DNA from: Burkholderiales bacterium 67-32
GTDB lineage: Bacteria; Pseudomonadota; Gammaproteobacteria; Burkholderiales; Burkholderiaceae_B
Direction of reading: 5' to 3'
Length of the DNA stretch: 64,000 bases
Assembly (NCBI GenBank): GCA_001898625.1
Contig: MKUP01000008.1
Coordinates: 1-64,000, forward strand
In this document: positions 1 through 64,000 of the stretch, one piece after another
Position numbering within the stretch: position 1 is the stretch's first letter
Layout of the letters: every line of letters begins with the position of its first letter
Position numbers and translations under genes: made by a program
The notes under the pieces: model-generated
Databases searched by the model: none
Seen by the model: the letters and a program-made list of their open reading frames with translations, nothing else
What the model was told of the DNA's origin: nothing

Positions 1-42
1 AGTGCTTGAAATATGCCCCTATCGGTACGACCGGGCACATAA

Positions 43-222
43 GAAAACAGGGCACATAAGGTCCACAACCATCCGTCAGGTGTGGAAGAGGCGAGCACGG
101 CGGACATACGGTTCACACAGCTCATCAGGAACGCGCTTGCGCTGATCGATGTGCGTCTGGTGGACCATCTCATCGTCGCGGGCGCCAGGGTCATCTCGAT
201 GGCTGAAGCCGGGCTGATCTGA
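43..222 (+). pseudogene. radC 3' fragment (JAB domain C-terminus)
   Basis: From position 61 the frame reads VHNHPSG followed by a RadC-like tail (…LALIDVRLVDHLIVAGARVISMAE…) to a TGA at 220-222. HNHPSG is the metal-binding JAMM/JAB signature of RadC-family proteins. An in-frame TAA at 40-42 lies only 18 bases before the motif, and no RadC-like sequence precedes it in any frame, so the N-terminal two thirds is missing. RadC-type genes are common near parB in Tn4371-like elements. This is a decayed copy without a start codon. Confidence 0.65.
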
Positions 223-567
223 CCGGCGCAGGCGAGCCTGGCTCGCCTGTTCATCTGTTCGCTGCGCCGGTTGCGAAGACGATCCGGCGTAGCGGCTTTT
301 CCTTCGTCAGCTTGCCGACGGTGGGCAAACCAGCAGCTAGCCGGCTACGCCGGAAGACAACGGCAGGTCGTGGCACTCCGGCGTCCAAGGACGAATCCCC
401 CTGGTGGACGCCTGCGCGCGCCTGGCGGCGCTTGCCTGGCATGTCCGGGGCGCTTCTTCCGTCAAGGGCCGCGGCCGGCCCCCGTGTCCTCGCCTGCGGC
501 TGCGGGCCGCGCCAGGGCGGGCCGCTTCCTCCCTTGACGGCGCACCCCTGCCATGCCGCGTGGTGGG
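223..567. other. intergenic region upstream of parB, no gene seen
   Basis: GC-rich stretch between the radC remnant and parB. Several open frames cross it only because stop codons are rare at this composition. None has a ribosome binding site or a recognisable product. The parB leader hairpin follows at 568-606. Confidence 0.5.
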
Positions 568-606
568 CATGGGCACGAAGGGCCACCCCGGCCCTTCGTG
601 CCCATG
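568..606 (+). promoter_or_regulatory. 17-bp perfect stem-loop in the parB leader
   Basis: CATGGGCACGAAGGGCC at 568-584 is perfectly repeated in inverse at 590-606, with the loop ACCCC. It ends about 40 bases before the parB start codon. There is no T-run after it, so it is not a typical intrinsic terminator. An RNA structure controlling parB expression, or a protein-binding palindrome, is inferred. Confidence 0.5.
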
Positions 607-647
607 TGGGGATTCACCCGCTGGGCATCCTCTCAAGGAGTCCCATC

Positions 648-2642
648 ATGAACACCACAACCGTTGTAGAAACCCAGGCCGTGCAGGTGGCCGAACAGAC
701 CCAGGCCGTGATCGACAAGGCGCAGGTTGCGGCCCAGGAGGCGGCGGGCACCAGCCCGGCCGCGCAGGACACGCCGGCCGCCGAACTGCGCTTCATCGCA
801 CTGTCCCGGCTGCGCCTGTCCCGGCGCGATGTGCGCAAGACCGCCGTCCCGGTCGATGCCCTGGCCGAAAGCATCGCCCGCGTCGGGCTGCTGCAAAACC
901 TGATAGTCGTGCCGGTGCTGGGGCAGGACGACCTGTTCGAAGTCGTCGCAGGCGGACGGCGCTGGGCCGCACTGCGGCTGCTGGCCAAGCACAAGCGCAT
1001 CGCCCGCGACCAGACCATTCCATGCCTCGTCGTGCCCGACGACAGCGCCGTCACCGTGAGCCTGACCGAGAACGTGCAGCGCCAGGACATGCACCCGGCC
1101 GATCAGTTCGAAGCGTTCCTGGCCCTGGTCAACGAGGGGCGGCCGGTTGAAGACATTGCGGCCGATTTCGGCGTGACGCCGCTGGTCGTGCAGCGCCGCC
1201 TGCGGCTGGCGCGCGTGTCGCCGCGCCTGCTGGCCGACTACCGCCAGGGCGGCGTGACGCTGGAACAGCTAATGGCACTCACGCTCACCGACGACCATGC
1301 AGCCCAGGAAGCCGCGTTCTACGATGCGCCCGCCCACGAGCGCGAGCCCTATGCGCTGCGCCGCCGCCTCACGCAGCGCGACGTGGATGCGACCCGCAGT
1401 CCGCTGGCCCGCTTCGTCGGCGTGGACGCCTACACCGCCGCCGGGGGCGGCATCCGCCGCGACCTGTTCGCCCAGGACGAAGGGGTCTACCTGACCGACG
1501 CCGACCTGCTGGCCCGCTTGTCAACGGGCAAGCTGGCGGTCATGGCCGCCGGTGTGCGCGCCGAGGGGTGGAAGTGGGTCGAGGCGGCACCCGTCTTCGG
1601 CTACGCCGAACTGGCCGGGTTTCGCCGTGCCCCACAGGTGCAGCGCGAACCGACCGCTCGGCAGGCCAAGCAGATCGCCAGGCTGCGCGCCCGGCAGGCC
1701 GAGATCGAGGAAGCCCTGCACGCTGCCGAGGAAGCCGAGGACGAGGACGCCGCCGCGCCGCTCTACGAGGAAGGTGAGCGCGTTTGCGAAGCCCTGGACA
1801 CGCTCTATACCGGCCTGCTGGCCTACGCGCCTGAGACGCTGGCGGTTGCCGGCGCGGTCGTCACGCTCGACCGCGAAGGGGCGGTCGTCGTGCATCGCGG
1901 GCTGATGCGTCCCGAGGACGCGAAGGACGCCACCCAGGCAGCGCAGCCGGGGGACGGTACGAACGCCACCGACGGGGACGGCGCGAACAGCCCGGATGCG
2001 CCGCCGCAGGCCACGCCCGCCAAGACCCTTTCGGACCGGCTGGTCCGCAACCTGAGCGCGCACCGCACGGCCGCTCTGCAGGCCGAGGTGGCAGGCAAGC
2101 CTGACGTGGCCCTGGCCGTGCTGGTGCATCGGCTGGCGCTGGACGTGTTCTACGGCGGCAGCGACAGCCTGATGCAAATCCACGTTCATCCCCAGGACGG
2201 CCTGCGCCAGTACGCGCATGAACTGGCCGCAAGCAAGGCAACGGCCGAGTTCGATGCGCTGCGCACGGCATGGCGCGAACGGCTGCCCGTCGATGACGCA
2301 GAACTGTTCGACGCCTTGCGCCAGATGAAGCGGGCCGACTTGCTGGCGCTGCTGGCCGTGTGCGTGGCCGGCACGGTGGATGCCGTGACGCGCGACGAGC
2401 ACGATACCCGCGCCGATGCGCTGGCGCGGGCCGTCAAGCTGGACATGAGCGCCTATTGGCAGCCCACGGCCGAGGCGTATTTCAACCACGTCCCGAAAGC
2501 CCACATCCTGGCCGCGTTCAAGGCGTTCAAGCCGGGGGAAATCAGCCGGGTAGCAGGCTATCAGAAGGCGGTCATGGCAGCGGAAGCCGGCCAGCACGCC
2601 ACGGCTGCCAAGTGGCTGCCCGCCATGCTGTGCGCCGCATGA
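648..2642 (+). CDS. parB: ParB/RepB/Spo0J-family partition protein (664 aa)
   Basis: The protein has a typical ParB N-terminal nuclease-like domain at about residues 45-150. It includes a GGRRWAAL segment in place of the usual GERR box and the segment TENVQRQDMHPADQFEAF. A helix-turn-helix follows (VEDIAADFGVTPLVVQRRLRLA). At over 660 aa it is much longer than chromosomal ParB, with a C-terminal half of unknown role; this long form is usual in Tn4371-like ICEs. The start at 648 is chosen over the upstream open frame because AAGGAG lies at 635-640. A strong terminator follows at 2693. It probably partitions or stabilises the excised element together with the ParA encoded at 8677. Confidence 0.9.
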   Translation: MNTTTVVETQAVQVAEQTQAVIDKAQVAAQEAAGTSPAAQDTPAAELRFIALSRLRLSRRDVRKTAVPVDALAESIARVGLLQNLIVVPVLGQDDLFEVVAGGRRWAALRLLAKHKRIARDQTIPCLVVPDDSAVTVSLTENVQRQDMHPADQFEAFLALVNEGRPVEDIAADFGVTPLVVQRRLRLARVSPRLLADYRQGGVTLEQLMALTLTDDHAAQEAAFYDAPAHEREPYALRRRLTQRDVDATRSPLARFVGVDAYTAAGGGIRRDLFAQDEGVYLTDADLLARLSTGKLAVMAAGVRAEGWKWVEAAPVFGYAELAGFRRAPQVQREPTARQAKQIARLRARQAEIEEALHAAEEAEDEDAAAPLYEEGERVCEALDTLYTGLLAYAPETLAVAGAVVTLDREGAVVVHRGLMRPEDAKDATQAAQPGDGTNATDGDGANSPDAPPQATPAKTLSDRLVRNLSAHRTAALQAEVAGKPDVALAVLVHRLALDVFYGGSDSLMQIHVHPQDGLRQYAHELAASKATAEFDALRTAWRERLPVDDAELFDALRQMKRADLLALLAVCVAGTVDAVTRDEHDTRADALARAVKLDMSAYWQPTAEAYFNHVPKAHILAAFKAFKPGEISRVAGYQKAVMAAEAGQHATAAKWLPAMLCAA

Positions 2643-2692
2643 TCGGCCGATGACCCGGGCGGCGGGCTCGCCCGCTGCCTGGGGCGCTGCTG

Positions 2693-2736
2693 CGCCCGCC
2701 GTTCCTGCCGATGCTGGCAGGAACGGCGGGCGTTTT
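2693..2736 (+). terminator. rho-independent terminator after parB
   Basis: CGCCCGCCGTTCCTGCC (2693-2709) pairs perfectly with 2716-2732 across the six-base loop GATGCT, and TTTT follows at 2733-2736. It lies 50 bases past the parB stop codon. Confidence 0.8.
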
Positions 2737-3470
2737 GCGTGCCCATCGAGGGCCGTGCAAAACGGGTCGCCGCGTCCCGGTTGTGCCCGGGACGCGGCGG
2801 CCAACGTCCACGCCAGGCCGCCGTCCTGGTGGCCCATCGAGCGCCGCAGGCGGCGGGTCACGCCGCACCGCTGCGGGCCGCCGGGGTGCCGGCAGATTGG
2901 CGCCCGTCCAGCAGGCCGGGCGGATACGCATCTACGCCTGGATGCGACCGGGCCGGTTGTGCCCGATGCCGCCATCGCCCACCCTGGCGAGGTGAGCGTG
3001 CCGGTTGCGGCACGCCGCGCCCGAACCGGGCGGCGGGCGGACCGTTCACCACGCCGCGCCGATCCTGCCCACCTGGAGGCACCGGGGCTTTGTCGCCTTC
3101 CCGCCCGGCCGGAATCTTCGACATGTCCACGTCAGCGAACCGCATCACCCGCCATGTCACCACGGTGCAGGGTCTTGCCAGGATGCTTCCCGGGCAACGT
3201 CCTCACCCGATCGCACGGCCTTGTTTATGTGAATCCTGGCTGCGGCACGGCGGCCCGGGGGGCCACCTCGGGCTTCATCGGCGCAACCGTCCGGCGCAAC
3301 GATTTTCCCCTGCGCGTGCCGCGCATTCCTCGCGGGACAAAATCGCCGCGTCTCCCGGTCGTCCACTGCGTTTCCGCCCCTGCGGGGTGCGCCGCGCCCG
3401 GTCCTCGCCTGACCGGATCACACAAGGACGCGCAATCGGGCGCGGACTTGAACCCTCAAGGAGAATCATC
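2737..3470. other. long intergenic region between parB and the DUF736 gene
   Basis: About 730 GC-rich bases without a credible gene. Open frames here have no ribosome binding sites and no recognisable motifs. One item stands out: TACGCATC-TACGCCTG at 2925-2940, two octamers like those of the phased tract at 4336-4519. The DUF736 ribosome binding site (CAAGGAG) is at 3457-3463. Confidence 0.5.
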
Positions 3471-3779
3471 ATGGCCAACATCGGCACCTTCACCGCGCAA
3501 GACAACGGCTACAGCGGCACGGTCCGCACCCTGACGCTGAACGTCAAGGTCAAGATCGTTCCGTCCGACCGGGAAGGCGACAAGGCCCCGGACTTCCGCA
3601 TCCTGGCGGGCAACTTCGAAATCGGCGCGGCGTGGAAGAAGGTCTCCAACAACGACCGACCCTATCTGTCGGTCACGCTCGACGATCCGAGTTTCCCGGC
3701 CACGATCTACGCCAGGCTGATCGAGAACGAATCGGGCAGCCACGACCTGATCTGGTCGCGTCCCACCAAGGCGCGCTGA
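3471..3779 (+). CDS. DUF736 family protein (102 aa)
   Basis: A small soluble protein with the DUF736 signature: an N-terminal IGTFTAQDNGYSGTVRTL stretch and a C-terminal …LIWSRP ending. DUF736 genes are almost always found on conjugative plasmids and ICEs of Proteobacteria beside parB and DUF2958-type genes. Their biochemical role is unknown. The start at 3471 is set by CAAGGAG eight bases upstream. A longer in-frame extension exists but has no start signal. Confidence 0.85.
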   Translation: MANIGTFTAQDNGYSGTVRTLTLNVKVKIVPSDREGDKAPDFRILAGNFEIGAAWKKVSNNDRPYLSVTLDDPSFPATIYARLIENESGSHDLIWSRPTKAR

Positions 3780-3979
3780 TGCTCACCCGCCCGGCCCGCC
3801 GGGCGGACGCCGGCCCCGGCTTCGCCGTGGCCGGCATCTTCATGCGGACAGCGTGCCGCGTGCAGGCCAACGCCCGGCCTTCGCTTGGTCCGATTCGTCC
3901 GGCGTGCGTAGTTCCACGTCTGTCCTCACGCCGGCAGGGCCGGGACAATGGCGAACCTGACTTCCACCCGTGAGAAGGC

Positions 3980-4198
3980 ATGATGGACGAGCTGCGCGTG
4001 GCCTTGTTGAAGAACTGGCGTGCCCTGGGGTTTCGCTATCCGGTCTATGGTGTGCTCGATGCCGAGGAGCTTGCCCTGGACGCGCGGGCGACGCTGGTGC
4101 TCGATAGCGGTCATCATTGCATCGTGCAGGTCGAGGACGTGCTGCTATTACCTGGGATCGACGTTCACGACCTGGTTCCTGCCAGGTTCGATAGCTGA
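3980..4198 (+). CDS. small hypothetical protein (72 aa)
   Basis: Begins MMDELRVALLKNWRALGFRYPVYGVLDAEEL and is acidic towards the end (…LLPGIDVHDLVPARFDS). No signal peptide or membrane segment is visible. A GAGAAGG-like ribosome binding site stands directly before the ATG-ATG pair at 3980/3983. I do not recognise the family. Its position in the parB-to-repA block and a plausible start make a real gene likely, but it could be chance. Confidence 0.5.
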   Translation: MMDELRVALLKNWRALGFRYPVYGVLDAEELALDARATLVLDSGHHCIVQVEDVLLLPGIDVHDLVPARFDS

Positions 4199-4335
4199 TC
4201 CGGGCGTCCCCCGGCGCTGGCCGGGTCGCGCTGGCGTGCTGCGCATCGAGCCGGCGGCGGCGTCTCGACCTGCCGGCTTTCATCGCTGACGCGAATCCAA
4301 TCCCTTTGCCATCTGCCGAAGCCATGTCAGCGGGC

Positions 4336-4519
4336 CGTGGATTTACGTATCGACGTGTCCGCACATTTACGTGTCTACGACTTTACGGTTCGACGCCATG
4401 CCGCTTCGGCGGAACTACGGCTTCGCACAGAAACGACTTTGCGGCGTTTAGGCTTTCAGGTTCCGCGCAGATACGGATCTACGCATAGGGGCATGTACGG
4501 CTTTGCGGGTTCGCTTCTG
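4336..4519. repeat. degenerate tandem tract with an 8-bp period (about 23 octamers)
   Basis: Read in steps of eight from 4336, the units include TACGTATC, GACGTGTC, TACGTGTC, TACGACTT, TACGGTTC, TACGGCTT (twice), AACGACTT, TACGGATC and TACGCATA. CG falls at positions 3-4 of most units, and TT or TC at positions 7-8. Better-conserved 14-base copies start at 4342, 4366, 4382, 4414, 4470 and 4494, and all spacings are multiples of 8. Two matching units occur at 2925-2940. The tract lies between convergent genes and encodes nothing convincing. A protein-binding array (partition, replication or regulation) is possible. Confidence 0.7.
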
Positions 4520-4523
4520 GCTT

Positions 4524-4754
4524 TCATTCCGGCCAGTATCGGGTCGCCAGCACCACGACGCCAACGACGATCAGTAGGCCAAGCACGGCGATCAGTTCCG
4601 CCTCCATGTAGTCCAGGTCACGCTTCATTTTGCGTACGCTCGGATAATGCCCCAGCGTCAGGAGGTTGAGCACCAGCCAGCCGGGCCAGAAGAACACGGC
4701 CACGAATGCCAATTGCCGCAACACGAAGCCGAGGAATCCCAGGACGTGTTCCAC
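4524..4754 (-). CDS. small membrane protein, two transmembrane segments (76 aa)
   Basis: Two hydrophobic stretches are clear: about residues 5-34 (LGFLGFVLRQLAFVAVFFWPGW…) and about 53-71 (LIAVLGLLIVVGVVVLATRYW). A short charged segment rich in Lys and Arg joins them, so the middle probably faces the cytoplasm. The start codon is GTG at 4752-4754. It follows the NUDIX gene at close spacing on the same strand, suggesting a shared transcript with the XRE regulator further upstream. Function unknown. Confidence 0.55.
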   Translation of the reverse strand: MEHVLGFLGFVLRQLAFVAVFFWPGWLVLNLLTLGHYPSVRKMKRDLDYMEAELIAVLGLLIVVGVVVLATRYWPE

Positions 4755-4764
4755 GTTCCGCTCG

Positions 4765-5226
4765 CTACCGCGCTGCGGGAGTTATCCCCGCATCGGCCAG
4801 GATGGCCGGAATGTCGTCGGGAAAAACGGCCTCGCCGGTGCTGCGCAGTTCATCCAGCGTCCACCAGCGATGCTCGGTCATGACGTCGCGCTCCAGCTCG
4901 GTCCAGCCGTCTTTGGATAGGGGCTGTTCCTCGACCCGCATCAGAAAGAACCGTTCGTCGGCACGCACGTAAGAGCCATCCGGCATCTGCATCTCGAACG
5001 CGCGCTGCGCGATCGGTGCGCCGATGTCGTCGACCGTGAAGCCGGTTTCTTCGCGCAGTTCCCGCCGCGCGGCGGCCTCGAAGTCTTCGCCTTCATCGAC
5101 CGCGCCGCCGGGCGTAGCCCAGAAATCGCGGCCGGCCAGCGGCCCGCGCCGATGCACGAACCGGAACAGCAGCACGCGGTGGGCGGCATCGACGATGAGC
5201 AGGCGGGAGGACGGGCGGGTACGCAT
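4765..5226 (-). CDS. NUDIX hydrolase (153 aa)
   Basis: Carries a complete Nudix box, G-x5-E-x7-REL-x-EE-x-G (GGAVDEGEDF…RELREETGF), within a protein of usual family length. It should hydrolyse a nucleoside diphosphate linked to another group; the substrate cannot be read from the sequence. The start MRTRPSS at 5226 is preferred; an extension to 5271 is open but has little support. It is in line with the XRE gene upstream and the small membrane protein downstream, all leftwards. Such housecleaning enzymes are frequent passengers of ICEs. Confidence 0.85.
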   Translation of the reverse strand: MRTRPSSRLLIVDAAHRVLLFRFVHRRGPLAGRDFWATPGGAVDEGEDFEAAARRELREETGFTVDDIGAPIAQRAFEMQMPDGSYVRADERFFLMRVEEQPLSKDGWTELERDVMTEHRWWTLDELRSTGEAVFPDDIPAILADAGITPAAR

Positions 5227-5283
5227 GGACAGAATCCTTGGGGGCATTCTAGCCGCCTGGCATTTCGACACCTGCCTGGACCG

Positions 5284-5571
5284 TCAGAGGTCGACCTTGG
5301 ACAGAATGGTCTCCAGCTCCCGGCGCACCTGCGCCAGAACATGATCGGCCTGGCGCGCATTGCCGGCATAGGCCAGCGTCAGCAGCGTGACGGGGTGGAC
5401 CTGCATGACCTCGCACAGCTCGGCCAGCTTGTCGAGCGTGGGATTCTTCAGCCCGCGCTCCAGGCTGCTCAGGTACGTGCGGCTCGACACGTCCGAGAAA
5501 TCCTCCTGGCTCAGTCCGCGCGCCTTGCGCGCCTTCCGGAGCGCGCCCGCCAAGTTGTGTTCGGTCGCCAT
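5284..5571 (-). CDS. XRE-family transcriptional regulator (95 aa)
   Basis: A Cro/C1-type helix-turn-helix fills residues 8-62 (LRKARKARGLSQEDFSDVSSRTYLSSLERGLKNPTLDKL…). A short C-terminal helix follows. No extra domain is present. A perfect inverted repeat at 5609-5633, about 40 bases before its start, is the likely operator and suggests autoregulation and control of the divergent DUF2958 gene. The same nine-base half-site occurs upstream of the integrase gene, so it may also govern excision (inference). Confidence 0.9.
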   Translation of the reverse strand: MATEHNLAGALRKARKARGLSQEDFSDVSSRTYLSSLERGLKNPTLDKLAELCEVMQVHPVTLLTLAYAGNARQADHVLAQVRRELETILSKVDL

Positions 5572-5607
5572 CCCGTCTGCCCAAAAAACAGGATGACAGC
5601 CGATTGC

Positions 5608-5633
5608 ACCCTATAGGACTACAATCTATAGGG
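5608..5633. promoter_or_regulatory. palindromic operator upstream of the XRE gene
   Basis: CCCTATAG at 5609-5616 and CTATAGGG at 5626-5633 form a perfect inverted repeat with a nine-base spacer. It lies between the leftward XRE gene and the rightward DUF2958 gene. Half-site spacing fits a dimer of a small HTH repressor. Confidence 0.6.
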
Positions 5634-5814
5634 CTCATTTTAGGCCCGGACCGTCAATCCGGCTCCACGGATCGACGTTCTTACGCTGAGACCGGCCACG
5701 GCCGGCCCGTGCCGGCGGAGACTGCTGCCTCCTGGCTTGGCCTTGGAAGGCCGGTGTACACCCGCTATCATCGGCCGCGTGGCAACCGCTTCCGGCCGCG
5801 TTCAGGAGATCGCC

Positions 5815-6162
5815 ATGCCGCTCATCACCGCCGCGCAGCATGCCCGCCTGCTGGATCAGGGCCGGCAGCGCGCCCGCGATCCCGGCTTCGATCCGGTGCC
5901 GGTCGCCAAGGTCTACACGCCGGATGCCGGCGTGGTGTGGCTGCTGGCCTATGCCTACCCCGATGACCCGAGGCGGTTGCATGGCTTGTGCGATGCCAAT
6001 ACGGGCTTCCCGCAGCTTGCGGACATTCGCCTGGATGACCTCGAAGCCATCCGCGGCCCGCGGGGCGTGCCACTGGCTGCGGACCCCCGTTTTACGCCGA
6101 CGCGCACGCTGTCGGACTACGCCGCGCGGGCAATCGCCCACGGCGCATACGTCGAGGACTAG
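5815..6162 (+). CDS. DUF2958 family protein (115 aa)
   Basis: Matches DUF2958: PVAKVYTPDAGVVWLLAYAYPDDPRRLHGLCD near the middle, then LRGPRG-type and LSDYAARA-type segments at the end. Members are soluble proteins of unknown function found on conjugative elements. AGGAG at 5803-5807 sets the start at 5815 rather than the longer open frame from 5737. Confidence 0.85.
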   Translation: MPLITAAQHARLLDQGRQRARDPGFDPVPVAKVYTPDAGVVWLLAYAYPDDPRRLHGLCDANTGFPQLADIRLDDLEAIRGPRGVPLAADPRFTPTRTLSDYAARAIAHGAYVED

Positions 6163-6302
6163 CGCCGCTGTGCGGCGGCGCTGGCCCGGCGTCCTCTCGA
6201 ACATCCCCAGCCAGCGGCTCGCTGCCACCCACCGCTGACTGCCTGGCCCGCTCCGGCCTACCGGCCGGGGTCGGGGGTGTCTTGCTTGCACGAGAGGAAC
6301 CG

Positions 6303-7085
6303 ATGCGTGCGTCTGACGATGATGCCGCGCCCTGGGAGGCGACGGCGGCCTACCTGTATCTGCTTCAACTGGACCCCCCCGCGCTGGCGTGGGAATACCT
6401 GCGCCGCGATCCGGCCTACCGCGCCTGCTGGCGCCGGTTCGGCCGGCGGGCCGGTGCCGAGGCGGCCCGGCCCTGGGGCCTGGCCTGGCTCGCGGACCCG
6501 AACCGGGACGCGCGCGATGCGCATCCGGTCTGGGATGACTGCCTGCCTTCGCTGCTGCACCTGCGTGCAACCGGCGGCCAGACGGGCGCAGGCCTCGACC
6601 TCTGGCACATTCCCGGCCCCAAGCGCCTCATCGCGCTGCCCGACGGGTTCGCGCTGGAGGCGGGCGACGGCGCGCACGTGCTGCGCGCCCGGCTGGGCTC
6701 GGGCGTGCTCGAAGGTCAGCCGGTGTTCTGTACGGTGCCGCTCGATGCGCGCCTGCATGCGCAGGCGGCGCTGCTGGCCGCGCATGCGGCCCACCTGGCG
6801 CCACGCCGCGCGTGTCCACGGGCGCGGTATGCAGCGAGCCATCTCGTGCCGCTGGCCGCGCGGCATCATCTTCACGCCCTGCAGGCGCTCGATGGCGCGC
6901 GGGCCGGCGCTTCGCAGCGCCACATCGCGGAAGTCATCTACGGCCGCGACCGGGTGCATGCCTACTGGCACACCGACAGCGCGCTGCGTGCGCAACTGCG
7001 CCATAGCCTCGCGCGCGGCTTCGCTCTGATGCGCGGTGGCTATCGGGACTTGGCCGGGCTGCGTCCGGCCTGTACCCGCAGATAG
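6303..7085 (+). CDS. DUF2285 domain protein (260 aa)
   Basis: The N-terminal segment (AAYLYLLQLDPPALAWEYLRRDPAYRACW, residues about 13-41) is the ‘transcriptional regulator’ start seen in ICE-borne DUF6499/DUF2285 proteins. The C-terminal DUF2285 part has a HTH-like stretch (ALDGARAGASQRHIAEVIYG…). Members are thought to be regulators of element functions. The start at 6303 follows AGAGGA at 6292-6297. It is the first gene of the block leading into repA. Confidence 0.8.
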   Translation: MRASDDDAAPWEATAAYLYLLQLDPPALAWEYLRRDPAYRACWRRFGRRAGAEAARPWGLAWLADPNRDARDAHPVWDDCLPSLLHLRATGGQTGAGLDLWHIPGPKRLIALPDGFALEAGDGAHVLRARLGSGVLEGQPVFCTVPLDARLHAQAALLAAHAAHLAPRRACPRARYAASHLVPLAARHHLHALQALDGARAGASQRHIAEVIYGRDRVHAYWHTDSALRAQLRHSLARGFALMRGGYRDLAGLRPACTRR

Positions 7086-7211
7086 ACCCGCCGACAGGGA
7101 GAAAAACAAGCCCCCCTTGAATCTCTCCCTTCCGCCTTCGATACCCTCTGCCAAGACTGTCTCCAGCCGGCGGGAATTGGCCCGCCAGCGCATCGCACTG
7201 CTGGAGGCATC

Positions 7212-7499
7212 ATGGCCACGTCCCCCGTTTCCCTGTCCGCCCCATCCGCGCCCGCGCACGCTGTCGTCGCGGCGTCCGCCCGCGCGCCGCGCTACCTGAC
7301 CAATGACGAGGCCGCCGACTATCTGCGATTGTCTCCGCGCACGCTGGAAAAACAGCGCGTTCAGGGGGGCGGGCCGCAGTTCAGAAAGTTCGGCCGGCGC
7401 GTGCGCTACGCCATCTCGGATCTCGACGCTTGGGCCGACGAGCATAGTTATTCCATGACCTCCGACCCCGAATACCTGGACCGCCGCGCCGGCCGCTGA
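7212..7499 (+). CDS. AlpA/MerR-type helix-turn-helix DNA-binding protein (95 aa)
   Basis: After an Ala-rich N-terminus of about 25 residues comes an excisionase-like HTH (RYLTNDEAADYLRLSPRTLEKQRVQGGGPQFRKFGRRVRYAISDLDAW), the form known from AlpA and many ICE excisionases. CTGGAGGC lies just upstream. Directly followed by repA with a 26-base gap. It could be a recombination directionality factor for the integrase or a regulator of repA; the sequence alone does not decide. Confidence 0.85.
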   Translation: MATSPVSLSAPSAPAHAVVAASARAPRYLTNDEAADYLRLSPRTLEKQRVQGGGPQFRKFGRRVRYAISDLDAWADEHSYSMTSDPEYLDRRAGR

Positions 7500-7525
7500 C
7501 GGCCTGGCGCATCCGGGGAACGGTC

Positions 7526-8374
7526 ATGGCCAAGCGGCGAACCTCCGCCGGCGAGCGCGAACAGCTTGCGCTGTTCCAGGCGCTGCCCGGCGACATGCGA
7601 CCGCGCGACGCGCGCGATCTCATGTCGTATCCCTTTTTCTCGCTGGCCAAGCAGAAGCGCATCGCCCCCATCGACTTCGAGGCCGGGCCGGTGCGCATCC
7701 GGGTCGAGGGCGTGCCCGAGCACGGCATCGCCACCATTTGGGACGCCGACCTCATGATCTGGGCCGCCAGCCAGCTTGTCGCTGCCCGTGACCGTGGGCT
7801 GGCGACCTCGCGGTTGATGGCCGCCACGCCGCACGAAATCCTGACCTACACCGGCCGCGGCACCGCTCAGGATGACTACCGCCGCCTGCGCGCCGCGCTG
7901 GACCGTCTGCAATCGACGACCGTGGCGACCTCGCTGCGCCAAGCCCATAGCCAGCGATTGCATCGGTTTTCGTGGGTCAACGAGTGGAAGGAAATCGTGC
8001 GGCCCGGCGGCCGCTCGGCCGGCCTCGAATTGATCCTGCCCGATTGGTTCTACAGCGGCGTGATGTCCGATGCCTTGGTGCTGGGCATCGACCCGCGCTA
8101 TTTCGCCCTCACGGGCGGCATCGAACGATGGCTCTACCGGCTGGTTCGCCGCCACGGCGGCACGCAGCGGATGGGTTGGGGATTCGAGCTGCGTCACCTG
8201 TACGCCAAGTCCGGTAGCCAAGCCCGTTATTCGGACTTCGCGCTGGACGTGCGGCGGCTCGCGCAGCGCCAGGCGCTGCTTGGCTATCGCCTGCGCGTGG
8301 CCCATGCCGGTGGCGTCGAACAGCTGTTTTTCTACCGCCAGTCGCATCGGCCATCTGACACGCCTGCGCCCTGA
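7526..8374 (+). CDS. repA: RepA-type replication initiator (282 aa)
   Basis: Belongs to the ‘replication initiator protein A’ family: MSYPFFSLAKQKRIAPIDF near the N-terminus, IWDADLMIWAASQ, then a central TPHEILTYTGRGT segment and a winged-helix-like C-terminal half. Length is typical for the ICE/IncP-related group. It should bind the iterons that begin 75 bases after its stop codon and open the origin. Co-directional with the AlpA-like gene before and parA after it. Confidence 0.9.
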   Translation: MAKRRTSAGEREQLALFQALPGDMRPRDARDLMSYPFFSLAKQKRIAPIDFEAGPVRIRVEGVPEHGIATIWDADLMIWAASQLVAARDRGLATSRLMAATPHEILTYTGRGTAQDDYRRLRAALDRLQSTTVATSLRQAHSQRLHRFSWVNEWKEIVRPGGRSAGLELILPDWFYSGVMSDALVLGIDPRYFALTGGIERWLYRLVRRHGGTQRMGWGFELRHLYAKSGSQARYSDFALDVRRLAQRQALLGYRLRVAHAGGVEQLFFYRQSHRPSDTPAP

Positions 8375-8404
8375 TGGCGCACACAGAGAGAGGGGTAAAC
8401 CCAA

Positions 8405-8600
8405 TGTGGATAACTTGTGGACAACCTTGTGAATATCTTGCGGATGCGTTCGGGGTTTTGGGCGCACGCGATTCGGGGTTTCAGGCGCAGAAAGTTCGGG
8501 GTTTTAGGCGCAGCGATGGCTGGAAAGCCGCGCCAGCATTGGCGATCCGGGGCGCTCCTAACTCTCTAACTAAAAGACTAACTAAGATTGATAGTGGGAG
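8405..8600. other. candidate replication origin (oriV): DnaA boxes, iterons, AT-rich stretch
   Basis: Three elements follow each other between repA and parA. TGTGGATAA at 8405-8413 is a perfect DnaA box on the minus strand, followed by TGTGGACAA at 8416-8424, a near-perfect one. Three iterons occupy 8449-8512. An AT-rich segment (CTAACTAAAAGACTAACTAA region, about 8557-8597) could be the unwinding element. This layout is that of iteron-controlled plasmid origins. Confidence 0.75.
8449..8512 (+). repeat. three iterons of 18 bp at 23-bp spacing
   Basis: TTCGGGGTTTTGGGCGCA (8449-8466), TTCGGGGTTTCAGGCGCA (8472-8489) and TTCGGGGTTTTAGGCGCA (8495-8512) differ at only two positions. Starts are exactly 23 bases apart, about two helical turns, as in plasmid iterons bound by Rep proteins. 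Confidence 0.85.
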
Positions 8601-8676
8601 ATCGTCTGCTCAAACCTTGAGCATCGACCCACGCGAGGCCGTACAAAGCGGTCGGCAATCTGAACCGTGGCCGGTC

Positions 8677-9360
8677 ATGGCCGGCGCGCTTGACGCCAGC
8701 CTCGACCCGCCGCGTTGCGGCCAGGTCATCGCGCTGGCAACCCAGAAAGGCGGCGCGGGCAAGACCACGTTGGCCACGCACCTGGCCGGAGAACTCGCCT
8801 TTGCAGGCTTTCGGGTCGTGCTGATCGACGCGGACCCGCAGGGCTCGGCCTCGGACTGGGCCGAACGCCGCGCGCAGAACGCCCGTCAGCGCCTGTACGG
8901 CGTGATCGGGCTGGCCCGCGAGTCCTTGCATGTCGAAGTCCCGCAAATCGCCCAGGGAGCCGATTTCGTGGTGATCGACGGGCCTCCCCGGGCCGAGGCC
9001 ATCACGCGCTCGGCGCTGCTGGCGGCCGACCTGGTGCTGGTGCCCGTACAGCCGTCGGCGTATGACGTATGGGCCAGCAGCGACATGGTGCGCTTGGTCC
9101 AGGAAGCGCGAATCTACCGGCGCGAACTGCGGGCGGCCTTCGTCATCAATCGCAAGGTCGTGCGCACCGTCGTCGGACGCGAGGTGCGCGAAGCACTCGC
9201 CGATCAGCCGCTGCCGGCGCTCGCGGCCGACGTGTCGCAGCGCATCGTGTTTGCCGACAGCGTGGCGGCGGGCCTGCTGGCCCGCGAACGCGACGAACAC
9301 GGCGCGGCGGCGCGCGAGGTTGCACGGCTGACGGCGCACGTGCGCGAGGCGTTGCAATGA
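8677..9360 (+). CDS. parA: ParA-family partition ATPase (227 aa)
   Basis: Deviant Walker A motif KGGAGKTTLATHLA near residue 27, followed by VVLIDADPQGSASDW (A') and FVVIDGPPRAEA (Walker B). Length fits small ParA/MinD ATPases. The open frame runs back to 8374 through the iterons, so the true start must be downstream; ATG 8677 is the best choice. The next gene overlaps by ATGA. Works with the DNA-bound partner (79-aa RHH protein and/or ParB) to segregate the excised element. Confidence 0.9.
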   Translation: MAGALDASLDPPRCGQVIALATQKGGAGKTTLATHLAGELAFAGFRVVLIDADPQGSASDWAERRAQNARQRLYGVIGLARESLHVEVPQIAQGADFVVIDGPPRAEAITRSALLAADLVLVPVQPSAYDVWASSDMVRLVQEARIYRRELRAAFVINRKVVRTVVGREVREALADQPLPALAADVSQRIVFADSVAAGLLARERDEHGAAAREVARLTAHVREALQ

Positions 9361-9596
9361 GCGGGTCGCGTGTCCGCGCCGCCATCGGCCAGCGCCCGGC
9401 TTCGACCGCCGCGACGGCCTGGGTGCAGCGCGGCGATGCGCGGCTGCCCACGCCGGCCTACACGGCGCGGCTCACCATTGATGTCACGCCCGCGCTGCGC
9501 GGGCGCATCAAGGTGACCGCCTTTCGGCGCGGCGTCACCGCCGCCGTCATGCTGCGCGAACTGCTGGAACGCGAGTTTCCGGGAGAGGCATCGTGA
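9357..9596 (+). CDS. ribbon-helix-helix-like ParA partner (79 aa)
   Basis: ATG overlaps the parA stop (ATGA). The C-terminal half (ARLTIDVTPALRGRIKVTAFRRGVTAAVMLRELLEREF) looks like a ribbon-helix-helix fold: a short strand then two helices. The N-terminus is basic and probably disordered. Small RHH proteins encoded directly after parA often serve as centromere-binding proteins or repressors of the par operon. Function inferred from shape and position. Confidence 0.7.
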   Translation: MSGSRVRAAIGQRPASTAATAWVQRGDARLPTPAYTARLTIDVTPALRGRIKVTAFRRGVTAAVMLRELLEREFPGEAS

Positions 9597-10093
9597 ACGC
9601 ACCGCCGTCTCGCCCGGACGTGTCCGGCATGCGCGTGGCGCTGGCGACCGTGGCCCAGCGCGTGCACATCTGGCTGCGGTTTGGCGCGCCGCAACGCATC
9701 GTGCGTCTGGACGACTGGCGGCGCCTGGCCGTGTTCCTGCCGGGCGCGGTCTGCTGCCGCGTGAGTTGGGTGGCCAACGACTACGGCACGATCGCATGGC
9801 GGCTGATGGTGATGCAGGCGGCCACACCCGTCGACGGCATCCAGCGCGTGGCCGGCGTGACGCCCGGCGCACGCATCCTGTTGCGCGCAGACGGCGAGCG
9901 CAACGTCAAGACGATGTTCGGCCTGATCGCCACCATCGAGGCTGCGGACATCGCGCCGGTGCAAGTCAGTCCCGCCTATTGGCGGACCGTGCACAACCGG
10001 CTGGCGGCGCGGCTCGTGCCGCCGGCTTATACCGCCGAACGGCACGCGGCATATCTCGCACGGTGCGTGCTGGTGGACGATCGTCATGCTTAG
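9593..10093 (+). CDS. DUF2840 domain protein (166 aa)
   Basis: GTG start overlaps the previous stop (GTGA). Central segment WLRFGAPQRIVRLDDWRRLAVFLPGAVCCRVSWVANDYGT is characteristic of DUF2840, a family restricted to conjugative elements between parA and traF. No membrane segment. Role unknown, presumably in DNA transfer or its regulation. The next gene, traF, overlaps its last 8 bases. Confidence 0.8.
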   Translation: MNAPPSRPDVSGMRVALATVAQRVHIWLRFGAPQRIVRLDDWRRLAVFLPGAVCCRVSWVANDYGTIAWRLMVMQAATPVDGIQRVAGVTPGARILLRADGERNVKTMFGLIATIEAADIAPVQVSPAYWRTVHNRLAARLVPPAYTAERHAAYLARCVLVDDRHA

Positions 10094-10655
10094 CGCCTCG
10101 CGTCATCACCGCGCTCCCACCTGGCGCACTCGCGCTGCGGTGCTAGTCGGGATGGCCGCAGGGCTGGCGGCGCTGTTTGCGCCCGGCCTGCTGCGCGCCG
10201 TGTCGCCGCAGCCCGCGGCCGTACCGCGTCTGGTCTACAACGCCACCGACAGCGTGCCGCGCGGCTTCTACGTGATCGCCGCGCAGCCGCCGGGCGTCGG
10301 GGATCTCATCCTGACGCGCCTGCCGGCTTCTGCGGCGCGGCTGGCCGCGGAGCGCGGCTACCTGCCGGCCGGCGTGCCGCTGATCAAGCCGATTGCCGCC
10401 AGTTATGGGGATCACGTGTGCGTGCGCGACGGCAAGGTGCGCATCAATGGCCATGTCGTCGCCCGTACGCTTGCTGCCGACAGCAAGGACCGGCCGCTTG
10501 CGGCCTGGTCCGGCTGCCGGTTGCTCGCCGAGGGCGAATGGTTCCTGCTCAGTACCGACAATCCGGCGTCGTTCGACAGCCGCTACTTCGGTCCCATTCC
10601 GCGCATAGCGGCCTACGGCCTGGCCGTGCCGCTCTGGGTGTGGGGTGCGCAATGA
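10086..10655 (+). CDS. traF: TraF-like conjugal pilin maturation peptidase, S26 family (189 aa)
   Basis: An N-terminal membrane anchor (about residues 17-38) precedes a signal-peptidase fold. Ser56 in NATDSVPRGFY is the nucleophile and Lys101 in PLIKPIAA the general base, as in IncP TraF. In that system TraF trims and cyclises the TrbC pilin; the trbC gene is at 36,729. Translationally coupled to DUF2840 upstream. Confidence 0.9.
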   Translation: MLSASRHHRAPTWRTRAAVLVGMAAGLAALFAPGLLRAVSPQPAAVPRLVYNATDSVPRGFYVIAAQPPGVGDLILTRLPASAARLAAERGYLPAGVPLIKPIAASYGDHVCVRDGKVRINGHVVARTLAADSKDRPLAAWSGCRLLAEGEWFLLSTDNPASFDSRYFGPIPRIAAYGLAVPLWVWGAQ

Positions 10656-11107
10656 ACGGTACGTGCTCGGCCTGTCGCCTTGCGCGCCGGCTGTACCGCG
10701 CCCTGCGGCGTGCGTGGACAGCGCGGCGCATCCGCGATGCCGTCGGCCTAGCCTTCGACCCGCGCCCACTCGTGCAGACGGCTTGCCCGCGTCCCGGCTC
10801 GCCGGTCACGCCATGCCCGCCCGGCCTTCGGCCATCGCATGGGCACGGCGCGCCCGGCATCGGCCGGGCCTGCAGATGGTCCCCGCCGCCAGGGCGCCGG
10901 GGATGGGCGGACGGTAACGGCGAGGGCAAGATAAAAGGGCCAGCACGGAGCTGGCCGGAAAGCCTTGTCTGCACGTGTTGGGGGACGGCACGGCGCCGAG
11001 GGGCGCATGTGCCGTTGGATGGCGCGCTGGCGCATCGGTACAGGCTGCGCCAGGTGCCGTCTGCGCTCATCTGCGCCCGCCTTACCGGGAGCGCGGCAGA
11101 TGGCTAG
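10652..11107 (+). CDS. doubtful ORF between traF and the relaxase gene (151 aa)
   Basis: ATG overlaps the traF stop and the frame ends 8 bases inside the relaxase gene, so it fills the gap exactly. The first 45 residues are basic (MNGTCSACRLARRLYRALRRAW…) and could be real. The rest is Pro/Gly/Arg-rich with no motif and resembles chance reading of GC-rich DNA. The candidate transfer origin at 10,928-10,960 lies within it. It may be only the oriT-containing spacer. Confidence 0.25.
   Translation: MNGTCSACRLARRLYRALRRAWTARRIRDAVGLAFDPRPLVQTACPRPGSPVTPCPPGLRPSHGHGAPGIGRACRWSPPPGRRGWADGNGEGKIKGPARSWPESLVCTCWGTARRRGAHVPLDGALAHRYRLRQVPSALICARLTGSAADG
10928..10960. other. candidate transfer-origin hairpin (oriT-like)
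   Basis: GGCCAGC at 10,938-10,944 and GCTGGCC at 10,950-10,956 form a perfect 7-bp inverted repeat with the loop ACGGA. It lies next to AAGATAAAA, the only AT-rich patch in the spacer. About 145 bases ahead of the relaxase gene is the usual place for oriT in MOBP systems. No nic consensus is recognised. Read on the minus strand it could also be a weak terminator. Confidence 0.35.
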
Positions 11108-13067
11108 GTCCGACGAGGACCGTTTCCGGCCACGTCCCGCGCCGCCCCGACAGCGCGGTGCTGACGGCGAGCGCTTCGTGTCGCTCGTGCGCCGCCAAGC
11201 TGCCAAAGCGGGCCAGGCGGCCGGTCGCTCGGCACGCGGCAGCCAGTTCGGCCGGGGCCGGGCGGCGACGCGATTGCGAACCGGGTCGGCGTCGCTGCGC
11301 AGCCGGCGCGTGGTCATCAAGTCGCGGTTTGTGTTGGTCCGCCCCGGTTCCGACGCCATCGCGGCGCACCTGCGCTACATCGAACGCGACGGCGTGACCC
11401 GCGAGGGCGAGCGCGGCCAGGCCTACGGCACTGAGACCGACGAAGCGGACACGCAGGCCTTCGTGGCGCGCAGCCAGGACGACCGGCACCAGTTCCGCTT
11501 CATCGTCTCCAGCGAAGATGCAGGCGAGTTGGGCGACCTGCGCGCCTTCACCCGCACGCTGATGCGGCGCATGGAGGTTGACCTGCAAACCCGGCTGGAC
11601 TGGATCGCGGTGGACCACTACGACACGGACAACCCACACACGCACATCGTGCTGCGCGGGCGCGCCGATAATGGGCAGGATCTGGTCATTGCGCCGGAGT
11701 ATATGAGCCACGGCATGCGCGAGCGCGGGGCCGAGCTGGCGACCGAATGGCTGGGGCCGCGCACGGAGCGCGAGATCGCCGATACCTTGCAACGGGAAAC
11801 CCAGCAGGAGCGGTTCACGACGCTGGACCGGACACTGCTGCGCATGGCGGGCGATACCGGCCTGGTGGATACGTCGGGATTGCGAGGCGACGTGCCTTAC
11901 CAATGCGCGCTGGCCGCCCGCTTGCAGCACTTGGCCGGCATGGACCTGGCTCATCCTTCAGAGGCGGGCCAGTGGCGGCTGGACGACCAGATGGAAGCCA
12001 CCTTGCGCCGCCTAGGTGAGCACGGCGACATCCTGCGCGCGCTGCACCGGGCCATGCGCGACCAGGCGCGGGAGTTCGTCATCGAAACGGGGCCGGAAGT
12101 ACGCGAGCCGATCATTGGCCGCATCGCCGGCAAAGGACTGGTCAACGAGCTGAGCGATCGCAGCTACATCGTGATCGATGGGGCCGACGGCCGGGCGCAT
12201 TACCTCGCGCTGCCACCCGGCATGGTGCTGGCGGATTTCCCCAGCGGCGGCGTCGTGGAAGTGCGGCCCATCCCCAAGAGTGCAGCCGACAAGAACATCG
12301 ACCGGCTGGCGCCAGACGGCATCTATCGGACGGCCGACCATCTGGCCGAACTGCAACGCAGCCAGGCCAACGACAGCCGCGCCAAAGGGCGGGGCCAGGA
12401 ACGCCGCCCGAGTCCAGAGTCTGTCGTGCGCTCGCACGTCATGCGGCTCGAAAGCATGCGCCGCGCCGGCATCGTCGAACGCATCGAGGATGGCGTCTGG
12501 AAAGTGCCGGGCGACCTGTGCGAGCGCGGGCGGGAACATGACCTGAAGCTGCGCCACGGCATCCACGTTGCCGTGCCGTCCCACCTGCCGCTGGCACGCC
12601 AGATCAATGCGCTGGGCGCGACTTGGCTGGACCGCAAACTGATCGACGGCGGCAAAGAGCTGACTGGGGCAGGCTTCGGCGGAGAGGTCCGAGAGGCCAT
12701 GCAGGCGCGAGCAGCCTACCTGGAGCGTGAAGGACTGGCCAAGCGCCAGGGTGAGCAAGTCATCGTCGCGCGCCGGCTGCTGCACGCCTTGCGCGACCGG
12801 GAAGTGGCCGCAACCGCCCAGACGATCGCGGCCGAGACAGGTCTGACCTATAAGCCGCTCGGCGAGGACGGCCAAGCCAGCGGCGTCTATCGGCGCTCCG
12901 TCACGCTGGCCAGCGGCCGCTATGCGATGCTCGACGACGGGCTCGGTTTTACGCTGGTGCCGTGGCGACCGATTCTCGCGCAGCGTCTGGGAGAATCCAT
13001 GTCCGTGTCAATTGAGAATGGCCGGGCGACATGGAGTTTCGGGAGGTCAAAATCCCTAACGCTATGA
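11100..13067 (+). CDS. relaxase/mobilisation nuclease with DUF3363 domain (655 aa)
   Basis: A VirD2-like relaxase domain occupies about residues 60-210. Its metal-binding motif is H173-x6-H180-x-H182 in AVDHYDTDNPHTHIVLRG. The remainder is the DUF3363 region typical of the Tn4371/MOBP-type group. The enzyme nicks oriT and stays bound to the transferred strand, which TraG delivers to the Trb channel. ATG 11,100 is preferred over the open extension to 10,965. The resistance cargo begins directly after this gene. Confidence 0.92.
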   Translation: MARSDEDRFRPRPAPPRQRGADGERFVSLVRRQAAKAGQAAGRSARGSQFGRGRAATRLRTGSASLRSRRVVIKSRFVLVRPGSDAIAAHLRYIERDGVTREGERGQAYGTETDEADTQAFVARSQDDRHQFRFIVSSEDAGELGDLRAFTRTLMRRMEVDLQTRLDWIAVDHYDTDNPHTHIVLRGRADNGQDLVIAPEYMSHGMRERGAELATEWLGPRTEREIADTLQRETQQERFTTLDRTLLRMAGDTGLVDTSGLRGDVPYQCALAARLQHLAGMDLAHPSEAGQWRLDDQMEATLRRLGEHGDILRALHRAMRDQAREFVIETGPEVREPIIGRIAGKGLVNELSDRSYIVIDGADGRAHYLALPPGMVLADFPSGGVVEVRPIPKSAADKNIDRLAPDGIYRTADHLAELQRSQANDSRAKGRGQERRPSPESVVRSHVMRLESMRRAGIVERIEDGVWKVPGDLCERGREHDLKLRHGIHVAVPSHLPLARQINALGATWLDRKLIDGGKELTGAGFGGEVREAMQARAAYLEREGLAKRQGEQVIVARRLLHALRDREVAATAQTIAAETGLTYKPLGEDGQASGVYRRSVTLASGRYAMLDDGLGFTLVPWRPILAQRLGESMSVSIENGRATWSFGRSKSLTL

Positions 13068-13199
13068 ACTTGGGTAGGTTCTCGGGTTCAGGCAGAGGAG
13101 CGAGAACTGGACGGCCGATTAATGAATGCCACCGCAGCTATCGTCTTACGACATCGGCTACACACTCAGCCCGTGGCCGACTCAGCATTCGTCGCCACC

Positions 13200-13213
13200 T
13201 TACATAAATGTAA
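13200..13213. promoter_or_regulatory. TTACA-N4-TGTAA box upstream of the CopK-like gene
   Basis: TTACATAAATGTAA is a perfect 6-bp inverted repeat about 100 bases ahead of the gene. A near copy, TTACA-ATTT-TGTTA, lies ahead of the czcI copy at 23,266. Shared boxes of this kind are expected for the CzcR response regulator encoded here; that link is inferred. Confidence 0.4.
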
Positions 13214-13312
13214 TCAGCATGTCGGGGGCTGGTTATCAGGAGCTCTTTAACATGAAGCCGTGCTAAAGCATGTGGGGGGCTGCCCATCACCAATACTCAA
13301 GGAGCATGACCA

Positions 13313-13609
13313 ATGAAACTGAAGATCGCAATCGCGGCGCTGTTCGCTGCTACGGCTACCCTTTCCCTTCCGGCGTTCGCGGATCACAAGGCCCGTGAAG
13401 CGTCGCGCGATGTCATCTCGCTTGCAGACGGCGGAACGCTGTACATATTCCAGGACGGCAAAATGGCAAAGGCAAATCAGTTTGGACGGGCAGTTTATCT
13501 GAAGAACGGTGAAGTTCTCCCAACAACTGACGGTAAGCGTGTGCAGGCTTCCTCAAACGAGATAGCCAAGCTGACCACGCTTCTCATGGAAGACTATCCG
13601 GGCGACTAA
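13313..13609 (+). CDS. CopK-like small periplasmic metal-resistance protein (98 aa)
   Basis: A clean Sec signal peptide (about residues 1-23, cut after AFA) is followed by a mature protein of about 75 residues. DGGTLYIFQDGKMAKANQFGRAVYLKNGEVLPTTDGKRV resembles Cupriavidus CopK. Known CopK binds Cu(I) through several Met side chains. Here only two Met remain in the mature chain, so a different metal or a CzcJ-like role is possible. AAGGAG stands eight bases before the ATG. It heads the czc island. Confidence 0.7.
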   Translation: MKLKIAIAALFAATATLSLPAFADHKAREASRDVISLADGGTLYIFQDGKMAKANQFGRAVYLKNGEVLPTTDGKRVQASSNEIAKLTTLLMEDYPGD

Positions 13610-14066
13610 GCGCAATTTCCAGGGGCCTCTGCAGAAGTATGGCGAACTATTGCGTCTGCAGCTATCAACCAATATCCGAGGGCTTGGATGCGAGCCCTCT
13701 GTATGTATTGGTGCTACGCCGAATCGCATCAGCCACCGAGAGTTGTTGTCTCCAATCATGCCTCAGCGGGGGTCATGCCTGAGTGGGATGGTCGCGTCGC
13801 GGCCTAGATGTTACCGAGGCGTATGCGGCCGCCGACGCCTGTGACGAATTCGGTCATTTGCATGAGTTGACGTATGTCCTATTCTCTGCGTTGGTCAGTT
13901 ATTGGTCACGTGATCCCCGAACCCACGGCGATGGAAGCACTCAGCGCAGCAGAACGTAGTTCTTTCCGTATCTATAGCAATAGCTAGCAACGGCAAAACG
14001 CGAACTGCAAGGGGGCTGGAGGTCGACCGACCCCGGCTCGTCGGAGTCGGTCCTTTTACTCACAGA
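13610..14066. other. intergenic region before the P-type ATPase gene
   Basis: No gene is convincing here. A stem GACCGACCCC (14,025-14,034) / GGAGTCGGTC (14,043-14,052) with one mismatch is followed by CTTTTA. It lies immediately before the ATPase start and could be a terminator or a leader structure. The part from 13,640 to 13,900 may be gene debris but matches nothing I recognise. Confidence 0.4.
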
Positions 14067-16604
14067 ATGTTGGTTATGACGACGAAACTCCGACTGGATA
14101 TCCCGATACTCCTGCCGAACGTGCCCGATGCTACGGATACGTGCGTCGAACGGCTGGTCGCGGATTTGCAGGCACGCCCCGGCGTCGAAGGAGTCCACGT
14201 CCGGCCAGCGGAAGGTGATTCGCCGGCCCAGCTATGCATCCACTACAGTACAGAATTTCTGACGTTATCCCGGATACGCGATATTACGCAGGCCGCAGGC
14301 GCGAGGATTACCAGCCGTTTTGGCCATGGGCAATGGCAGACCGTAGGCATCGGCCACCAACGACGGGCAGAAACACTGTCAGAGCAATTGCGTCTTATGC
14401 CAGGTGTATTAGAAGCCGCCGCGAGCGCAACGGGGCGCGTTCACGTCGAGTTCGATCGCCAGCGCACGTCGGAGGCCGAGATTTTCGCCGCGATGACTCA
14501 GATGGGCCTGCGACTGAGTGATGCGCACGAGGTGCCCTCCAACGATCAACATGGTCATGGTGCACATCCGCACGCGGAACATGGGCACGGCAAGTCTCAA
14601 CCACCTGCCACCCGACACGCTCATAGTGGCGAGCAACACGACCATGCTCATGCGCATGGAGGCGTGTTTGGCGCGAACACTGAAATGGCCTTTGCGCTCA
14701 TATGTGGCGCCCTGCTGGGCATTGGCTTTGCCATCGAGAAGCTGGCGCAGGGGCTGCCGGAATGGCTACCGCTCGCATGCTACGTTGTAGCGTATTTTTT
14801 CGGTGGCTTCTATACAGTGCGTGAAGCGATCGATAACCTGAAGCTCAAACGCTTCGAAATCGACACGCTTATGCTAGTTGCGGCGGCAGGTGCTGCAGCG
14901 CTTGGCTCCTGGCCCGAAGGCGCTTTGTTGTTGTTTCTCTTCAGCATGGGACATGCCCTGGAGCATTATGCTATGGGCCGTGCCAAGCGAGCGATCGAGG
15001 CATTGGCTGCGCTTGCCCCGGACACGGCGACGGTCCGGCGCAACGGGCAGATCGTGAACGTTCCTGTCGGGGAACTGATCGTTGGCGATATTGTCCTTGT
15101 CAGACCCAACGAGCGCTTATCCGCAGACGGTTTTCTCGTAGCGGGCACGTCCAGCATTAATCAGGCTCCGGTCACCGGCGAGAGCATTCCCGTCGACAAG
15201 AGTCCGGTCGTGGACCCAGCGGTCGCCCGCGCGCGGCCGGACGCGATCGACGCGGCAGCACGCGTCTTCGCAGGCACCATCAACGGCGCAGGATCGATCG
15301 AAATCGAAGTCACGCGCCGCTCCGCCGACTCGGCGCTGGCGCGCGTTGTCAAGATGGTAAGCGAAGCCGAAACGCGCAAATCCCCAACGCAGCGCTTCAC
15401 CGACAGGTTCGAACGCATTTTTGTCCCCGTGGTGCTTGCGATCGCCGTTGCATTGCTGTTTGCATGGGTTGTTATCGACGAGCCATTTCGCGACAGCTTT
15501 TACCGCGCCATGGCCGTCCTCGTGGCGGCGAGCCCATGTGCCCTCGCCATTGCTACACCCAGTGCAGTCTTGTCAGGAATTGCGCGTGCTGCGCGTGGCG
15601 GGGTCTTAATTAAGGGAGGCGCCCCTCTGGAGGATCTCGGCTCGTTGAACGCAATGGCGTTTGATAAGACTGGTACGCTCACTGAAGGCCGGCCCCGGAT
15701 CACCGACGTGGTGCCAGCTGAAGGCGTGACGGAAGAAGACCTGTTAGCGGTAGCCGTTGCGGTCGAGTCGCTGAGCGATCACCCGTTGGCTGGTGCGATT
15801 GCTCGTGATGGACGCGAGCGCTTGGGAACCCGAACGCCTTCTTCCGCCAGTGGCCTTGAGAACCTGATTGGTCGGGGCGTGAGAGCGACAGTCGACTCGC
15901 AAACCGTTTGGATCGGCAAAGCCGAAATGTTTGGAACTGACGGCGTGGCTCCGTTGAGTGCATCGGTCGCTGCCTCCATTGAGCGGCTGAGGGAGGCTGG
16001 TCGCACAACCATGATCGTACGACAAGGTGACAAGGATCTAGGCGCGATCGGCCTTCTGGATACGCCGCGGGCCAACGCGCGCGCCGCACTTCAGCAGCTC
16101 CGCGAGCTTGGAATAACCCGCATGATCATGATTTCTGGGGATCATAAGAAGGTTGCCGAGGCCGTAGCAGCCGAGGTCGGGCTCGACGAAGCTTGGGGCG
16201 ATCTGATGCCCGAAGACAAGGTCAAGGCTATTCACGACCTGCGTGCGCAAACGAAGGTCGCCATGGTTGGCGACGGCGTTAACGATGCGCCCGCGATGGC
16301 CAATGCTACGGTGGGCATAGCCATGGGCGCTGCTGGCTCCGACGTAGCCTTGGAGACTGCTGACGTCGCATTGATGGCTGATGACCTACGCCACCTGCCG
16401 TTTGCCGTCGGACTCAGCCGGCATACCCGCTCCATTATTCGGCAAAATGTCTTTGTCAGCTTGGGAGTCGTGGCAGTGCTCGTTCCTGCGACGATCTTCG
16501 GTCTAGGCATCGGAGCGGCCGTCGCGGTACATGAAGGCTCGACTCTATTCGTGGTCGTGAACGCGTTGCGGCTGCTGGCCTACCGTGCTACGACCGCCAC
16601 CTGA
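14067..16604 (+). CDS. czcP: heavy-metal P-type ATPase, P1B-4-like (CzcP type, 845 aa)
   Basis: Core motifs are complete: SPCALAIATP in the metal-path helix (SPC rather than CPC), DKTGTLTEG for phosphorylation, GDGVNDAPAM, and HEGST in the last membrane region. SPC plus HEG-S/G-T marks the P1B-4 class that exports Zn, Cd and Co from the cytoplasm, as CzcP does in Cupriavidus. The first 155 residues look like two HMA-type ferredoxin folds without CxxC. A His-rich linker follows (about 158-195). Start at 14,067 or 14,076; neither has a good ribosome site. Lies just ahead of czcR. Confidence 0.88.
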   Translation: MLVMTTKLRLDIPILLPNVPDATDTCVERLVADLQARPGVEGVHVRPAEGDSPAQLCIHYSTEFLTLSRIRDITQAAGARITSRFGHGQWQTVGIGHQRRAETLSEQLRLMPGVLEAAASATGRVHVEFDRQRTSEAEIFAAMTQMGLRLSDAHEVPSNDQHGHGAHPHAEHGHGKSQPPATRHAHSGEQHDHAHAHGGVFGANTEMAFALICGALLGIGFAIEKLAQGLPEWLPLACYVVAYFFGGFYTVREAIDNLKLKRFEIDTLMLVAAAGAAALGSWPEGALLLFLFSMGHALEHYAMGRAKRAIEALAALAPDTATVRRNGQIVNVPVGELIVGDIVLVRPNERLSADGFLVAGTSSINQAPVTGESIPVDKSPVVDPAVARARPDAIDAAARVFAGTINGAGSIEIEVTRRSADSALARVVKMVSEAETRKSPTQRFTDRFERIFVPVVLAIAVALLFAWVVIDEPFRDSFYRAMAVLVAASPCALAIATPSAVLSGIARAARGGVLIKGGAPLEDLGSLNAMAFDKTGTLTEGRPRITDVVPAEGVTEEDLLAVAVAVESLSDHPLAGAIARDGRERLGTRTPSSASGLENLIGRGVRATVDSQTVWIGKAEMFGTDGVAPLSASVAASIERLREAGRTTMIVRQGDKDLGAIGLLDTPRANARAALQQLRELGITRMIMISGDHKKVAEAVAAEVGLDEAWGDLMPEDKVKAIHDLRAQTKVAMVGDGVNDAPAMANATVGIAMGAAGSDVALETADVALMADDLRHLPFAVGLSRHTRSIIRQNVFVSLGVVAVLVPATIFGLGIGAAVAVHEGSTLFVVVNALRLLAYRATTAT

Positions 16605-16663
16605 AGTCATGTAGTGGCCAATACATAGCCGCCGCTATCATAGGAACGAGAACGCGCCGGAGC

Positions 16664-17359
16664 ATGAAGATCCTGGTCATCGAAGATGAAAAAAAGCTTG
16701 CAGCCTATCTCGCCGAGGGTCTGCGGCAAGAAGGCTATCAAGCCGACGTTGCACATACTGGGATGGACGGCTTGCATCTCGCGATCGAAGGACCTTATGA
16801 CCTCGTCTTGCTCGACTGCATGCTACCCGGACTCGATGGAATCGCCGTGTTGAGCGCGTTGCGCCAGTCCAAGCAGGTTCCGGTGCTGATGCTGACTGCA
16901 AAAGGCGAGGTTGAGGATCGCGTACGTGGGCTACGCGCAGGCGCCGACGACTATTTGGCTAAACCTTTTGCATTTTCGGAATTGATTGCACGGATTGAGG
17001 CCCTGCTCCGGCGTGGCATCCCTCATAAACTTGCTCGAACTGACCGGTTAAAACTCGCCGATCTGGAAGTCGACCTTATCAAGCATCGCGCATTGCGCGG
17101 CGGAAGAGTCTTGGATCTCACGCCGAAGGAGTTCGCGTTGTTGACACTACTGATGGAAAATGCCGGCCGCGTATTGACACGTACACAAATCGCGGAGACG
17201 GTCTGGCATATCAATTTCGACACAGAAACAAACGTCGTCGAAGTCGCGATTCGCAGGCTGCGGGTAAAACTCGACGTCCCGTTTGAGCAGTCGCTACTGC
17301 ACACGGTGCGTGGCGTTGGATACATATTGGAGAGCCGCAATGACGGGCAGCCCTCCTAG
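16664..17359 (+). CDS. czcR: heavy-metal response regulator, OmpR/PhoB family (231 aa)
   Basis: Receiver domain at residues 1-112 with the acidic pair E7-D8, phospho-acceptor D51 (VLLDCMLPG) and K in YLAKPF. A winged-helix effector domain (about 130-225) ends in HTVRGVGYILE. Closest in type to CzcR/CopR/CusR metal-responsive regulators. The sensor gene overlaps its end by 20 bases, giving a coupled pair. Expected to switch on the czc genes of this island when CzcS senses metal. Confidence 0.92.
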   Translation: MKILVIEDEKKLAAYLAEGLRQEGYQADVAHTGMDGLHLAIEGPYDLVLLDCMLPGLDGIAVLSALRQSKQVPVLMLTAKGEVEDRVRGLRAGADDYLAKPFAFSELIARIEALLRRGIPHKLARTDRLKLADLEVDLIKHRALRGGRVLDLTPKEFALLTLLMENAGRVLTRTQIAETVWHINFDTETNVVEVAIRRLRVKLDVPFEQSLLHTVRGVGYILESRNDGQPS

Positions 17360-18671
17360 ATGGTCTCTGGGCGGACGCCTTTCTCGGTGGTTTGCGCTCA
17401 CCACTTTTGTTGGGCTCGCTGCAGTTTGCGCAGCGGTTTATCTAGAGGCGGAGGCGCACTTACGTGACAGACAATCCGATCTGCTAAACCAGTATCAGCA
17501 GACGTTGCGCTACCTAGCGTCCGAGAGCGGCGAAAATTGGGATATGTTTATCCACAAGCTCGACGACCTCGTCAGGGGAAGAACAGATGTATCGCTCGAA
17601 CTTCTGTCGTCCGATGGAAATCAACTGTACCACGTTGGAACGACAAGCGTGTTCACGCTAAACCGACGATTCCGGCTTGAAAATGTCGGGCCGTCTATAC
17701 GTTATGTGGAGGCGATGATATCCCTTGACGTTGCTCCCGATCAACTGCTGCTCGACCACTTAATCGTTGTGTTGACGCTAGGTGCACTGGTTGGCACGGC
17801 GTCTATTTCTGCGATTGGCTACGCATTGGTCAAGAAAGGGTTGGCACCGGTCGGGGGCCTCGGTCGGCAGATCAGCCAATTGACTGCTAGTAAGTTGGAC
17901 GACGGCATGGACGGGTCCAACCAACCAACAGAGCTACAGCCACTTGTTGAGCAGTTCAATGAACTACTGCTAAGGCTTCGCGCAGCATACGAACAGTTGA
18001 AGGGATTCAATGCCGACGTCGCGCACGAACTACGCACGCCTCTCACGCTAATGGCGGCGAACAGCCAATTAATACTGCGCGGCGCGCATAGCACAGAAGA
18101 ATTTAGAGATGCGATTGAATCCAATCTTGAAGACTTGAACCGACTGTCTTCCATCATTGGTGACATGCTGTTTCTTGCCCAAGCCGATCGGGGCGTGCGA
18201 GCCAGGCGAATCTGGGTCGAAAGCCTGCACGGGCTTTGCCAAACCGTCGCCGACTATCATGTTGAAGCATACGAAAACGAAAGGCGCAGGATCTACGTCA
18301 CCGGTGACGCCGCCGGGCACTATGATGCATCGCTGCTTAAGCGAGCGCTTTCGAATCTAGTCGAAAATGCCTTGCGATATAGCAAGCCCAACAGCCCGAT
18401 TGAAATCTCCATAAGCCGCCAAGCCGCCGGGGTTGACGTCTGTGTGCAAAGTCTGGGTGAAACTTTGACGCAAGACGTACTGACTCATATGTTTGAGCGC
18501 TTCTATCGTGCTAGCGACGATGTGGGAGCGAACAGGCATCATGGTTTGGGATTATCAATCGTCGCTGCTATCGCAGCGATGCACTCAGGTAAAACTATCG
18601 CGACTTCCGAGCACTGTATTACGCGGATAGGATTCTTTATCCAAGATGCGCGTCCGGATGGCATTTCATGA
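17340..18671 (+). CDS. czcS: heavy-metal sensor histidine kinase (443 aa)
   Basis: Two membrane helices (about residues 13-35 and 138-160) flank a periplasmic sensor part of about 100 residues, followed by HAMP. The H-box FNADVAHELRTPLT has H229, and N and G boxes (NLVENALRYS, HGLGLSIV) follow. Start at 17,340, behind GGAGAG, inside the end of czcR. Senses periplasmic metal and phosphorylates CzcR by analogy with Cupriavidus CzcRS. Confidence 0.92.
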   Translation: MTGSPPRWSLGGRLSRWFALTTFVGLAAVCAAVYLEAEAHLRDRQSDLLNQYQQTLRYLASESGENWDMFIHKLDDLVRGRTDVSLELLSSDGNQLYHVGTTSVFTLNRRFRLENVGPSIRYVEAMISLDVAPDQLLLDHLIVVLTLGALVGTASISAIGYALVKKGLAPVGGLGRQISQLTASKLDDGMDGSNQPTELQPLVEQFNELLLRLRAAYEQLKGFNADVAHELRTPLTLMAANSQLILRGAHSTEEFRDAIESNLEDLNRLSSIIGDMLFLAQADRGVRARRIWVESLHGLCQTVADYHVEAYENERRRIYVTGDAAGHYDASLLKRALSNLVENALRYSKPNSPIEISISRQAAGVDVCVQSLGETLTQDVLTHMFERFYRASDDVGANRHHGLGLSIVAAIAAMHSGKTIATSEHCITRIGFFIQDARPDGIS

Positions 18672-18809
18672 ACACAAAAGTCTTCATAAGGAATATTGGT
18701 GCTGCTAGCGATTACGGCCTGGAACTATAGTCTCAGTGACGTCAACCAGGACCGAAGAAAAGTCCAGGCACTTGTGCGCTGCTAGCAGCACTGGAACGTA
18801 CGGGACCGC

Positions 18810-19283
18810 TTAGTGCTTCCATCCTCGCAAGAGTCTCAACACAATGAGCGTGAAAACTGTCGCCACTATTGCAGTCATCGCATGGCCCATGCCTACCGTA
18901 ACGCCTATGGCCGCAGCGATCCAAATACTGGCTGCGGTCGTAAGCCCCTTAACGTTCATCGCATTGTCTGATTTCAAGATGGCACCGGCGCATAAAAAGC
19001 CGATGCCGGATATTAGTCCCTGGAGAACGCGGCTAAGGTCTGTCATAGCCATTCCGGACTGGAGAGGAACAACCACAAATACGCAGGCGCCTAAAGCGAC
19101 AAGCATATGTGTCCGGACGCCCGCTACCTTCCCCGCGAGTTCGCGTTCGTAGCCAAGAAGTCCTCCAAGGACCATGGAAACGAGCAGCCTGACAATAGCG
19201 CGGATGGCTTCAGCTGCGTCTGAAAGATCCGAAAACTCAGATAGAAAAACCTGAAACACAGAATCAGTGTCAATAGGATTCAT
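18810..19283 (-). CDS. MgtC/SapB family inner-membrane protein (157 aa)
   Basis: Four to five hydrophobic segments with the family signature GGLLGYERELAGKVAGVRTHMLVALGACVF, then GIGFLCAGAILK and GLTTAASIWIAAAIG. MgtC-type proteins are linked to magnesium shortage and membrane potential control. The short form without a C-terminal ACT-like domain is seen here. It faces czcD divergently across a 235-base region with a palindromic operator. A place in metal stress tolerance is inferred from context. Confidence 0.88.
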   Translation of the reverse strand: MNPIDTDSVFQVFLSEFSDLSDAAEAIRAIVRLLVSMVLGGLLGYERELAGKVAGVRTHMLVALGACVFVVVPLQSGMAMTDLSRVLQGLISGIGFLCAGAILKSDNAMNVKGLTTAASIWIAAAIGVTVGMGHAMTAIVATVFTLIVLRLLRGWKH

Positions 19284-19333
19284 GGCTTGATGACGTTGAA
19301 GGTTTAGAAGCGAGAGGTCTGGTGTAAACCATC

Positions 19334-19354
19334 ATTCGATTATATACATCGAAT
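19334..19354. promoter_or_regulatory. perfect inverted repeat between the mgtC-like gene and czcD
   Basis: ATTCGAT (19,334-19,340) and ATCGAAT (19,348-19,354) are inverted copies with a seven-base AT spacer. The site is central in the divergent region 19,284-19,518 and could control both genes. The regulator is unknown. Confidence 0.45.
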
Positions 19355-19518
19355 AACCGGCTGGATATCGCGATAAAGATAAATGCTCAATTGCCTATTT
19401 CATCGAGAGGTTATAAGGCCTGCATGGATGCATCACTGCCGCCACTCGAAGCACGGCCCAACCCCAACGGCGGCGCTGCCTGGAAGATTAAATGCGTACA
19501 CAGCTATGAGAAGCCACC

Positions 19519-20418
19519 ATGAGCACTGAAAATGCGCGCGAATACGTTGCTGGTAATGAACGCTCCATGAAAATCGCATTTGCGTTAACGGCCACTTTTC
19601 TTGTCGTCGAGATAATAGGTGGTGTGCTAACCAAGAGCTTGGCGTTGATTTCGGATGCGGCGCATATGCTGACCGACACCACGGCACTCGGCATTGCGCT
19701 GGTTGCGATTTCGATCGCGAAGCGCCCGGCGGATAAAAAACGAACTTTTGGCTATTACAGATTCGAGATCCTGGCCGCCTCTTTTAATGCATTACTCTTG
19801 TTTGGCGTAGCTGCCTACATCATATACGAGGCTTACTTTCGGCTAAAAGCACCCCCTCAAATCGAATCTACGGGTATGCTTTTTGTAGCAGCCTGCGGAC
19901 TGGTCATCAATTTGATCAGCATGCGGCTACTCTCGGCCAGGCAAGGCACGAGTCTGAACGTGCGAGGCGCATATCTCGAAGTCTGGAGCGATCTGATCGG
20001 CTCTATTGGTGTAATCGCGGGAGCTATTCTTATTCGATTCACGGAGTGGGCCTGGATCGATTCAGCCATCGCCGTTTTGATCGGGTTATGGGTACTGCCG
20101 CGGACGTGGATATTGTTGAAATCAAGCCTGAATATCTTGCTGGAGGGGGTGCCGGACGATGTCGACCTAGACAAAGTAGGAGCGAGCATCGTGCAAGTGC
20201 CTGGCGTTTTGAGCTTTCACGATTTACATGTTTGGGCGCTAACCTCAGGAAAAGTAAGCCTGAGCATGCATGTAGTCTACGACCCTAAAATAAACACTTC
20301 AGCAGAAATTTTACCAATCCTGCAGACCGTGCTCTCGAAAGAATTTGGCATATCTCACATGACGATTCAATTCGAACTCGTGCCATGCTCGCCATCTGCC
20401 GAAATGAATTTTATATAA
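19519..20418 (+). CDS. czcD: CzcD-like cation diffusion facilitator (299 aa)
   Basis: Six membrane helices with DAAHMLTD in helix 2 (H and D metal ligands) and EVWSDLIGS in helix 5, the CzcD variant of the second ligand pair. A C-terminal cytoplasmic domain contains HDLHVWALTSGKVSLSMHVV. It exchanges Zn, Co or Cd against protons across the inner membrane. Length is normal. Lower GC than the ICE backbone. Confidence 0.92.
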   Translation: MSTENAREYVAGNERSMKIAFALTATFLVVEIIGGVLTKSLALISDAAHMLTDTTALGIALVAISIAKRPADKKRTFGYYRFEILAASFNALLLFGVAAYIIYEAYFRLKAPPQIESTGMLFVAACGLVINLISMRLLSARQGTSLNVRGAYLEVWSDLIGSIGVIAGAILIRFTEWAWIDSAIAVLIGLWVLPRTWILLKSSLNILLEGVPDDVDLDKVGASIVQVPGVLSFHDLHVWALTSGKVSLSMHVVYDPKINTSAEILPILQTVLSKEFGISHMTIQFELVPCSPSAEMNFI

Positions 20419-20491
20419 AGACACGCGTCCAACGCAGTAATTGAAAAGTCCAATACATTGTGAACAAATATCTTATATCAAACCTCCGAGT

Positions 20492-20505
20492 AGCGAACGT
20501 TCGCT
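20492..20505. promoter_or_regulatory. 14-bp perfect palindrome upstream of the first czcI-like gene
   Basis: AGCGAACGTTCGCT lies 33 bases ahead of the start codon at 20,538. Position and symmetry suggest an operator. No second copy was noticed. Confidence 0.35.
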
Positions 20506-20537
20506 GCATTGGTGATTTGCGGTAGTAATATAACTCT

Positions 20538-20888
20538 ATGCGCCGCCTAGTCATAATCCTGCTTTTGTTCGTTGTGCCTTTCCAGGGGGCCTGGGCGGGC
20601 GCGGCTCGCTATTGCCTGGAAGGGGATGGTGGCGGGCAACCCCATTTCGGGCATCATTTACACATTGATGTGGGCGACGACGAAAGCGCATTTCCGAAAT
20701 CTCCCGTGCATGGCGATTGTGTTGCCTGCCACCTGGTTTCAATGCATGCGGTGTTTGCGTCCGGCCTATCGCTCATTGGCGCTATGCCGCTATCGACTAT
20801 TAAATTTCCGCCAATTTGGCGGCCATTCGAGTCACGACCTGCCGCGGTTCCAGAGCGCCCCAAATGGCATCGACTCGCCAACCAGTGA
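20538..20888 (+). CDS. czcI: CzcI-like cation-efflux accessory protein, copy 1 (116 aa)
   Basis: Signal peptide MRRLVIILLLFVVPFQGAWAGA, then HFGHHLHIDVGDDE and DCVACHLVSMHA, a His/Cys pattern of CzcI/CnrC-leader proteins. Very similar to the copy at 23,266. Downstream DNA still resembles the czcI-czcC junction, but czcC is absent, so this is a left-over copy from a duplication. It may still be translated. Confidence 0.85.
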   Translation: MRRLVIILLLFVVPFQGAWAGAARYCLEGDGGGQPHFGHHLHIDVGDDESAFPKSPVHGDCVACHLVSMHAVFASGLSLIGAMPLSTIKFPPIWRPFESRPAAVPERPKWHRLANQ

Positions 20889-21325
20889 GGCCTTTAGTTC
20901 TTATCAACTAATCGCTTCCCGGATTCACCTGTTAACTTAAAGGTGCAATTCAATGCGAGGCCACTCGACGGGATCGTCTCGAGTCCCCTGTGAATCATTG
21001 GTTGTTCTTGGACAACCGATGCCTTCACAACGACAACCAGCACCCAGCAAGAGTCGACGTCCACTAGGGCATGGGCTTTCGAGGGAACAGGTATCTCGGT
21101 CTGGGGCCCATCGCACAACTGGTCAGTGTAGTTTGAACCGGCCTGCTCCCAGAGAGCGCAGTTGGCAATATCCGACTGTGTGGACTAGACGCATACATGA
21201 CATGGCATCTCGATAGCCGGCGCTAGTCCGCTTTGGTTCTACTACTGCTGCGTAAATACGCCAAGCGATAGCAACGTTCTGAACGCGCGTGTCACCACGT
21301 GATCGGCGTTGCTCAGGGGAAGGAT
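20889..21325. other. relic of a czcI-czcC junction, no intact gene
   Basis: 20,920-20,960 (…GGATTCACC…AAAGGTGCAATTCAATGCGA) lines up with 23,650-23,690 ahead of czcC (…GGATTCACC…CAGGTGTAATTCCATGCGA). After ATGCGA the similarity stops, so the czcC body was lost and only its leader remains. An open frame at 20,953-21,216 shows no known features. The methyltransferase ribosome site (GGGGAAGGA) ends the region. Confidence 0.6.
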
Positions 21326-22039
21326 ATGAGTAACAAGGTAGACACCAACATTAACCAGCACAATGCTGGATGGTCATTCGAGAATATAAGCGAAGATTTC
21401 GACTCGCACATTAGCAAGTCTATTCCTCTCTATGAGAGCGGGCATCAGTTGGTATGTCATTACAGCGATTTCTTTTTGAAAGAAGACAGCCTCGTTTACG
21501 ACGTTGGCTCCTCGACTGGTTCGCTGTTAATAAGGATTGCTGCACAGCATTCTCACAAGCGGCGATTAAAACTAGTAGGCGTTGATACTGTAGGTGATAT
21601 GGTGCTCAAGGCACGCGACAACGCTGAGCATGATTCGCGTCTTACTTTCATATGCGCCAATGTATTGGATCTCGACTTTGAGCCTTGCGACATGATCGTC
21701 GCAAACTACACCATCCAGTTTTTGCCGCCACGAATACGCCAAGCGGTGATAGATAAGATATACCAAGCACTCAATTGGGGCGGTGCGTTTTGCATGTTCG
21801 AGAAGGTTCGCGCACCAGATGGCCGGTTCCAAGATTATGCAAACCAAGTCTACGTCGAATTCAAACTTGAAAGTGGTTTCAATGAGGCCGAGATTGTCAA
21901 TAAAACACGCAGCATCAAGGGAGTAATGGAGCCATTCTCCACCCAGGGCAACTTGGATCTCTTACGCCGGGCTGGCTTTATCGACGTCATGACGATTCAA
22001 AAGTACGTGTGCTTTGAAGGGTTTCTGGCGATCAAATGA
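21326..22039 (+). CDS. SAM-dependent methyltransferase, CmoA-like (237 aa)
   Basis: FENISEDFDSHISKSIPLYESGHQLVCHYSDFFL and VYDVGSSTGSLL (motif I) are close in style to CmoA carboxy-SAM synthase; VGVDTVGDMV is motif II. Start at 21,326 follows GGGGAAGGA. It overlaps the CzcN-like gene by ATGA, so the two are coupled. Real CmoA acts on wobble uridine modification with CmoB, but no cmoB is near; a role in metal resistance is inferred only from position. Confidence 0.8.
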   Translation: MSNKVDTNINQHNAGWSFENISEDFDSHISKSIPLYESGHQLVCHYSDFFLKEDSLVYDVGSSTGSLLIRIAAQHSHKRRLKLVGVDTVGDMVLKARDNAEHDSRLTFICANVLDLDFEPCDMIVANYTIQFLPPRIRQAVIDKIYQALNWGGAFCMFEKVRAPDGRFQDYANQVYVEFKLESGFNEAEIVNKTRSIKGVMEPFSTQGNLDLLRRAGFIDVMTIQKYVCFEGFLAIK

Positions 22040-22764
22040 ACAAAGCAGCTATCAGAGTCGGAAATTTCTTATTCCGCTACCGCAACGTCATCGGGCCAGC
22101 CGGCTTTCTTCTTGCCGCTCTGCTTACCAAGCCTTCATATCCTTTCGGAAACATGAGTTGGGACTGGGCGTTCGACACAATGGGCATAATCATCGCAATC
22201 TTAGGACTTATGGTGAGGATAGTTACCATCGGTTATGAATATATCGAACGCGGAGGGCGCAAGCGACAAGTGTATGCTTCCAAGTTAATTCAAAGAGGCA
22301 TTTTTGGGCAATGCCGAAACCCTATGTACGTAGGCAATGCGTTAATCTGCCTTGGAGTCGTCCTATTGGCGCATTCCTACACGTTCTATTTCATCGTTCT
22401 ACCATTTGTGTTATTGGCGTATATGTGCATTGTTGCAGCAGAGGAGGATTTCTTGCGCACGAAATTCGGCGTCGAATATGAGGAGTATTGTCTGCGTGTT
22501 AATCGCTGGCTGCCCTCTTTGAGTGGCTGGCACCAGTCGCTTGCGGACATGCAATTCAATTGGCGACGTGTCGTCGTGAAAGAATACAACACCATCTTTA
22601 TTCTCGGCGTAGCACTGGCTTTGCTAAAGCTTTGGACGGACTATAGGCTTGCGGGCCCACACTCCCTGCCTGACGCGACGTACTTGGCAACGGGTTTGAC
22701 GGCATGGGTAGCCTTATATATTGCTGCGCGTGTAGCAAAGAAGGCGGGACTGGTGCGCGTGTGA
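22036..22764 (+). CDS. czcN: CzcN-like membrane protein, isoprenylcysteine methyltransferase (ICMT) family (242 aa)
   Basis: Multiple membrane helices with the ICMT/PEMT-type C-terminal signature: RGIFGQCRNPMYVGNALICLG, then EEDFLRTKFGVEYEEYCLRVNRWLP. Resembles CzcN/NccN, encoded upstream of czcI/nccC in Cupriavidus resistance loci. The substrate is unknown. Starts inside the stop of the CmoA-like gene. Confidence 0.82.
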   Translation: MNKAAIRVGNFLFRYRNVIGPAGFLLAALLTKPSYPFGNMSWDWAFDTMGIIIAILGLMVRIVTIGYEYIERGGRKRQVYASKLIQRGIFGQCRNPMYVGNALICLGVVLLAHSYTFYFIVLPFVLLAYMCIVAAEEDFLRTKFGVEYEEYCLRVNRWLPSLSGWHQSLADMQFNWRRVVVKEYNTIFILGVALALLKLWTDYRLAGPHSLPDATYLATGLTAWVALYIAARVAKKAGLVRV

Positions 22765-22856
22765 TGCAAACAAGATTGAACTTCGCCTGAACTATATGCC
22801 TGGGTGCGTTGACGCGTTGATGAAAGCACAGGCGCACACAGGCAGGGGATGAAAAA

Positions 22857-23144
22857 ATGGGAATTTTTGACAAACTGTTTGGCGGTCACAAGAGCCGCGA
22901 TCAGCGCGGTAGCGGGCATCACAGCGGCGGTAGCCATGGATTTCGGCATGGTGTTCAAAGTGGAGGCACCGCGTCTTCTGCGATTGGCATAGCCTGCCCA
23001 GGGTGCAAGGCGATGAATGATGGATACTCAAAATTTTGCCGGCAGTGTGGCACGTCGCTTGGTCCTACGGTCTGCAAGCGTTGCGGCAGCTCAGTGCACC
23101 CAACCGCGAGCTTTTGTAGTCAATGTGGAGCATCTATTGACTAA
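22857..23144 (+). CDS. double zinc-ribbon protein with His-rich N-terminus (95 aa)
   Basis: Three CxxC pairs plus a single C in two ribbon-like units: CPGCKAMNDGYSKFCRQCG and CKRCGSSVHPTASFCSQCG. Before them is a Gly/His/Ser-rich region (HKSRDQRGSGHHSGGSHGFRHG). GGGGATGAAAAA precedes the ATG. It could buffer zinc or act as an adaptor. It lies between czcN and czcI in one direction. Confidence 0.75.
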   Translation: MGIFDKLFGGHKSRDQRGSGHHSGGSHGFRHGVQSGGTASSAIGIACPGCKAMNDGYSKFCRQCGTSLGPTVCKRCGSSVHPTASFCSQCGASID

Positions 23145-23179
23145 CGCACGTCTGTAAAGGGCTCGGACTCGCGGCAGAA

Positions 23180-23193
23180 TTACAATTTTGTTA
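23180..23193. promoter_or_regulatory. TTACA-N4-TGTTA box upstream of czcI copy 2
   Basis: One mismatch from the TTACA-N4-TGTAA box at 13,200. It sits about 70 bases before the czcI-czcCBA genes. Candidate CzcR site. Confidence 0.35.
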
Positions 23194-23265
23194 TCTGGCG
23201 ATCTTGTCAAGCCGAAATGCTGAAAGTTGCGCTAGACTGTCGCCAGTTCATAGTTTCGTGACGCC

Positions 23266-23610
23266 GTGCGTAGACTGTTCATCATTTTCTTGCTATTGGT
23301 GGTGCCTTTCCAGGGAGCCTGGGCAGGCGCTGCACGCTATTGCGTGGATGGCGATGAAGTTGGGCGGACACACTTCGGCCATCACATTCACATCGATGTA
23401 GGTGATGACGAAGGAACGCCTTCGAAAAAGGCGGTGCATGGCGATTGTCTTGCCTGCCACTTGGTCTCGATGCATGCGGTCTTTCCCGATGTAATGATGC
23501 CTACTGCTGAAATTGCAGTACGGGTAGTGGCTTTCGTTCCGATACGGGACGATTTCAAGTCGTGCCCCGCTAGCACTCCAGAACGCCCTAAATGGGCTTG
23601 CCTCGCTTAA
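23266..23610 (+). CDS. czcI: CzcI-like cation-efflux accessory protein, copy 2 (114 aa)
   Basis: GTG start. Signal peptide and the pattern HFGHHIHIDVGDDE…VHGDCLACHLVSMHAVF match copy 1 closely. First gene of the czcICBA order as in Cupriavidus. CzcI is periplasmic and modulates expression or function of CzcCBA. A terminator-like hairpin begins at its stop codon. Confidence 0.87.
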   Translation: MRRLFIIFLLLVVPFQGAWAGAARYCVDGDEVGRTHFGHHIHIDVGDDEGTPSKKAVHGDCLACHLVSMHAVFPDVMMPTAEIAVRVVAFVPIRDDFKSCPASTPERPKWACLA

Positions 23611-23634
23611 CCAGCGAGGCGCCTCGGTTTTTTT
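23600..23634 (+). terminator. hairpin and T-run between czcI and czcC
   Basis: GCCTCGCT (23,600-23,607) pairs with AGCGAGGC (23,613-23,620), loop TAACC, and seven T start at 23,628. The loop contains the czcI stop codon. Because czcC begins only 50 bases later, this may be an attenuator that reduces read-through into czcCBA. Confidence 0.55.
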
Positions 23635-23685
23635 CTTTTCTTCCGCCCTCGCTGGATTCACCGTTCTTATTTCAGGTGTAATTCC

Positions 23686-24939
23686 ATGCGATGCTGTTTG
23701 CTAGGGCTTGCTTTAGCCCTGGGTATACCTGCGGTTGCTCTGGCGCAACCTCCGGCACCCGATCCTCATCCCTATTTCGAACAACAAACGCTTGCTGGCG
23801 GGCCACTTACGCTCGAATCGGCGTTATCGCTCACCGCCAGTCATAATGCTTCGCTCGCCGCAGCGAGGAAAGAAGTTGAAGCACTGCAGGGCGCTATAAC
23901 CCAGGCAGGCTTGTTGCCGAATCCCGACGTGTCTATACGGATGGAAGATACCCGGAGAGACGCTCGTACAACCATTGCAGAATTTGGCATCCCTATCGAG
24001 CTGGGCGGCAAGCGTTCTGCCCGGATCGACGCGGCCGAGCGCGCTCGTGGCGTGGCCATCGCCGACCTTACGTTGGCTCGCGCCAACATTCGAGCAGCGA
24101 CCGTTTCAGCCTTTTTCAATGTTCTGATGGCTCAGGAAGATGTCCGTCTGACGCAAGGCGCCGTGGAAGTTGCAGCGCGTGCTGAAGATGTTGCCACACG
24201 ACGAGTGGCCTCAGGCAAAGTCGCGCCGCTTGAGGAGACACGGGCACGAGTCGAACGTGCCAATGCCGATCTTGCCCTTGGGCAGTCGAAAGCCGTACTC
24301 GAAAGCGCTCGCGTGTCGTTGAGCGCCCTCTGGGGAGCATCAGCACCGCAGTTTTCCGAGGCGGTAGGCGACTTGGAATCATTGCCCGAGCGCTCGCCTA
24401 TTTCGACGTTGCTTGCCCAACTCGACAACTCTCCAGAGCTGATCGTCGGCCGCATGGAAATTGAGCGGCGCCAAGCCACGGTACAACTCGAACGCAGTCG
24501 GCAGTATCCGGACATCCGCATCACGGCTGGCGCGCAGCGCGACTATGCGTTGGGCCGCAATCAGGCCATCGTGGGCTTGTCGATTCCTCTCCCGATCTTC
24601 AACCGTAACCAAGGCAATCTCTATGAGGCTACGGTTCGCGCCGACCAAGCAGAAGATCAGTTGCAGGCGACGCGTATCAGGTTAGGCCAGGAACTCCAGC
24701 AAGCGGCGTCGCGTCTGGTCTTCGCTAAGGCCGCCGCTTCCACCCTACGCTTGTCCGTCCTGCCTGGAGCACAACAGGCCTACGAGGTGGCGACGCTCGG
24801 ATTCGAAGCTGGCAAGTTCAGCTTTCTAGACGTGCTTGATGCGCAGCGCACCCTATTCCAGGCCCGGCTACGGTACCTGTCCAACCTTGCCGACACCTAC
24901 CAGGCTGCTATTGCGATCGATCGCATACTCGGCCGCTAA
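23686..24939 (+). CDS. czcC: CzcC outer-membrane factor (417 aa)
   Basis: TolC-family protein: signal peptide (cut near ALA-QPP), then two repeated long-helix regions with the usual LxxAxxxNxxxxAAR-like start and …GKFSFLDVLDAQRTLFQARLRYL near the end. Forms the outer-membrane channel of the CzcCBA efflux pump. A 13-base gap separates it from czcB. Confidence 0.92.
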   Translation: MRCCLLGLALALGIPAVALAQPPAPDPHPYFEQQTLAGGPLTLESALSLTASHNASLAAARKEVEALQGAITQAGLLPNPDVSIRMEDTRRDARTTIAEFGIPIELGGKRSARIDAAERARGVAIADLTLARANIRAATVSAFFNVLMAQEDVRLTQGAVEVAARAEDVATRRVASGKVAPLEETRARVERANADLALGQSKAVLESARVSLSALWGASAPQFSEAVGDLESLPERSPISTLLAQLDNSPELIVGRMEIERRQATVQLERSRQYPDIRITAGAQRDYALGRNQAIVGLSIPLPIFNRNQGNLYEATVRADQAEDQLQATRIRLGQELQQAASRLVFAKAAASTLRLSVLPGAQQAYEVATLGFEAGKFSFLDVLDAQRTLFQARLRYLSNLADTYQAAIAIDRILGR

Positions 24940-24952
24940 GGAAGTTCAAATC

Positions 24953-26140
24953 ATGATGACCAGGAAGCAGACAGCAATTGCCGCGGCAATAGTCGTCGTA
25001 GGCATGCTCGCCATCTTCGGAGTGCTGCGCGGCACTGCCAACCAAGGCGGAGGAGATGCCTCCATCAAGGGTGAAAGTTCGTCCTCCAAAGATGGCACGG
25101 AACACGAGCTGGAGGGCCTTGTAAGGCTGAGCGATACGCAAGTTCGTGAAAGCAATATTGCAGTCACGCAGGCCGGTCCCGGCACCATACGAGTATTCAG
25201 GGAGTTCCCTGGAGAGATTCGGTTCAACGCTGACAGATTGGCACACGTCGTGCCTCGGTTGGCTGGCGTAGTTGAAAGTGTGTCTGCGGATCTTGGACAG
25301 CGTGTGCGCAAAGGGCAGACCCTTGCAGTCATTGCCAGTACCGGGCTTTCAGACCTACGAAGCGAACTGATGGCCGCTCAACGACGGGCTGCCCTGGCCA
25401 ATCGGACCTATGAGCGCGAGAAGCAGCTCTGGGAACAGCGCGTCTCGGCCGAGCAAGAATACCTTCAGGCTGGTGCCGCACGAGAAGAGGCGATGATCGC
25501 AGTCCAGAATGCAAGGCAAAAATTGAACGCGATCGGCGTACCGACAAAGGCATCAGCGTTGAACCGATACGCCATGCTGGCGCCGTTCGAGGGAGTGATT
25601 ACTGAGAAGCACATGACCTTGGGAGAGGCGGTCACCGAAGCTGACCCATCGTTCACGATTGCAGACCTAAGCACGGTTTGGGCCGAGTTCATCGTTGCGC
25701 CGCAGGATCTGGGCGCTGTGCGCGTCGGGGAGAGGGTCACGATCACATCGAGCGCCATGAGCGAGAGCACCGAAGGAACCGTTTCCTATGTCGGTCCGTT
25801 GATTGGTGACCAGACTCGGACAGCAACGGCTCGTGTCACGCTGGTGAACCCGGGCGGTGCGTGGCGTCCAGGGCTGTTCATCACTGTGCGGGTACGCCAG
25901 GAAGACCAACAGGTTCCCGTCGTCGTGAAAGCCGATGCACTACAGATGCTTGACGATAAGCCAACGCTTTTCAAAGCAGTGTCTGGAGGGTTCAAAGCAC
26001 AGGCGGTCGTGCAAGGCCGTAGCGACGGCACGCTGGTCGAGATCAAGGAAGGACTTGAGCCAGGGGAGCGGTACGCCAGCTCCAACACGTTCACGCTCAA
26101 GGCGGAACTGGGAAAAAGCGAGGCCGAGCATGCCCACTGA
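24953..26140 (+). CDS. czcB: CzcB membrane-fusion protein (395 aa)
   Basis: An N-terminal anchor (about residues 6-25), a short acidic-polar linker, then the RND adaptor fold: VVPRLAGVVESVSADLGQRVRKGQTLAVI (lipoyl half), an alpha-hairpin with AAQRRAALANRTYEREKQLWEQ, and LAPFEGVITEKHMTLGEAV. The start at 24,953 sits inside the frame that runs back into czcC. Connects CzcA to CzcC in the periplasm. Confidence 0.92.
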   Translation: MMTRKQTAIAAAIVVVGMLAIFGVLRGTANQGGGDASIKGESSSSKDGTEHELEGLVRLSDTQVRESNIAVTQAGPGTIRVFREFPGEIRFNADRLAHVVPRLAGVVESVSADLGQRVRKGQTLAVIASTGLSDLRSELMAAQRRAALANRTYEREKQLWEQRVSAEQEYLQAGAAREEAMIAVQNARQKLNAIGVPTKASALNRYAMLAPFEGVITEKHMTLGEAVTEADPSFTIADLSTVWAEFIVAPQDLGAVRVGERVTITSSAMSESTEGTVSYVGPLIGDQTRTATARVTLVNPGGAWRPGLFITVRVRQEDQQVPVVVKADALQMLDDKPTLFKAVSGGFKAQAVVQGRSDGTLVEIKEGLEPGERYASSNTFTLKAELGKSEAEHAH

Positions 26141-26205
26141 CATGAAGCTTGGCGTGCGGACAACGGGCTCTACGCTCGGCGACCTGCTGCGGCTCGGCGC
26201 GTTAG

Positions 26206-29409
<3,204 letters not shown>

Positions 29410-29637
29410 CGCCATGGATATGACCAATACGAGGAAGAGGCTGCGGCGCAGGGATATCACAGGCAGCACGCGGCGTCGGCAAGCCGCTCTTAGTGGGGCG
29501 GCTCGGGGACGAGCGCTGCATGCTGCCGTGCTGCTGCTTTCTTGCGCCTCTTCTGTTTATCGTTAGGCGCCGCCATGACTGTCGCGTCATCGTTCAGCAC
29601 CGCTTGCGCCGCCGTACATGTTGGTGAGAGCGCTCGA

Positions 29638-30015
29638 ATGCCACGCGCCAGTGCACCGTGCTACCTAAGCAGACGACGTCGCTTTGGCACGATCGCGATG
29701 CTGCTCATAGTTGTCTTTCTGGCCCGCTGCCTCGTGGGACCAGAAATCGGCTACTGTGGACATGGAGGGCGAAACGAAAGCCCCCACTTTGGCCATCATG
29801 TCGATGTCCATGTCGCAACCGCCACCACGCCAAAGGGTGACCATCATTCCTGCGAAGTGTGTCATGCATTTCATCTCGTAGCGATACTCGCTGACGTCTA
29901 CGTGCAAGTGTCGCCGCAGATTTCACGCCCCGTTCTTCACCTTCCTCCTCAGCCATACGACTCTGCCATCAGCCCGGGCCCTGACCGGCCCCGATGGCCA
30001 TCCAATTTCGCATAA
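29638..30015 (+). CDS. CzcI-like protein, copy 3 (diverged, 125 aa)
   Basis: After a basic N-terminus and a hydrophobic signal segment (IAMLLIVVFLARCLVG) comes HFGHHVDVHVATATT…DHHSCEVCHAFHL, the same His/Cys layout as the two czcI copies, but the rest has diverged. Starts at 29,575 or TTG 29,542 are also open; 29,638 puts the hydrophobic segment nearest the N-terminus. It follows czcA in the same direction. Confidence 0.65.
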   Translation: MPRASAPCYLSRRRRFGTIAMLLIVVFLARCLVGPEIGYCGHGGRNESPHFGHHVDVHVATATTPKGDHHSCEVCHAFHLVAILADVYVQVSPQISRPVLHLPPQPYDSAISPGPDRPRWPSNFA

Positions 30016-30130
30016 GTCACGACCTGTCGAGACGCTTCAAAGCGCTCGATGTCGCCAGGTTCGTCGACGCGGAATCCGATCCGGGCAAGACATGCGCCGC
30101 ATGACGGCAACAGCTGCTCTTGCCCTATAG

Positions 30131-31885
30131 ATGATCGCATTCATTGCATATCGGAGTCGGTATGCACACCTATTGGCTCTCCGGGATGCTGGGTCTATTC
30201 ACGAGCACTCGGGACAGAGAATTGAGGCTGAAGTGTTCCCATTACTGTCGGGCGGAGTTGAGCGAAGCGCCAAGCCGCGCATTCGCTTGCCAGCGATCCC
30301 TATCGAAGTTCTTTTATTAGCAGTAAGTATTTGGTTCGCCTTGACGGCGAACTCTAGTCTGTGGCGAACGCTCGCTGAATATGGAGGGGACACCCTTTCA
30401 GAGCGTGTGTGGGTGGTGGCAAGCGTGACGACCATCGTGGTTTCGTCGCACTGGGTATTCCTGCTATTTGTTGTCCCCCGCTGTTTGGCTCGGGTGCTCT
30501 TGCCACTATTAATGGTCGCAACTGCAGCGGCCGCCTATTTAATGGATGCCTACGGCGTCTATCTTGACAAAGGGATGCTACGAAATGTCTTTGAGACTAA
30601 TGTCTCCGAGGTGGGCGAGCTTGTCTCCAACCACCGATTTCTGTGGCATGTCTTGATTTTCGGCATAGCCCCTAGCGTATTAGTTGTCCTTGTACCTTTG
30701 AAGCGCTATCGAGTTGGCCGAGCTCTGTTGCGGCGGGCTGTATTCATTCTGATTGCAACGATCATGACGATCGGTGCGCTGTGGCAAGCCGCACGCGTCT
30801 TAGTTCCTATCGTTCGTGAGAAAAAGGAAATACGTTACTTGGTCACGCCGGCAAACTATCTCGTCGCTGCATCGCGAGTTCTTGCTGACCGCAATCATCG
30901 AGACATTTCAAGTCGAACCATAGCGGCGCCGGATGCGTTCCGAGACCCTCCGCGGGCATCCTACAAACCTAAAGCGTTCATCGTGATAGTAGGCGAGACG
31001 GTTCGAGCTGAAAATTGGGGCCTTAATGGATATCGGCGACAGACTACGCCCCAACTCTTGCGCCGCCAAGTCGTTAACTTCGGGAACGTCCAGAGTTGCG
31101 GAACCAGCACCGCAGTGTCACTGCCATGCATGTTCTCGTTCTACGGCCGCAAGAACTACGACGAAGAAAAGATCAGATCGAGCGAATCAGTTCTGCACGT
31201 CTTGCAGCGGGTCGGTGTGGCTACGCTATGGCGTGATAACCAGGGAGGATGTAAAGGGGTATGTGATGCATTGCCGTTTGAGTCCATCAGCCAGACAGTG
31301 GCTGAATGCCGGACGGGGCAATGTTTCGATGAGCGCCTACTTGATGGCCTCGCCGAGAAAATTCAAAAGAGCAGCGGCGATACGCTGATTGTGCTCCATA
31401 TGATGGGAAATCATGGGCCGGCGTATTCACTGAGGTACCCCATTCGGTTCACTCGATGGGCACCAGTGTGTACCGATGTAAATCTCGCTCGATGCTCGAA
31501 TTCCTCGCTCATCAATGCTTATGACAACGGCATCGTCTATACAGACCACGTCATCTCAATGGCGATTGATCTGCTGCAAACGATCAACAGTCATGAGACC
31601 GGGCTCCTCTTTGTTTCTGACCACGGCGAGTCGCTAGGTGAACGCAATGTTTACCTACACGGCATGCCTTACGTTCTTGCTCCGGATTCGCAGAAGCAAG
31701 TGCCCATGGTGATGTGGCTCTCCCAGCCCATGGAGCGAGCACTGGGGGTCGACGCGTCGTGCTTGCGTCGTACTGCGAAGGCGCCGCGGTCCCATGACGA
31801 TATCCCGTCAACCTTACTCAGCATATTCCAGGTCAAGACGGCGGCGTATGAGCCGAACTTCGACCTGTTATCCGGATGTCGCTAG
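30131..31885 (+). CDS. eptA: lipid A phosphoethanolamine transferase, EptA family (584 aa)
   Basis: Four to five N-terminal helices, then an alkaline-phosphatase-like periplasmic domain. Catalytic and zinc residues are in VGETVRAENWGLNGY, SCGTSTAVSLPCMFS (nucleophile T325), FVSDHGESLGE and YLHGMPY. It would add phosphoethanolamine to lipid A, lowering surface charge. MCR and EptA enzymes of this fold cause polymyxin resistance. The first 50 residues before the first helix are unusual, so translation may start downstream. Its place after czcCBA suggests zinc-linked control. Confidence 0.88.
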   Translation: MIAFIAYRSRYAHLLALRDAGSIHEHSGQRIEAEVFPLLSGGVERSAKPRIRLPAIPIEVLLLAVSIWFALTANSSLWRTLAEYGGDTLSERVWVVASVTTIVVSSHWVFLLFVVPRCLARVLLPLLMVATAAAAYLMDAYGVYLDKGMLRNVFETNVSEVGELVSNHRFLWHVLIFGIAPSVLVVLVPLKRYRVGRALLRRAVFILIATIMTIGALWQAARVLVPIVREKKEIRYLVTPANYLVAASRVLADRNHRDISSRTIAAPDAFRDPPRASYKPKAFIVIVGETVRAENWGLNGYRRQTTPQLLRRQVVNFGNVQSCGTSTAVSLPCMFSFYGRKNYDEEKIRSSESVLHVLQRVGVATLWRDNQGGCKGVCDALPFESISQTVAECRTGQCFDERLLDGLAEKIQKSSGDTLIVLHMMGNHGPAYSLRYPIRFTRWAPVCTDVNLARCSNSSLINAYDNGIVYTDHVISMAIDLLQTINSHETGLLFVSDHGESLGERNVYLHGMPYVLAPDSQKQVPMVMWLSQPMERALGVDASCLRRTAKAPRSHDDIPSTLLSIFQVKTAAYEPNFDLLSGCR

Positions 31886-32046
31886 TACGCACCTTTCGCT
31901 CTCTATAGCCGGCCGCCATTGGTGTTGACGCAAAGGTAGCTTCCCACAAGTTTCAGCGCTCTGCTAAAGACAAGTACGGCCTGTTTTTACGGGTTCAGTT
32001 GGCGTGGTGTAACCACCAGAGCGCGTCATCGAGCGTAATTGACGTA

Positions 32047-32937
32047 ATGGAAATTCGGCATCTCCGGTATTTCTTGGCTCTGGCTGAGGAACTGCATTTT
32101 GGAAGAGCTGCAGCGCGCGCTCATATCGAACAGTCCCCATTGTCACGCAGCATCACGCAATTGGAACAGGAACTGGGGGTACCACTATTCATTCGATCCC
32201 GGCAAGGTACGAGCCTGACGCCAGCTGGCGAAGCATTGCGTGACCATGCCCGCGACATACTGACCGGCGTCGAACGAGCTCGACGCGCCGTCGCACGCAT
32301 TGGCGGTCAGCCCAATGCGTTGCGTATCGGCTTATCAGAGGGGCTTGCCCAACCGCGCCTGTCAGAGCTTTTTCAATGCTGGCATAGAAAGTATCCCGAC
32401 ATGCAATTGCGGATCAGCGAGCTACCATCCCTTCAGCAGCAAGAGGCATTACTGACCGAGCGCATTGACATGGGCCTTTCGTTTGGGGCGGCTCAGGAGG
32501 AAGGTCTGATCGTAGAGCCGCTTTGGGCCGATCGCATCATGGCTGCGATTCCTCGCGCACATCCGCTGGCACAGACTAAATCGTTGACACTGGCATCGGC
32601 AGCAGCATCCTGCTCTCTGGTTTTTTGCCACACGCGTTTGAAGCCGGGTCTACGGATGCAGATCGAAGCGCTATTGCGAGCCAGAGGAATTTCGCCGATA
32701 TTGGCCGAGCCAGTCGACACCTTGGCCGGAATGATAGTGAAAGTGGGCGCTGGCTGCGGCATCGCCTTCCTGGATGCCAACCACGCAAGGACGCTGCAGC
32801 GCCCGGATGTCGCAATCGTACCGCTAGTCGATTCGGATGCGTGGCTAACCATCTTCGCGATCACTAAGGATGGGCGGCAGGACGATCTGTCGGCAGCGAT
32901 GGCGCGGTTTGTGATGCTGGGCCGTAATATGGTCTAG
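32047..32937 (+). CDS. traR: LysR-family regulator, TraR of Tn4371-type ICEs (296 aa)
   Basis: LysR HTH at residues 1-60 (MEIRHLRYFLALAEELHFGRAAARAHIEQSPLSRSITQLEQELG) and a co-inducer domain after that. A LysR gene directly ahead of traG is a constant feature of Tn4371-like elements and is named traR there. It marks the return from cargo to backbone. Its target promoter is presumably the one of traG-trb. Confidence 0.85.
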   Translation: MEIRHLRYFLALAEELHFGRAAARAHIEQSPLSRSITQLEQELGVPLFIRSRQGTSLTPAGEALRDHARDILTGVERARRAVARIGGQPNALRIGLSEGLAQPRLSELFQCWHRKYPDMQLRISELPSLQQQEALLTERIDMGLSFGAAQEEGLIVEPLWADRIMAAIPRAHPLAQTKSLTLASAAASCSLVFCHTRLKPGLRMQIEALLRARGISPILAEPVDTLAGMIVKVGAGCGIAFLDANHARTLQRPDVAIVPLVDSDAWLTIFAITKDGRQDDLSAAMARFVMLGRNMV

Positions 32938-33297
32938 GCCGCTCCGGCACCGTATGACCTTCGATACAACATCGTCTGTCTCAATTTGACTTGACGCTGT
33001 GGCGGCGTCTGCCGATTCTTGTAGCAGAACCATCACACGGCACACCGGCCTGCGACTAATTTCGCTCCAAGCTGTGCTTCCGCTCACACACCGTCCTGCT
33101 TGGTGCTCGTGTGCGATCCGCTGTGCGTCGAGATTAAGTCCCGCCAATGCCGGCGAGTTACGCCACGCTACGCCTGGCTCGGTTTACATGATGCGCCTTC
33201 GCTTCCAGACTGGCGGCACCTCTTCTCGTGCCTGCCCCGACACGCTTGCGTGCCGCGAAGGCAGACGCGGGACGGACCGACCTGGAAGGAGGACCGT
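32938..33297. other. traR-traG intergenic region
   Basis: 360 bases without a convincing gene. It should hold the traG-trb promoter and possibly the LysR site, but I see no clear palindrome. GGAAGGA at 33,283-33,290 is the traG ribosome binding site. Confidence 0.4.
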
Positions 33298-35283
33298 ATG
33301 CCGACCGGCGTGCTGTTTGGACAGATTTTCGCCGTGCTCACTACGTCGCTGGCGTGCCTGTGGGGTGCTACCCAGTGGACGGCCTCGGCGTTGGGCTATC
33401 AAGGCCAGCTTGGCCTGCCGTGGTTCACGCTGGGCAGCATGCCGGTCTACCACCCGTGGGAGCTCTTTCTTTGGTGGTACGCCTTTGATGCCTACGCTCC
33501 GGAGACTTTCATGCGCGGCGGCATGTTTGCCGCGCTGGGTGGCATTATGCCAATCGGCATGGCCATCGCACTGTCGGTCTGGCGAGCACGCCAAGCCCGG
33601 CGCGTAACCACATACGGATCGGCACGCTGGGCCACGGCCGAGGATATCGAGCAGGCAGGCCTGCTGCGCCCGGCCGGCGTCTTCCTCGGCGGGCTTGGCG
33701 GCAAGGCGCCGGTCTATCTGCGCCATGACGGCCCCGAACACGTGATGGCGATCGCGCCCACTCGCAGCGGCAAAGGCGTGGGACTGGTCGTGCCGACGCT
33801 CCTGTCGTGGCCCGCGTCGTGCGTCGTGCATGACATCAAGGGTGAGAACTGGCAACTCACGGCCGGCTGGCGTTCGCGCTTCTCGCATTGTCTGCTGTTC
33901 AACCCCACGGACCCACACTCAGCGGCGAACAATCCTCTTCTGGAAGTGCGACAGGGCGTGCACGAAGTGCGCGATGCTCAGAACATAGCCGACATCCTGG
34001 TGGACCCGGAAGGCGCGTTGGAGCGTAGAAACCACTGGGAGAAGACGAGTCATGCGCTACTCGTCGGGGCCATCCTGCATGTGCTCTACGCCGAGGACGA
34101 CAAGACGCTGCGCGGCGTGGCGGCATTTCTGTCCAATCCATCATGGCCCTTCGAGACATCGCTGCGCCTCATGATGGATACCCGCCATCTTGACCACGGC
34201 CCGCATCCCGTTGTTGCCTCGGCGGCGCGCGAGGTCCTGAACAAGTCCGAAAACGAGCGTTCGGGGGTCTTGTCCACAGCCATGTCCTATCTTGGCTTGT
34301 ACCGCGATCCCACCGTCGCCGCGGTCACGTCGCGCTGCGACTGGCGCATTGCCGACCTGATCGATGCCGAGCATCCCGTCTCGCTCTATCTGGTCGTGCC
34401 GCCTTCGGACATCAACCGAACCAAGCCCCTGGTGCGGCTGCTGCTCAACCAGATCGGCCGCAGATTGACGGAATCGCTGGACGGCTCGGACGGCATCACC
34501 CGCCGGCACAAGCTGCTGCTGATGCTGGACGAATTCGCGGCCCTGGGCAGACTCGATTTCTTCGAGTCCGCGCTGGCCTTCATCGCCGGGTATGGGCTGC
34601 GGGCGTACCTGATCGCGCAATCATTGAACCAGGTCGAGCGGGCCTACGGACAGAACAACTCGATTCTGGACAATTGCCACGTTCGGGTCGTCTTCTCGTC
34701 GAACGACGAACGCACCGCCAAGCGCATCTCGGATTCTTTGGGAACGGCTACCGAACAGCGCAGCCAGCGCAACTATGCGGGTCACCGGCTGGCGCCGTGG
34801 CTCGGCCATTTGATGGTGTCACGCCAGGAAACAGCCAGGGCATTGCGTACGCCAGGCGAGATCATGCAATTGCCGAACGACGACGAGATCGTCATGGTGT
34901 CGGGGCAGCCGCCGATCCAGGCCAAAAAACTGCGCTACTACCAGGACCGCAACTTCACGCGGCGCATTCTGCCGCCGCCCGTGCTCGCCACAGAAGGGTA
35001 CGCCGACCGACCGGCGGCCAGGCCGGATGACTGGACGGGGCTGCCCATGCCGCCTCTTCGAGACAGCTTGGCCGGGGGTGCGTCGAACGATGCCGACGGC
35101 GGCGGCCTGTACATTCGGCCGGAACTGGACGTTGACGTGGCGACGGCGCACCCGGCGCCGGATGTCAGCGTGGGTCTTCTCGACGATGAGGACGACCAGG
35201 CCCTGCCTGTGGAACCCGACCGGCGCCTGCAGCGTGCCGCGCGCCTGGCCGCGCTCGATCCTGCCGACGGGATACCGCTATGA
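33298..35283 (+). CDS. traG: TraG/VirD4-type coupling protein (661 aa)
   Basis: Two N-terminal helices (about residues 7-30 and 70-95), Walker A APTRSGKGVGLVVP, Walker B LLLMLDEFAALG, and the ALRTPGEIMQLPNDDEIVMVSGQPPI segment conserved in the family. The hexameric ATPase links the relaxosome to the Trb channel. The next gene starts in its stop (ATGA). The last 80 residues are acidic and variable. Confidence 0.95.
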   Translation: MPTGVLFGQIFAVLTTSLACLWGATQWTASALGYQGQLGLPWFTLGSMPVYHPWELFLWWYAFDAYAPETFMRGGMFAALGGIMPIGMAIALSVWRARQARRVTTYGSARWATAEDIEQAGLLRPAGVFLGGLGGKAPVYLRHDGPEHVMAIAPTRSGKGVGLVVPTLLSWPASCVVHDIKGENWQLTAGWRSRFSHCLLFNPTDPHSAANNPLLEVRQGVHEVRDAQNIADILVDPEGALERRNHWEKTSHALLVGAILHVLYAEDDKTLRGVAAFLSNPSWPFETSLRLMMDTRHLDHGPHPVVASAAREVLNKSENERSGVLSTAMSYLGLYRDPTVAAVTSRCDWRIADLIDAEHPVSLYLVVPPSDINRTKPLVRLLLNQIGRRLTESLDGSDGITRRHKLLLMLDEFAALGRLDFFESALAFIAGYGLRAYLIAQSLNQVERAYGQNNSILDNCHVRVVFSSNDERTAKRISDSLGTATEQRSQRNYAGHRLAPWLGHLMVSRQETARALRTPGEIMQLPNDDEIVMVSGQPPIQAKKLRYYQDRNFTRRILPPPVLATEGYADRPAARPDDWTGLPMPPLRDSLAGGASNDADGGGLYIRPELDVDVATAHPAPDVSVGLLDDEDDQALPVEPDRRLQRAARLAALDPADGIPL

Positions 35284-35768
35284 GCCGCGCCCGCCTGAAC
35301 CTCTTCATCGAGCCGGATCACGCCCGGCGGCTGGACGACCTGGCCGCGCATCGCGGCGTCTCGAAGTCCTCGATCGTCGCGGCTGCCTTATCGGCGTTCC
35401 TGTCGCCCGATGCGGCCGACCAGCGTGAAGCCGCGCTGGCGCGGCGTCTGGACCGGCTCTCCCGGCAGTTCGACAAATTGGACCGGGACCAGAACATTCT
35501 GATCGAGACTCTCGCGCTGTACGTGCGCTATTTCCTGACCGTGTCGCCGCCGGTCGCAGAGGCACATCAGGAGGCCGCGCGCGCCCAGGGAAAAGCGCGC
35601 TACGCCCAGTTCGTCGACCAGCTCGCCCGTCACTTGCAGCGTGGCCGCAGTCTGGTCCGGGACGTTCACGAAGAACTATTCCCCGATCCCTACGTTTCGG
35701 GGTCGATAGGTAGCGCGCAGGTGCCGCCCGCCACCACCGAGGAGACCACACATGAGCGCCAAGCCTGA
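35280..35768 (+). CDS. ribbon-helix-helix (CopG-like) protein between traG and trbB (162 aa)
   Basis: RHH fold at residues 1-45 (SRARLNLFIEPDHARRLDDLAAHRGVSKSSIVAAALSAF), followed by a helical stretch that is probably a coiled coil (ALARRLDRLSRQFDKLDRDQNIL). Overlaps traG and trbB at both ends. Likely a DNA-binding regulator or accessory of the transfer operon. Confidence 0.8.
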   Translation: MSRARLNLFIEPDHARRLDDLAAHRGVSKSSIVAAALSAFLSPDAADQREAALARRLDRLSRQFDKLDRDQNILIETLALYVRYFLTVSPPVAEAHQEAARAQGKARYAQFVDQLARHLQRGRSLVRDVHEELFPDPYVSGSIGSAQVPPATTEETTHERQA

Positions 35769-36732
35769 CGCCGACGATGAATCGCGTTCCCGCAGCCTGC
35801 AGATGCTGCGCACGGCGATGGGACCCACTATAGCCGAGGCGCTGGACGACCCCGACGTGGTGGAGATCATGCTGAACCCAGATGGCCGGCTCTGGCTGGA
35901 TCGGCATCGCGGCGGACGCGCGCCGACCGGCGTGTTGATGTCGGCAGCCGACGCGGAGCGGATCATTCGCCTGGTGGCGGCTTGCGTGCGTGCCGAGGTC
36001 CACCGCGCACGGCCGCTGCTGTCGGCGCGGCTGCCGCTGAGCGGCGAGCGCTTCGAGGGGGTGCTGCCGCCGGTGGTGTATTCGCCCAGCTTCAGCATCC
36101 GCAAGCATTCCAGCGTGATGTTCACGCTGGAGGACTATGTGCGCGACGGCATCTTGACGACCGGCCACGCCGAATTCCTGCGCGCGGCCGTGCGCGATCG
36201 GCTGAATATTGTCGTGGCGGGCGGCACCAGCTCGGGCAAGACGACGTTCGCCAACGCGCTGCTCGACGAGATCGCCGCCGGCGGCGACCGCATCCTGATT
36301 CTGGAAGACACGCCCGAACTGCAATGCCGCAATGAGGACCGCGTGCAGCTTTGCACGTCGCCCGGCGCAGCCGCGATGGCGGACCTGGTGCGCTCGACGC
36401 TGCGCCAGCGTCCCGACCGCATCATCGTGGGCGAAGTCCGCGGCGGCGAAGCCTTGGACCTGCTCAAAGCGTGGGGAACCGGGCACCCGGGCGGCATCGC
36501 CACGCTGCATGCCAATTCTGCCTATGGCGCGCTGCTGCGCCTGGAACAGCTCACGCTGGAAGCAGCCAGCGCCGTACCGCGTTCGCTGATTGCCGAGACC
36601 GTCCACGTCATCGTGTTTCTTGCCGGACGGGGCGAGGCCCGGCGTGTCAAGGAGATTGTTCGCGTCGCCGGCCTGGCCGGCGATCAATACCGCCTCGAAC
36701 CCGTTTCCGCCAACCCAGGAGCCGCATCATGA
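35752..36732 (+). CDS. trbB: TrbB, VirB11-like traffic ATPase (326 aa)
   Basis: Walker A GGTSSGKTTFANALL, Asp box ILEDTPELQC, Walker B RIIVGEVRGGEALDLLKAW and His box GGIATLHANSAYGALLRLEQL are all present. Powers pilus assembly and substrate transfer at the inner-membrane base. The first 17 bases overlap the RHH gene. Confidence 0.94.
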   Translation: MSAKPDADDESRSRSLQMLRTAMGPTIAEALDDPDVVEIMLNPDGRLWLDRHRGGRAPTGVLMSAADAERIIRLVAACVRAEVHRARPLLSARLPLSGERFEGVLPPVVYSPSFSIRKHSSVMFTLEDYVRDGILTTGHAEFLRAAVRDRLNIVVAGGTSSGKTTFANALLDEIAAGGDRILILEDTPELQCRNEDRVQLCTSPGAAAMADLVRSTLRQRPDRIIVGEVRGGEALDLLKAWGTGHPGGIATLHANSAYGALLRLEQLTLEAASAVPRSLIAETVHVIVFLAGRGEARRVKEIVRVAGLAGDQYRLEPVSANPGAAS

Positions 36733-37079
36733 TGACCTCTCATGCCTTGCCAACGCTGCGCAGCCAGGCCGCGGCATTCCTGCATCGCCATAGCTGGCTG
36801 GTGCTGCTTGCGGTCATGCTGCTGATGCGTGTGCAGGCCGCTGGCTCCAGCATGCCGTGGGAAGCGCCGCTCGAATCCATTGCGGAGTCGATTCAAGGGC
36901 CCGTCGCACGCATCATCGCCGTCATTATTATCATCGTGACGGGTCTGACGCTTGCTTTTGGAGATACCTCGGGTGGGTTTCGCCGGCTGGTGCAGATTGT
37001 CTTTGGTCTGAGCATTGCCTTCGCGGCGTCGTCGTTTTTCCTGAGCTTCTTCAGCTTCTCGGGCGGGGCGCTGGTATGA
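36729..37079 (+). CDS. trbC: TrbC, VirB2-like pilin (116 aa)
   Basis: Hydrophobic signal region (about residues 22-36), then SSMPWEAPLESIAESIQGPVARIIAVIIIIVTGLTLAFGD and a second hydrophobic helix, the classic TrbC layout. Processed and probably cyclised by TraF. ATG overlaps the trbB stop. Confidence 0.92.
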   Translation: MMTSHALPTLRSQAAAFLHRHSWLVLLAVMLLMRVQAAGSSMPWEAPLESIAESIQGPVARIIAVIIIIVTGLTLAFGDTSGGFRRLVQIVFGLSIAFAASSFFLSFFSFSGGALV

Positions 37080-37348
37080 CGCGGCCTGCATCGCTTCCCG
37101 AAGGCTTCGAGGCGCCGCTGCATCGCGCGCTCACCGAACCCATTCTGCTCGGCGGCGCGCCGCGTACCGTGGCGATCGCCAACGGCACGCTGGCTGCCGC
37201 CATCGGCCTGGGGCTGCAACTCTGGGTGCCCGGATTGGCCTGCTGGTTCATCGGCCACATGCTGGCCGTATGGGGCGCCGGGCTGGATGTGCAGTTCGCG
37301 CAGGTCTTCGGGCGGCACGTGAAGCATCCGGCGCTGCTGGACGTTTGA
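37076..37348 (+). CDS. trbD: TrbD, VirB3-like protein (90 aa)
   Basis: HRALTEPILLGGAPRTVAIANGTLAAAIGLGLQ… with two close membrane helices is diagnostic. Inner-membrane partner of TrbE. Overlaps trbC by ATGA. Confidence 0.93.
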   Translation: MTRPASLPEGFEAPLHRALTEPILLGGAPRTVAIANGTLAAAIGLGLQLWVPGLACWFIGHMLAVWGAGLDVQFAQVFGRHVKHPALLDV

Positions 37349-37355
37349 AGCCGCC

Positions 37356-39797
37356 ATGCTGAACCTGGCCGAATACCGCAAACGCCCCGCACAGTTGGCC
37401 GATTGGCTGCCGTGGGCGGGGCTGGTCGTTGAAGGCGTCGTGCTGACCAAAGACGGTGCGTTCCAGCGTACGGCACGCTATCGCGGCCCGGATCTGGACA
37501 GCGCCGGCGAGTCCGAACTGGTGGCGGTTGCGGCGCGGCTGAACAATGCCTTGAAACGGCTTGGATCGGGCTGGGCGCTCTTCATGGAAGGCGAGCGGTT
37601 CGAGGCCGGTGCCTACCCACGGTCCACGTTTCCGGAAGCCGCCTCCTGGCTGGTCGATGAGGAGCGGCGGGCGGCCTTCGAAGAGGCGGGTTCGCACTTC
37701 GAGAGCCGCTACTACCTGACCGGGCTGTGGCTGCCGCCCGAGGACGCGAAAGCGCGCGCCGGCCGGCTGCTCTATGAGAACCCGGCCCGCCAGGGCGTGG
37801 ACTGGCGCGAACGGCTGGCCGGGTTCCAAGCGGAAACCGACCGCTTCTACGGACTGCTCAAGGGAACCATGCCGGAGATCCGCTGGCTCGACAGTCCCGA
37901 AACGCTGACCTACCTGCATGGCACGATTTCGACCCGCCAGCATCCGGTCAACGTGCCGGAGGTGCCGTTCCATCTGGACCATCTGCTGGCCGACTGCCCG
38001 CTGTCCGGTGGCGTAGCGCCGATGCTGGGCGATGAGCATCTTCGGGTGCTGACGGTACGCGGGTTTCCGGCTCCCACCTGGCCGGGGCTGCTTGACGATC
38101 TGAACCGGCTTGGGTTCGCGTATCGATGGATGACGCGCTTCATCTGCCTGGACAAGAGCGAAGCCGAGGCGGAACTGAGGCGGATACGCCGGCAGTGGTT
38201 CGCCAAGAGAAAGAGTGTGCTGACCCTGCTGCGCGAGACGCTTTCTCAGCAGGAAAGTCCGCTGGTCGACACCGACGCGGACAACAAGTCCGCCGATGCC
38301 GACGCAGCGCTGCAAGCGCTGGGCGCCGACAACGTGGCCTACGGCTACCTCACCGCCACGGTGGTGGTGCGCGATCGGGATGCCGCCGCGGCCGACGAGA
38401 AGCTGCGCCTGGCGGCCCGGGTCATCGAGGGACGCGGTTTCATCGCGGTGCCGGAAACGCTCAATGCCGTGGAAAGCTGGCTGTCGTCGCTGCCGGGCCA
38501 TGTTTACGCCAATGTCCGGCAGTACCTGGTGTCCACGCTGAACCTGGCCCACATGATGCCCGTGTCGGCGGTCTGGGCCGGGCAGGAGCGTAACCATCAC
38601 CTGGATGGCCCGCCTCTGATCGTCACGCGCACCGATGGGTCGACGCCATTCCGTCTGGTCACCCACATCGGCGACGTGGGTCATACCGCGATAGTCGGCC
38701 CCACGGGCGCCGGCAAGTCGACCCTGCTGGCGCTGCTCGCCATGCAATTTCGTCGTTATCCCAAGTCGGCCGTCTACGTGTTCGAGATGGGCCGGTCCCT
38801 GCGGGCCACGATCCTGGGTCTCGGCGGTCGTTATCACGACCTCAGCCTGGACGGCGACATGGCCTTCCAGCCGCTTGCCCGTGTCGATGAGCCGGGCTAC
38901 CGGAGCTGGGCCGCGGAGTGGACCGAAGCGCGGCTGACGATGGAAGGCCTCACGGTCGATCCGGACGACAAGGCGGCGATCTGGTCGGCACTGGGAAGCC
39001 TGGCCACTGCGCCGGTAGAGCAGCGGACGATGACAGGGCTGTCGGCCTTGCTGCAATCCAACCGGCTGCGCCAGGCGCTGGCCCCTTATGTCCTGGGCGG
39101 GGCCTACGGACGGCTGCTGGATGCGGACCGGGAACATCTGGCCAACGGGACCATCCAGGGCTTCGACATGACGGCCCTGCGGCCGCACAAAGCCGCCGCG
39201 AATGCCGTGCTGCGCTATCTGTTTGAGTGGCTGGCGACGCGGTTCGACGGCCGGCCAACGGTCCTGGTGCTCGACGAAGCCTGGATCGCGCTGGACGATC
39301 CGCTGTTCATGGCGCAGTTACGCGAATGGCTGAAGCTGCTGCGCAAGCTGGGCGTCTCGGTCATCTTCGCTACCCAGTCGCTGGCCGACATCCGCGATTC
39401 CAGCATCGCCGCGGCCATCATCGAAGGATGCCCCAATCGCATCTTCCTGCCCAATCCGCAGGCGGCCGAGCCGCTGATTCGAGACATCTATACGGGCTTC
39501 GGCCTGAGCGCCCGGCAGATCCAACTCATTGCGCATGCGCAGCCTGCGCGCGACTACTACTACCAGTCGCGGCTGGGCAACCGCGTTTTCGACTTGGATT
39601 TGGGGCCGGTGGCATTGGCGTTCGCTGGCGCCTCCACGCCGGCCGATCAGCGCGCCATCGATGCCGTATTGGCCAAGCACGGCCCCGAAGGCTTTGCCGC
39701 CGGATGGCTGCGCCATCAGAACCTGCACTGGGCGGCCGACATGATCGACCAGTTCATTCCTTCGCCTGATTCTCAACCCGAGGAGGTCTTGCCATGA
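37356..39797 (+). CDS. trbE: TrbE, VirB4-like ATPase (813 aa)
   Basis: Starts MLNLAEYRKRPAQLADWLPWAGLV; Walker A GPTGAGKSTLLALLAMQFRRY near residue 450; Walker B VLVLDEAWIAL. Full length for the family. The largest ATPase of the mating apparatus. Last bases overlap trbJ. Confidence 0.95.
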   Translation: MLNLAEYRKRPAQLADWLPWAGLVVEGVVLTKDGAFQRTARYRGPDLDSAGESELVAVAARLNNALKRLGSGWALFMEGERFEAGAYPRSTFPEAASWLVDEERRAAFEEAGSHFESRYYLTGLWLPPEDAKARAGRLLYENPARQGVDWRERLAGFQAETDRFYGLLKGTMPEIRWLDSPETLTYLHGTISTRQHPVNVPEVPFHLDHLLADCPLSGGVAPMLGDEHLRVLTVRGFPAPTWPGLLDDLNRLGFAYRWMTRFICLDKSEAEAELRRIRRQWFAKRKSVLTLLRETLSQQESPLVDTDADNKSADADAALQALGADNVAYGYLTATVVVRDRDAAAADEKLRLAARVIEGRGFIAVPETLNAVESWLSSLPGHVYANVRQYLVSTLNLAHMMPVSAVWAGQERNHHLDGPPLIVTRTDGSTPFRLVTHIGDVGHTAIVGPTGAGKSTLLALLAMQFRRYPKSAVYVFEMGRSLRATILGLGGRYHDLSLDGDMAFQPLARVDEPGYRSWAAEWTEARLTMEGLTVDPDDKAAIWSALGSLATAPVEQRTMTGLSALLQSNRLRQALAPYVLGGAYGRLLDADREHLANGTIQGFDMTALRPHKAAANAVLRYLFEWLATRFDGRPTVLVLDEAWIALDDPLFMAQLREWLKLLRKLGVSVIFATQSLADIRDSSIAAAIIEGCPNRIFLPNPQAAEPLIRDIYTGFGLSARQIQLIAHAQPARDYYYQSRLGNRVFDLDLGPVALAFAGASTPADQRAIDAVLAKHGPEGFAAGWLRHQNLHWAADMIDQFIPSPDSQPEEVLP

Positions 39798-40513
39798 AAC
39801 GCCTGCTGTTCGCCGCCGCTGTGCTGGCGGCCCTGGCCGCGCCGCCCGCCGGCGCGCTGACGGTCTTCGACCCGTCGAACTATTCCCAGAACGTGATGAC
39901 CGCGGCCCGCACGCTGGAGCAGATCAACAATCAGATCCTGCAACTGCAGAACGAGGCCCGGATGCTCACCAATCAGGCGCTGAACCTGACCGGACTGAAC
40001 TTCAATGCCATCGGCCGGCTGCGCACGGCCCTGGCCTCGACCAACCGGCTGCTGGATCAGGCGCGCGGCCTGTCCTTCGACGTGTCGCGCGCCGATGCCG
40101 ATTTCGCGCGGTTGTACCCGGAGCAGTATGCCGCGACGGTCACCAGCGACATGATGGCGCAGGACGCTCGCCAGCGATGGATGCAATCGCAGCAGGCGCT
40201 GCGCACGACCGCCGACATGCAGGCGCGTGCGGTGCAGAACCTGGCCGACGACCAGGGGGTGTTGTCCGACATCGTGGCGCAAAGCCAGTCGGCCGTGGGG
40301 TCGCTGCAGGCGACCCAGGCGACCAATCAACTCTTGGCGTTACAAGCCAAGCAGGCGATCCAGCAACAGCAGCTCCAGATCGCCCAGGACAGGGCGATGG
40401 CGCTGGACCGTGCGCAGGAGGCCGCGGAGATGGCGCGCGCCGAAGCCGTGCGCCAGCAGTTCTCGGGCGCGCCGTCGCGCTACACCCCGCAAACCGTGCA
40501 GTTCTATCGCTAA
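39794..40513 (+). CDS. trbJ: TrbJ, VirB5-like protein (239 aa)
   Basis: Signal peptide cut after AGA-LTVFDPSNYSQNV, then long helices rich in Gln and Ala, typical of minor pilus-tip proteins. The C-terminus SRYTPQTVQFYR is nearly repeated at the end of the following lipoprotein. Periplasmic; needed for surface adhesion and pilus stability in related systems. Confidence 0.92.
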   Translation: MKRLLFAAAVLAALAAPPAGALTVFDPSNYSQNVMTAARTLEQINNQILQLQNEARMLTNQALNLTGLNFNAIGRLRTALASTNRLLDQARGLSFDVSRADADFARLYPEQYAATVTSDMMAQDARQRWMQSQQALRTTADMQARAVQNLADDQGVLSDIVAQSQSAVGSLQATQATNQLLALQAKQAIQQQQLQIAQDRAMALDRAQEAAEMARAEAVRQQFSGAPSRYTPQTVQFYR

Positions 40514-40523
40514 GGAGCATGCC

Positions 40524-40736
40524 ATGACCCGATGCTGGATTGTGAGTGCCCTCCTGATGGCGGCCATTGCCGGCTGCGGCAAGGAAGAACCGCCCGCGGC
40601 ACCGCCGGCCGATACGCCTGCCTTGCCTTCGGCCGCCGACGAGGCCAAGGCAAAGCAGGAAGCCGATCAGCGCCGCAAGCAGTTCTACGGCGATGGCAAG
40701 TCGCGCTACACCCCGCAGGACGTGCAGGGGTTCTGA
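40524..40736 (+). CDS. trbK: TrbK-like small lipoprotein, entry-exclusion candidate (70 aa)
   Basis: Lipobox AIAGC at residue 18, a Pro/Ala-rich stretch, then a charged helix ending GKSRYTPQDVQGF. AAGGAGC stands before the ATG. Size, lipobox and location between trbJ and trbL are those of TrbK, the IncP entry-exclusion lipoprotein, which blocks redundant transfer between like donors. Confidence 0.8.
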   Translation: MTRCWIVSALLMAAIAGCGKEEPPAAPPADTPALPSAADEAKAKQEADQRRKQFYGDGKSRYTPQDVQGF

Positions 40737-40738
40737 TC

Positions 40739-42004
40739 GTGGACGATCTCGCCATCATTGACCGTTTCACGGACACGTTCTCGCGCTACATCGACAGCGG
40801 CTTCGGTCTGGTGCATGGCGAGATCGCCTTTCTTACGGCAACGCTCGTGGCCATCGACATGACGCTGGCCGGGCTCGCCTGGGCAATGGGCCACGGCGGT
40901 CAGGACGAAATACTGGGCCGGCTCGTCAAGAAGACGCTGTACGTCGGCGCTTTCGCATACCTCATCGGGAACTTCAATGCCTTGGCCGGCATTTTGTTCC
41001 GGTCGTTCGCCGGCCTCGGGCTGATGGCCTCCGGCTCGACCATCTCGCAAGCACAGCTTCTGCAGCCGGGCCGGCTCGCGCAGGTCGGCGTCGATACGGC
41101 TGCGCCGCTGCTCGAACAGGTGGGCCGGCTCTCGGGCTTCACGACCATTTTTGCCAACTTCGAGACCATCGTGGTGCTGCTGCTGGCCTGGGTCGTGGTC
41201 ATCATCAGTTTCTTCGTGCTGTCGATTCAGCTTTTCGTGACGCTGCTCGAATTCAAGCTGACCACCCTGGCCGGATTCGTGCTGGTGCCGTTCGCGCTGT
41301 GGGGCAAGACCGCATTCCTGGCCGAAAAGGTGCTGGGCAACGTCATTTCCTCCGGCATCAAGGTATTGGTGTTGGCGGTCATCGTGGGCATCAGCACGTT
41401 GGTCTTCAATGACTTTCGGACCGGCATCAGCGCCGCGCCGACGCTCAACGAAGCCACCGCTGTGATGCTGGCTTCGCTGGCGATGCTGGGCCTGGGGATT
41501 TTCGGGCCGGGCATCGCCACCGGCCTGGTGTCCGGCGCGCCGCAGCTCGGCGCGGGTGCAGCGGTGGGGACGGCTGTGGGCGCGGCTGGTATTGCGGCTG
41601 CGGGCGTGGCGGTCGGAGCGTCGGCCGCGGGCAGCGCGGCGCGCCTGTCCGGCGGCGGCGTGCGGGCCGCCGCCTCGATGGCCGCCGGCGCTCGCAAGGC
41701 GTATGTCGAGGGCAGCAGCTTTTCGGGACAGACGGGGCTGAAGGCGGCCGCCGCCGGCTTCAAGGACGTGGCCCGCGCCGGGGCGTCGGCGGTCGGCAGC
41801 CGGATGAAGGCGAGCCTGCGGGGTGGCAGCAGCGCCGCGCCCGCTTCGGCCGCAGCGCCGTCCGAGCCGCCCGCCTGGGCCAAGCGAGCCCAGGCGCGCC
41901 AGCATGCCGCGCACGGCGCGATGCTCGCCGCTCACACCGTGCGATCGGGCGATGCCGGCGGCAGCGGCACCGGGCCCAGCCTGCGCGACGACTCGAACGG
42001 ATAG
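40739..42004 (+). CDS. trbL: TrbL, VirB6-like membrane protein (421 aa)
   Basis: GTG start two bases after trbK. About six helices in the first 290 residues (e.g. ETIVVLLLAWVVVIISFFVLSIQLFVTLLEF), then a Gly/Ala/Ser-rich soluble tail. Inner-membrane channel part. The open frame that runs back to 40,532 is not coding before GTG 40,739. Confidence 0.92.
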   Translation: MDDLAIIDRFTDTFSRYIDSGFGLVHGEIAFLTATLVAIDMTLAGLAWAMGHGGQDEILGRLVKKTLYVGAFAYLIGNFNALAGILFRSFAGLGLMASGSTISQAQLLQPGRLAQVGVDTAAPLLEQVGRLSGFTTIFANFETIVVLLLAWVVVIISFFVLSIQLFVTLLEFKLTTLAGFVLVPFALWGKTAFLAEKVLGNVISSGIKVLVLAVIVGISTLVFNDFRTGISAAPTLNEATAVMLASLAMLGLGIFGPGIATGLVSGAPQLGAGAAVGTAVGAAGIAAAGVAVGASAAGSAARLSGGGVRAAASMAAGARKAYVEGSSFSGQTGLKAAAAGFKDVARAGASAVGSRMKASLRGGSSAAPASAAAPSEPPAWAKRAQARQHAAHGAMLAAHTVRSGDAGGSGTGPSLRDDSNG

Positions 42005-42013
42005 GAGAACACG

Positions 42014-42730
42014 ATGCGCTTTCGGCGACCTTCCGTACATTATGGCAAGTCCCCCGAGCCGGTAACGCCGTACCAACGGGCGGCACAGGCCTGGGACGAA
42101 CGGCTGGGCAGTGCCCGCGTGCAGGCGCGCAACTGGCGAGCGATGGCCTTTGGCTGCCTGCTGCTCGCCGGCCTGTCTACGGGTGACAGCATGTGGTGGC
42201 GGCTGCATCGCGCCGTGGTGGTTCCCTACGTGGTCGAGGTCGAACGCGCCGGCCAGGTGCGCGCGGTCGGCGAAGCCGCCACGCCGTACCGTCCCAGCGA
42301 CGTGCAGATCTCCTTTCACCTGGCGCGTTTCATCGAGAACGTGCGCGCGGTGTCCATCGATCCCATCGTCGTGCGCAAGCAGTGGCTCGACGCCTACGCC
42401 TATACCACCGATCGGGGTGCGACCTTCTTGAACGAGTACGCGCGCCGGAGTGACCCATTTGCGCAGATCGGTAAGCGGTCGGTGACCGTGGAAGTGCCCA
42501 GCATCGTGCGGGCCAGCGATCGTTCCTTCCAGGTCCAGTGGGAGGAAAAGGCTTATGTCAACGGAACGGCGGCCGGCACCGAACGTTGGACCGCGATCTT
42601 GACTCTCGTGCTGCAGCCGCCGAACACGGAAGCCAAGCTGCGTGCCAATCCCCTGGGGATCTATGTGGACGGCATCAGCTGGAGCCGCCAGTTGTCCACG
42701 AACGCTTCGTCTGGAGGCACATCGCCATGA
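42014..42730 (+). CDS. trbF: TrbF, VirB8-like protein (238 aa)
   Basis: One helix near residue 50 (AFGCLLLAGLSTGDSMWW), then a periplasmic NTF2-like domain with RPSDVQISFHLARFIENVRAVSIDPIVVRKQW. Typical YGKSPEPVTPYQRAAQAWDERLG start. Nucleates the inner-membrane complex. Confidence 0.94.
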   Translation: MRFRRPSVHYGKSPEPVTPYQRAAQAWDERLGSARVQARNWRAMAFGCLLLAGLSTGDSMWWRLHRAVVVPYVVEVERAGQVRAVGEAATPYRPSDVQISFHLARFIENVRAVSIDPIVVRKQWLDAYAYTTDRGATFLNEYARRSDPFAQIGKRSVTVEVPSIVRASDRSFQVQWEEKAYVNGTAAGTERWTAILTLVLQPPNTEAKLRANPLGIYVDGISWSRQLSTNASSGGTSP

Positions 42731-43731
42731 AAAGCTCCATTCCTACGCTTGTCGTGCTTGCCACGCTCGCCGGCTGCGCCTCGCGCGGCACGCCTCCCCC
42801 CGAAATCGCGCTGGACGTTCCGCCCGTTGCGCACAGCGAGCCGGTGGCGCTGCCCGAGCCGCCCAAGGCGGTCGAGATCGTGCCGATGCCGCAGCTGCTG
42901 CCTTTGCCGGGGCAGTTGAAGCCCGTGGCCCCGTCGCCGCCCGTGCCTGCGCCCACGCCCGAACCGGCCGATCCTGCTGCGCGTATCGCCCAGGCCAATC
43001 AGGAAGCGCGGATGGCGCCGAGCCGCGACGGCTTCATCAATGCCATCCAGACCTGGCCCTACAGCGAGGGTGCGCTGTACCAGGTCTACGCCAGTCCGGG
43101 GCGCGTGACGCTGATCCAGTTGCAGCCCGGCGAAAAGCTGATCGACGTATCTGCTGGCGACACGGTGCGCTGGATCGTCGGCGATTCTAGCAGCGGCAGC
43201 GGTGCCACCACGCGAGCCAACCTGCAGGTCAAGCCCATCCGGGCCGGGCTGAAAACCAATCTAATCGTGACGACCGACCGGCGAATTTACTTGTTGGAGC
43301 TGGCTTCCACCGAGTCGGCCTGGATGGCGTCGGTGTCCTGGGACTATCCTCAGGACCGGATGGCCGAACTGAAGAAGCGCAACGAAGAGGCCCAAACCTC
43401 CACGCCGTTGGACGCGGGCGTGACGGTGGAGCAATTGCGCTTTCGCTACGACATCACGGGCGACACGCCACCCTGGCGGCCGCTACGCGCCTTCGACGAC
43501 GGGCAGAAGGTTTACATCCAGTTCCCGGCCGGCATCGCCCAGGGCGAGCTGCCGCCGCTGTTCCTGGTCGGCCCGAGCGGCGACTTGCAATTGGTGAATC
43601 ACCAGTACCGGGCACCGTACTACGTGGTGGACCGGCTTTTCGGCGCGGTCGAACTGCGCCTGGGCGGCGACGATGCCAAGATCGTCCGCATCAGCCGCGA
43701 CGATGTGGCCACGGCGCGGGGCGGATCATGA
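42727..43731 (+). CDS. trbG: TrbG, VirB9-like protein with lipobox (334 aa)
   Basis: Overlaps trbF by ATGA. N-terminus MKSSIPTLVVLATLAGCAS carries a clear lipobox (LAGC). After a Pro-rich linker come the two VirB9 halves (YSEGALYQVYASPGRVTLIQLQPGEKL; …RFRYDITGDTPPWRPLRAFDDGQKVYIQF). No separate trbH is present, so the lipid anchor in TrbG may replace that VirB7-like lipoprotein. Confidence 0.93.
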   Translation: MKSSIPTLVVLATLAGCASRGTPPPEIALDVPPVAHSEPVALPEPPKAVEIVPMPQLLPLPGQLKPVAPSPPVPAPTPEPADPAARIAQANQEARMAPSRDGFINAIQTWPYSEGALYQVYASPGRVTLIQLQPGEKLIDVSAGDTVRWIVGDSSSGSGATTRANLQVKPIRAGLKTNLIVTTDRRIYLLELASTESAWMASVSWDYPQDRMAELKKRNEEAQTSTPLDAGVTVEQLRFRYDITGDTPPWRPLRAFDDGQKVYIQFPAGIAQGELPPLFLVGPSGDLQLVNHQYRAPYYVVDRLFGAVELRLGGDDAKIVRISRDDVATARGGS

Positions 43732-44966
43732 GCGAGGCGGTCGAAGCACCCGGCGCAGTGCCGCCCAAGCTGCCACCCGAATCGGTCGAGTTGCGGGCCG
43801 CGTCCCAGCCCGTGACCCGGCTGAACCGCCGCACGCTGGCCGTGGGAATCGGCGTCGTGTCCTTCGCGGTCCTGGGTGCCACCATCTGGTCGCTGCAGCC
43901 GCGCTCGCGCCAAGCAGGCGCGAGCGAGGAACTCTACAACGTCGACCGCATCTCGCAGGCCGAGGGGCTGCAGACGCTGCCGCGCGACTACAGCCAGGTG
44001 GCGCCTGCGCAGCCGGCGCCACCGCCCGTACTGGGCGAGCCGCTGCCAGGCGATCTCGGGCGGCCCATCCTGCGCGCCGAGCAGGAAGCCGGACTACGGC
44101 CGGCCGGCCCGACGGCGGCCGATGCCGAGCGCCAGGCGCGGGCGAAGGAAGCAACCGATGCGGCGCGAGCGCCGCTCTTCTACAAGTCCAGCAATCGCGG
44201 CGGTTCGCCGGCGAGCGCGGCTTCGACCGCGGACGCGGCGCCGGCAGGGCTCGCAGCTGCTGAGGGCGGTGCGGTCGATGGCGTGCAGACGCAGAACATG
44301 CAGGACAACAAGATCGCGTTCGCCGGCCAGGGTCGAACGGTCACGCAGAGCGCGCATGGCCTGGAAGCGCCTCGGAAACGCAACACGCTGATGGCAGGAA
44401 CGGTCATCGCCGCCGCATTGATGACCGGCATCAAGTCCGACCTGCCGGGCGACATCATCGCCACCGTGACCGAACCCGTTTATGACAGCGCCACCCACAG
44501 TAACGTCCTCATCCCGCAGGGCGCGCGTCTGATGGGGCGGTACAACAGCCAGGTAGCCTATGGGCAAAGTCTGATGCAGGGCGTGTTGGACCGCATCGTC
44601 ATGCCCGATACGTCATCTGTGGTGCTCGACAACCTGGCAGCCACCGACCCGGCAGGCTACGTCGGTCTGGAAGACGACGTGGACTGGCACTGGACCCGGA
44701 TACTGGCCGGTGCGGCGCTGACGACGCTTCTGGGCGTGGGCGCCGAGCTGGCCGCCCCGCAGAACCAAGGCAGCGGCAACGGGCGCGTGGTCATCGCAAC
44801 CCGCGACGGTGCGCAAGAAGCCGCGTCCCGACTCGGTCAGGAAATCACCCGGCGCAACATGAACATCCAGCCCACGTTGACGATCCGACCTGGAATGCCG
44901 TTGCGCGTGATCGTGAACCGGGACATCACGTTGCGGCCATACCGGCCGCTCTTCATCAACAGGTGA
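43728..44966 (+). CDS. trbI: TrbI, VirB10-like protein (412 aa)
   Basis: One helix near residues 45-65 after a Pro-rich cytosolic start, then the VirB10 beta-barrel domain: TLMAGTVIAAALMTGIKSDLPGDIIATVTEPVYDS, HSNVLIPQGARLMGRYNSQVAYGQ and the end LRVIVNRDITLRPY. Spans both membranes of the channel. Overlaps trbG. Confidence 0.94.
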   Translation: MSEAVEAPGAVPPKLPPESVELRAASQPVTRLNRRTLAVGIGVVSFAVLGATIWSLQPRSRQAGASEELYNVDRISQAEGLQTLPRDYSQVAPAQPAPPPVLGEPLPGDLGRPILRAEQEAGLRPAGPTAADAERQARAKEATDAARAPLFYKSSNRGGSPASAASTADAAPAGLAAAEGGAVDGVQTQNMQDNKIAFAGQGRTVTQSAHGLEAPRKRNTLMAGTVIAAALMTGIKSDLPGDIIATVTEPVYDSATHSNVLIPQGARLMGRYNSQVAYGQSLMQGVLDRIVMPDTSSVVLDNLAATDPAGYVGLEDDVDWHWTRILAGAALTTLLGVGAELAAPQNQGSGNGRVVIATRDGAQEAASRLGQEITRRNMNIQPTLTIRPGMPLRVIVNRDITLRPYRPLFINR

Positions 44967-44970
44967 GACT

Positions 44971-45183
44971 ATGCCTACGAAATTGCGGCTCGGGGCGCTG
45001 CCGAAGCAGGAAACCGTGAAGATGACGGTCAGCCTGCCAGCGGCGCTGAAGGCGGATCTGGAACGGTATGCCGCCATGCACAGCCAGCTTCATGGCGAAG
45101 AAGTCGACGCGGCGGCGCTCGCGCCGCATATGCTGGCTTGGTTCCTGAAGAACGACCGGGGATTCCGGCGACGGAACGGGTAG
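44971..45183 (+). CDS. DUF2274 family protein (70 aa)
   Basis: KLRLGALPKQETVKMTVSLPAALKADLERYAAMH and the ending HMLAWFLKNDRGFRRRNG define DUF2274, always found behind trbI in this ICE type. The fold looks RHH-like, so DNA binding is possible. Four bases after trbI. Confidence 0.88.
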   Translation: MPTKLRLGALPKQETVKMTVSLPAALKADLERYAAMHSQLHGEEVDAAALAPHMLAWFLKNDRGFRRRNG

Positions 45184-45211
45184 CGGCGCTAAATTGCAGC
45201 ATATCCAAGAA

Positions 45212-45231
45212 TACTGTATAAAAAATCAGTG
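45212..45231. promoter_or_regulatory. LexA-type SOS box over a promoter -10
   Basis: TACTGTATAAAAAATCAGTG fits the LexA core CTG-N10-CAG, one base off CTGT-N8-ACAG. TATAAA at 45,217-45,222, with TTGCAG 17 bases upstream, makes a promoter that the box would cover. Confidence 0.6.
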
Positions 45232-45235
45232 TTCT

Positions 45236-45538
45236 ATGGAAACAACCATGCAGTACGCCTACACCGTCATCTTGCATCATCCTTCGCTGCCGTGCGGCCT
45301 GTGCCAAGAGGCGGAAGTGCGGTATCGGCAGACGCTGGAATCCGCGCTGGGCGGCATCGATGGGGTGCTGAAGACGTGGCGGGCCTGGCAGGACGCCGAA
45401 CATACGCTGGGTAGCCTGTCCGAAGAAACGTGGCGAGTGGCGCGGCAATGGCTGATTGCCGCCGAACGTGCGCGCCAGACTGCGCTCCAGGAGCTTGCCG
45501 GCGCCGCGGATGCGTACTTCGAGGTCCAGCGTGTGTAG
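45236..45538 (+). CDS. hypothetical protein behind the LexA-type box (100 aa)
   Basis: METTMQYAYTVILHHPSLPCGLCQEAEVRYRQTLESALGG at the start, then an acidic-helical remainder. One CxxC (CGLC) is visible. I do not recognise the family. ATG 45,248 is also possible and has a better leader. The open extension to 45,194 would run through the promoter and is rejected. DNA damage should induce it if LexA binds the box. Confidence 0.6.
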   Translation: METTMQYAYTVILHHPSLPCGLCQEAEVRYRQTLESALGGIDGVLKTWRAWQDAEHTLGSLSEETWRVARQWLIAAERARQTALQELAGAADAYFEVQRV

Positions 45539-45683
45539 CGACTCCCCTGTGGGACGATGTGTCATCTCCTTCCGAGGCGATGTATCATATTTTCACAATT
45601 TCCTTCCATGTCTGGCCAGCTCCTTACAAAAGTCTTTTCTGCGCTCTGCTGACGGACGGATACCACGCTCAAAAAGATAAAAA

Positions 45684-46649
45684 ATGGCAAGCGTCTTCTT
45701 CTCATATAGCCACAAAGACGAGGAACTGCGTAATGAGTTGGAGACGCACCTTGCTTTGCTGAAGAATCAAGGATTGATTGATGCATGGCATGATCGCCGT
45801 ATCGTGGCAGGCGACGAACTGGATGAATCCATTTTTGGGCAGCTCGAAACGGCAGATATCATCCTATTGCTCGTGAGCGCCGATTTCATCGCCTCGACGT
45901 ATTGCTATTCAAAAGAGATGATGCGTGCGATGGAGCGCCACGCTGCCGGTGAAGCTCGGGTGATTCCGGTCATTCTCCGGCATTGCGAATGGGCTAGCGC
46001 GCCGTTCGGAAAATTATTGGCCGCGCCACGCGACGGCAGACCCGTGACCGCTTGGCCAGACCGCGATGAAGCATTTGCTGACGTTGCCAAGCAAGTGCGT
46101 CGTGCGATCGAAACGGGTCATTCGAGCGTGGCCAAGCCCACCAAACGGCCAGCCGCTCAAGGTGTGGCACCGATCACCGCGGCAGCCCCTGCGCCGTCGC
46201 CGCGTTCCAGCAATTTGCGATTGAAGCAGGTCTTCACGGAGAAGGACGCGGCCGACTTTGTGCGGTCCTCGTTCGAATTCGTATGCCGATTTTTTGAAGG
46301 CTCAATCAATGCTGTCCGCGAGCGGAACCCGGATGTCGATGGAACATTCGAGCGTATCGACTCGCGGCGTATGGCCGCGACCCTGTACCGGAACGGCAGC
46401 AGACTATCTGAGTGTTCGGTCCGGATAGATGGCTTCACCGGACGGGGCAGCAACTCTATTGCCTTTTCCTATGATGCATCAGCTAGTCAAGGGACGTTCA
46501 ACGAAATGCTCACTGTAGAGGCAGGCGAGCAATCGTTGCATTTCAAGCCTATAGGTATGGCCTGGACCGGCGGGAGTCCTAAGAACCTATCCGAAGAAGG
46601 AGCCGCGGAGTTTCTATGGGAACTCTTCATTAAGCGGGCTCAGGGCTAG
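45684..46649 (+). CDS. TIR-domain protein with unknown C-terminal domain (321 aa)
   Basis: TIR fold at about residues 2-135: VFFSYSHKDEELRNELETHL, ADIILLLVSADFIASTYCYSKEM, PVILRHCEW. Glu78 in the CYSKEMM segment is at the place of the catalytic Glu of NADase TIRs. A low-complexity Ala/Pro linker (about 150-175) leads to a C-terminal domain of about 145 residues that I do not recognise; it could be the sensor. Lower GC than the trb genes. Followed after 24 bases by another unknown gene, and placed in ICE cargo, it looks like a defence effector. Confidence 0.8.
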   Translation: MASVFFSYSHKDEELRNELETHLALLKNQGLIDAWHDRRIVAGDELDESIFGQLETADIILLLVSADFIASTYCYSKEMMRAMERHAAGEARVIPVILRHCEWASAPFGKLLAAPRDGRPVTAWPDRDEAFADVAKQVRRAIETGHSSVAKPTKRPAAQGVAPITAAAPAPSPRSSNLRLKQVFTEKDAADFVRSSFEFVCRFFEGSINAVRERNPDVDGTFERIDSRRMAATLYRNGSRLSECSVRIDGFTGRGSNSIAFSYDASASQGTFNEMLTVEAGEQSLHFKPIGMAWTGGSPKNLSEEGAAEFLWELFIKRAQG

Positions 46650-46673
46650 CCGCGGCGCTTCCGGAGTGTCCAT

Positions 46674-47357
46674 ATGAAAGCGTTGGATGACTACTTTTAT
46701 GATGACGCCATCGAACGGGCGCTGGAACGCAAGCGCGTTAATCTCATCACTGACTACGATCTAACGACCAGACCTGCGCTCATCTGGCAGGGCAGGCCTG
46801 CTGAACCGCTCGGACTCGATGTTTCCCAAGAGGAACTTAAGAACACGCTCGGCGAAGGAGCCGAAGGCAAGTCGACAGACAACTGGTGGCAGGGGTTTTA
46901 TTCAGGGCGGCGTGTCGCCGTGGTGTTTGATGGCTTAGCCTGCTCAACGTCGTTAGCCCAATATGACGCCGGATGGATAACCCAGTTGCATGAGGACGGT
47001 CAGTTGCTGGCCGGCCTGTGGACATTTCCGCAAGTGCAAGCGAGAAATTCCGACGCACCAACTCTTGTCCTCGCGGAGTTCCATCAGTCCGCATTTCACG
47101 ATTTCGTGCGGCTAGCAGAGAAAATATATCGGGTCGCGGGCCACCGCGGCGCCGTCTTTGTGACGTGCACGATGCTGCAGGCTCACACCTTGCCTATGGC
47201 AAACAATAACGGCCGGACGCAGGTATCGCCGGTCAAGCGCCAGACGCTTCGGTGGCCAGTCCTGACAGTTGGCGATACCTTGTCGTTCGCCAAGGCCGGC
47301 GAAATGATGGCTGCCCGACTGATGAGGGCCTATGGCCTCACGCCAACCAATGCATGA
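46674..47357 (+). CDS. unknown protein paired with the TIR gene (227 aa)
   Basis: MKALDDYFYDDAIERALERKRVNLITDYDLTTRPALIWQG and GRRVAVVFDGLACSTSLAQYDAGWITQLHEDGQLLAG are distinct but match no family I can name. No membrane segment or signal peptide. It starts 24 bases after the TIR gene and ends 17 bases before the convergent integrase gene, so it is probably co-transcribed with the TIR gene as activator, sensor or immunity partner. Confidence 0.65.
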   Translation: MKALDDYFYDDAIERALERKRVNLITDYDLTTRPALIWQGRPAEPLGLDVSQEELKNTLGEGAEGKSTDNWWQGFYSGRRVAVVFDGLACSTSLAQYDAGWITQLHEDGQLLAGLWTFPQVQARNSDAPTLVLAEFHQSAFHDFVRLAEKIYRVAGHRGAVFVTCTMLQAHTLPMANNNGRTQVSPVKRQTLRWPVLTVGDTLSFAKAGEMMAARLMRAYGLTPTNA

Positions 47358-47374
47358 TGCCCGCGTAAAGTAAG

Positions 47375-48817
47375 TCAATTCTCTAGAAGTATTTCGTTCA
47401 GTCGCTGTTCTAGCTTCATCCGATCCGACGGTGACGAAGAGCGGTGCAGGCGAGTGATAAGCTGCTGCACGACGCGGGTGGCCAGGAAACTTTCCCGATT
47501 TGCCGCGAGATGGGGAGCGGTCATCCATTGCGTATGCGCGTGTGGAAGAAGGACGGTCGTGGGATCGGGGTCTACTGCATCCCGTTGCCAATCCTCCGGA
47601 TGTCCAAGGAGCGCCATCAGATAGTCGCCCAGCAACTCGAATGCAGCCTGCCGGTCGTCCAGCCGTTGTTGTTTTTGATAGGTGTAGACCAAGGATTTGT
47701 CGCTGGTGCGGTGGTTCAAGCACATCTCGATCAATTCTTCCGGAACGCCAAGCTCCCCCATCAGCGTGGCGCCAGTGCGGCGCATGTCATGCATCACCCA
47801 TTTGCCGTGAGGCATGATGAGCGTGCCGGCGTCTTCAATCGTGCTGTCCGGCTTTTGCCGCTGCGTGATCTGATGCGAGAACGAGGTGTTCTTTGCATGT
47901 GTGGCGCCCCGCGTTCCGGGAAACAGATATTCTGAGGTCCGATAGGGGGATTCTCTTAGCCGGCAAAGCCAGTAGAACGCGAAGTCCGATAGGTGGATCA
48001 GATGGGCACGCTTGGATTTGGTTTTGTCCGCTTCTAGGAACCACGTCCGTTGGTCCCAGTCGATGTCGTCTTCACGCAGTTGGGCAAGTTCGCCGGCTCG
48101 CGCGAGTGTGGACATCGATAGCCATATTCCCGCCTTGCACGCATTCGTCATGCGGATGGGATTGGCCAAGCGGTTGCGTAGCACGACGAGTTCGAAGGGG
48201 TACAGCACACGTTCCCGTACTACGTCGACTATTTCCAGATCTCGCTTGCGCAGGTTGCGAATCGGGTTTTGCGCGATCCAATGGCGACCCTCCGCATAGT
48301 TGAGCATTTGAACCAGGTCGATCAAGATGCAGCCAGCTTGGGCGGGGCGGCCAGCTTCCCGCAGGGTGTCAAGCAGGCTGATCAGTTTGTAGCGCGTCAC
48401 CGTCGTTAGCAAATCGCCGCCGATAGAGGGAAGGATGTGCTTCTTCATCCGGCGTCCGCACGCATAGACGCCTCTGGCGTTGCGGCGCTTCGACAGCGAC
48501 TCCCGTATCCATTGCTCGTAGGCTTGTTTAAAGGTCCTAGGAACGTTTTGCGGCTTGGAACGCGGGTCGATGCCATCTAGAAGCTGTCGTCGGCATTTCA
48601 TCGCTTCGACCCGAGCTGCGGCTAGTGTCCTGGCCGGATAAGGGCCAAGCGATAGCTTGCCCTGTTTGCCGGATAGATCGGTGAAGCGGAACAGCCAGGT
48701 GCGCGTACCGCAGGCTTGAACCCGCAGGTACAAACCATTCCCGTCACTGAGCGTGTATTCCTTCTCGCGCGGCTTGGCGTTGGCGACTTGTCGATCGGTA
48801 AGGCGGTTCGTAGCCAT
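47375..48817 (-). CDS. int: P4-type tyrosine integrase (480 aa)
   Basis: N-terminal DUF4102-type arm-binding domain (RLTDRQVANAKPREKEYTLSDGNGLYLRV), a core-binding domain, then the catalytic part. STLARAGELAQL gives the first Arg, HDMRRTGAT the His/Arg pair, and LNHRTSDKSLVYTYQ ends in the Tyr nucleophile. Integrates and excises the ICE with the help of an excisionase, possibly the AlpA-like protein at 7212. Its start faces the right ICE end. Confidence 0.93.
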   Translation of the reverse strand: MATNRLTDRQVANAKPREKEYTLSDGNGLYLRVQACGTRTWLFRFTDLSGKQGKLSLGPYPARTLAAARVEAMKCRRQLLDGIDPRSKPQNVPRTFKQAYEQWIRESLSKRRNARGVYACGRRMKKHILPSIGGDLLTTVTRYKLISLLDTLREAGRPAQAGCILIDLVQMLNYAEGRHWIAQNPIRNLRKRDLEIVDVVRERVLYPFELVVLRNRLANPIRMTNACKAGIWLSMSTLARAGELAQLREDDIDWDQRTWFLEADKTKSKRAHLIHLSDFAFYWLCRLRESPYRTSEYLFPGTRGATHAKNTSFSHQITQRQKPDSTIEDAGTLIMPHGKWVMHDMRRTGATLMGELGVPEELIEMCLNHRTSDKSLVYTYQKQQRLDDRQAAFELLGDYLMALLGHPEDWQRDAVDPDPTTVLLPHAHTQWMTAPHLAANRESFLATRVVQQLITRLHRSSSPSDRMKLEQRLNEILLEN

Positions 48818-48835
48818 TTTTACCCCGGTGAAAAG

Positions 48836-48864
48836 TTGACCCTATAGCTGTCCCCTAGGGTCAA
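48836..48864. promoter_or_regulatory. 9-bp inverted repeat upstream of int
   Basis: TTGACCCTA (48,836-48,844) and TAGGGTCAA (48,856-48,864) are perfect inverse copies with an 11-base spacer, 19 to 47 bases ahead of the int start. ACCCTATAG inside it also occurs at 5608-5616 in the XRE operator. Operator of int or integrase arm site. Confidence 0.5.
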
Positions 48865-48926
48865 GAATTGGGACGTTCACGCACGCGCTTTAGTGAGACT
48901 TCTTGAGTCAAAAATAGATTAACTAA

Positions 48927-49550
48927 TTGATTTATAAGGAAAAGTCTATACGACAAACGAGCGCTTGTGATCCCTCGTGGAGTGGAAAATTGTGCTATTA
49001 CCGCGAATATCCCATGGGCTGGGGCAGCGCCAAGAGCGATGCCTCGCTGGCGGACGACGATCTGCCGCACGTCGACGCACCTCCCGAGGATTTCTCCGAC
49101 CAGGATTTCTGGCGCTGGGTGCGCGGGCATACCGACTGGAACCTGCTGGATGGTGCGGCCAATCCACTTGCCAATTCGTTCGCGCTGTCGCAGGGCATGG
49201 CGTGGCAGGGCAGGGGGCTGCCGTCGTTCGCCGGGATCGCTGGCAGGCGTGCCGGAGAGCCGACCCTGCGCTTCGCGGTCAGGGCCACCCGCGCCGCGGC
49301 GGCCATGCGGACGACGGATGCCGCGGGCCCACGGGGTGGAGCGGGCCGGCTGGCGTTCGGAACAGGGCTGGGTCCGGGCGGGTTGGCCGCGGTCAGCGCT
49401 GCGTCGACCTACTATCGCCGGCCCGTAGGGCGTGCCGATGGGGGCGTGGAGCGGCCCAACCTGTTCATGCCTTACTGGCAGGCCAGCCTGAGCCCCGTCG
49501 CGGCGGCGGAACGCGAGCAGGCATGGCGCCGGCAGGGGGCGGCATGGTGA
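48927..49550 (+). CDS. TadG-like pilus protein, 5' end removed by ICE insertion
   Basis: From about 48,993 (CYYREYPMGWGSAKSD) the sequence is GC-rich coding DNA; before that it is AT-rich ICE DNA that only happens to be open. The part seen matches the C-terminal region of TadG-like ‘Tad domain’ proteins, ending in STYYRRPVGRADGGVERPNLFMPYWQASLSPV. The usual N-terminal membrane helix and Gln-rich start are missing. ATG 49,014 could give a shorter soluble protein, probably non-functional. Overlaps the next gene. Confidence 0.6.
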   Translation: MIYKEKSIRQTSACDPSWSGKLCYYREYPMGWGSAKSDASLADDDLPHVDAPPEDFSDQDFWRWVRGHTDWNLLDGAANPLANSFALSQGMAWQGRGLPSFAGIAGRRAGEPTLRFAVRATRAAAAMRTTDAAGPRGGAGRLAFGTGLGPGGLAAVSAASTYYRRPVGRADGGVERPNLFMPYWQASLSPVAAAEREQAWRRQGAAW

Positions 49551-50263
49551 TCGCGCGCAGGGATCGCCAGGGCGGCCAGGCCATGGCCGAGGCCCTGCTC
49601 GCGCTGGGCGGGCTTGGAGCGTTGTGGGTGCTGGGTTCGGCCCTGGGTCGATTGCAGGACCTCGCGCTGCAGACCGAATTCGCGGGGCGTCATCTTGCCT
49701 TCGTCGTAGCGCAGGACGCGCCGCGGGATGTCCGCGAGCGCACGTGGGCCAATTTCTTCCAGCCGGAACGCCATCGCTGGCGCAATTACGATGGCTCCGC
49801 GTTGCTGCCTGACCAGCCCGGGCGGTTTTCCATCGAGGTCCGGCAAGCGGCCGGCCAATTGCCCGAGCAGGCGCAGCCCGGGGGGAATGCCGAGCCGGCG
49901 CGCACGCTCCGGGGGGAGTTGCTGCCGGCGTATCCGGGGCTGGTCGCGGGGCGGGTGTTGGTGCGACCCGATCTCGCGCCGGTGGCCAGGCTGGGTGGGT
50001 GGCGAGCCGAGGCTCCGTTGTCCAGCAGGTTCGCGATCCTCGCGGATGCCGGCCATGCCCGGGACGACGGGGATGCCCAGGCGCGCATCGCCCGCGCGCC
50101 CAGGGCCTGGAGCGACGCCGCGCGCCGAACAGAACAGGCGGGCCGGGCCTTGTCGGCGATGTCGCGCGTCGACCGGCCCTGGGGCCGCCCGCCGCCGCAG
50201 TTTGATTGGCTTTCGGCCTGGAAGGGGCTGGTGCCCGCGGATATTGCGGGAGACGCGCGATGA
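49544..50263 (+). CDS. TadE-like pseudopilin/pilus assembly protein (239 aa)
   Basis: RQGGQAMAEALLALGGLGALWVLGSALGRLQDL is a class-III-prepilin-like start: a Gly before a polar residue and one hydrophobic helix. The rest is periplasmic, without known motifs. Coupled to its neighbours by overlaps on both sides. Confidence 0.65.
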   Translation: MVIARRDRQGGQAMAEALLALGGLGALWVLGSALGRLQDLALQTEFAGRHLAFVVAQDAPRDVRERTWANFFQPERHRWRNYDGSALLPDQPGRFSIEVRQAAGQLPEQAQPGGNAEPARTLRGELLPAYPGLVAGRVLVRPDLAPVARLGGWRAEAPLSSRFAILADAGHARDDGDAQARIARAPRAWSDAARRTEQAGRALSAMSRVDRPWGRPPPQFDWLSAWKGLVPADIAGDAR

Positions 50264-50919
50264 GGGGAAGGGGCCGGTGTCGCGCGCCGCTGCGCGGCTG
50301 TGTCGTGATTGCCATGGGCCTGCTATGGAGCCACGCGGCCGCGGCCCAGCCCAGCATGCCGCCCGGTACCGTGGACCGGGGCTGGGGAGGCCGAGTGCGT
50401 GTGAACGGCGTACGCATGGACATCCGCTTGTTCGAGGTCCGGCAACCGCCGCTCGAGGTCGCTGACGGCGTGGCGAGGCAGCCCGGGCTGGACCCCTGGG
50501 TGCTGCCCTTGTCCGACGGCGTGATGCTGAGCGGCGTCAGGGACGACCGCCCCTGGCTGATGCAGTTTCGCCTGTCCAAGTCCGGCATGACGCACGGAGT
50601 CCTGGCTGTCGGCCTCGATGCCAAGGCGGGAATGCGTGCCTTGCCCGCCGAATGGATGCCGCCAGGCGCGACGCTGCTGCTGGATCTGCAGACCCGGGAC
50701 GAGCGGGGAAAGGTGGCCCACCAGCTCTACGCCCATGCGGCCGACAGCACGACCTTCTCCCGGCTGCTGCAAGCCCGGTTGACCGCGCTCGGATGGCGCG
50801 CCGGGAGCGGTGAGGGGCTGATGGAGTGGCGTCGCGCGCGGCGGGTATTGCAGCTCGTGGTGGTGGCACGGGAGCAGGGAAGCGGCCTGCTCGCGGTCGA
50901 GATCGAGGCGGGCGAATGA
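50260..50919 (+). CDS. secreted protein of the tad locus (219 aa)
   Basis: Signal peptide with cleavage near HAAAA-QPS. The mature part starts PSMPPGTVDRGWGGRVRVNGVRMDIRLFEV. Not a family I can name. Overlaps both flanking genes, so it belongs to the pilus operon. Confidence 0.65.
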   Translation: MRGRGRCRAPLRGCVVIAMGLLWSHAAAAQPSMPPGTVDRGWGGRVRVNGVRMDIRLFEVRQPPLEVADGVARQPGLDPWVLPLSDGVMLSGVRDDRPWLMQFRLSKSGMTHGVLAVGLDAKAGMRALPAEWMPPGATLLLDLQTRDERGKVAHQLYAHAADSTTFSRLLQARLTALGWRAGSGEGLMEWRRARRVLQLVVVAREQGSGLLAVEIEAGE

Positions 50920-50933
50920 AGGAGCGAAGAACC

Positions 50934-51134
50934 ATGATCATGGCCGGCAGGACGCGGGGCGCTCGCAGGCAGCGCGGACAATCCGCGGTGGAATATCTCG
51001 TCGTGGCCATGCTGCTGGCCGGCGTGGCCGGCACGGGCTGGTTCGGCGAAGGAGGCGGATTGCTGGCGTGGCTGCTCGATGCCTTGCGCGGTTTCCACCA
51101 GCGTTTCTCCGGTTCGCTGGCCTTGCCGCTATGA
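50934..51134 (+). CDS. Flp/TadE-type pilin-like protein (66 aa)
   Basis: RQRGQSAVEYLVVAMLLAGVAGTGWFG has the class III prepilin core: G-Q-S-A-V-E-Y, with Glu at position 5 after the Gly, followed by a hydrophobic helix. AAGGAG at 50,919 favours ATG 50,934; ATG 50,916 overlaps the previous stop and is possible. May be a minor or major pilin processed by TadV/CpaA, whose gene is not in the window. Confidence 0.7.
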   Translation: MIMAGRTRGARRQRGQSAVEYLVVAMLLAGVAGTGWFGEGGGLLAWLLDALRGFHQRFSGSLALPL

Positions 51135-51997
51135 CGCCGCGCCTGCTTCGTTTGCGCGTGGACCGGAAATGGTGGGTGCTGGCCGTGGCGCTGGCCGCCG
51201 GCGGCCTGGCCGCATGGCTTGGACAGCGTCAGATCCAGGGGCGCATCGATGCCATCGAGGCCGGGGCGCGCGCGTCGCGCGTCGCGGTGGTGGTGGCCGC
51301 GACCGACCTGCATGCCGGCCAGCGCCTGTCGGCGGACCTGGCGGCGGTGCGCGAGATCCCGGCCGAGTGGGCGCCGTCCGGCGCCATCGATCCCGATCGC
51401 TTCGGCGGTTTCGACGGCGGTGTGCTGGCTCACCCGGTACGGGCCGGCGAACCCCTGCTGCCCCTGCACCTGGAGGCGGGGCGCGCGGCCCCGCTGGCCA
51501 AGCGCCTGGGCGAAGGGCGCCGGGCGGTGACCATACCGGTGGACGAGATCAGCTCGGTGTCGGGTCTGGTGCAACCCGGGGATCTCATCGACCTCTACGT
51601 GTCCTTCGACCATCGCGGCAAGCGGACGACCATGCCCCTGCTGCAACGGATGCGCGTGCTGGCCACGGGGCACCAGACCGAGACGCCGGGCGCGGGGGGC
51701 GAGGCGCCGCGCGGCGTGTTCTCCACCGTGACGCTGGATGCGGCGCCGGAAGAAGCGGTCAAGCTCATCATCGCCCGCGATGGCGGTGTCCTGACCGCCA
51801 TGCTGCGCCGTCCGGGGGACGGCAGCCCGGCTCCCGGACGCGTGACGGGCGGGCTGGCCTCCCTGCTGGGGCTGGGAGACGGGGAGCCGCCCGAGCCGCG
51901 CAGGCAGGCGGGCGCGGCGATCATCTATGGCGACCGGGCGCCGCGCCGCATTCCGGGCCTGGCGGAATCCGGGATGGAGCAGGGAGTCCAGCCATGA
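51131..51997 (+). CDS. cpaB: CpaB/RcpC-like Flp pilus assembly protein (288 aa)
   Basis: N-terminal helix (WWVLAVALAAGGLAAWLG), a SAF-type domain (VAVVVAATDLHAGQRLSADLAAVREIPAEW…), then GRRAVTIPVDEISSVSGLVQPGDLIDLYVSF. Periplasmic partner of the RcpA secretin. ATGA overlaps at both ends. Confidence 0.92.
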   Translation: MTPRLLRLRVDRKWWVLAVALAAGGLAAWLGQRQIQGRIDAIEAGARASRVAVVVAATDLHAGQRLSADLAAVREIPAEWAPSGAIDPDRFGGFDGGVLAHPVRAGEPLLPLHLEAGRAAPLAKRLGEGRRAVTIPVDEISSVSGLVQPGDLIDLYVSFDHRGKRTTMPLLQRMRVLATGHQTETPGAGGEAPRGVFSTVTLDAAPEEAVKLIIARDGGVLTAMLRRPGDGSPAPGRVTGGLASLLGLGDGEPPEPRRQAGAAIIYGDRAPRRIPGLAESGMEQGVQP

Positions 51998-53415
51998 GGG
52001 TTGCGGTGATGAAGCAAGTCCTGAGAGGCGGTCTCGGCATTGCGTTCGCCGTTCTGGATGGCGCGGCGCGGGCAGCGGAGACAGCCGCCGCCGACTGGCC
52101 GGCCTGGCTCGAACAGGAGTCGGTGCCTGCACCGGCCCAGCCTTTCCCCGCCGGCCAGGATCTTCCGGACGTCGAAATGTACATAGGCGAGACCCAGGTG
52201 TTCCCGGCGCCTGGTGTCGGGCGGGTGGCCGTGGGCAATGGCCGCGTCATCAACGCCGCCACGGCCGACGACCGGGAGGTGGTGGTGTTCGCCAACGCGG
52301 CCGGCACGTCGTCGCTGGTCATCTGGGACCGCGAAGGCGTGATGCGGCGCATGCGCATCACCGTGGTGCCGGGCCAGTCCTCGAGGGTGCAGCGCGAGAT
52401 CGAGGCCTTTCTCGCCAGTATGCCCTCGGTGCGCAGCCGGCTTGTCGGCGACAAGGTCATCGTCGAAGGCGACGATCTGAGCGATGCGGACCAGGCGCGC
52501 GTCGCGCTGCTGGCACGCCGCTATCCGCAGGTCGTCGATTTCACCGGGCGGCTCGGCTGGGAGCGCATGGTGATGATGGACGTCAAGGTGGTCGAGATGC
52601 CGCGTTCGCGGCTGCGCGAACTGGGCGTGCGCTGGGACGGCGCGAGCACCGGCGGCCTGAACGCGGGCCTGGCCTGGGACGCCGCGGTAGGGCGGCCTCT
52701 GCGGGCGGCCGCCGGCGACGCCGAGCAGCGGCCCGGGGGCGGTCCCATCGCGCTGCCGTTCCCGGCCACGTCCCCGGCGGGATACCTGGGCATGAACGCC
52801 CTGCTGTCCGCGCGCATCCAGGCGATGGCCCAGAGCGGCGAGGCGGTCATCCTGGCCCAGCCGCAGTTGTCGGCGCGCAGTGGCTCCACCGCCCGTTTTC
52901 TCGCGGGCGGGGAAGTGCCCTATGCGACGGTGGACAGGAACGGCGCGTCGAACACTACCTTCAAGCCCTACGGCGTCACCTTGCAGATCGCGCCCCGGGT
53001 CGATGCCGGCGGCACGGTGCGGTCCGTCATCGACGTCGAGGTCAGCGCCGTGGATCCGTCCGTGATGGCCACGGGCGGCCCCGCGCTCAAGGTGCGCAGG
53101 ACCGCCACGGAGTTCAACGTGCGTTCGGGCGAGACACTGGTCCTGAGCGGCTTCCTGTCGCGCGAGCAGTCCCAGGACCTGGACGGGTTGCCCGGCCTGT
53201 CGAGCCTGCCCATCCTCGGGCCCCTGTTCGGATCGCGCAGGTTCCAGCGGCGCGAGACCGAGCTGGCCATCTTCGTCACCCCGACCGTCGTCACCCAGCG
53301 CAATCCCGATCTGCGGGAACGCATCGACCGCGGGCAGCGGGTGCTGGACCAGACCTTCGGGCCGGAACAACTGAACGTGCCCGTGCGGCCCGACGTATCT
53401 TTCATGGAGCGATGA
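51994..53415 (+). CDS. rcpA: RcpA/CpaC secretin (473 aa)
   Basis: Signal peptide, an N-terminal BON/N-domain part (VGRVAVGNGRVINAATADDREVVVFANAAGTSSLVIWD), then the secretin domain with VILAQPQLSARSGSTARFLAGGEVPY and GLPGLSSLPILGPLFGSRRFQRRETELAIFVTPTVV. Forms the outer-membrane pore for the Flp pilus. Confidence 0.93.
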   Translation: MRVAVMKQVLRGGLGIAFAVLDGAARAAETAAADWPAWLEQESVPAPAQPFPAGQDLPDVEMYIGETQVFPAPGVGRVAVGNGRVINAATADDREVVVFANAAGTSSLVIWDREGVMRRMRITVVPGQSSRVQREIEAFLASMPSVRSRLVGDKVIVEGDDLSDADQARVALLARRYPQVVDFTGRLGWERMVMMDVKVVEMPRSRLRELGVRWDGASTGGLNAGLAWDAAVGRPLRAAAGDAEQRPGGGPIALPFPATSPAGYLGMNALLSARIQAMAQSGEAVILAQPQLSARSGSTARFLAGGEVPYATVDRNGASNTTFKPYGVTLQIAPRVDAGGTVRSVIDVEVSAVDPSVMATGGPALKVRRTATEFNVRSGETLVLSGFLSREQSQDLDGLPGLSSLPILGPLFGSRRFQRRETELAIFVTPTVVTQRNPDLRERIDRGQRVLDQTFGPEQLNVPVRPDVSFMER

Positions 53416-55097
53416 TGCTGGACGTGGAAATCCTGACCGACGAGGACCATGGGACCTCGCTGTGCGTGGCGTCGCCGGCGGTGATCGGGCGCGGGGACGG
53501 ATGCGAGATCCGCCTGCGCCATTGGCGGGTCGCGCGCCGGCATGCCCGGCTGGACGAGCGGATCGAGGGCGTGTTCGTGGAAGACCTGGGGTCGCTGGGC
53601 GGCACCTTGGTCAACGGCCGCCGCATCCTGCAATACGGGCCGCTGTTGCCCGAGGACGAGATCGTCGTCGGCGCCGTGATGCTGCGCGTGCGGTCCGTGG
53701 GTATTTCGGGCGAGGATGTCTCGCGGGAAGGCGGTCCGCCCGCGCCTGTATCGGCGGGCATGCCGGCCGCCCGGTCCATGGCGGTCCCTACCCACGAGGC
53801 GGCGATGGTGGAATGGCGGCGGCGGCTGCATGCGCGTCTGCTCGAGGCCCTGGACCTGCGGCGCCGGGACGTGTCCGCGATGAGCGACGCGCTCTTGCGG
53901 CAGGAGGCCGATCGGCTGTTGGAGGCGCTGGTGCTGGATGCCGATGCCGAGATCCCCACGGACCTGGACCGCGGGGCGCTGCGCCGGCAGGTGGTGGACG
54001 AGGCGGTCGGGCTGGGGCCGCTGGAGTCCTTGCTGGCCGACCCGGACATTTCCGAGATCATGGTCAACCGGCACGATGAACTGTATGTCGAATGCGGCGG
54101 TGTCCTGCGCAGGCATCCGGCGGTATTCAGCAGCGACCAGTCCGTCCTGGGGGTGATCGAGCGCATCGTCTCGCCGCTGGGCCGCCGCATCGACGAGAGC
54201 TCGCCCATGGTCGACGCCAGGCTGCGCGACGGCTCGCGGGTGAATGCGATCATCGCGCCGCTGGCGTTGAAGGGGCCGGCCCTGACCATCCGCAAGTTTC
54301 CCGCCCGCCGCCTGCGGATGGCGGACATGGTGGACGGCGGGTCGCTGGATGCGCACATGGCGGGATTCCTGCGGTTGTGCGTGGAGCGGCGCAAGAACGT
54401 CATCGTCTCGGGCGGGACCGGCTCGGGCAAGACGACGCTGCTCAACATCCTGTCGAATTTCATTCCGCCGGCCGAGCGCGTCATTACCATCGAGGATGCC
54501 GCCGAGCTGCGCCTGGCGCACGAGCATCTGGTCGCGCTGGAGGCGCGGCCGGCCAACCTGGAAGGGCGGGGCGCGGTCTCCATCCGCGACCTGGTGCGCA
54601 ATGCGCTGCGCATGCGGCCGGACCGCATCGTCGTGGGCGAGTGCCGGGGCGCCGAGGCCCTGGACATGCTGCAGGCGATGAACACCGGCCACGAGGGCTC
54701 GTTGACCACGCTGCATGCCAACACGCCGCGCGATGCGATGTCGCGGCTCGAGACCCTGGTGCTGATGGCGGGCATGGACCTGCCGCTGGGCGCCATACGC
54801 GAGCAGATCGCCTCGGCGGTCGACATCGTGGTCCAGCAGGGCCGCAGCGCCGCTGGGCAGCGGCGGATAACCGCCATCGTCGAGGTCAGCGGCATCGAGA
54901 GCGGCCGCATCCAGTTGCAGGAGCTGTTCCGCTTCGAGCGGCCGGGTGCCGGCGAGTCCGACGGTGCCGGGTACTTCCAGGGCTGCGAACTGATGCCCAG
55001 TTTCCTGGACGAGTGGCGGGCCGGCGGCGTTGCCATTTCCCCGCAATGGTTCTGCGAGCGCACGCCTGCGCCGGACGGACCCCGGAGCCTTGCATGA
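53412..55097 (+). CDS. tadA: FHA domain fused to TadA/CpaF ATPase (561 aa)
   Basis: Residues about 1-95 form an FHA domain (VIGRGDGCEIRLRHWRVARRHARL…LGSLGGTLVNGRRI) that would bind phospho-threonine. The TadA ATPase follows from about 150, with Walker A GGTGSGKTTLLNIL, ITIEDAAELRL, RIVVGECRGAEALDMLQAMNTGHEGSLTTLHAN. Common TadA proteins lack FHA. No tadZ gene is present between rcpA and tadA, where it often lies. Confidence 0.93.
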   Translation: MMLDVEILTDEDHGTSLCVASPAVIGRGDGCEIRLRHWRVARRHARLDERIEGVFVEDLGSLGGTLVNGRRILQYGPLLPEDEIVVGAVMLRVRSVGISGEDVSREGGPPAPVSAGMPAARSMAVPTHEAAMVEWRRRLHARLLEALDLRRRDVSAMSDALLRQEADRLLEALVLDADAEIPTDLDRGALRRQVVDEAVGLGPLESLLADPDISEIMVNRHDELYVECGGVLRRHPAVFSSDQSVLGVIERIVSPLGRRIDESSPMVDARLRDGSRVNAIIAPLALKGPALTIRKFPARRLRMADMVDGGSLDAHMAGFLRLCVERRKNVIVSGGTGSGKTTLLNILSNFIPPAERVITIEDAAELRLAHEHLVALEARPANLEGRGAVSIRDLVRNALRMRPDRIVVGECRGAEALDMLQAMNTGHEGSLTTLHANTPRDAMSRLETLVLMAGMDLPLGAIREQIASAVDIVVQQGRSAAGQRRITAIVEVSGIESGRIQLQELFRFERPGAGESDGAGYFQGCELMPSFLDEWRAGGVAISPQWFCERTPAPDGPRSLA

Positions 55098-55948
55098 ACG
55101 CCATCGACGCGGCTATCGCCGGCGCGGTACTGGTCTGCGTGTCGCTGCTGGTGTGGATCGCCTGCGGGCTGGTGCGCGACAGCCTTGCCCGCTACCGGGC
55201 GGTGTTCACCGAGACGGCGCGCGTCCGCATGAGCGAGTTCTTTCTGTTCGTCGATGTGAACCAACTGTGGGTGGCCCACGTGGCGGTGATCGGCCTCCTG
55301 GCCGCCGCCTGTGGGTGGTTCGCGCAAAGCTGGGTCTTCGCCGCCGCCGGCGCGGCGGCGGGGGCGTGGCTGCCGCGCGTGGTCGCGCGCCATCTGCGCG
55401 CACGCCGCATGCGCAGGTTCGATGCGCAACTGCCCGATGCGCTGCTGGCCCTGGCCAGCGCCTTGCGGGCCGGCGCCAGCCTGCAGGCCGGCCTGCGCCA
55501 GATCGCGGTCGAGGGCGAGGCGCCGCTGGCCCAGGAGTTCACGCTGCTGATGCGCGAGCAGCGCTTCGGTGTTGGCATGGACCAGTCGCTCGCGAACCTG
55601 CATGCGCGCATACCCACCGAAGCGGCCAGCCTGGTCGCTTCGGCGCTGCGGATCGCCGCCGACACCGGTGGCAACCTGGCCGAGACGCTGGAGCGCATAG
55701 GCGCGACCGTGCGCGCGCGGTTGCACATGGAAGGGCGGGTCCGCGCACTGACGGCTCAGGGCCGGTTGCAGGCCTGGGTGGTGGGGGCGCTGCCCTGGCT
55801 GCTGCTGGCCGCGCTGCATCGCCTGGAGCCCGAGGCGATGCAGCGTCTGTGGACCACTCCCGAGGGATGGGCCGTGCTGGCCCTGGTCGCGGCGCTGGAC
55901 ATCCTCGGGTTGTGGATGATCGCCCGTATCGTCAGGATCGACATATGA
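55094..55948 (+). CDS. tadB: TadB inner-membrane platform protein (284 aa)
   Basis: T2SS-F domain: RRFDAQLPDALLALASALRAGASLQAGLRQIA…EGEAPLAQEF, then helices near the end. Overlaps tadA by ATGA. Works with TadC as base of the pilus machine. Confidence 0.9.
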   Translation: MNAIDAAIAGAVLVCVSLLVWIACGLVRDSLARYRAVFTETARVRMSEFFLFVDVNQLWVAHVAVIGLLAAACGWFAQSWVFAAAGAAAGAWLPRVVARHLRARRMRRFDAQLPDALLALASALRAGASLQAGLRQIAVEGEAPLAQEFTLLMREQRFGVGMDQSLANLHARIPTEAASLVASALRIAADTGGNLAETLERIGATVRARLHMEGRVRALTAQGRLQAWVVGALPWLLLAALHRLEPEAMQRLWTTPEGWAVLALVAALDILGLWMIARIVRIDI

Positions 55949-55997
55949 AGGGAGAGCGGAGGTTTCCCGAAAGGACCGGCGCCTCCACGAGGCCGGC

Positions 55998-56864
55998 ATG
56001 GGCATGACCGCGCTGCTGATCGGCGTGGCCGTGGCGGCGCTCGCGGCCCTGGCCTGCCTGCTGGTCATCGATCCGCCCGCCTTGCCGGACCGGACGGCCG
56101 AGGCGCCGCCGCGCGCGTTCCGGCTGGCCTGGCCCCTGGTCTCGGCGGCGGCCCACTATGGCCGGCCCTGGCTCTCATGGCAGCGGCGGCGCCGCATCGA
56201 GTCCCAACTGGTCCAGGCCGGATTGCGCCACGGCCTGGCGCCCATCCACATCATGGGGGTGCAGATGCTGTGCGCCGCCGGCGGGCTGGCCGCCGCGCTG
56301 CTGGCGGCGCCGTGGGGCGGCGTTGCCGGCCTGGCCGCATGGAGCGCGGCAGGCGTGGCGGCTGGCGGGGTCTATCCGCGCCTTTGGTTGCGCGACCGGG
56401 TGCGCCGCAGGCGGCGGGACATCCTGCGGGCGCTGCCGTTCGTGCTGGACATGACGACCCTGTGCGTCGAGGCCGGCCTGCACGTGGGCGCGGCCTTGCA
56501 GCAGGCGGTCCTGAAAGGGCCGCCCGGACCGTTGCGCGACGAACTGCGCCGCGTGCTGGGCGACGTGCGCACCGGCGTACCGCGCGCGCGTGCGCTCAAG
56601 GACATGGCCGATCGCCTGGAGATTCCCGAAATTCGCGCCTGGACCAGCACATTGGCCCAGGCCGACGCGCTGGGCATGAATCTCGCGCCCATCCTGCGCG
56701 CGCAGTCCGACCAGCGCCGTGCCGAACGTTTCCTGCGCGCCGAGCGCCTGGCGCTGGAGGCGCCGGTCAAGATGCTGCTGCCCCTGATCGCCTGTATCTT
56801 CCCGTGCTCCTTCGTCGTGATCGGCTTCCCGATCGCGGTCAAGCTCATGGACATGGGCTGGTAG
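55998..56864 (+). CDS. tadC: TadC inner-membrane platform protein (288 aa)
   Basis: T2SS-F domain: RDILRALPFVLDMTTLCVEAGLHVGAALQQAVLKGPPGPLRDELRRVLGDVRTG, ending in helices with VKMLLPLIACIFPCSFVVIGFPI. 49 bases after tadB. Confidence 0.9.
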   Translation: MGMTALLIGVAVAALAALACLLVIDPPALPDRTAEAPPRAFRLAWPLVSAAAHYGRPWLSWQRRRRIESQLVQAGLRHGLAPIHIMGVQMLCAAGGLAAALLAAPWGGVAGLAAWSAAGVAAGGVYPRLWLRDRVRRRRRDILRALPFVLDMTTLCVEAGLHVGAALQQAVLKGPPGPLRDELRRVLGDVRTGVPRARALKDMADRLEIPEIRAWTSTLAQADALGMNLAPILRAQSDQRRAERFLRAERLALEAPVKMLLPLIACIFPCSFVVIGFPIAVKLMDMGW

Positions 56865-56868
56865 CGGC

Positions 56869-57198
56869 ATGGGTTGGTGCCGCGCGACCACCTGCCTGGA
56901 CCGGCTGCGGGGATGGCTGGGGCGGGCCCCGCCGGGGCCGGGCGAGGGCCTGTGGATCGTCCCCTGCCGGGCCATACACACCATGGGCATGGCCTGGCCC
57001 ATCGACGTCGTTTTCGTGGACAAACGGGGCAGGGTGCTTCGCATCGTGCCGGCATTGCGCCCGGGGCGGGCGGCCTGCTGCTGGCGGGCGTGGGGCGTGC
57101 TGGAACTGGCGGCCGGGGAAACCGCGAGGCTGGGATGGAAGCAGGGGGGAAGAGTGAGCCGGAACCGCGTATCGACGCGCAAGCGGCTCGGCGCATGA
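56869..57198 (+). CDS. DUF192 family protein (109 aa)
   Basis: GLWIVPCRAIHTMGMAWPIDVVFVDKRGRVLRIVPALRPGR is the DUF192 core. Such small proteins are found alone or behind tad/T2SS genes; function unknown. Five bases after tadC, so part of that operon. Lacks the signal peptide of some members. Confidence 0.85.
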   Translation: MGWCRATTCLDRLRGWLGRAPPGPGEGLWIVPCRAIHTMGMAWPIDVVFVDKRGRVLRIVPALRPGRAACCWRAWGVLELAAGETARLGWKQGGRVSRNRVSTRKRLGA

Positions 57199-57201
57199 GG
57201 C

Positions 57202-57223
57202 GGGTGCGGCGAGTGCCGCACCC
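57202..57223. terminator. hairpin between convergent DUF192 and argH genes
   Basis: GGGTGCGGC and GCCGCACCC pair perfectly over the tetraloop GAGT. It sits between convergent genes but has no T-run, so bidirectional termination or mRNA end protection is inferred. Confidence 0.5.
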
Positions 57224-57230
57224 CAGGGCA

Positions 57231-58652
57231 TCAACCGCGCGTCTCGTCCAGCACGCGCTGCGCTTCCTCGCGCACGCGCACCGGGGCGGTGCCGCCGATG
57301 TGCGTGCGCGACGCCACGGAGCCTTCCAGCGTCAGCACCGCGTGGATGTCCTCGCCCACCAGCGGATGGAAGGCGCGCAGCTCGTCCACCGACAGGTCGG
57401 CCAGGTCGCAGCCGCGTTCCACGCAGGCACGCACGGCCAGCGCGACCGCCTCGTGCGCGTCGCGGAAGGGCACGCCCTTCTTGACCAGGTAGTCGGCCAG
57501 GTCGGTGGCGGTGGAGAAGCCTTGCAGCGCGGCGGCGCGCATGGCCTCGGGCTTGACCTGGATGCCGCCGGCCATGTCGATGAAGATGCGCAGGGTGTCG
57601 CGCACGGTGTCGGCGGTGTCGAACAGGCCTTCCTTGTCTTCCTGGTTGTCCTTGTTGTAGGCCAGGGGCTGGCCCTTCATCAGGGTCAGCAGCGCCACCA
57701 GGTGGCCGTTCACGCGGCCGGTCTTGCCGCGCGCCAGTTCGGGCACGTCGGGGTTCTTCTTCTGCGGCATGATGGAGCTGCCGGTGCAGAAGCGGTCGGC
57801 CAGGTCGATGAAGCCCACGCGCGGGCTCATCCACAGCACCAGCTCTTCCGACAGGCGCGAGATGTGCGTCATGACCAGCGCGCCGGCGGCGCAGAATTCG
57901 ATCGCGAAGTCGCGGTCGGACACGGCGTCCAGCGAGTTGCGGCACACGCCGTCGAAGCCCAGCGTGCGGGCCACGCGTTCGCGGTCGATGGGGTAGGAGG
58001 TGCCGGCCAGCGCGGCGGCGCCCAGCGGCAGGCGGTTGACCCGCTTGCGGCAGTCGGCCAGACGCTCGGCGTCGCGGCCGAACATTTCGGCATAGGCCAG
58101 CAGGTGGTGGCCGAAGGTGACGGGCTGCGCGACCTGCAGGTGGGTAAAGCCGGGCAGGATGGTGTCGGTGTGCTGCAGCGCGAGCGTGGCCAGCGCGTGG
58201 CGCAACTGGCGCAGCAGGTCGGTCAGCGTGTCGATCTCGGCGCGCAGCCACAGCCGGATGTCGGTGGCGACCTGGTCGTTGCGCGAGCGGCCCGTGTGTA
58301 GGCGCTTGCCGGCGTCGCCCACCAGCTCGGTCAGCCGGCGTTCGATGTTCAGGTGCACGTCTTCCAGGTCGAGCAGCCATTCGAAGCGGCCGGCGTCGAT
58401 CTCGGTCTCGATGGCGGCCATGCCGCGGCGGATGTCGTCGAGGTCCTGCTGGGTCAGGATGCCGACGGCGTGCAGCATGTCGGCATGCGCCAGCGAGCCC
58501 TGGATGTCGAACTTGGCCAGGCGTTTGTCGAAGTCCACCGAAGCGGTGTACCGTTTGACGAGGTCGGACACCGGTTCGGAGAACCGGGCTGACCAGGCTT
58601 CGGCCTTCTTGGCGAACTGGTCTTGGGGGCGGGGGTCGGTCGATTTGGACAT
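57231..58652 (-). CDS. argH: argininosuccinate lyase (473 aa)
   Basis: Contains the fumarase/ASL signature [12 protein letters not shown] and [13 protein letters not shown]. Cleaves argininosuccinate to arginine and fumarate, the last step of arginine synthesis. Normal length. Its start codon nearly touches the divergent LytTR regulator. Confidence 0.96.
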
Positions 58653-58674
58653 GGCGCGGATTATAAAGCGGGTT

Positions 58675-59451
58675 ATGGCGGTTACTGTATCGGGAACGGG
58701 CTCGCCCGGGGTGTTGGTGGTGGGGCGGGACGCGGCGTTCTGCCGCCGCCTGTCGGCGCAGCTCAGGACGCTGGCCAGGCGTTTGCCGCTGCATCTCCTG
58801 CCTCCTGCCGTGGGCGCCGACCCGGCGCGGCGGGCGGCTCCGGTTCCCGGCGTGGCGCTGCTCGACCTGGGGCTGCCCGACGCCCAGGGCTACGCGCTGG
58901 CCCGGGCCTGGGAACGGTCGGGCCCCCGGCTGGTGCTGCTCCTGCCTTCGCTCGACAGTCTTCCCCAGGCCAGGCAACTGCGCGCGGCCGACCTGCTGGT
59001 GCCACCCATACGCATCGACCGGCTGGAGCAGGCGCTGCGGCGCGCGCTGGGCACCGGGCCGTCGCCCGACGCCCTGATGGCCCAGGGGCGCGAGGGCACG
59101 GTGGCGGTGCCGGTGGACGAGGTGCTCTACCTGCGCGCCGACGGCAAGTACGTCAACCTGCGCACCCGCCAGGGCGAGTTCCTGACCGATCGCGCGTTGG
59201 CCGACCTGTCGCGCGCCTTCCCCGAACGCTTCGTCCAGGCCCATCGCAACGCGCTGGTGGCCCGCTCGGCCATCGCCGGCGCGCGCCTGGTCACCCCGGA
59301 ACTGACCGGGGGGGATGCCGATCCCTATTGGGAACTGCTGCTGCATGGCGTGCCCGACCGTATCGCGGTGGCGCGCCGGCGCTGGCCGCTGGTGCGGCGC
59401 TGCCTGCCGGAAGACCCGGCGGCCCAGTTTTTTTCCCCGGAGACGATTTGA
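58675..59451 (+). CDS. LytTR-family regulator with a degenerate receiver (258 aa)
   Basis: C-terminal LytTR DNA-binding domain ([49 protein letters not shown]) is intact. The N-terminal receiver keeps [10 protein letters not shown] but has GRD where the acidic pair should be and LLVPPI in place of the usual K-P. The place beside argH recalls the AlgR regulator; no algZ kinase is present. ATG 58,651 is also in frame. Overlaps the next gene. Confidence 0.8.
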
Positions 59452-60581
59452 CCGATACCGCCGTCGAACTGATCGACGACCTGGGCACTCTCGATCCGGC
59501 CGCCTGGGATGTCCTGGCCGCCGGCAACCCCTTCGTCGCCCATGCCTACCTGCACGGGCTGCAAGCCACGGGCTGCGCCGTCCGGCGCACGGGCTGGCAG
59601 CCAACCTGCCTGGTGCTGCGGCGGGCGGGCGAACTGGTGGGCGCCATGCCGCTGTACGTGAAGTCCCATTCCCGGGGCGAATACGTGTTCGACCAGGCCT
59701 GGGCGGAAGCCTTCGAGCGCCATGGCCTGCCGTACTACCCCAAGCTGCTGTGCGCCGTGCCGTTCACCCCCGTGGGCGGCCCGCGCCTGCTGGCGGCGGC
59801 CCACGAGGACCGGGTACTGCTGGCTCGTGCCGCGATCGAGGTCGCGCGGCAGTCTGGCGTTTCGTCGCTGCACGTGCTGTTTCCCCGCGACGAGGACCTG
59901 CGGGCGCTGCGCGAGGCGGGCTACATGCTGCGCGAAGGCGTCCAGTTCCATTGGCGCAACGAGGGCTATGCCAGCTTCGACGCCTTCCTGGGCGCCATGA
60001 ACCACGACAAGCGCAAGAAGATCCGCCAGGACCGCAAGAAGGTCGAACAGGCGGGCATACGCTTCCGGCACCTGCGTGGCGCGGACATTTCCGCCGACGA
60101 CCTGGCGTTCTTCTACCGCTGCTACGCCGCCACCTATGCCAACCATTGGTCTTCGCCCTATCTGAAGCCGGCCTTTTTCGAGGCGCTGCGCGCGGCCATG
60201 CCCGAGGCGCTGCTGCTGGTCATGGCCGAACGGCAGGGCGAGCCGGTCGCCTGCGCGCTGAACGTGGCCGCCGGCGACACCTTGTACGGCCGCTACTGGG
60301 GTTGCCTGGATTTCGTGTCGGGCCTGCACTTCGAGACCTGCTACCTGCAGGCCATCACCTATTGCATCGCCCACGGAATCACCCATTTCGAGGGGGGCGC
60401 CCAGGGCGTACACAAGATGTCGCGCGGCCTCCTGCCGGTGCCCACCTGGTCGGCACACTGGGTGGCCGACGAACGCTTCGCCGCCGCCATCGCCGATTTC
60501 CTGGATCGCGAGACCCTCGGCATGAACCGCTACCTGGACGAACTGGAGTCGCACACGCCCTTCAAGGCCCCGGCCGACTGA
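59448..60581 (+). CDS. FemAB/GNAT-like acyltransferase, DUF482 type (377 aa)
   Basis: TTG start overlapping the regulator stop (TTGA). [32 protein letters not shown] and [27 protein letters not shown] are typical of the ‘peptidogalycan biosynthesis/GNAT’ family. Substrate unknown. Translationally coupled to the LytTR gene. Confidence 0.85.
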
Positions 60582-60655
60582 CCGGGGCGGTTGCCGGGAC
60601 GTCGGCGGGCCATCGGCCTTATGATGTGAGCTACTCCTTGGCACTGACTTACACG

Positions 60656-62716
60656 ATGAACGGCAATTTCTTCAACCTCTACGCGCACAAGTTGGCGCGG
60701 GTGGCCGTGGGCGTGCCCCGCTGCCGGGTGGCCGACCCCGCGTTCAACGCGGCGCAGACGCTGGACCTGGCGCGGCAGGCGGTCGAGCAGGGGGCGGCGC
60801 TGGTGGCGTTCCCCGAGCTGGGCATTTCCGCCTATACCTGCGACGACCTGTTCCACCAGGGGGCGCTGCTGGAGGCCTGCGAACGGGCGCTGGGCGACAT
60901 CGTGGCCGGGTCCGCCGGGCTGCCCGCCGCGCTGATCGTGGGGTTGCCGCTAAGGGTGAACCATTCCCTGTTCAATTGCGCTGTGGTGGTGGCGAAGGGA
61001 CGCATCCTGGGCGTCGTGCCCAAGACCTACCTGCCCAACTACGGCGAGTTCTACGAAGCGCGCCAGTTCACCTCCGGCGACTGCACGGTGGCCACCCAGG
61101 TCGAGCTGGCGGGCCAGCGGGCGCCCTTCGGGCCGGCCCAGCTGTTCGAGGTGGCCGACGTGCCGGGGTTGCGCTTCCACGTCGAGATCTGCGAGGACGT
61201 GTGGGTGCCGATCCCGCCGTCGTCCTTCGCGGCGCTGGCGGGGGCCAGCGTGCTGGTGAACCTGTCGGCGTCGAATATCGTGGTGGGCAAGTCGGGATAC
61301 CGCCACCAGTTGGTCAGCCAGCAGTCGGCGCGCTGCCTGGCGGCCTACCTGTACACCTCGGCCGGGCGGGGCGAGTCGTCCACCGACCTGGCCTGGGACG
61401 GCCAGTCCATCATCTATGAAAACGGCGAGCTGCTGGCCGAGTCCGGCCGTTTCCTGGACGACTCGCATCTGATCCTGGCCGACGTCGATCTCGAGCGCCT
61501 GTCGCACGAACGCATGCGGCAGACCACCTTCGGCCAGTCGGTATTGCGCCACAAGGCCGAGATCGAACGGTTCCAGACCGTTTCCTTCGAAATCGGCCTG
61601 GCCGTGGACCAGCCCCTGGCGTTGCGGCGCCGGGTCGAGCGCTTCCCCTACGTGCCGGCCGACCGCCGGCGCCGCGACGAACGCTGCGACGAGGTCTACA
61701 ACATCCAGGTCCAGGCGCTGGTGCAGCGGTTGTCGGCCATCGGCATGGACAAGGTGGTGATCGGCGTGTCCGGGGGGCTGGACTCGACCCATGCGCTGCT
61801 GGTCTGCGCCAAGGCCATGGACCGCCTGAACCTGCCGCGGGCGAACATCATCGGCGTGACCATGCCGGGCTTCGCCACCAGCGGGCGCACCTTGCAGCAG
61901 GCGCGCGCGCTGATGGGCGTGGTCGGCTGCACGGCCATGGAGATCGACATCCGGCCCAGCTGCGCGCAGATGCTCAAGGACATCGGGCATCCGTACGCCT
62001 CGGGCCAGGAGGTCTACGACATCACCTTCGAGAACGTGCAGGCCGGCGAGCGCACCAGCCACCTGTTCCGGCTGGCCAATTTCCACAACGCCATCGTGAT
62101 CGGCACCGGCGACCTGAGCGAACTGGCGCTGGGCTGGTGCACCTATGGCGTGGGCGACCACATGTCGCACTACAACGTCAACGCCAGCGTGCCCAAGACC
62201 CTGATCACCCACCTGGTGCGCTGGGTGGCCGAGACGGGTAAGGTGGGCGACGGCAGCCAGGTGCTGCTGGACATCCTGGGCACCGAGATCAGCCCCGAGC
62301 TGGTGCCGGGCAAGACCGACGGCGCGCCCGCGCAGCGGACCGAGCAGTTCATCGGCCCCTACGAGCTGCAGGACTTCAACCTGTACTACATCCTGCGCTA
62401 TGGCTTCGCGCCCTCGAAGGTCGCCTTCCTGGCGCTGGCCGCCTGGCACGACCGCGAGCGCGGCGACTGGCCCGAGGAGGCGCACGTGCCGCGCAACCAG
62501 TACGAGCTGGCCGCCATCAAGCGCAACCTGGGCATCTTCGTGCACCGGTTCTTCAAGACCAGCCAGTTCAAGCGTTCGTGCGTGCCCAACGCGCCCAAGG
62601 TCGGTTCGGGCGGCTCGCTGTCGCCGCGCGGCGACTGGCGGGCGCCCAGCGATTCCGAAGAGGTCGTCTGGAAGGCCGACCTCGCGAACATTCCCGACTC
62701 CGCGCCGGACGCCTGA
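60656..62716 (+). CDS. nadE: glutamine-dependent NAD+ synthase (686 aa)
   Basis: N-terminal nitrilase-type glutaminase: Glu54 in [15 protein letters not shown], Lys in [15 protein letters not shown] and Cys in [10 protein letters not shown]-terminal synthetase has the P-loop [13 protein letters not shown]. Converts deamido-NAD to NAD with glutamine as nitrogen donor. Next to glnB, a link between nitrogen status and NAD synthesis seen in other bacteria. Confidence 0.95.
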
Positions 62717-63133
<417 letters not shown>

Positions 63134-63167
63134 CCGGCCGGGCGGCCGCCGCCGCCCGTTGCGTTCG

Positions 63168-63209
63168 CCATATATTTCTCACAAGAATAAAGAAATGATG
63201 AATATATGG
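63168..63209. promoter_or_regulatory. AT-rich leader of sbp with inverted CCATATAT repeats
   Basis: CCATATAT (63,168-63,175) and ATATATGG (63,202-63,209) are inverse copies in a strikingly AT-rich stretch. CysB sites ahead of sulfate uptake genes are AT-rich, so this may be the sbp control region (inference). Confidence 0.35.
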
Positions 63210-63281
63210 TTTGATGACATATGTGGATTTGTTACGTTTACGTCTCTCGCATCCACATAGTCAGAAGAAGGACGCCGTTTC

Positions 63282-64000
63282 ATGTTCAAGAAGATCATCG
63301 TGCTCGCGGCCACGTCGGCCGCGCTGCTCACGGCAGTGACGGGGACGGCGCAAGCCCAGGACAAGCCGCTGCTGAACGCCTCGTACGACGTTGCCCGCGA
63401 GGTGTTCGCCGCAGTCAATCCCAAGTTCCAGGCGTATTGGAAGGCCAAGAGCGGCCACGACGTCAAGATCGACCAGTCGTTCGCCGGCACCTCGCGCCAG
63501 GCGCAGGACATCATCCAGGGCAAGAAGGTCGACGTCGTGACCTTCAACCAGGTGCCCGACGTCGACATCCTGGCCCAGCGCGGATTGCTGCGCAAGGACT
63601 GGCAGAAGGCCTTCCCGAACAACAGCTCGCCGTACTACAGCACCATCGCCTTCCTGGTGCGCAAGGGCAATCCGAAGAACGTCAAGAATTGGGACGACCT
63701 GGCCCGCGACGACGTCAAGCTGGTGTTCCCCAACCCCAAGACCTCGGGCAATGCGCGCTACACCTACCTGGGCGCCTGGCTGTACGCCAACGAGAAGTTC
63801 GGCGGCGACCAAGAGAAGATCAAGCAGTTCGTCGGCAAGGTCCTGCACAACGTCGTGAACTTCCCCACCGGCGGGCGCGGCGCGACCGTGGCGTTCGCGC
63901 AGAACGGGCAGGGCGACGTGCTGCTGACCTTCGAGTCGGAAGTGATCAACATCGCCAAGGGCGAGGAATTCAAGGCGGGCGGCTATGAAGTCGTGGTGCC
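63282..64000 (+). CDS. sbp: sulfate ABC transporter substrate-binding protein, partial
   Basis: Starts [16 protein letters not shown] with a signal peptide cut after [52 protein letters not shown] and [17 protein letters not shown] are diagnostic for sulfate/thiosulfate-binding proteins. The frame is open to the end of the window, so the C-terminus is not seen. Delivers sulfate to the CysTWA permease. Confidence 0.94.

Follow-up and report, generated by a model that had tools for sequence, protein, structure and literature searches.

The window, by which we mean the entire stretch of 64,000 nucleotides analysed here, contains an array of contiguous 8-bp units (octads) that is real and conserved, and that is most likely a ParG-like octad centromere, as predicted by sequence comparison. 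We estimate a probability of about four in five that this array is the type Ib (ParF-ParG-parH-like) partition site of a Tn4371-type integrative and conjugative element (ICE), bound by the small ribbon-helix-helix (RHH) protein of the element and probably serving as an operator too. The array has a strict period, recurs at one place in many related elements, and occurs in elements encoding a ParA-RHH pair; the RHH protein is related to ParG at the profile level, and octads of the same type lie beside parA-parG operons of plasmids.

The octad array and its neighbourhood in the window

The first-pass annotation had described a phased tract of about 23 octamers with CG at unit positions 3-4 and TT or TC at positions 7-8, and had proposed the autocorrelation at lag 8 as a check. 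Our analysis confirms the strict 8-bp period and yields 23 contiguous units. In the segment 4336-4519, lags 8, 16, 24, 32, 40, 48, 56 and 64 have z values from 4.1 to 6.4 relative to 2000 dinucleotide-preserving shuffles, and 0/2000 shuffles match the observed value at any lag from 8 to 64 in steps of 8. In the frame of that annotation, CG occupies positions 3-4 in 16/23 units and TT/TC positions 7-8 in 15/23, both being present in 11/23; the best-phase CG count of 16 exceeds all 2000 shuffles (mean 5.7, maximum 10). The eight-column information of 184-bp segments, scanned in steps of 8, peaks at position 4337 (107.9 bits), the highest value in the whole 64 kb (mean 16.2, sd 5.9). The array borders (Table 1) were set by a matrix trained on other loci, which assigns the array 82.5 bits, the runner-up in the window having 16.7. 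Tandem Repeats Finder does not list the array at 4336-4519 even at score 30. Two extra units had also been noted near 2925; they are present at 2924-2939 but not above chance, their score being reached in 22/300 shuffles of 2643-3470. Upstream of the DUF2958 gene, where the array normally lies, four phased units give a weak signal (5/300 shuffles reach their score) and may be a remnant or a small operator.

Table 1. Octad units and genes of the element in the window.
Feature	Positions	Strand	Details
ParB_N protein	648-2642		
DUF736	3471-3779		
orf72	3980-4198		
Octad array	4335-4518	.	23 contiguous 8-bp units, 184 bases; CG (or CA) at core place in most; predicted centromere and operator
Small ORF	4524-4754	-	membrane-type by eye; adjoins array here and in L032/L043; not part of site
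NUDIX	4765-5226	-	
XRE regulator	5284-5571	-	between array and DUF2958 in the window
Four phased units	5657-5688	.	usual array place (upstream of DUF2958); 12.6 bits; weak
DUF2958 gene	5815-6162	+	Pfam PF11171, E 1e-27
RovC-type DNA-binding / DUF2285 regulator	6303-7085	+	Pfam PF10074, E 1.1e-19
AlpA-like HTH_17 protein	7212-7499	+	Pfam PF12728
RepA, replication initiator protein A (RPA)	7526-8374	+	Pfam PF10134, E 2.1e-78
ParA partition ATPase	8725-9360	+	NCBIfam NF041546 ParA_partition, 256 bits (cut-off 180)
RHH protein, ParG-like, predicted centromere-binding	9357-9596	+	Pfam RHH_10; profile match to ParG proteins

The array directly follows orf72 in the gene order and is separated by three minus-strand genes from a co-directional run encoding DUF2958, RovC/DUF2285, the AlpA-like protein, RepA, ParA and the small RHH protein. 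The parA start is uncertain and was chosen from the length of relatives; a Pfam scan of the small ORF adjoining the array found no family. Pigmentiphaga humi dnA1 (locus L041) has the same element, 11/11 compared window proteins being 100% identical, and a genome of the same genus (G191, contig C46) agrees with the window at all 561 bases around the array. The maintenance block resembles the Tn4371 element, and the Polaromonas plasmid pPNAP01 discussed with it, as far as the relevant parts of the published description go (PMC2789088).

A DNA search of plasmids and of 268 family genomes mostly recovered a different sequence, a conserved piece of about 93 bp at 4200-4292, directly after orf72, and not the array. 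Matches to the region occur in 190 plasmid records (251 places); those of the best 20 of the 190 all lie on this piece, as do most matches in 45/268 family genomes. No gene is annotated under it in 19 of the 20 best plasmid records, the twentieth being unannotated. Apart from the copy in G191, the arrays have their phase in common and not their sequence.

Several further elements were observed in this region. The promoter region of the XRE gene (~5600-5635, CCTATAG..CTACAATCTATAG) is similar in L042, L044-L047, L064 and L065. A pair of steps of the TACG/TGCG type, 10 bp apart (e.g. TACGTAGTTCTACGTC), is conserved upstream of orf72, outside the octad pattern (~3904-3920 in the window, ~1508 in L032, ~2531 in L034). 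An origin-like block at 8400-8520, between repA and parA, consists of TGTGGATAA-type repeats, which we take to be DnaA-box-like, followed by three 22-23-bp iterons (TTCGGGGTTT..GGCGCA).

Octads in related elements

Matches to the RHH profile were found in 46/268 genomes of the family, 8/369 of the class and 17/398 of the phylum (the window's own genome counted each time), and no homologue was found in phages at E 1e-2. The host genome of the window contains at least four arrays of this kind, on contigs C8, C9, C18 and C24, that on C9 being the period-8 tract of a second element. Among DUF2958 loci in named genomes, 9/11 have a period-8 tract (L041-L049: P. humi, three of Bordetella petrii, MAGs of Rubrivivax, Pusillimonas and Acidovorax, an Alcaligenaceae strain and Xylophilus), and L050 and L051 have none. 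Among the first eight plasmids with an RHH homologue, the tract lies between the XRE and DUF2958 genes in the plasmids of Klebsiella, Delftia and Polaromonas, and at another place upstream of parA in those of Azospirillum and Methylobacterium; none was found near the par genes in the Acidovorax, Ketogulonicigenium and Rhodopseudomonas plasmids.

The first-pass annotation would have been refuted by a lack of excess at lag 8, which is contradicted above, or by absence of the pattern from all related elements. The latter was assessed in 100 loci around RHH matches, with up to 8 kb upstream of each (several are cut by contig ends, and 7/100 have no ParA or RHH match in blast), and the outcome again favours the feature. 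A detector scoring CG/TG/CA at a fixed step gives a median of 22.7 at step 8, compared with medians of 10.6-12.0 at control steps 5, 7, 10, 11, 13 and 14 (99th percentile 16.7, maximum 19.7). A DUF2958 gene is borne by 76 of the 100 loci (67 distinct stretches, several per genome, hence not all independent), and ParA, RHH and RepA matches occur in 76/76. Upstream of DUF2958 the step-8 run scores above 15 in 75/76 of these loci, above 16.7 in 71/76 and above 19.7 in 61/76, so that 15/76 do not exceed the highest control score. The only locus below 15, L212 (13.9), yet has a matrix score of 69.5 bits. The distance from the array end to the DUF2958 match has a median of 25 bp (range -51 to 592), and genes intervene between the two in the window, in C9 and in L032/L043. 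The sequences of the recurring arrays differ, while CG (or TG/CA) is kept at each eighth position.

For the unit composition, the 1477 units of 66 distinct ICE arrays were combined into a matrix, leaving out the array of the window. These arrays have 11 to 37 units (median 22), and the unit consensus is close to TTGCGSAT. The core step is CG in 785 units, TG in 313, CA in 160 and other in 219. Among 72 changed core cells (the 20 commonest classes), 31 are exchanges between CG and TG and 17 between CG and CA, these being raw counts that include the transition bias. In 27 independent pairs of relatives, changes affect 114/1162 core sites and 406/3324 other array sites, a modest conservation of the core; changes accumulate faster in the array overall than in the flanking DNA. 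Indels in multiples of 8 make up 6/15 in the array and 0/29 in the flanks of these pairs, and 43/200 and 6/256, respectively, in all 166 pairs at 80% or more (a loose pairwise alignment of the arrays gave noisy indel counts, and a stricter alignment was used instead). Judging by the classes of core changes, the rates of site changes and the indels in multiples of 8, the array seems to be constrained more in phase and core step than in sequence.

Twelve RHH loci have no DUF2958. In the 140 bp at their parA start, the octads outscore all 300 permuted matrices in L207, L222 and L226 (0/300 each) and nearly all in L225 (4/300), and are borderline in L220 (13/300). In 7/12 nothing octad-like was found just upstream of parA, and with L220 8/12 are unclear. 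One locus with no octads at the parA start, L206, has a strong array (46.7 bits) about 1.7 kb upstream of parA, and the Azospirillum locus L063 has one of 39.1 bits about 3.2 kb upstream. Within the retrieved DNA of L165, L199, L221 and L224 no array stands clearly above controls, and L050, which has both DUF2958 and RHH genes, has no array in the 2.4 kb upstream, where its contig ends.

DUF2958 genes with no RovC or AlpA matches have no array in eight loci (L039, L040, L051, L053-L056, L059), five of which (L053-L056, L059) cover 3.3 kb each. L054 and L059 do not represent elements lacking the RHH gene, because a further copy of DUF2958, accompanied by an array, is present on each of their contigs (L058, L061). 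The ninth such locus, L062, has a weak run. Similarly, no array is present in five loci that encode a ParB_N homologue and give no RHH match in the retrieved DNA (L035, L036, L037, L040, L051); the sixth of this kind is again L062. Its run (1864-1919, contig C17; 23.3 bits) lies between the DUF2958 gene and the ParB gene; C17 carries the fourth ParA-RHH module of that genome, whose par genes have no array nearby (L199). Octad-like runs of 28.7-35.8 bits were also seen far from parA in alphaproteobacterial elements (L068, 655-718 and 5146-5233; L231, 1047-1110 and 2908-2955), some within annotated genes; they could be displaced sites or chance matches.

The ParA-RHH pair and ParA-ParG plasmids

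The RHH open reading frame lies directly downstream of parA, overlapping its end by 4 bp, and the same order is seen in relatives wherever both genes lie within the retrieved DNA. The window protein matches Pfam RHH_10 with E 4.2e-5 and 24.2 bits, below the family cut-off of 27. It has a beta-strand ARLTIDV and a conserved Arg-Pro in its N-terminal tail. Strand residues R39, T41 and D43, which by analogy with RHH proteins we take to face the DNA, are invariant in 14/14 RHH proteins, and R14, in the tail a candidate arginine finger, is invariant in 13/13 ICE-type ones. The predicted model is strand-helix-helix at low confidence (pLDDT 64, below 50 for residues 1-14). In a fold search with this model nothing reached E<=0.001; of its first seven rows, six are RHH-containing proteins. 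The profile of ICE RHH proteins gave only weak matches in the PDB, among 12 of them ribosomal L27 (0.023), ParD (0.063), VapB26 (0.17) and omega (0.72).

The ICE RHH profile aligns with that of ParG-plasmid proteins with a probability of 98.8 and E 5.5e-17 (hhalign, a single comparison) over 75 columns with 36% identity, and the alignment runs end to end, tail motif included (RPA..ATAWV and KPT..ADAWV). The ParG-plasmid proteins match Pfam ParG in 15/15 cases at E<=0.01, and a search with their profile picks up TP228 ParG, whose structure is solved (1p94), at 6.4e-10. None of 13 ICE-type RHH proteins matches Pfam ParG (PF09274) at E<=0.01, while all match RHH_10, and we therefore call the ICE protein ParG-like, outside Pfam ParG. 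The earlier suggestion, that some protein of the partition/replication block may be bound here, is supported in its general form; the likely partner is the small RHH protein whose gene immediately follows parA, which had not been named, rather than the ParB, XRE or AlpA-like proteins that had been.

A plasmid search with the RHH protein of Methylobacterium, whose ParA-RHH plasmid has octads just before parA, gave 212 records, many among the matches listed being annotated as ParG. We analyzed 16 plasmid loci, 14 of the ParG type together with the Methylobacterium and Methylorubrum plasmids, and counted as near a top matrix match within 150 bp of the parA start or the parG end. The ICE-trained matrix has its top match beside parA-parG in 13/16 loci, by a rule fixed after a first look at eight of them; 200 column-permuted matrices average 4.24 with a maximum of 12, none reaching 13 (averages across runs 4.2-4.5), and the wrong steps 7, 9, 10, 11 and 12 place 1, 1, 0, 1 and 0 loci near. 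In the first eight loci the match is near in 8/8, equalled by 1/200 permuted matrices; in the eight later ones it is near in 5/8 (permuted mean 1.19, maximum 4, 0/200 as high). The best match lies elsewhere in three plasmids. Two of them have a changed strand (L246, RVNFDL; L242, RFSVDI, with the parA start assumed), and the third, L243, keeps RLTIDV. A column-information test at step 8 in ten regions upstream of parA gave 0/200 shuffles as high in L070, L230, L233 and L237, and 3 to 9 of 200 in L235, L238 and L234; no signal was seen in L236, L231 and L232 (35, 160 and 80 of 200 shuffles, respectively).

Proposed function, alternatives and known systems

Three features of a type Ib system are found in the window: a ParA Walker ATPase of the small class, scoring well above its family cut-off, a small RHH protein directly downstream of it, and short contiguous repeats upstream of the par operon, though about 4.2 kb from parA and not at its promoter. 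According to the available parts of one study (PMC2789088), the ParA of Tn4371 is of type Ib and the ParB beside it in Tn4371 elements is truncated in all cases; our data suggest a complete RHH protein rather than a truncated ParB at the Tn4371-type locus. In the literature searched, which mostly excluded subscription papers, no description of the site in Tn4371-type ICEs and no text joining Tn4371 with ribbon-helix-helix was found.

According to the proposed mechanism, RHH dimers would bind one per 8-bp unit, centred on the CG/TG/CA step, and would form a filament over the 23 contiguous units. The coated DNA would then be captured by ParA through the N-terminal tail of the RHH protein, predicted to be flexible, and ParA would sort the excised, plasmid-like form of the ICE to daughter cells. 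Since the array heads the DUF2958-RovC-AlpA-RepA-ParA-RHH run in most relatives, it is probably an operator too, at which the RHH protein may repress this run.

Other readings fit the data less well than a type Ib partition site. Within ICEs the array co-occurs with DUF2958 and RepA as tightly as with the RHH gene, and it could be an operator or leader of the DUF2958 run, used by XRE, AlpA, RovC or DUF2958 itself with no link to partition. The position upstream of DUF2958 in 75/76 loci speaks for this, as does an XRE homologue on the minus strand in 44/76, mostly at the other side of the array. Nevertheless, we consider it unlikely: plasmids whose listed annotation of the retrieved stretch, incomplete as it is, includes neither DUF2958 nor an AlpA-type gene also have matching octads next to parA-parG, the array is absent from the eight DUF2958 loci that lack RovC/AlpA (five of them short, two of these on contigs with an array elsewhere), and other genes separate it from DUF2958 in the window and in L032/L043. 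The RepA matches in 76/76 DUF2958-bearing loci would also agree with a replication origin or an iteron set of the RPA-type RepA, a very improbable reading given the separate origin-like block between repA and parA and the octads next to parA-parG in four plasmids for which the annotation listed over 6 kb, itself incomplete, names no RepA (L235, L238, L241, L245).

A decayed or slipping microsatellite devoid of function, one of the two origins initially proposed, could account for the 6/15 array indels in multiples of 8, as slippage would give, and for an array that evolves faster than its flanks. This proposal is disfavoured by the same 8-bp phase at one place, upstream of DUF2958 in 75/76 loci, in many arrays of different sequence, by core changes that mostly keep the pyrimidine-purine step (raw, transition bias included), and by matching sites beside parA-parG in 13/16 ParG-type plasmids; we give it very little weight. 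Least probable of all is an action of the tract as RNA (a structured leader or small RNA) or through an encoded peptide. The L047 array contains a long inverted repeat (by eye) and open reading frames cross the tract, but the window array has a folding z of 0.05, with 97/200 shuffles folding as well, and a period of 8 fits no reading frame.

If the array is the site of the RHH protein, the element has a complete partition module, and the persistence of excised ICEs and their sharing of cells become open to direct experiment. The octad matrix also flags partition sites of ParA-ParG plasmids without alignment (13/16). More tentatively, and with rather more doubt than confidence, we may envisage one old CG-octad centromere code common to Tn4371-type ICEs, their plasmid forms and ParA-ParG plasmids of Alpha-, Beta- and Gammaproteobacteria. 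In the ICEs the array would have moved to the head of the combined regulation-replication-partition run, and because of this place one RHH filament would link repression of the integrated element to segregation of its excised form; turnover of whole octads would set which elements can coexist in one cell. According to the portions of the literature consulted, genes for catabolism and resistance are carried by elements of the Tn4371 type in various Proteobacteria.

Among known systems, the parS sites of HTH ParB proteins are palindromic, and contiguous 8-bp units are unlike them. The met boxes of MetJ form a tandem RHH operator of 8-bp units with a CG centre (AGACGTCT); to our knowledge, they are short chromosomal operators with no partition role. 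The parH site of TP228 also has an 8-bp pitch. It differs in its core, ACTC, compared with CG/TG/CA in the ICEs; the ParG strand is KRVNVNF, compared with ARLTIDV; and the ICE array lies about 3-4 kb upstream of parA, heading a longer run that includes repA. The likeness of TP228 ParF-ParG-parH to the ICE system, in the parts of the sources available, consists in the order of the two genes, a ParA-type ATPase and then a small RHH protein, whose tail is flexible in ParG and predicted to be so in the ICE, and in an array of short repeats upstream; in TP228 these are degenerate boxes separated by spacers ahead of the operon, and ParG binds an operator as well (PMC7308502, PMC5016525).

The omega/heptad parS system of pSM19035, in which omega is an RHH ParB, also has contiguous short repeats overlapping promoters, each bound by one omega dimer, and omega needs at least four contiguous heptads (PMC9499535, in the excerpts available). 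Its units are 7-bp WATCACW, with 7-10 per site, whereas the ICE units are 8-bp with a CG core, about 22 per array. In pMET1, eight imperfect direct repeats unrelated in sequence to those of TP228 lie over the parF promoter of parFG (PMC2262945, likewise in part); it is a plasmid system, while the ICE arrays are longer and lie away from parA. The ICE array shares the common design at a pitch of 8, and it is for this reason that we take it to be the predicted centromere and operator of the ParA-RHH pair.
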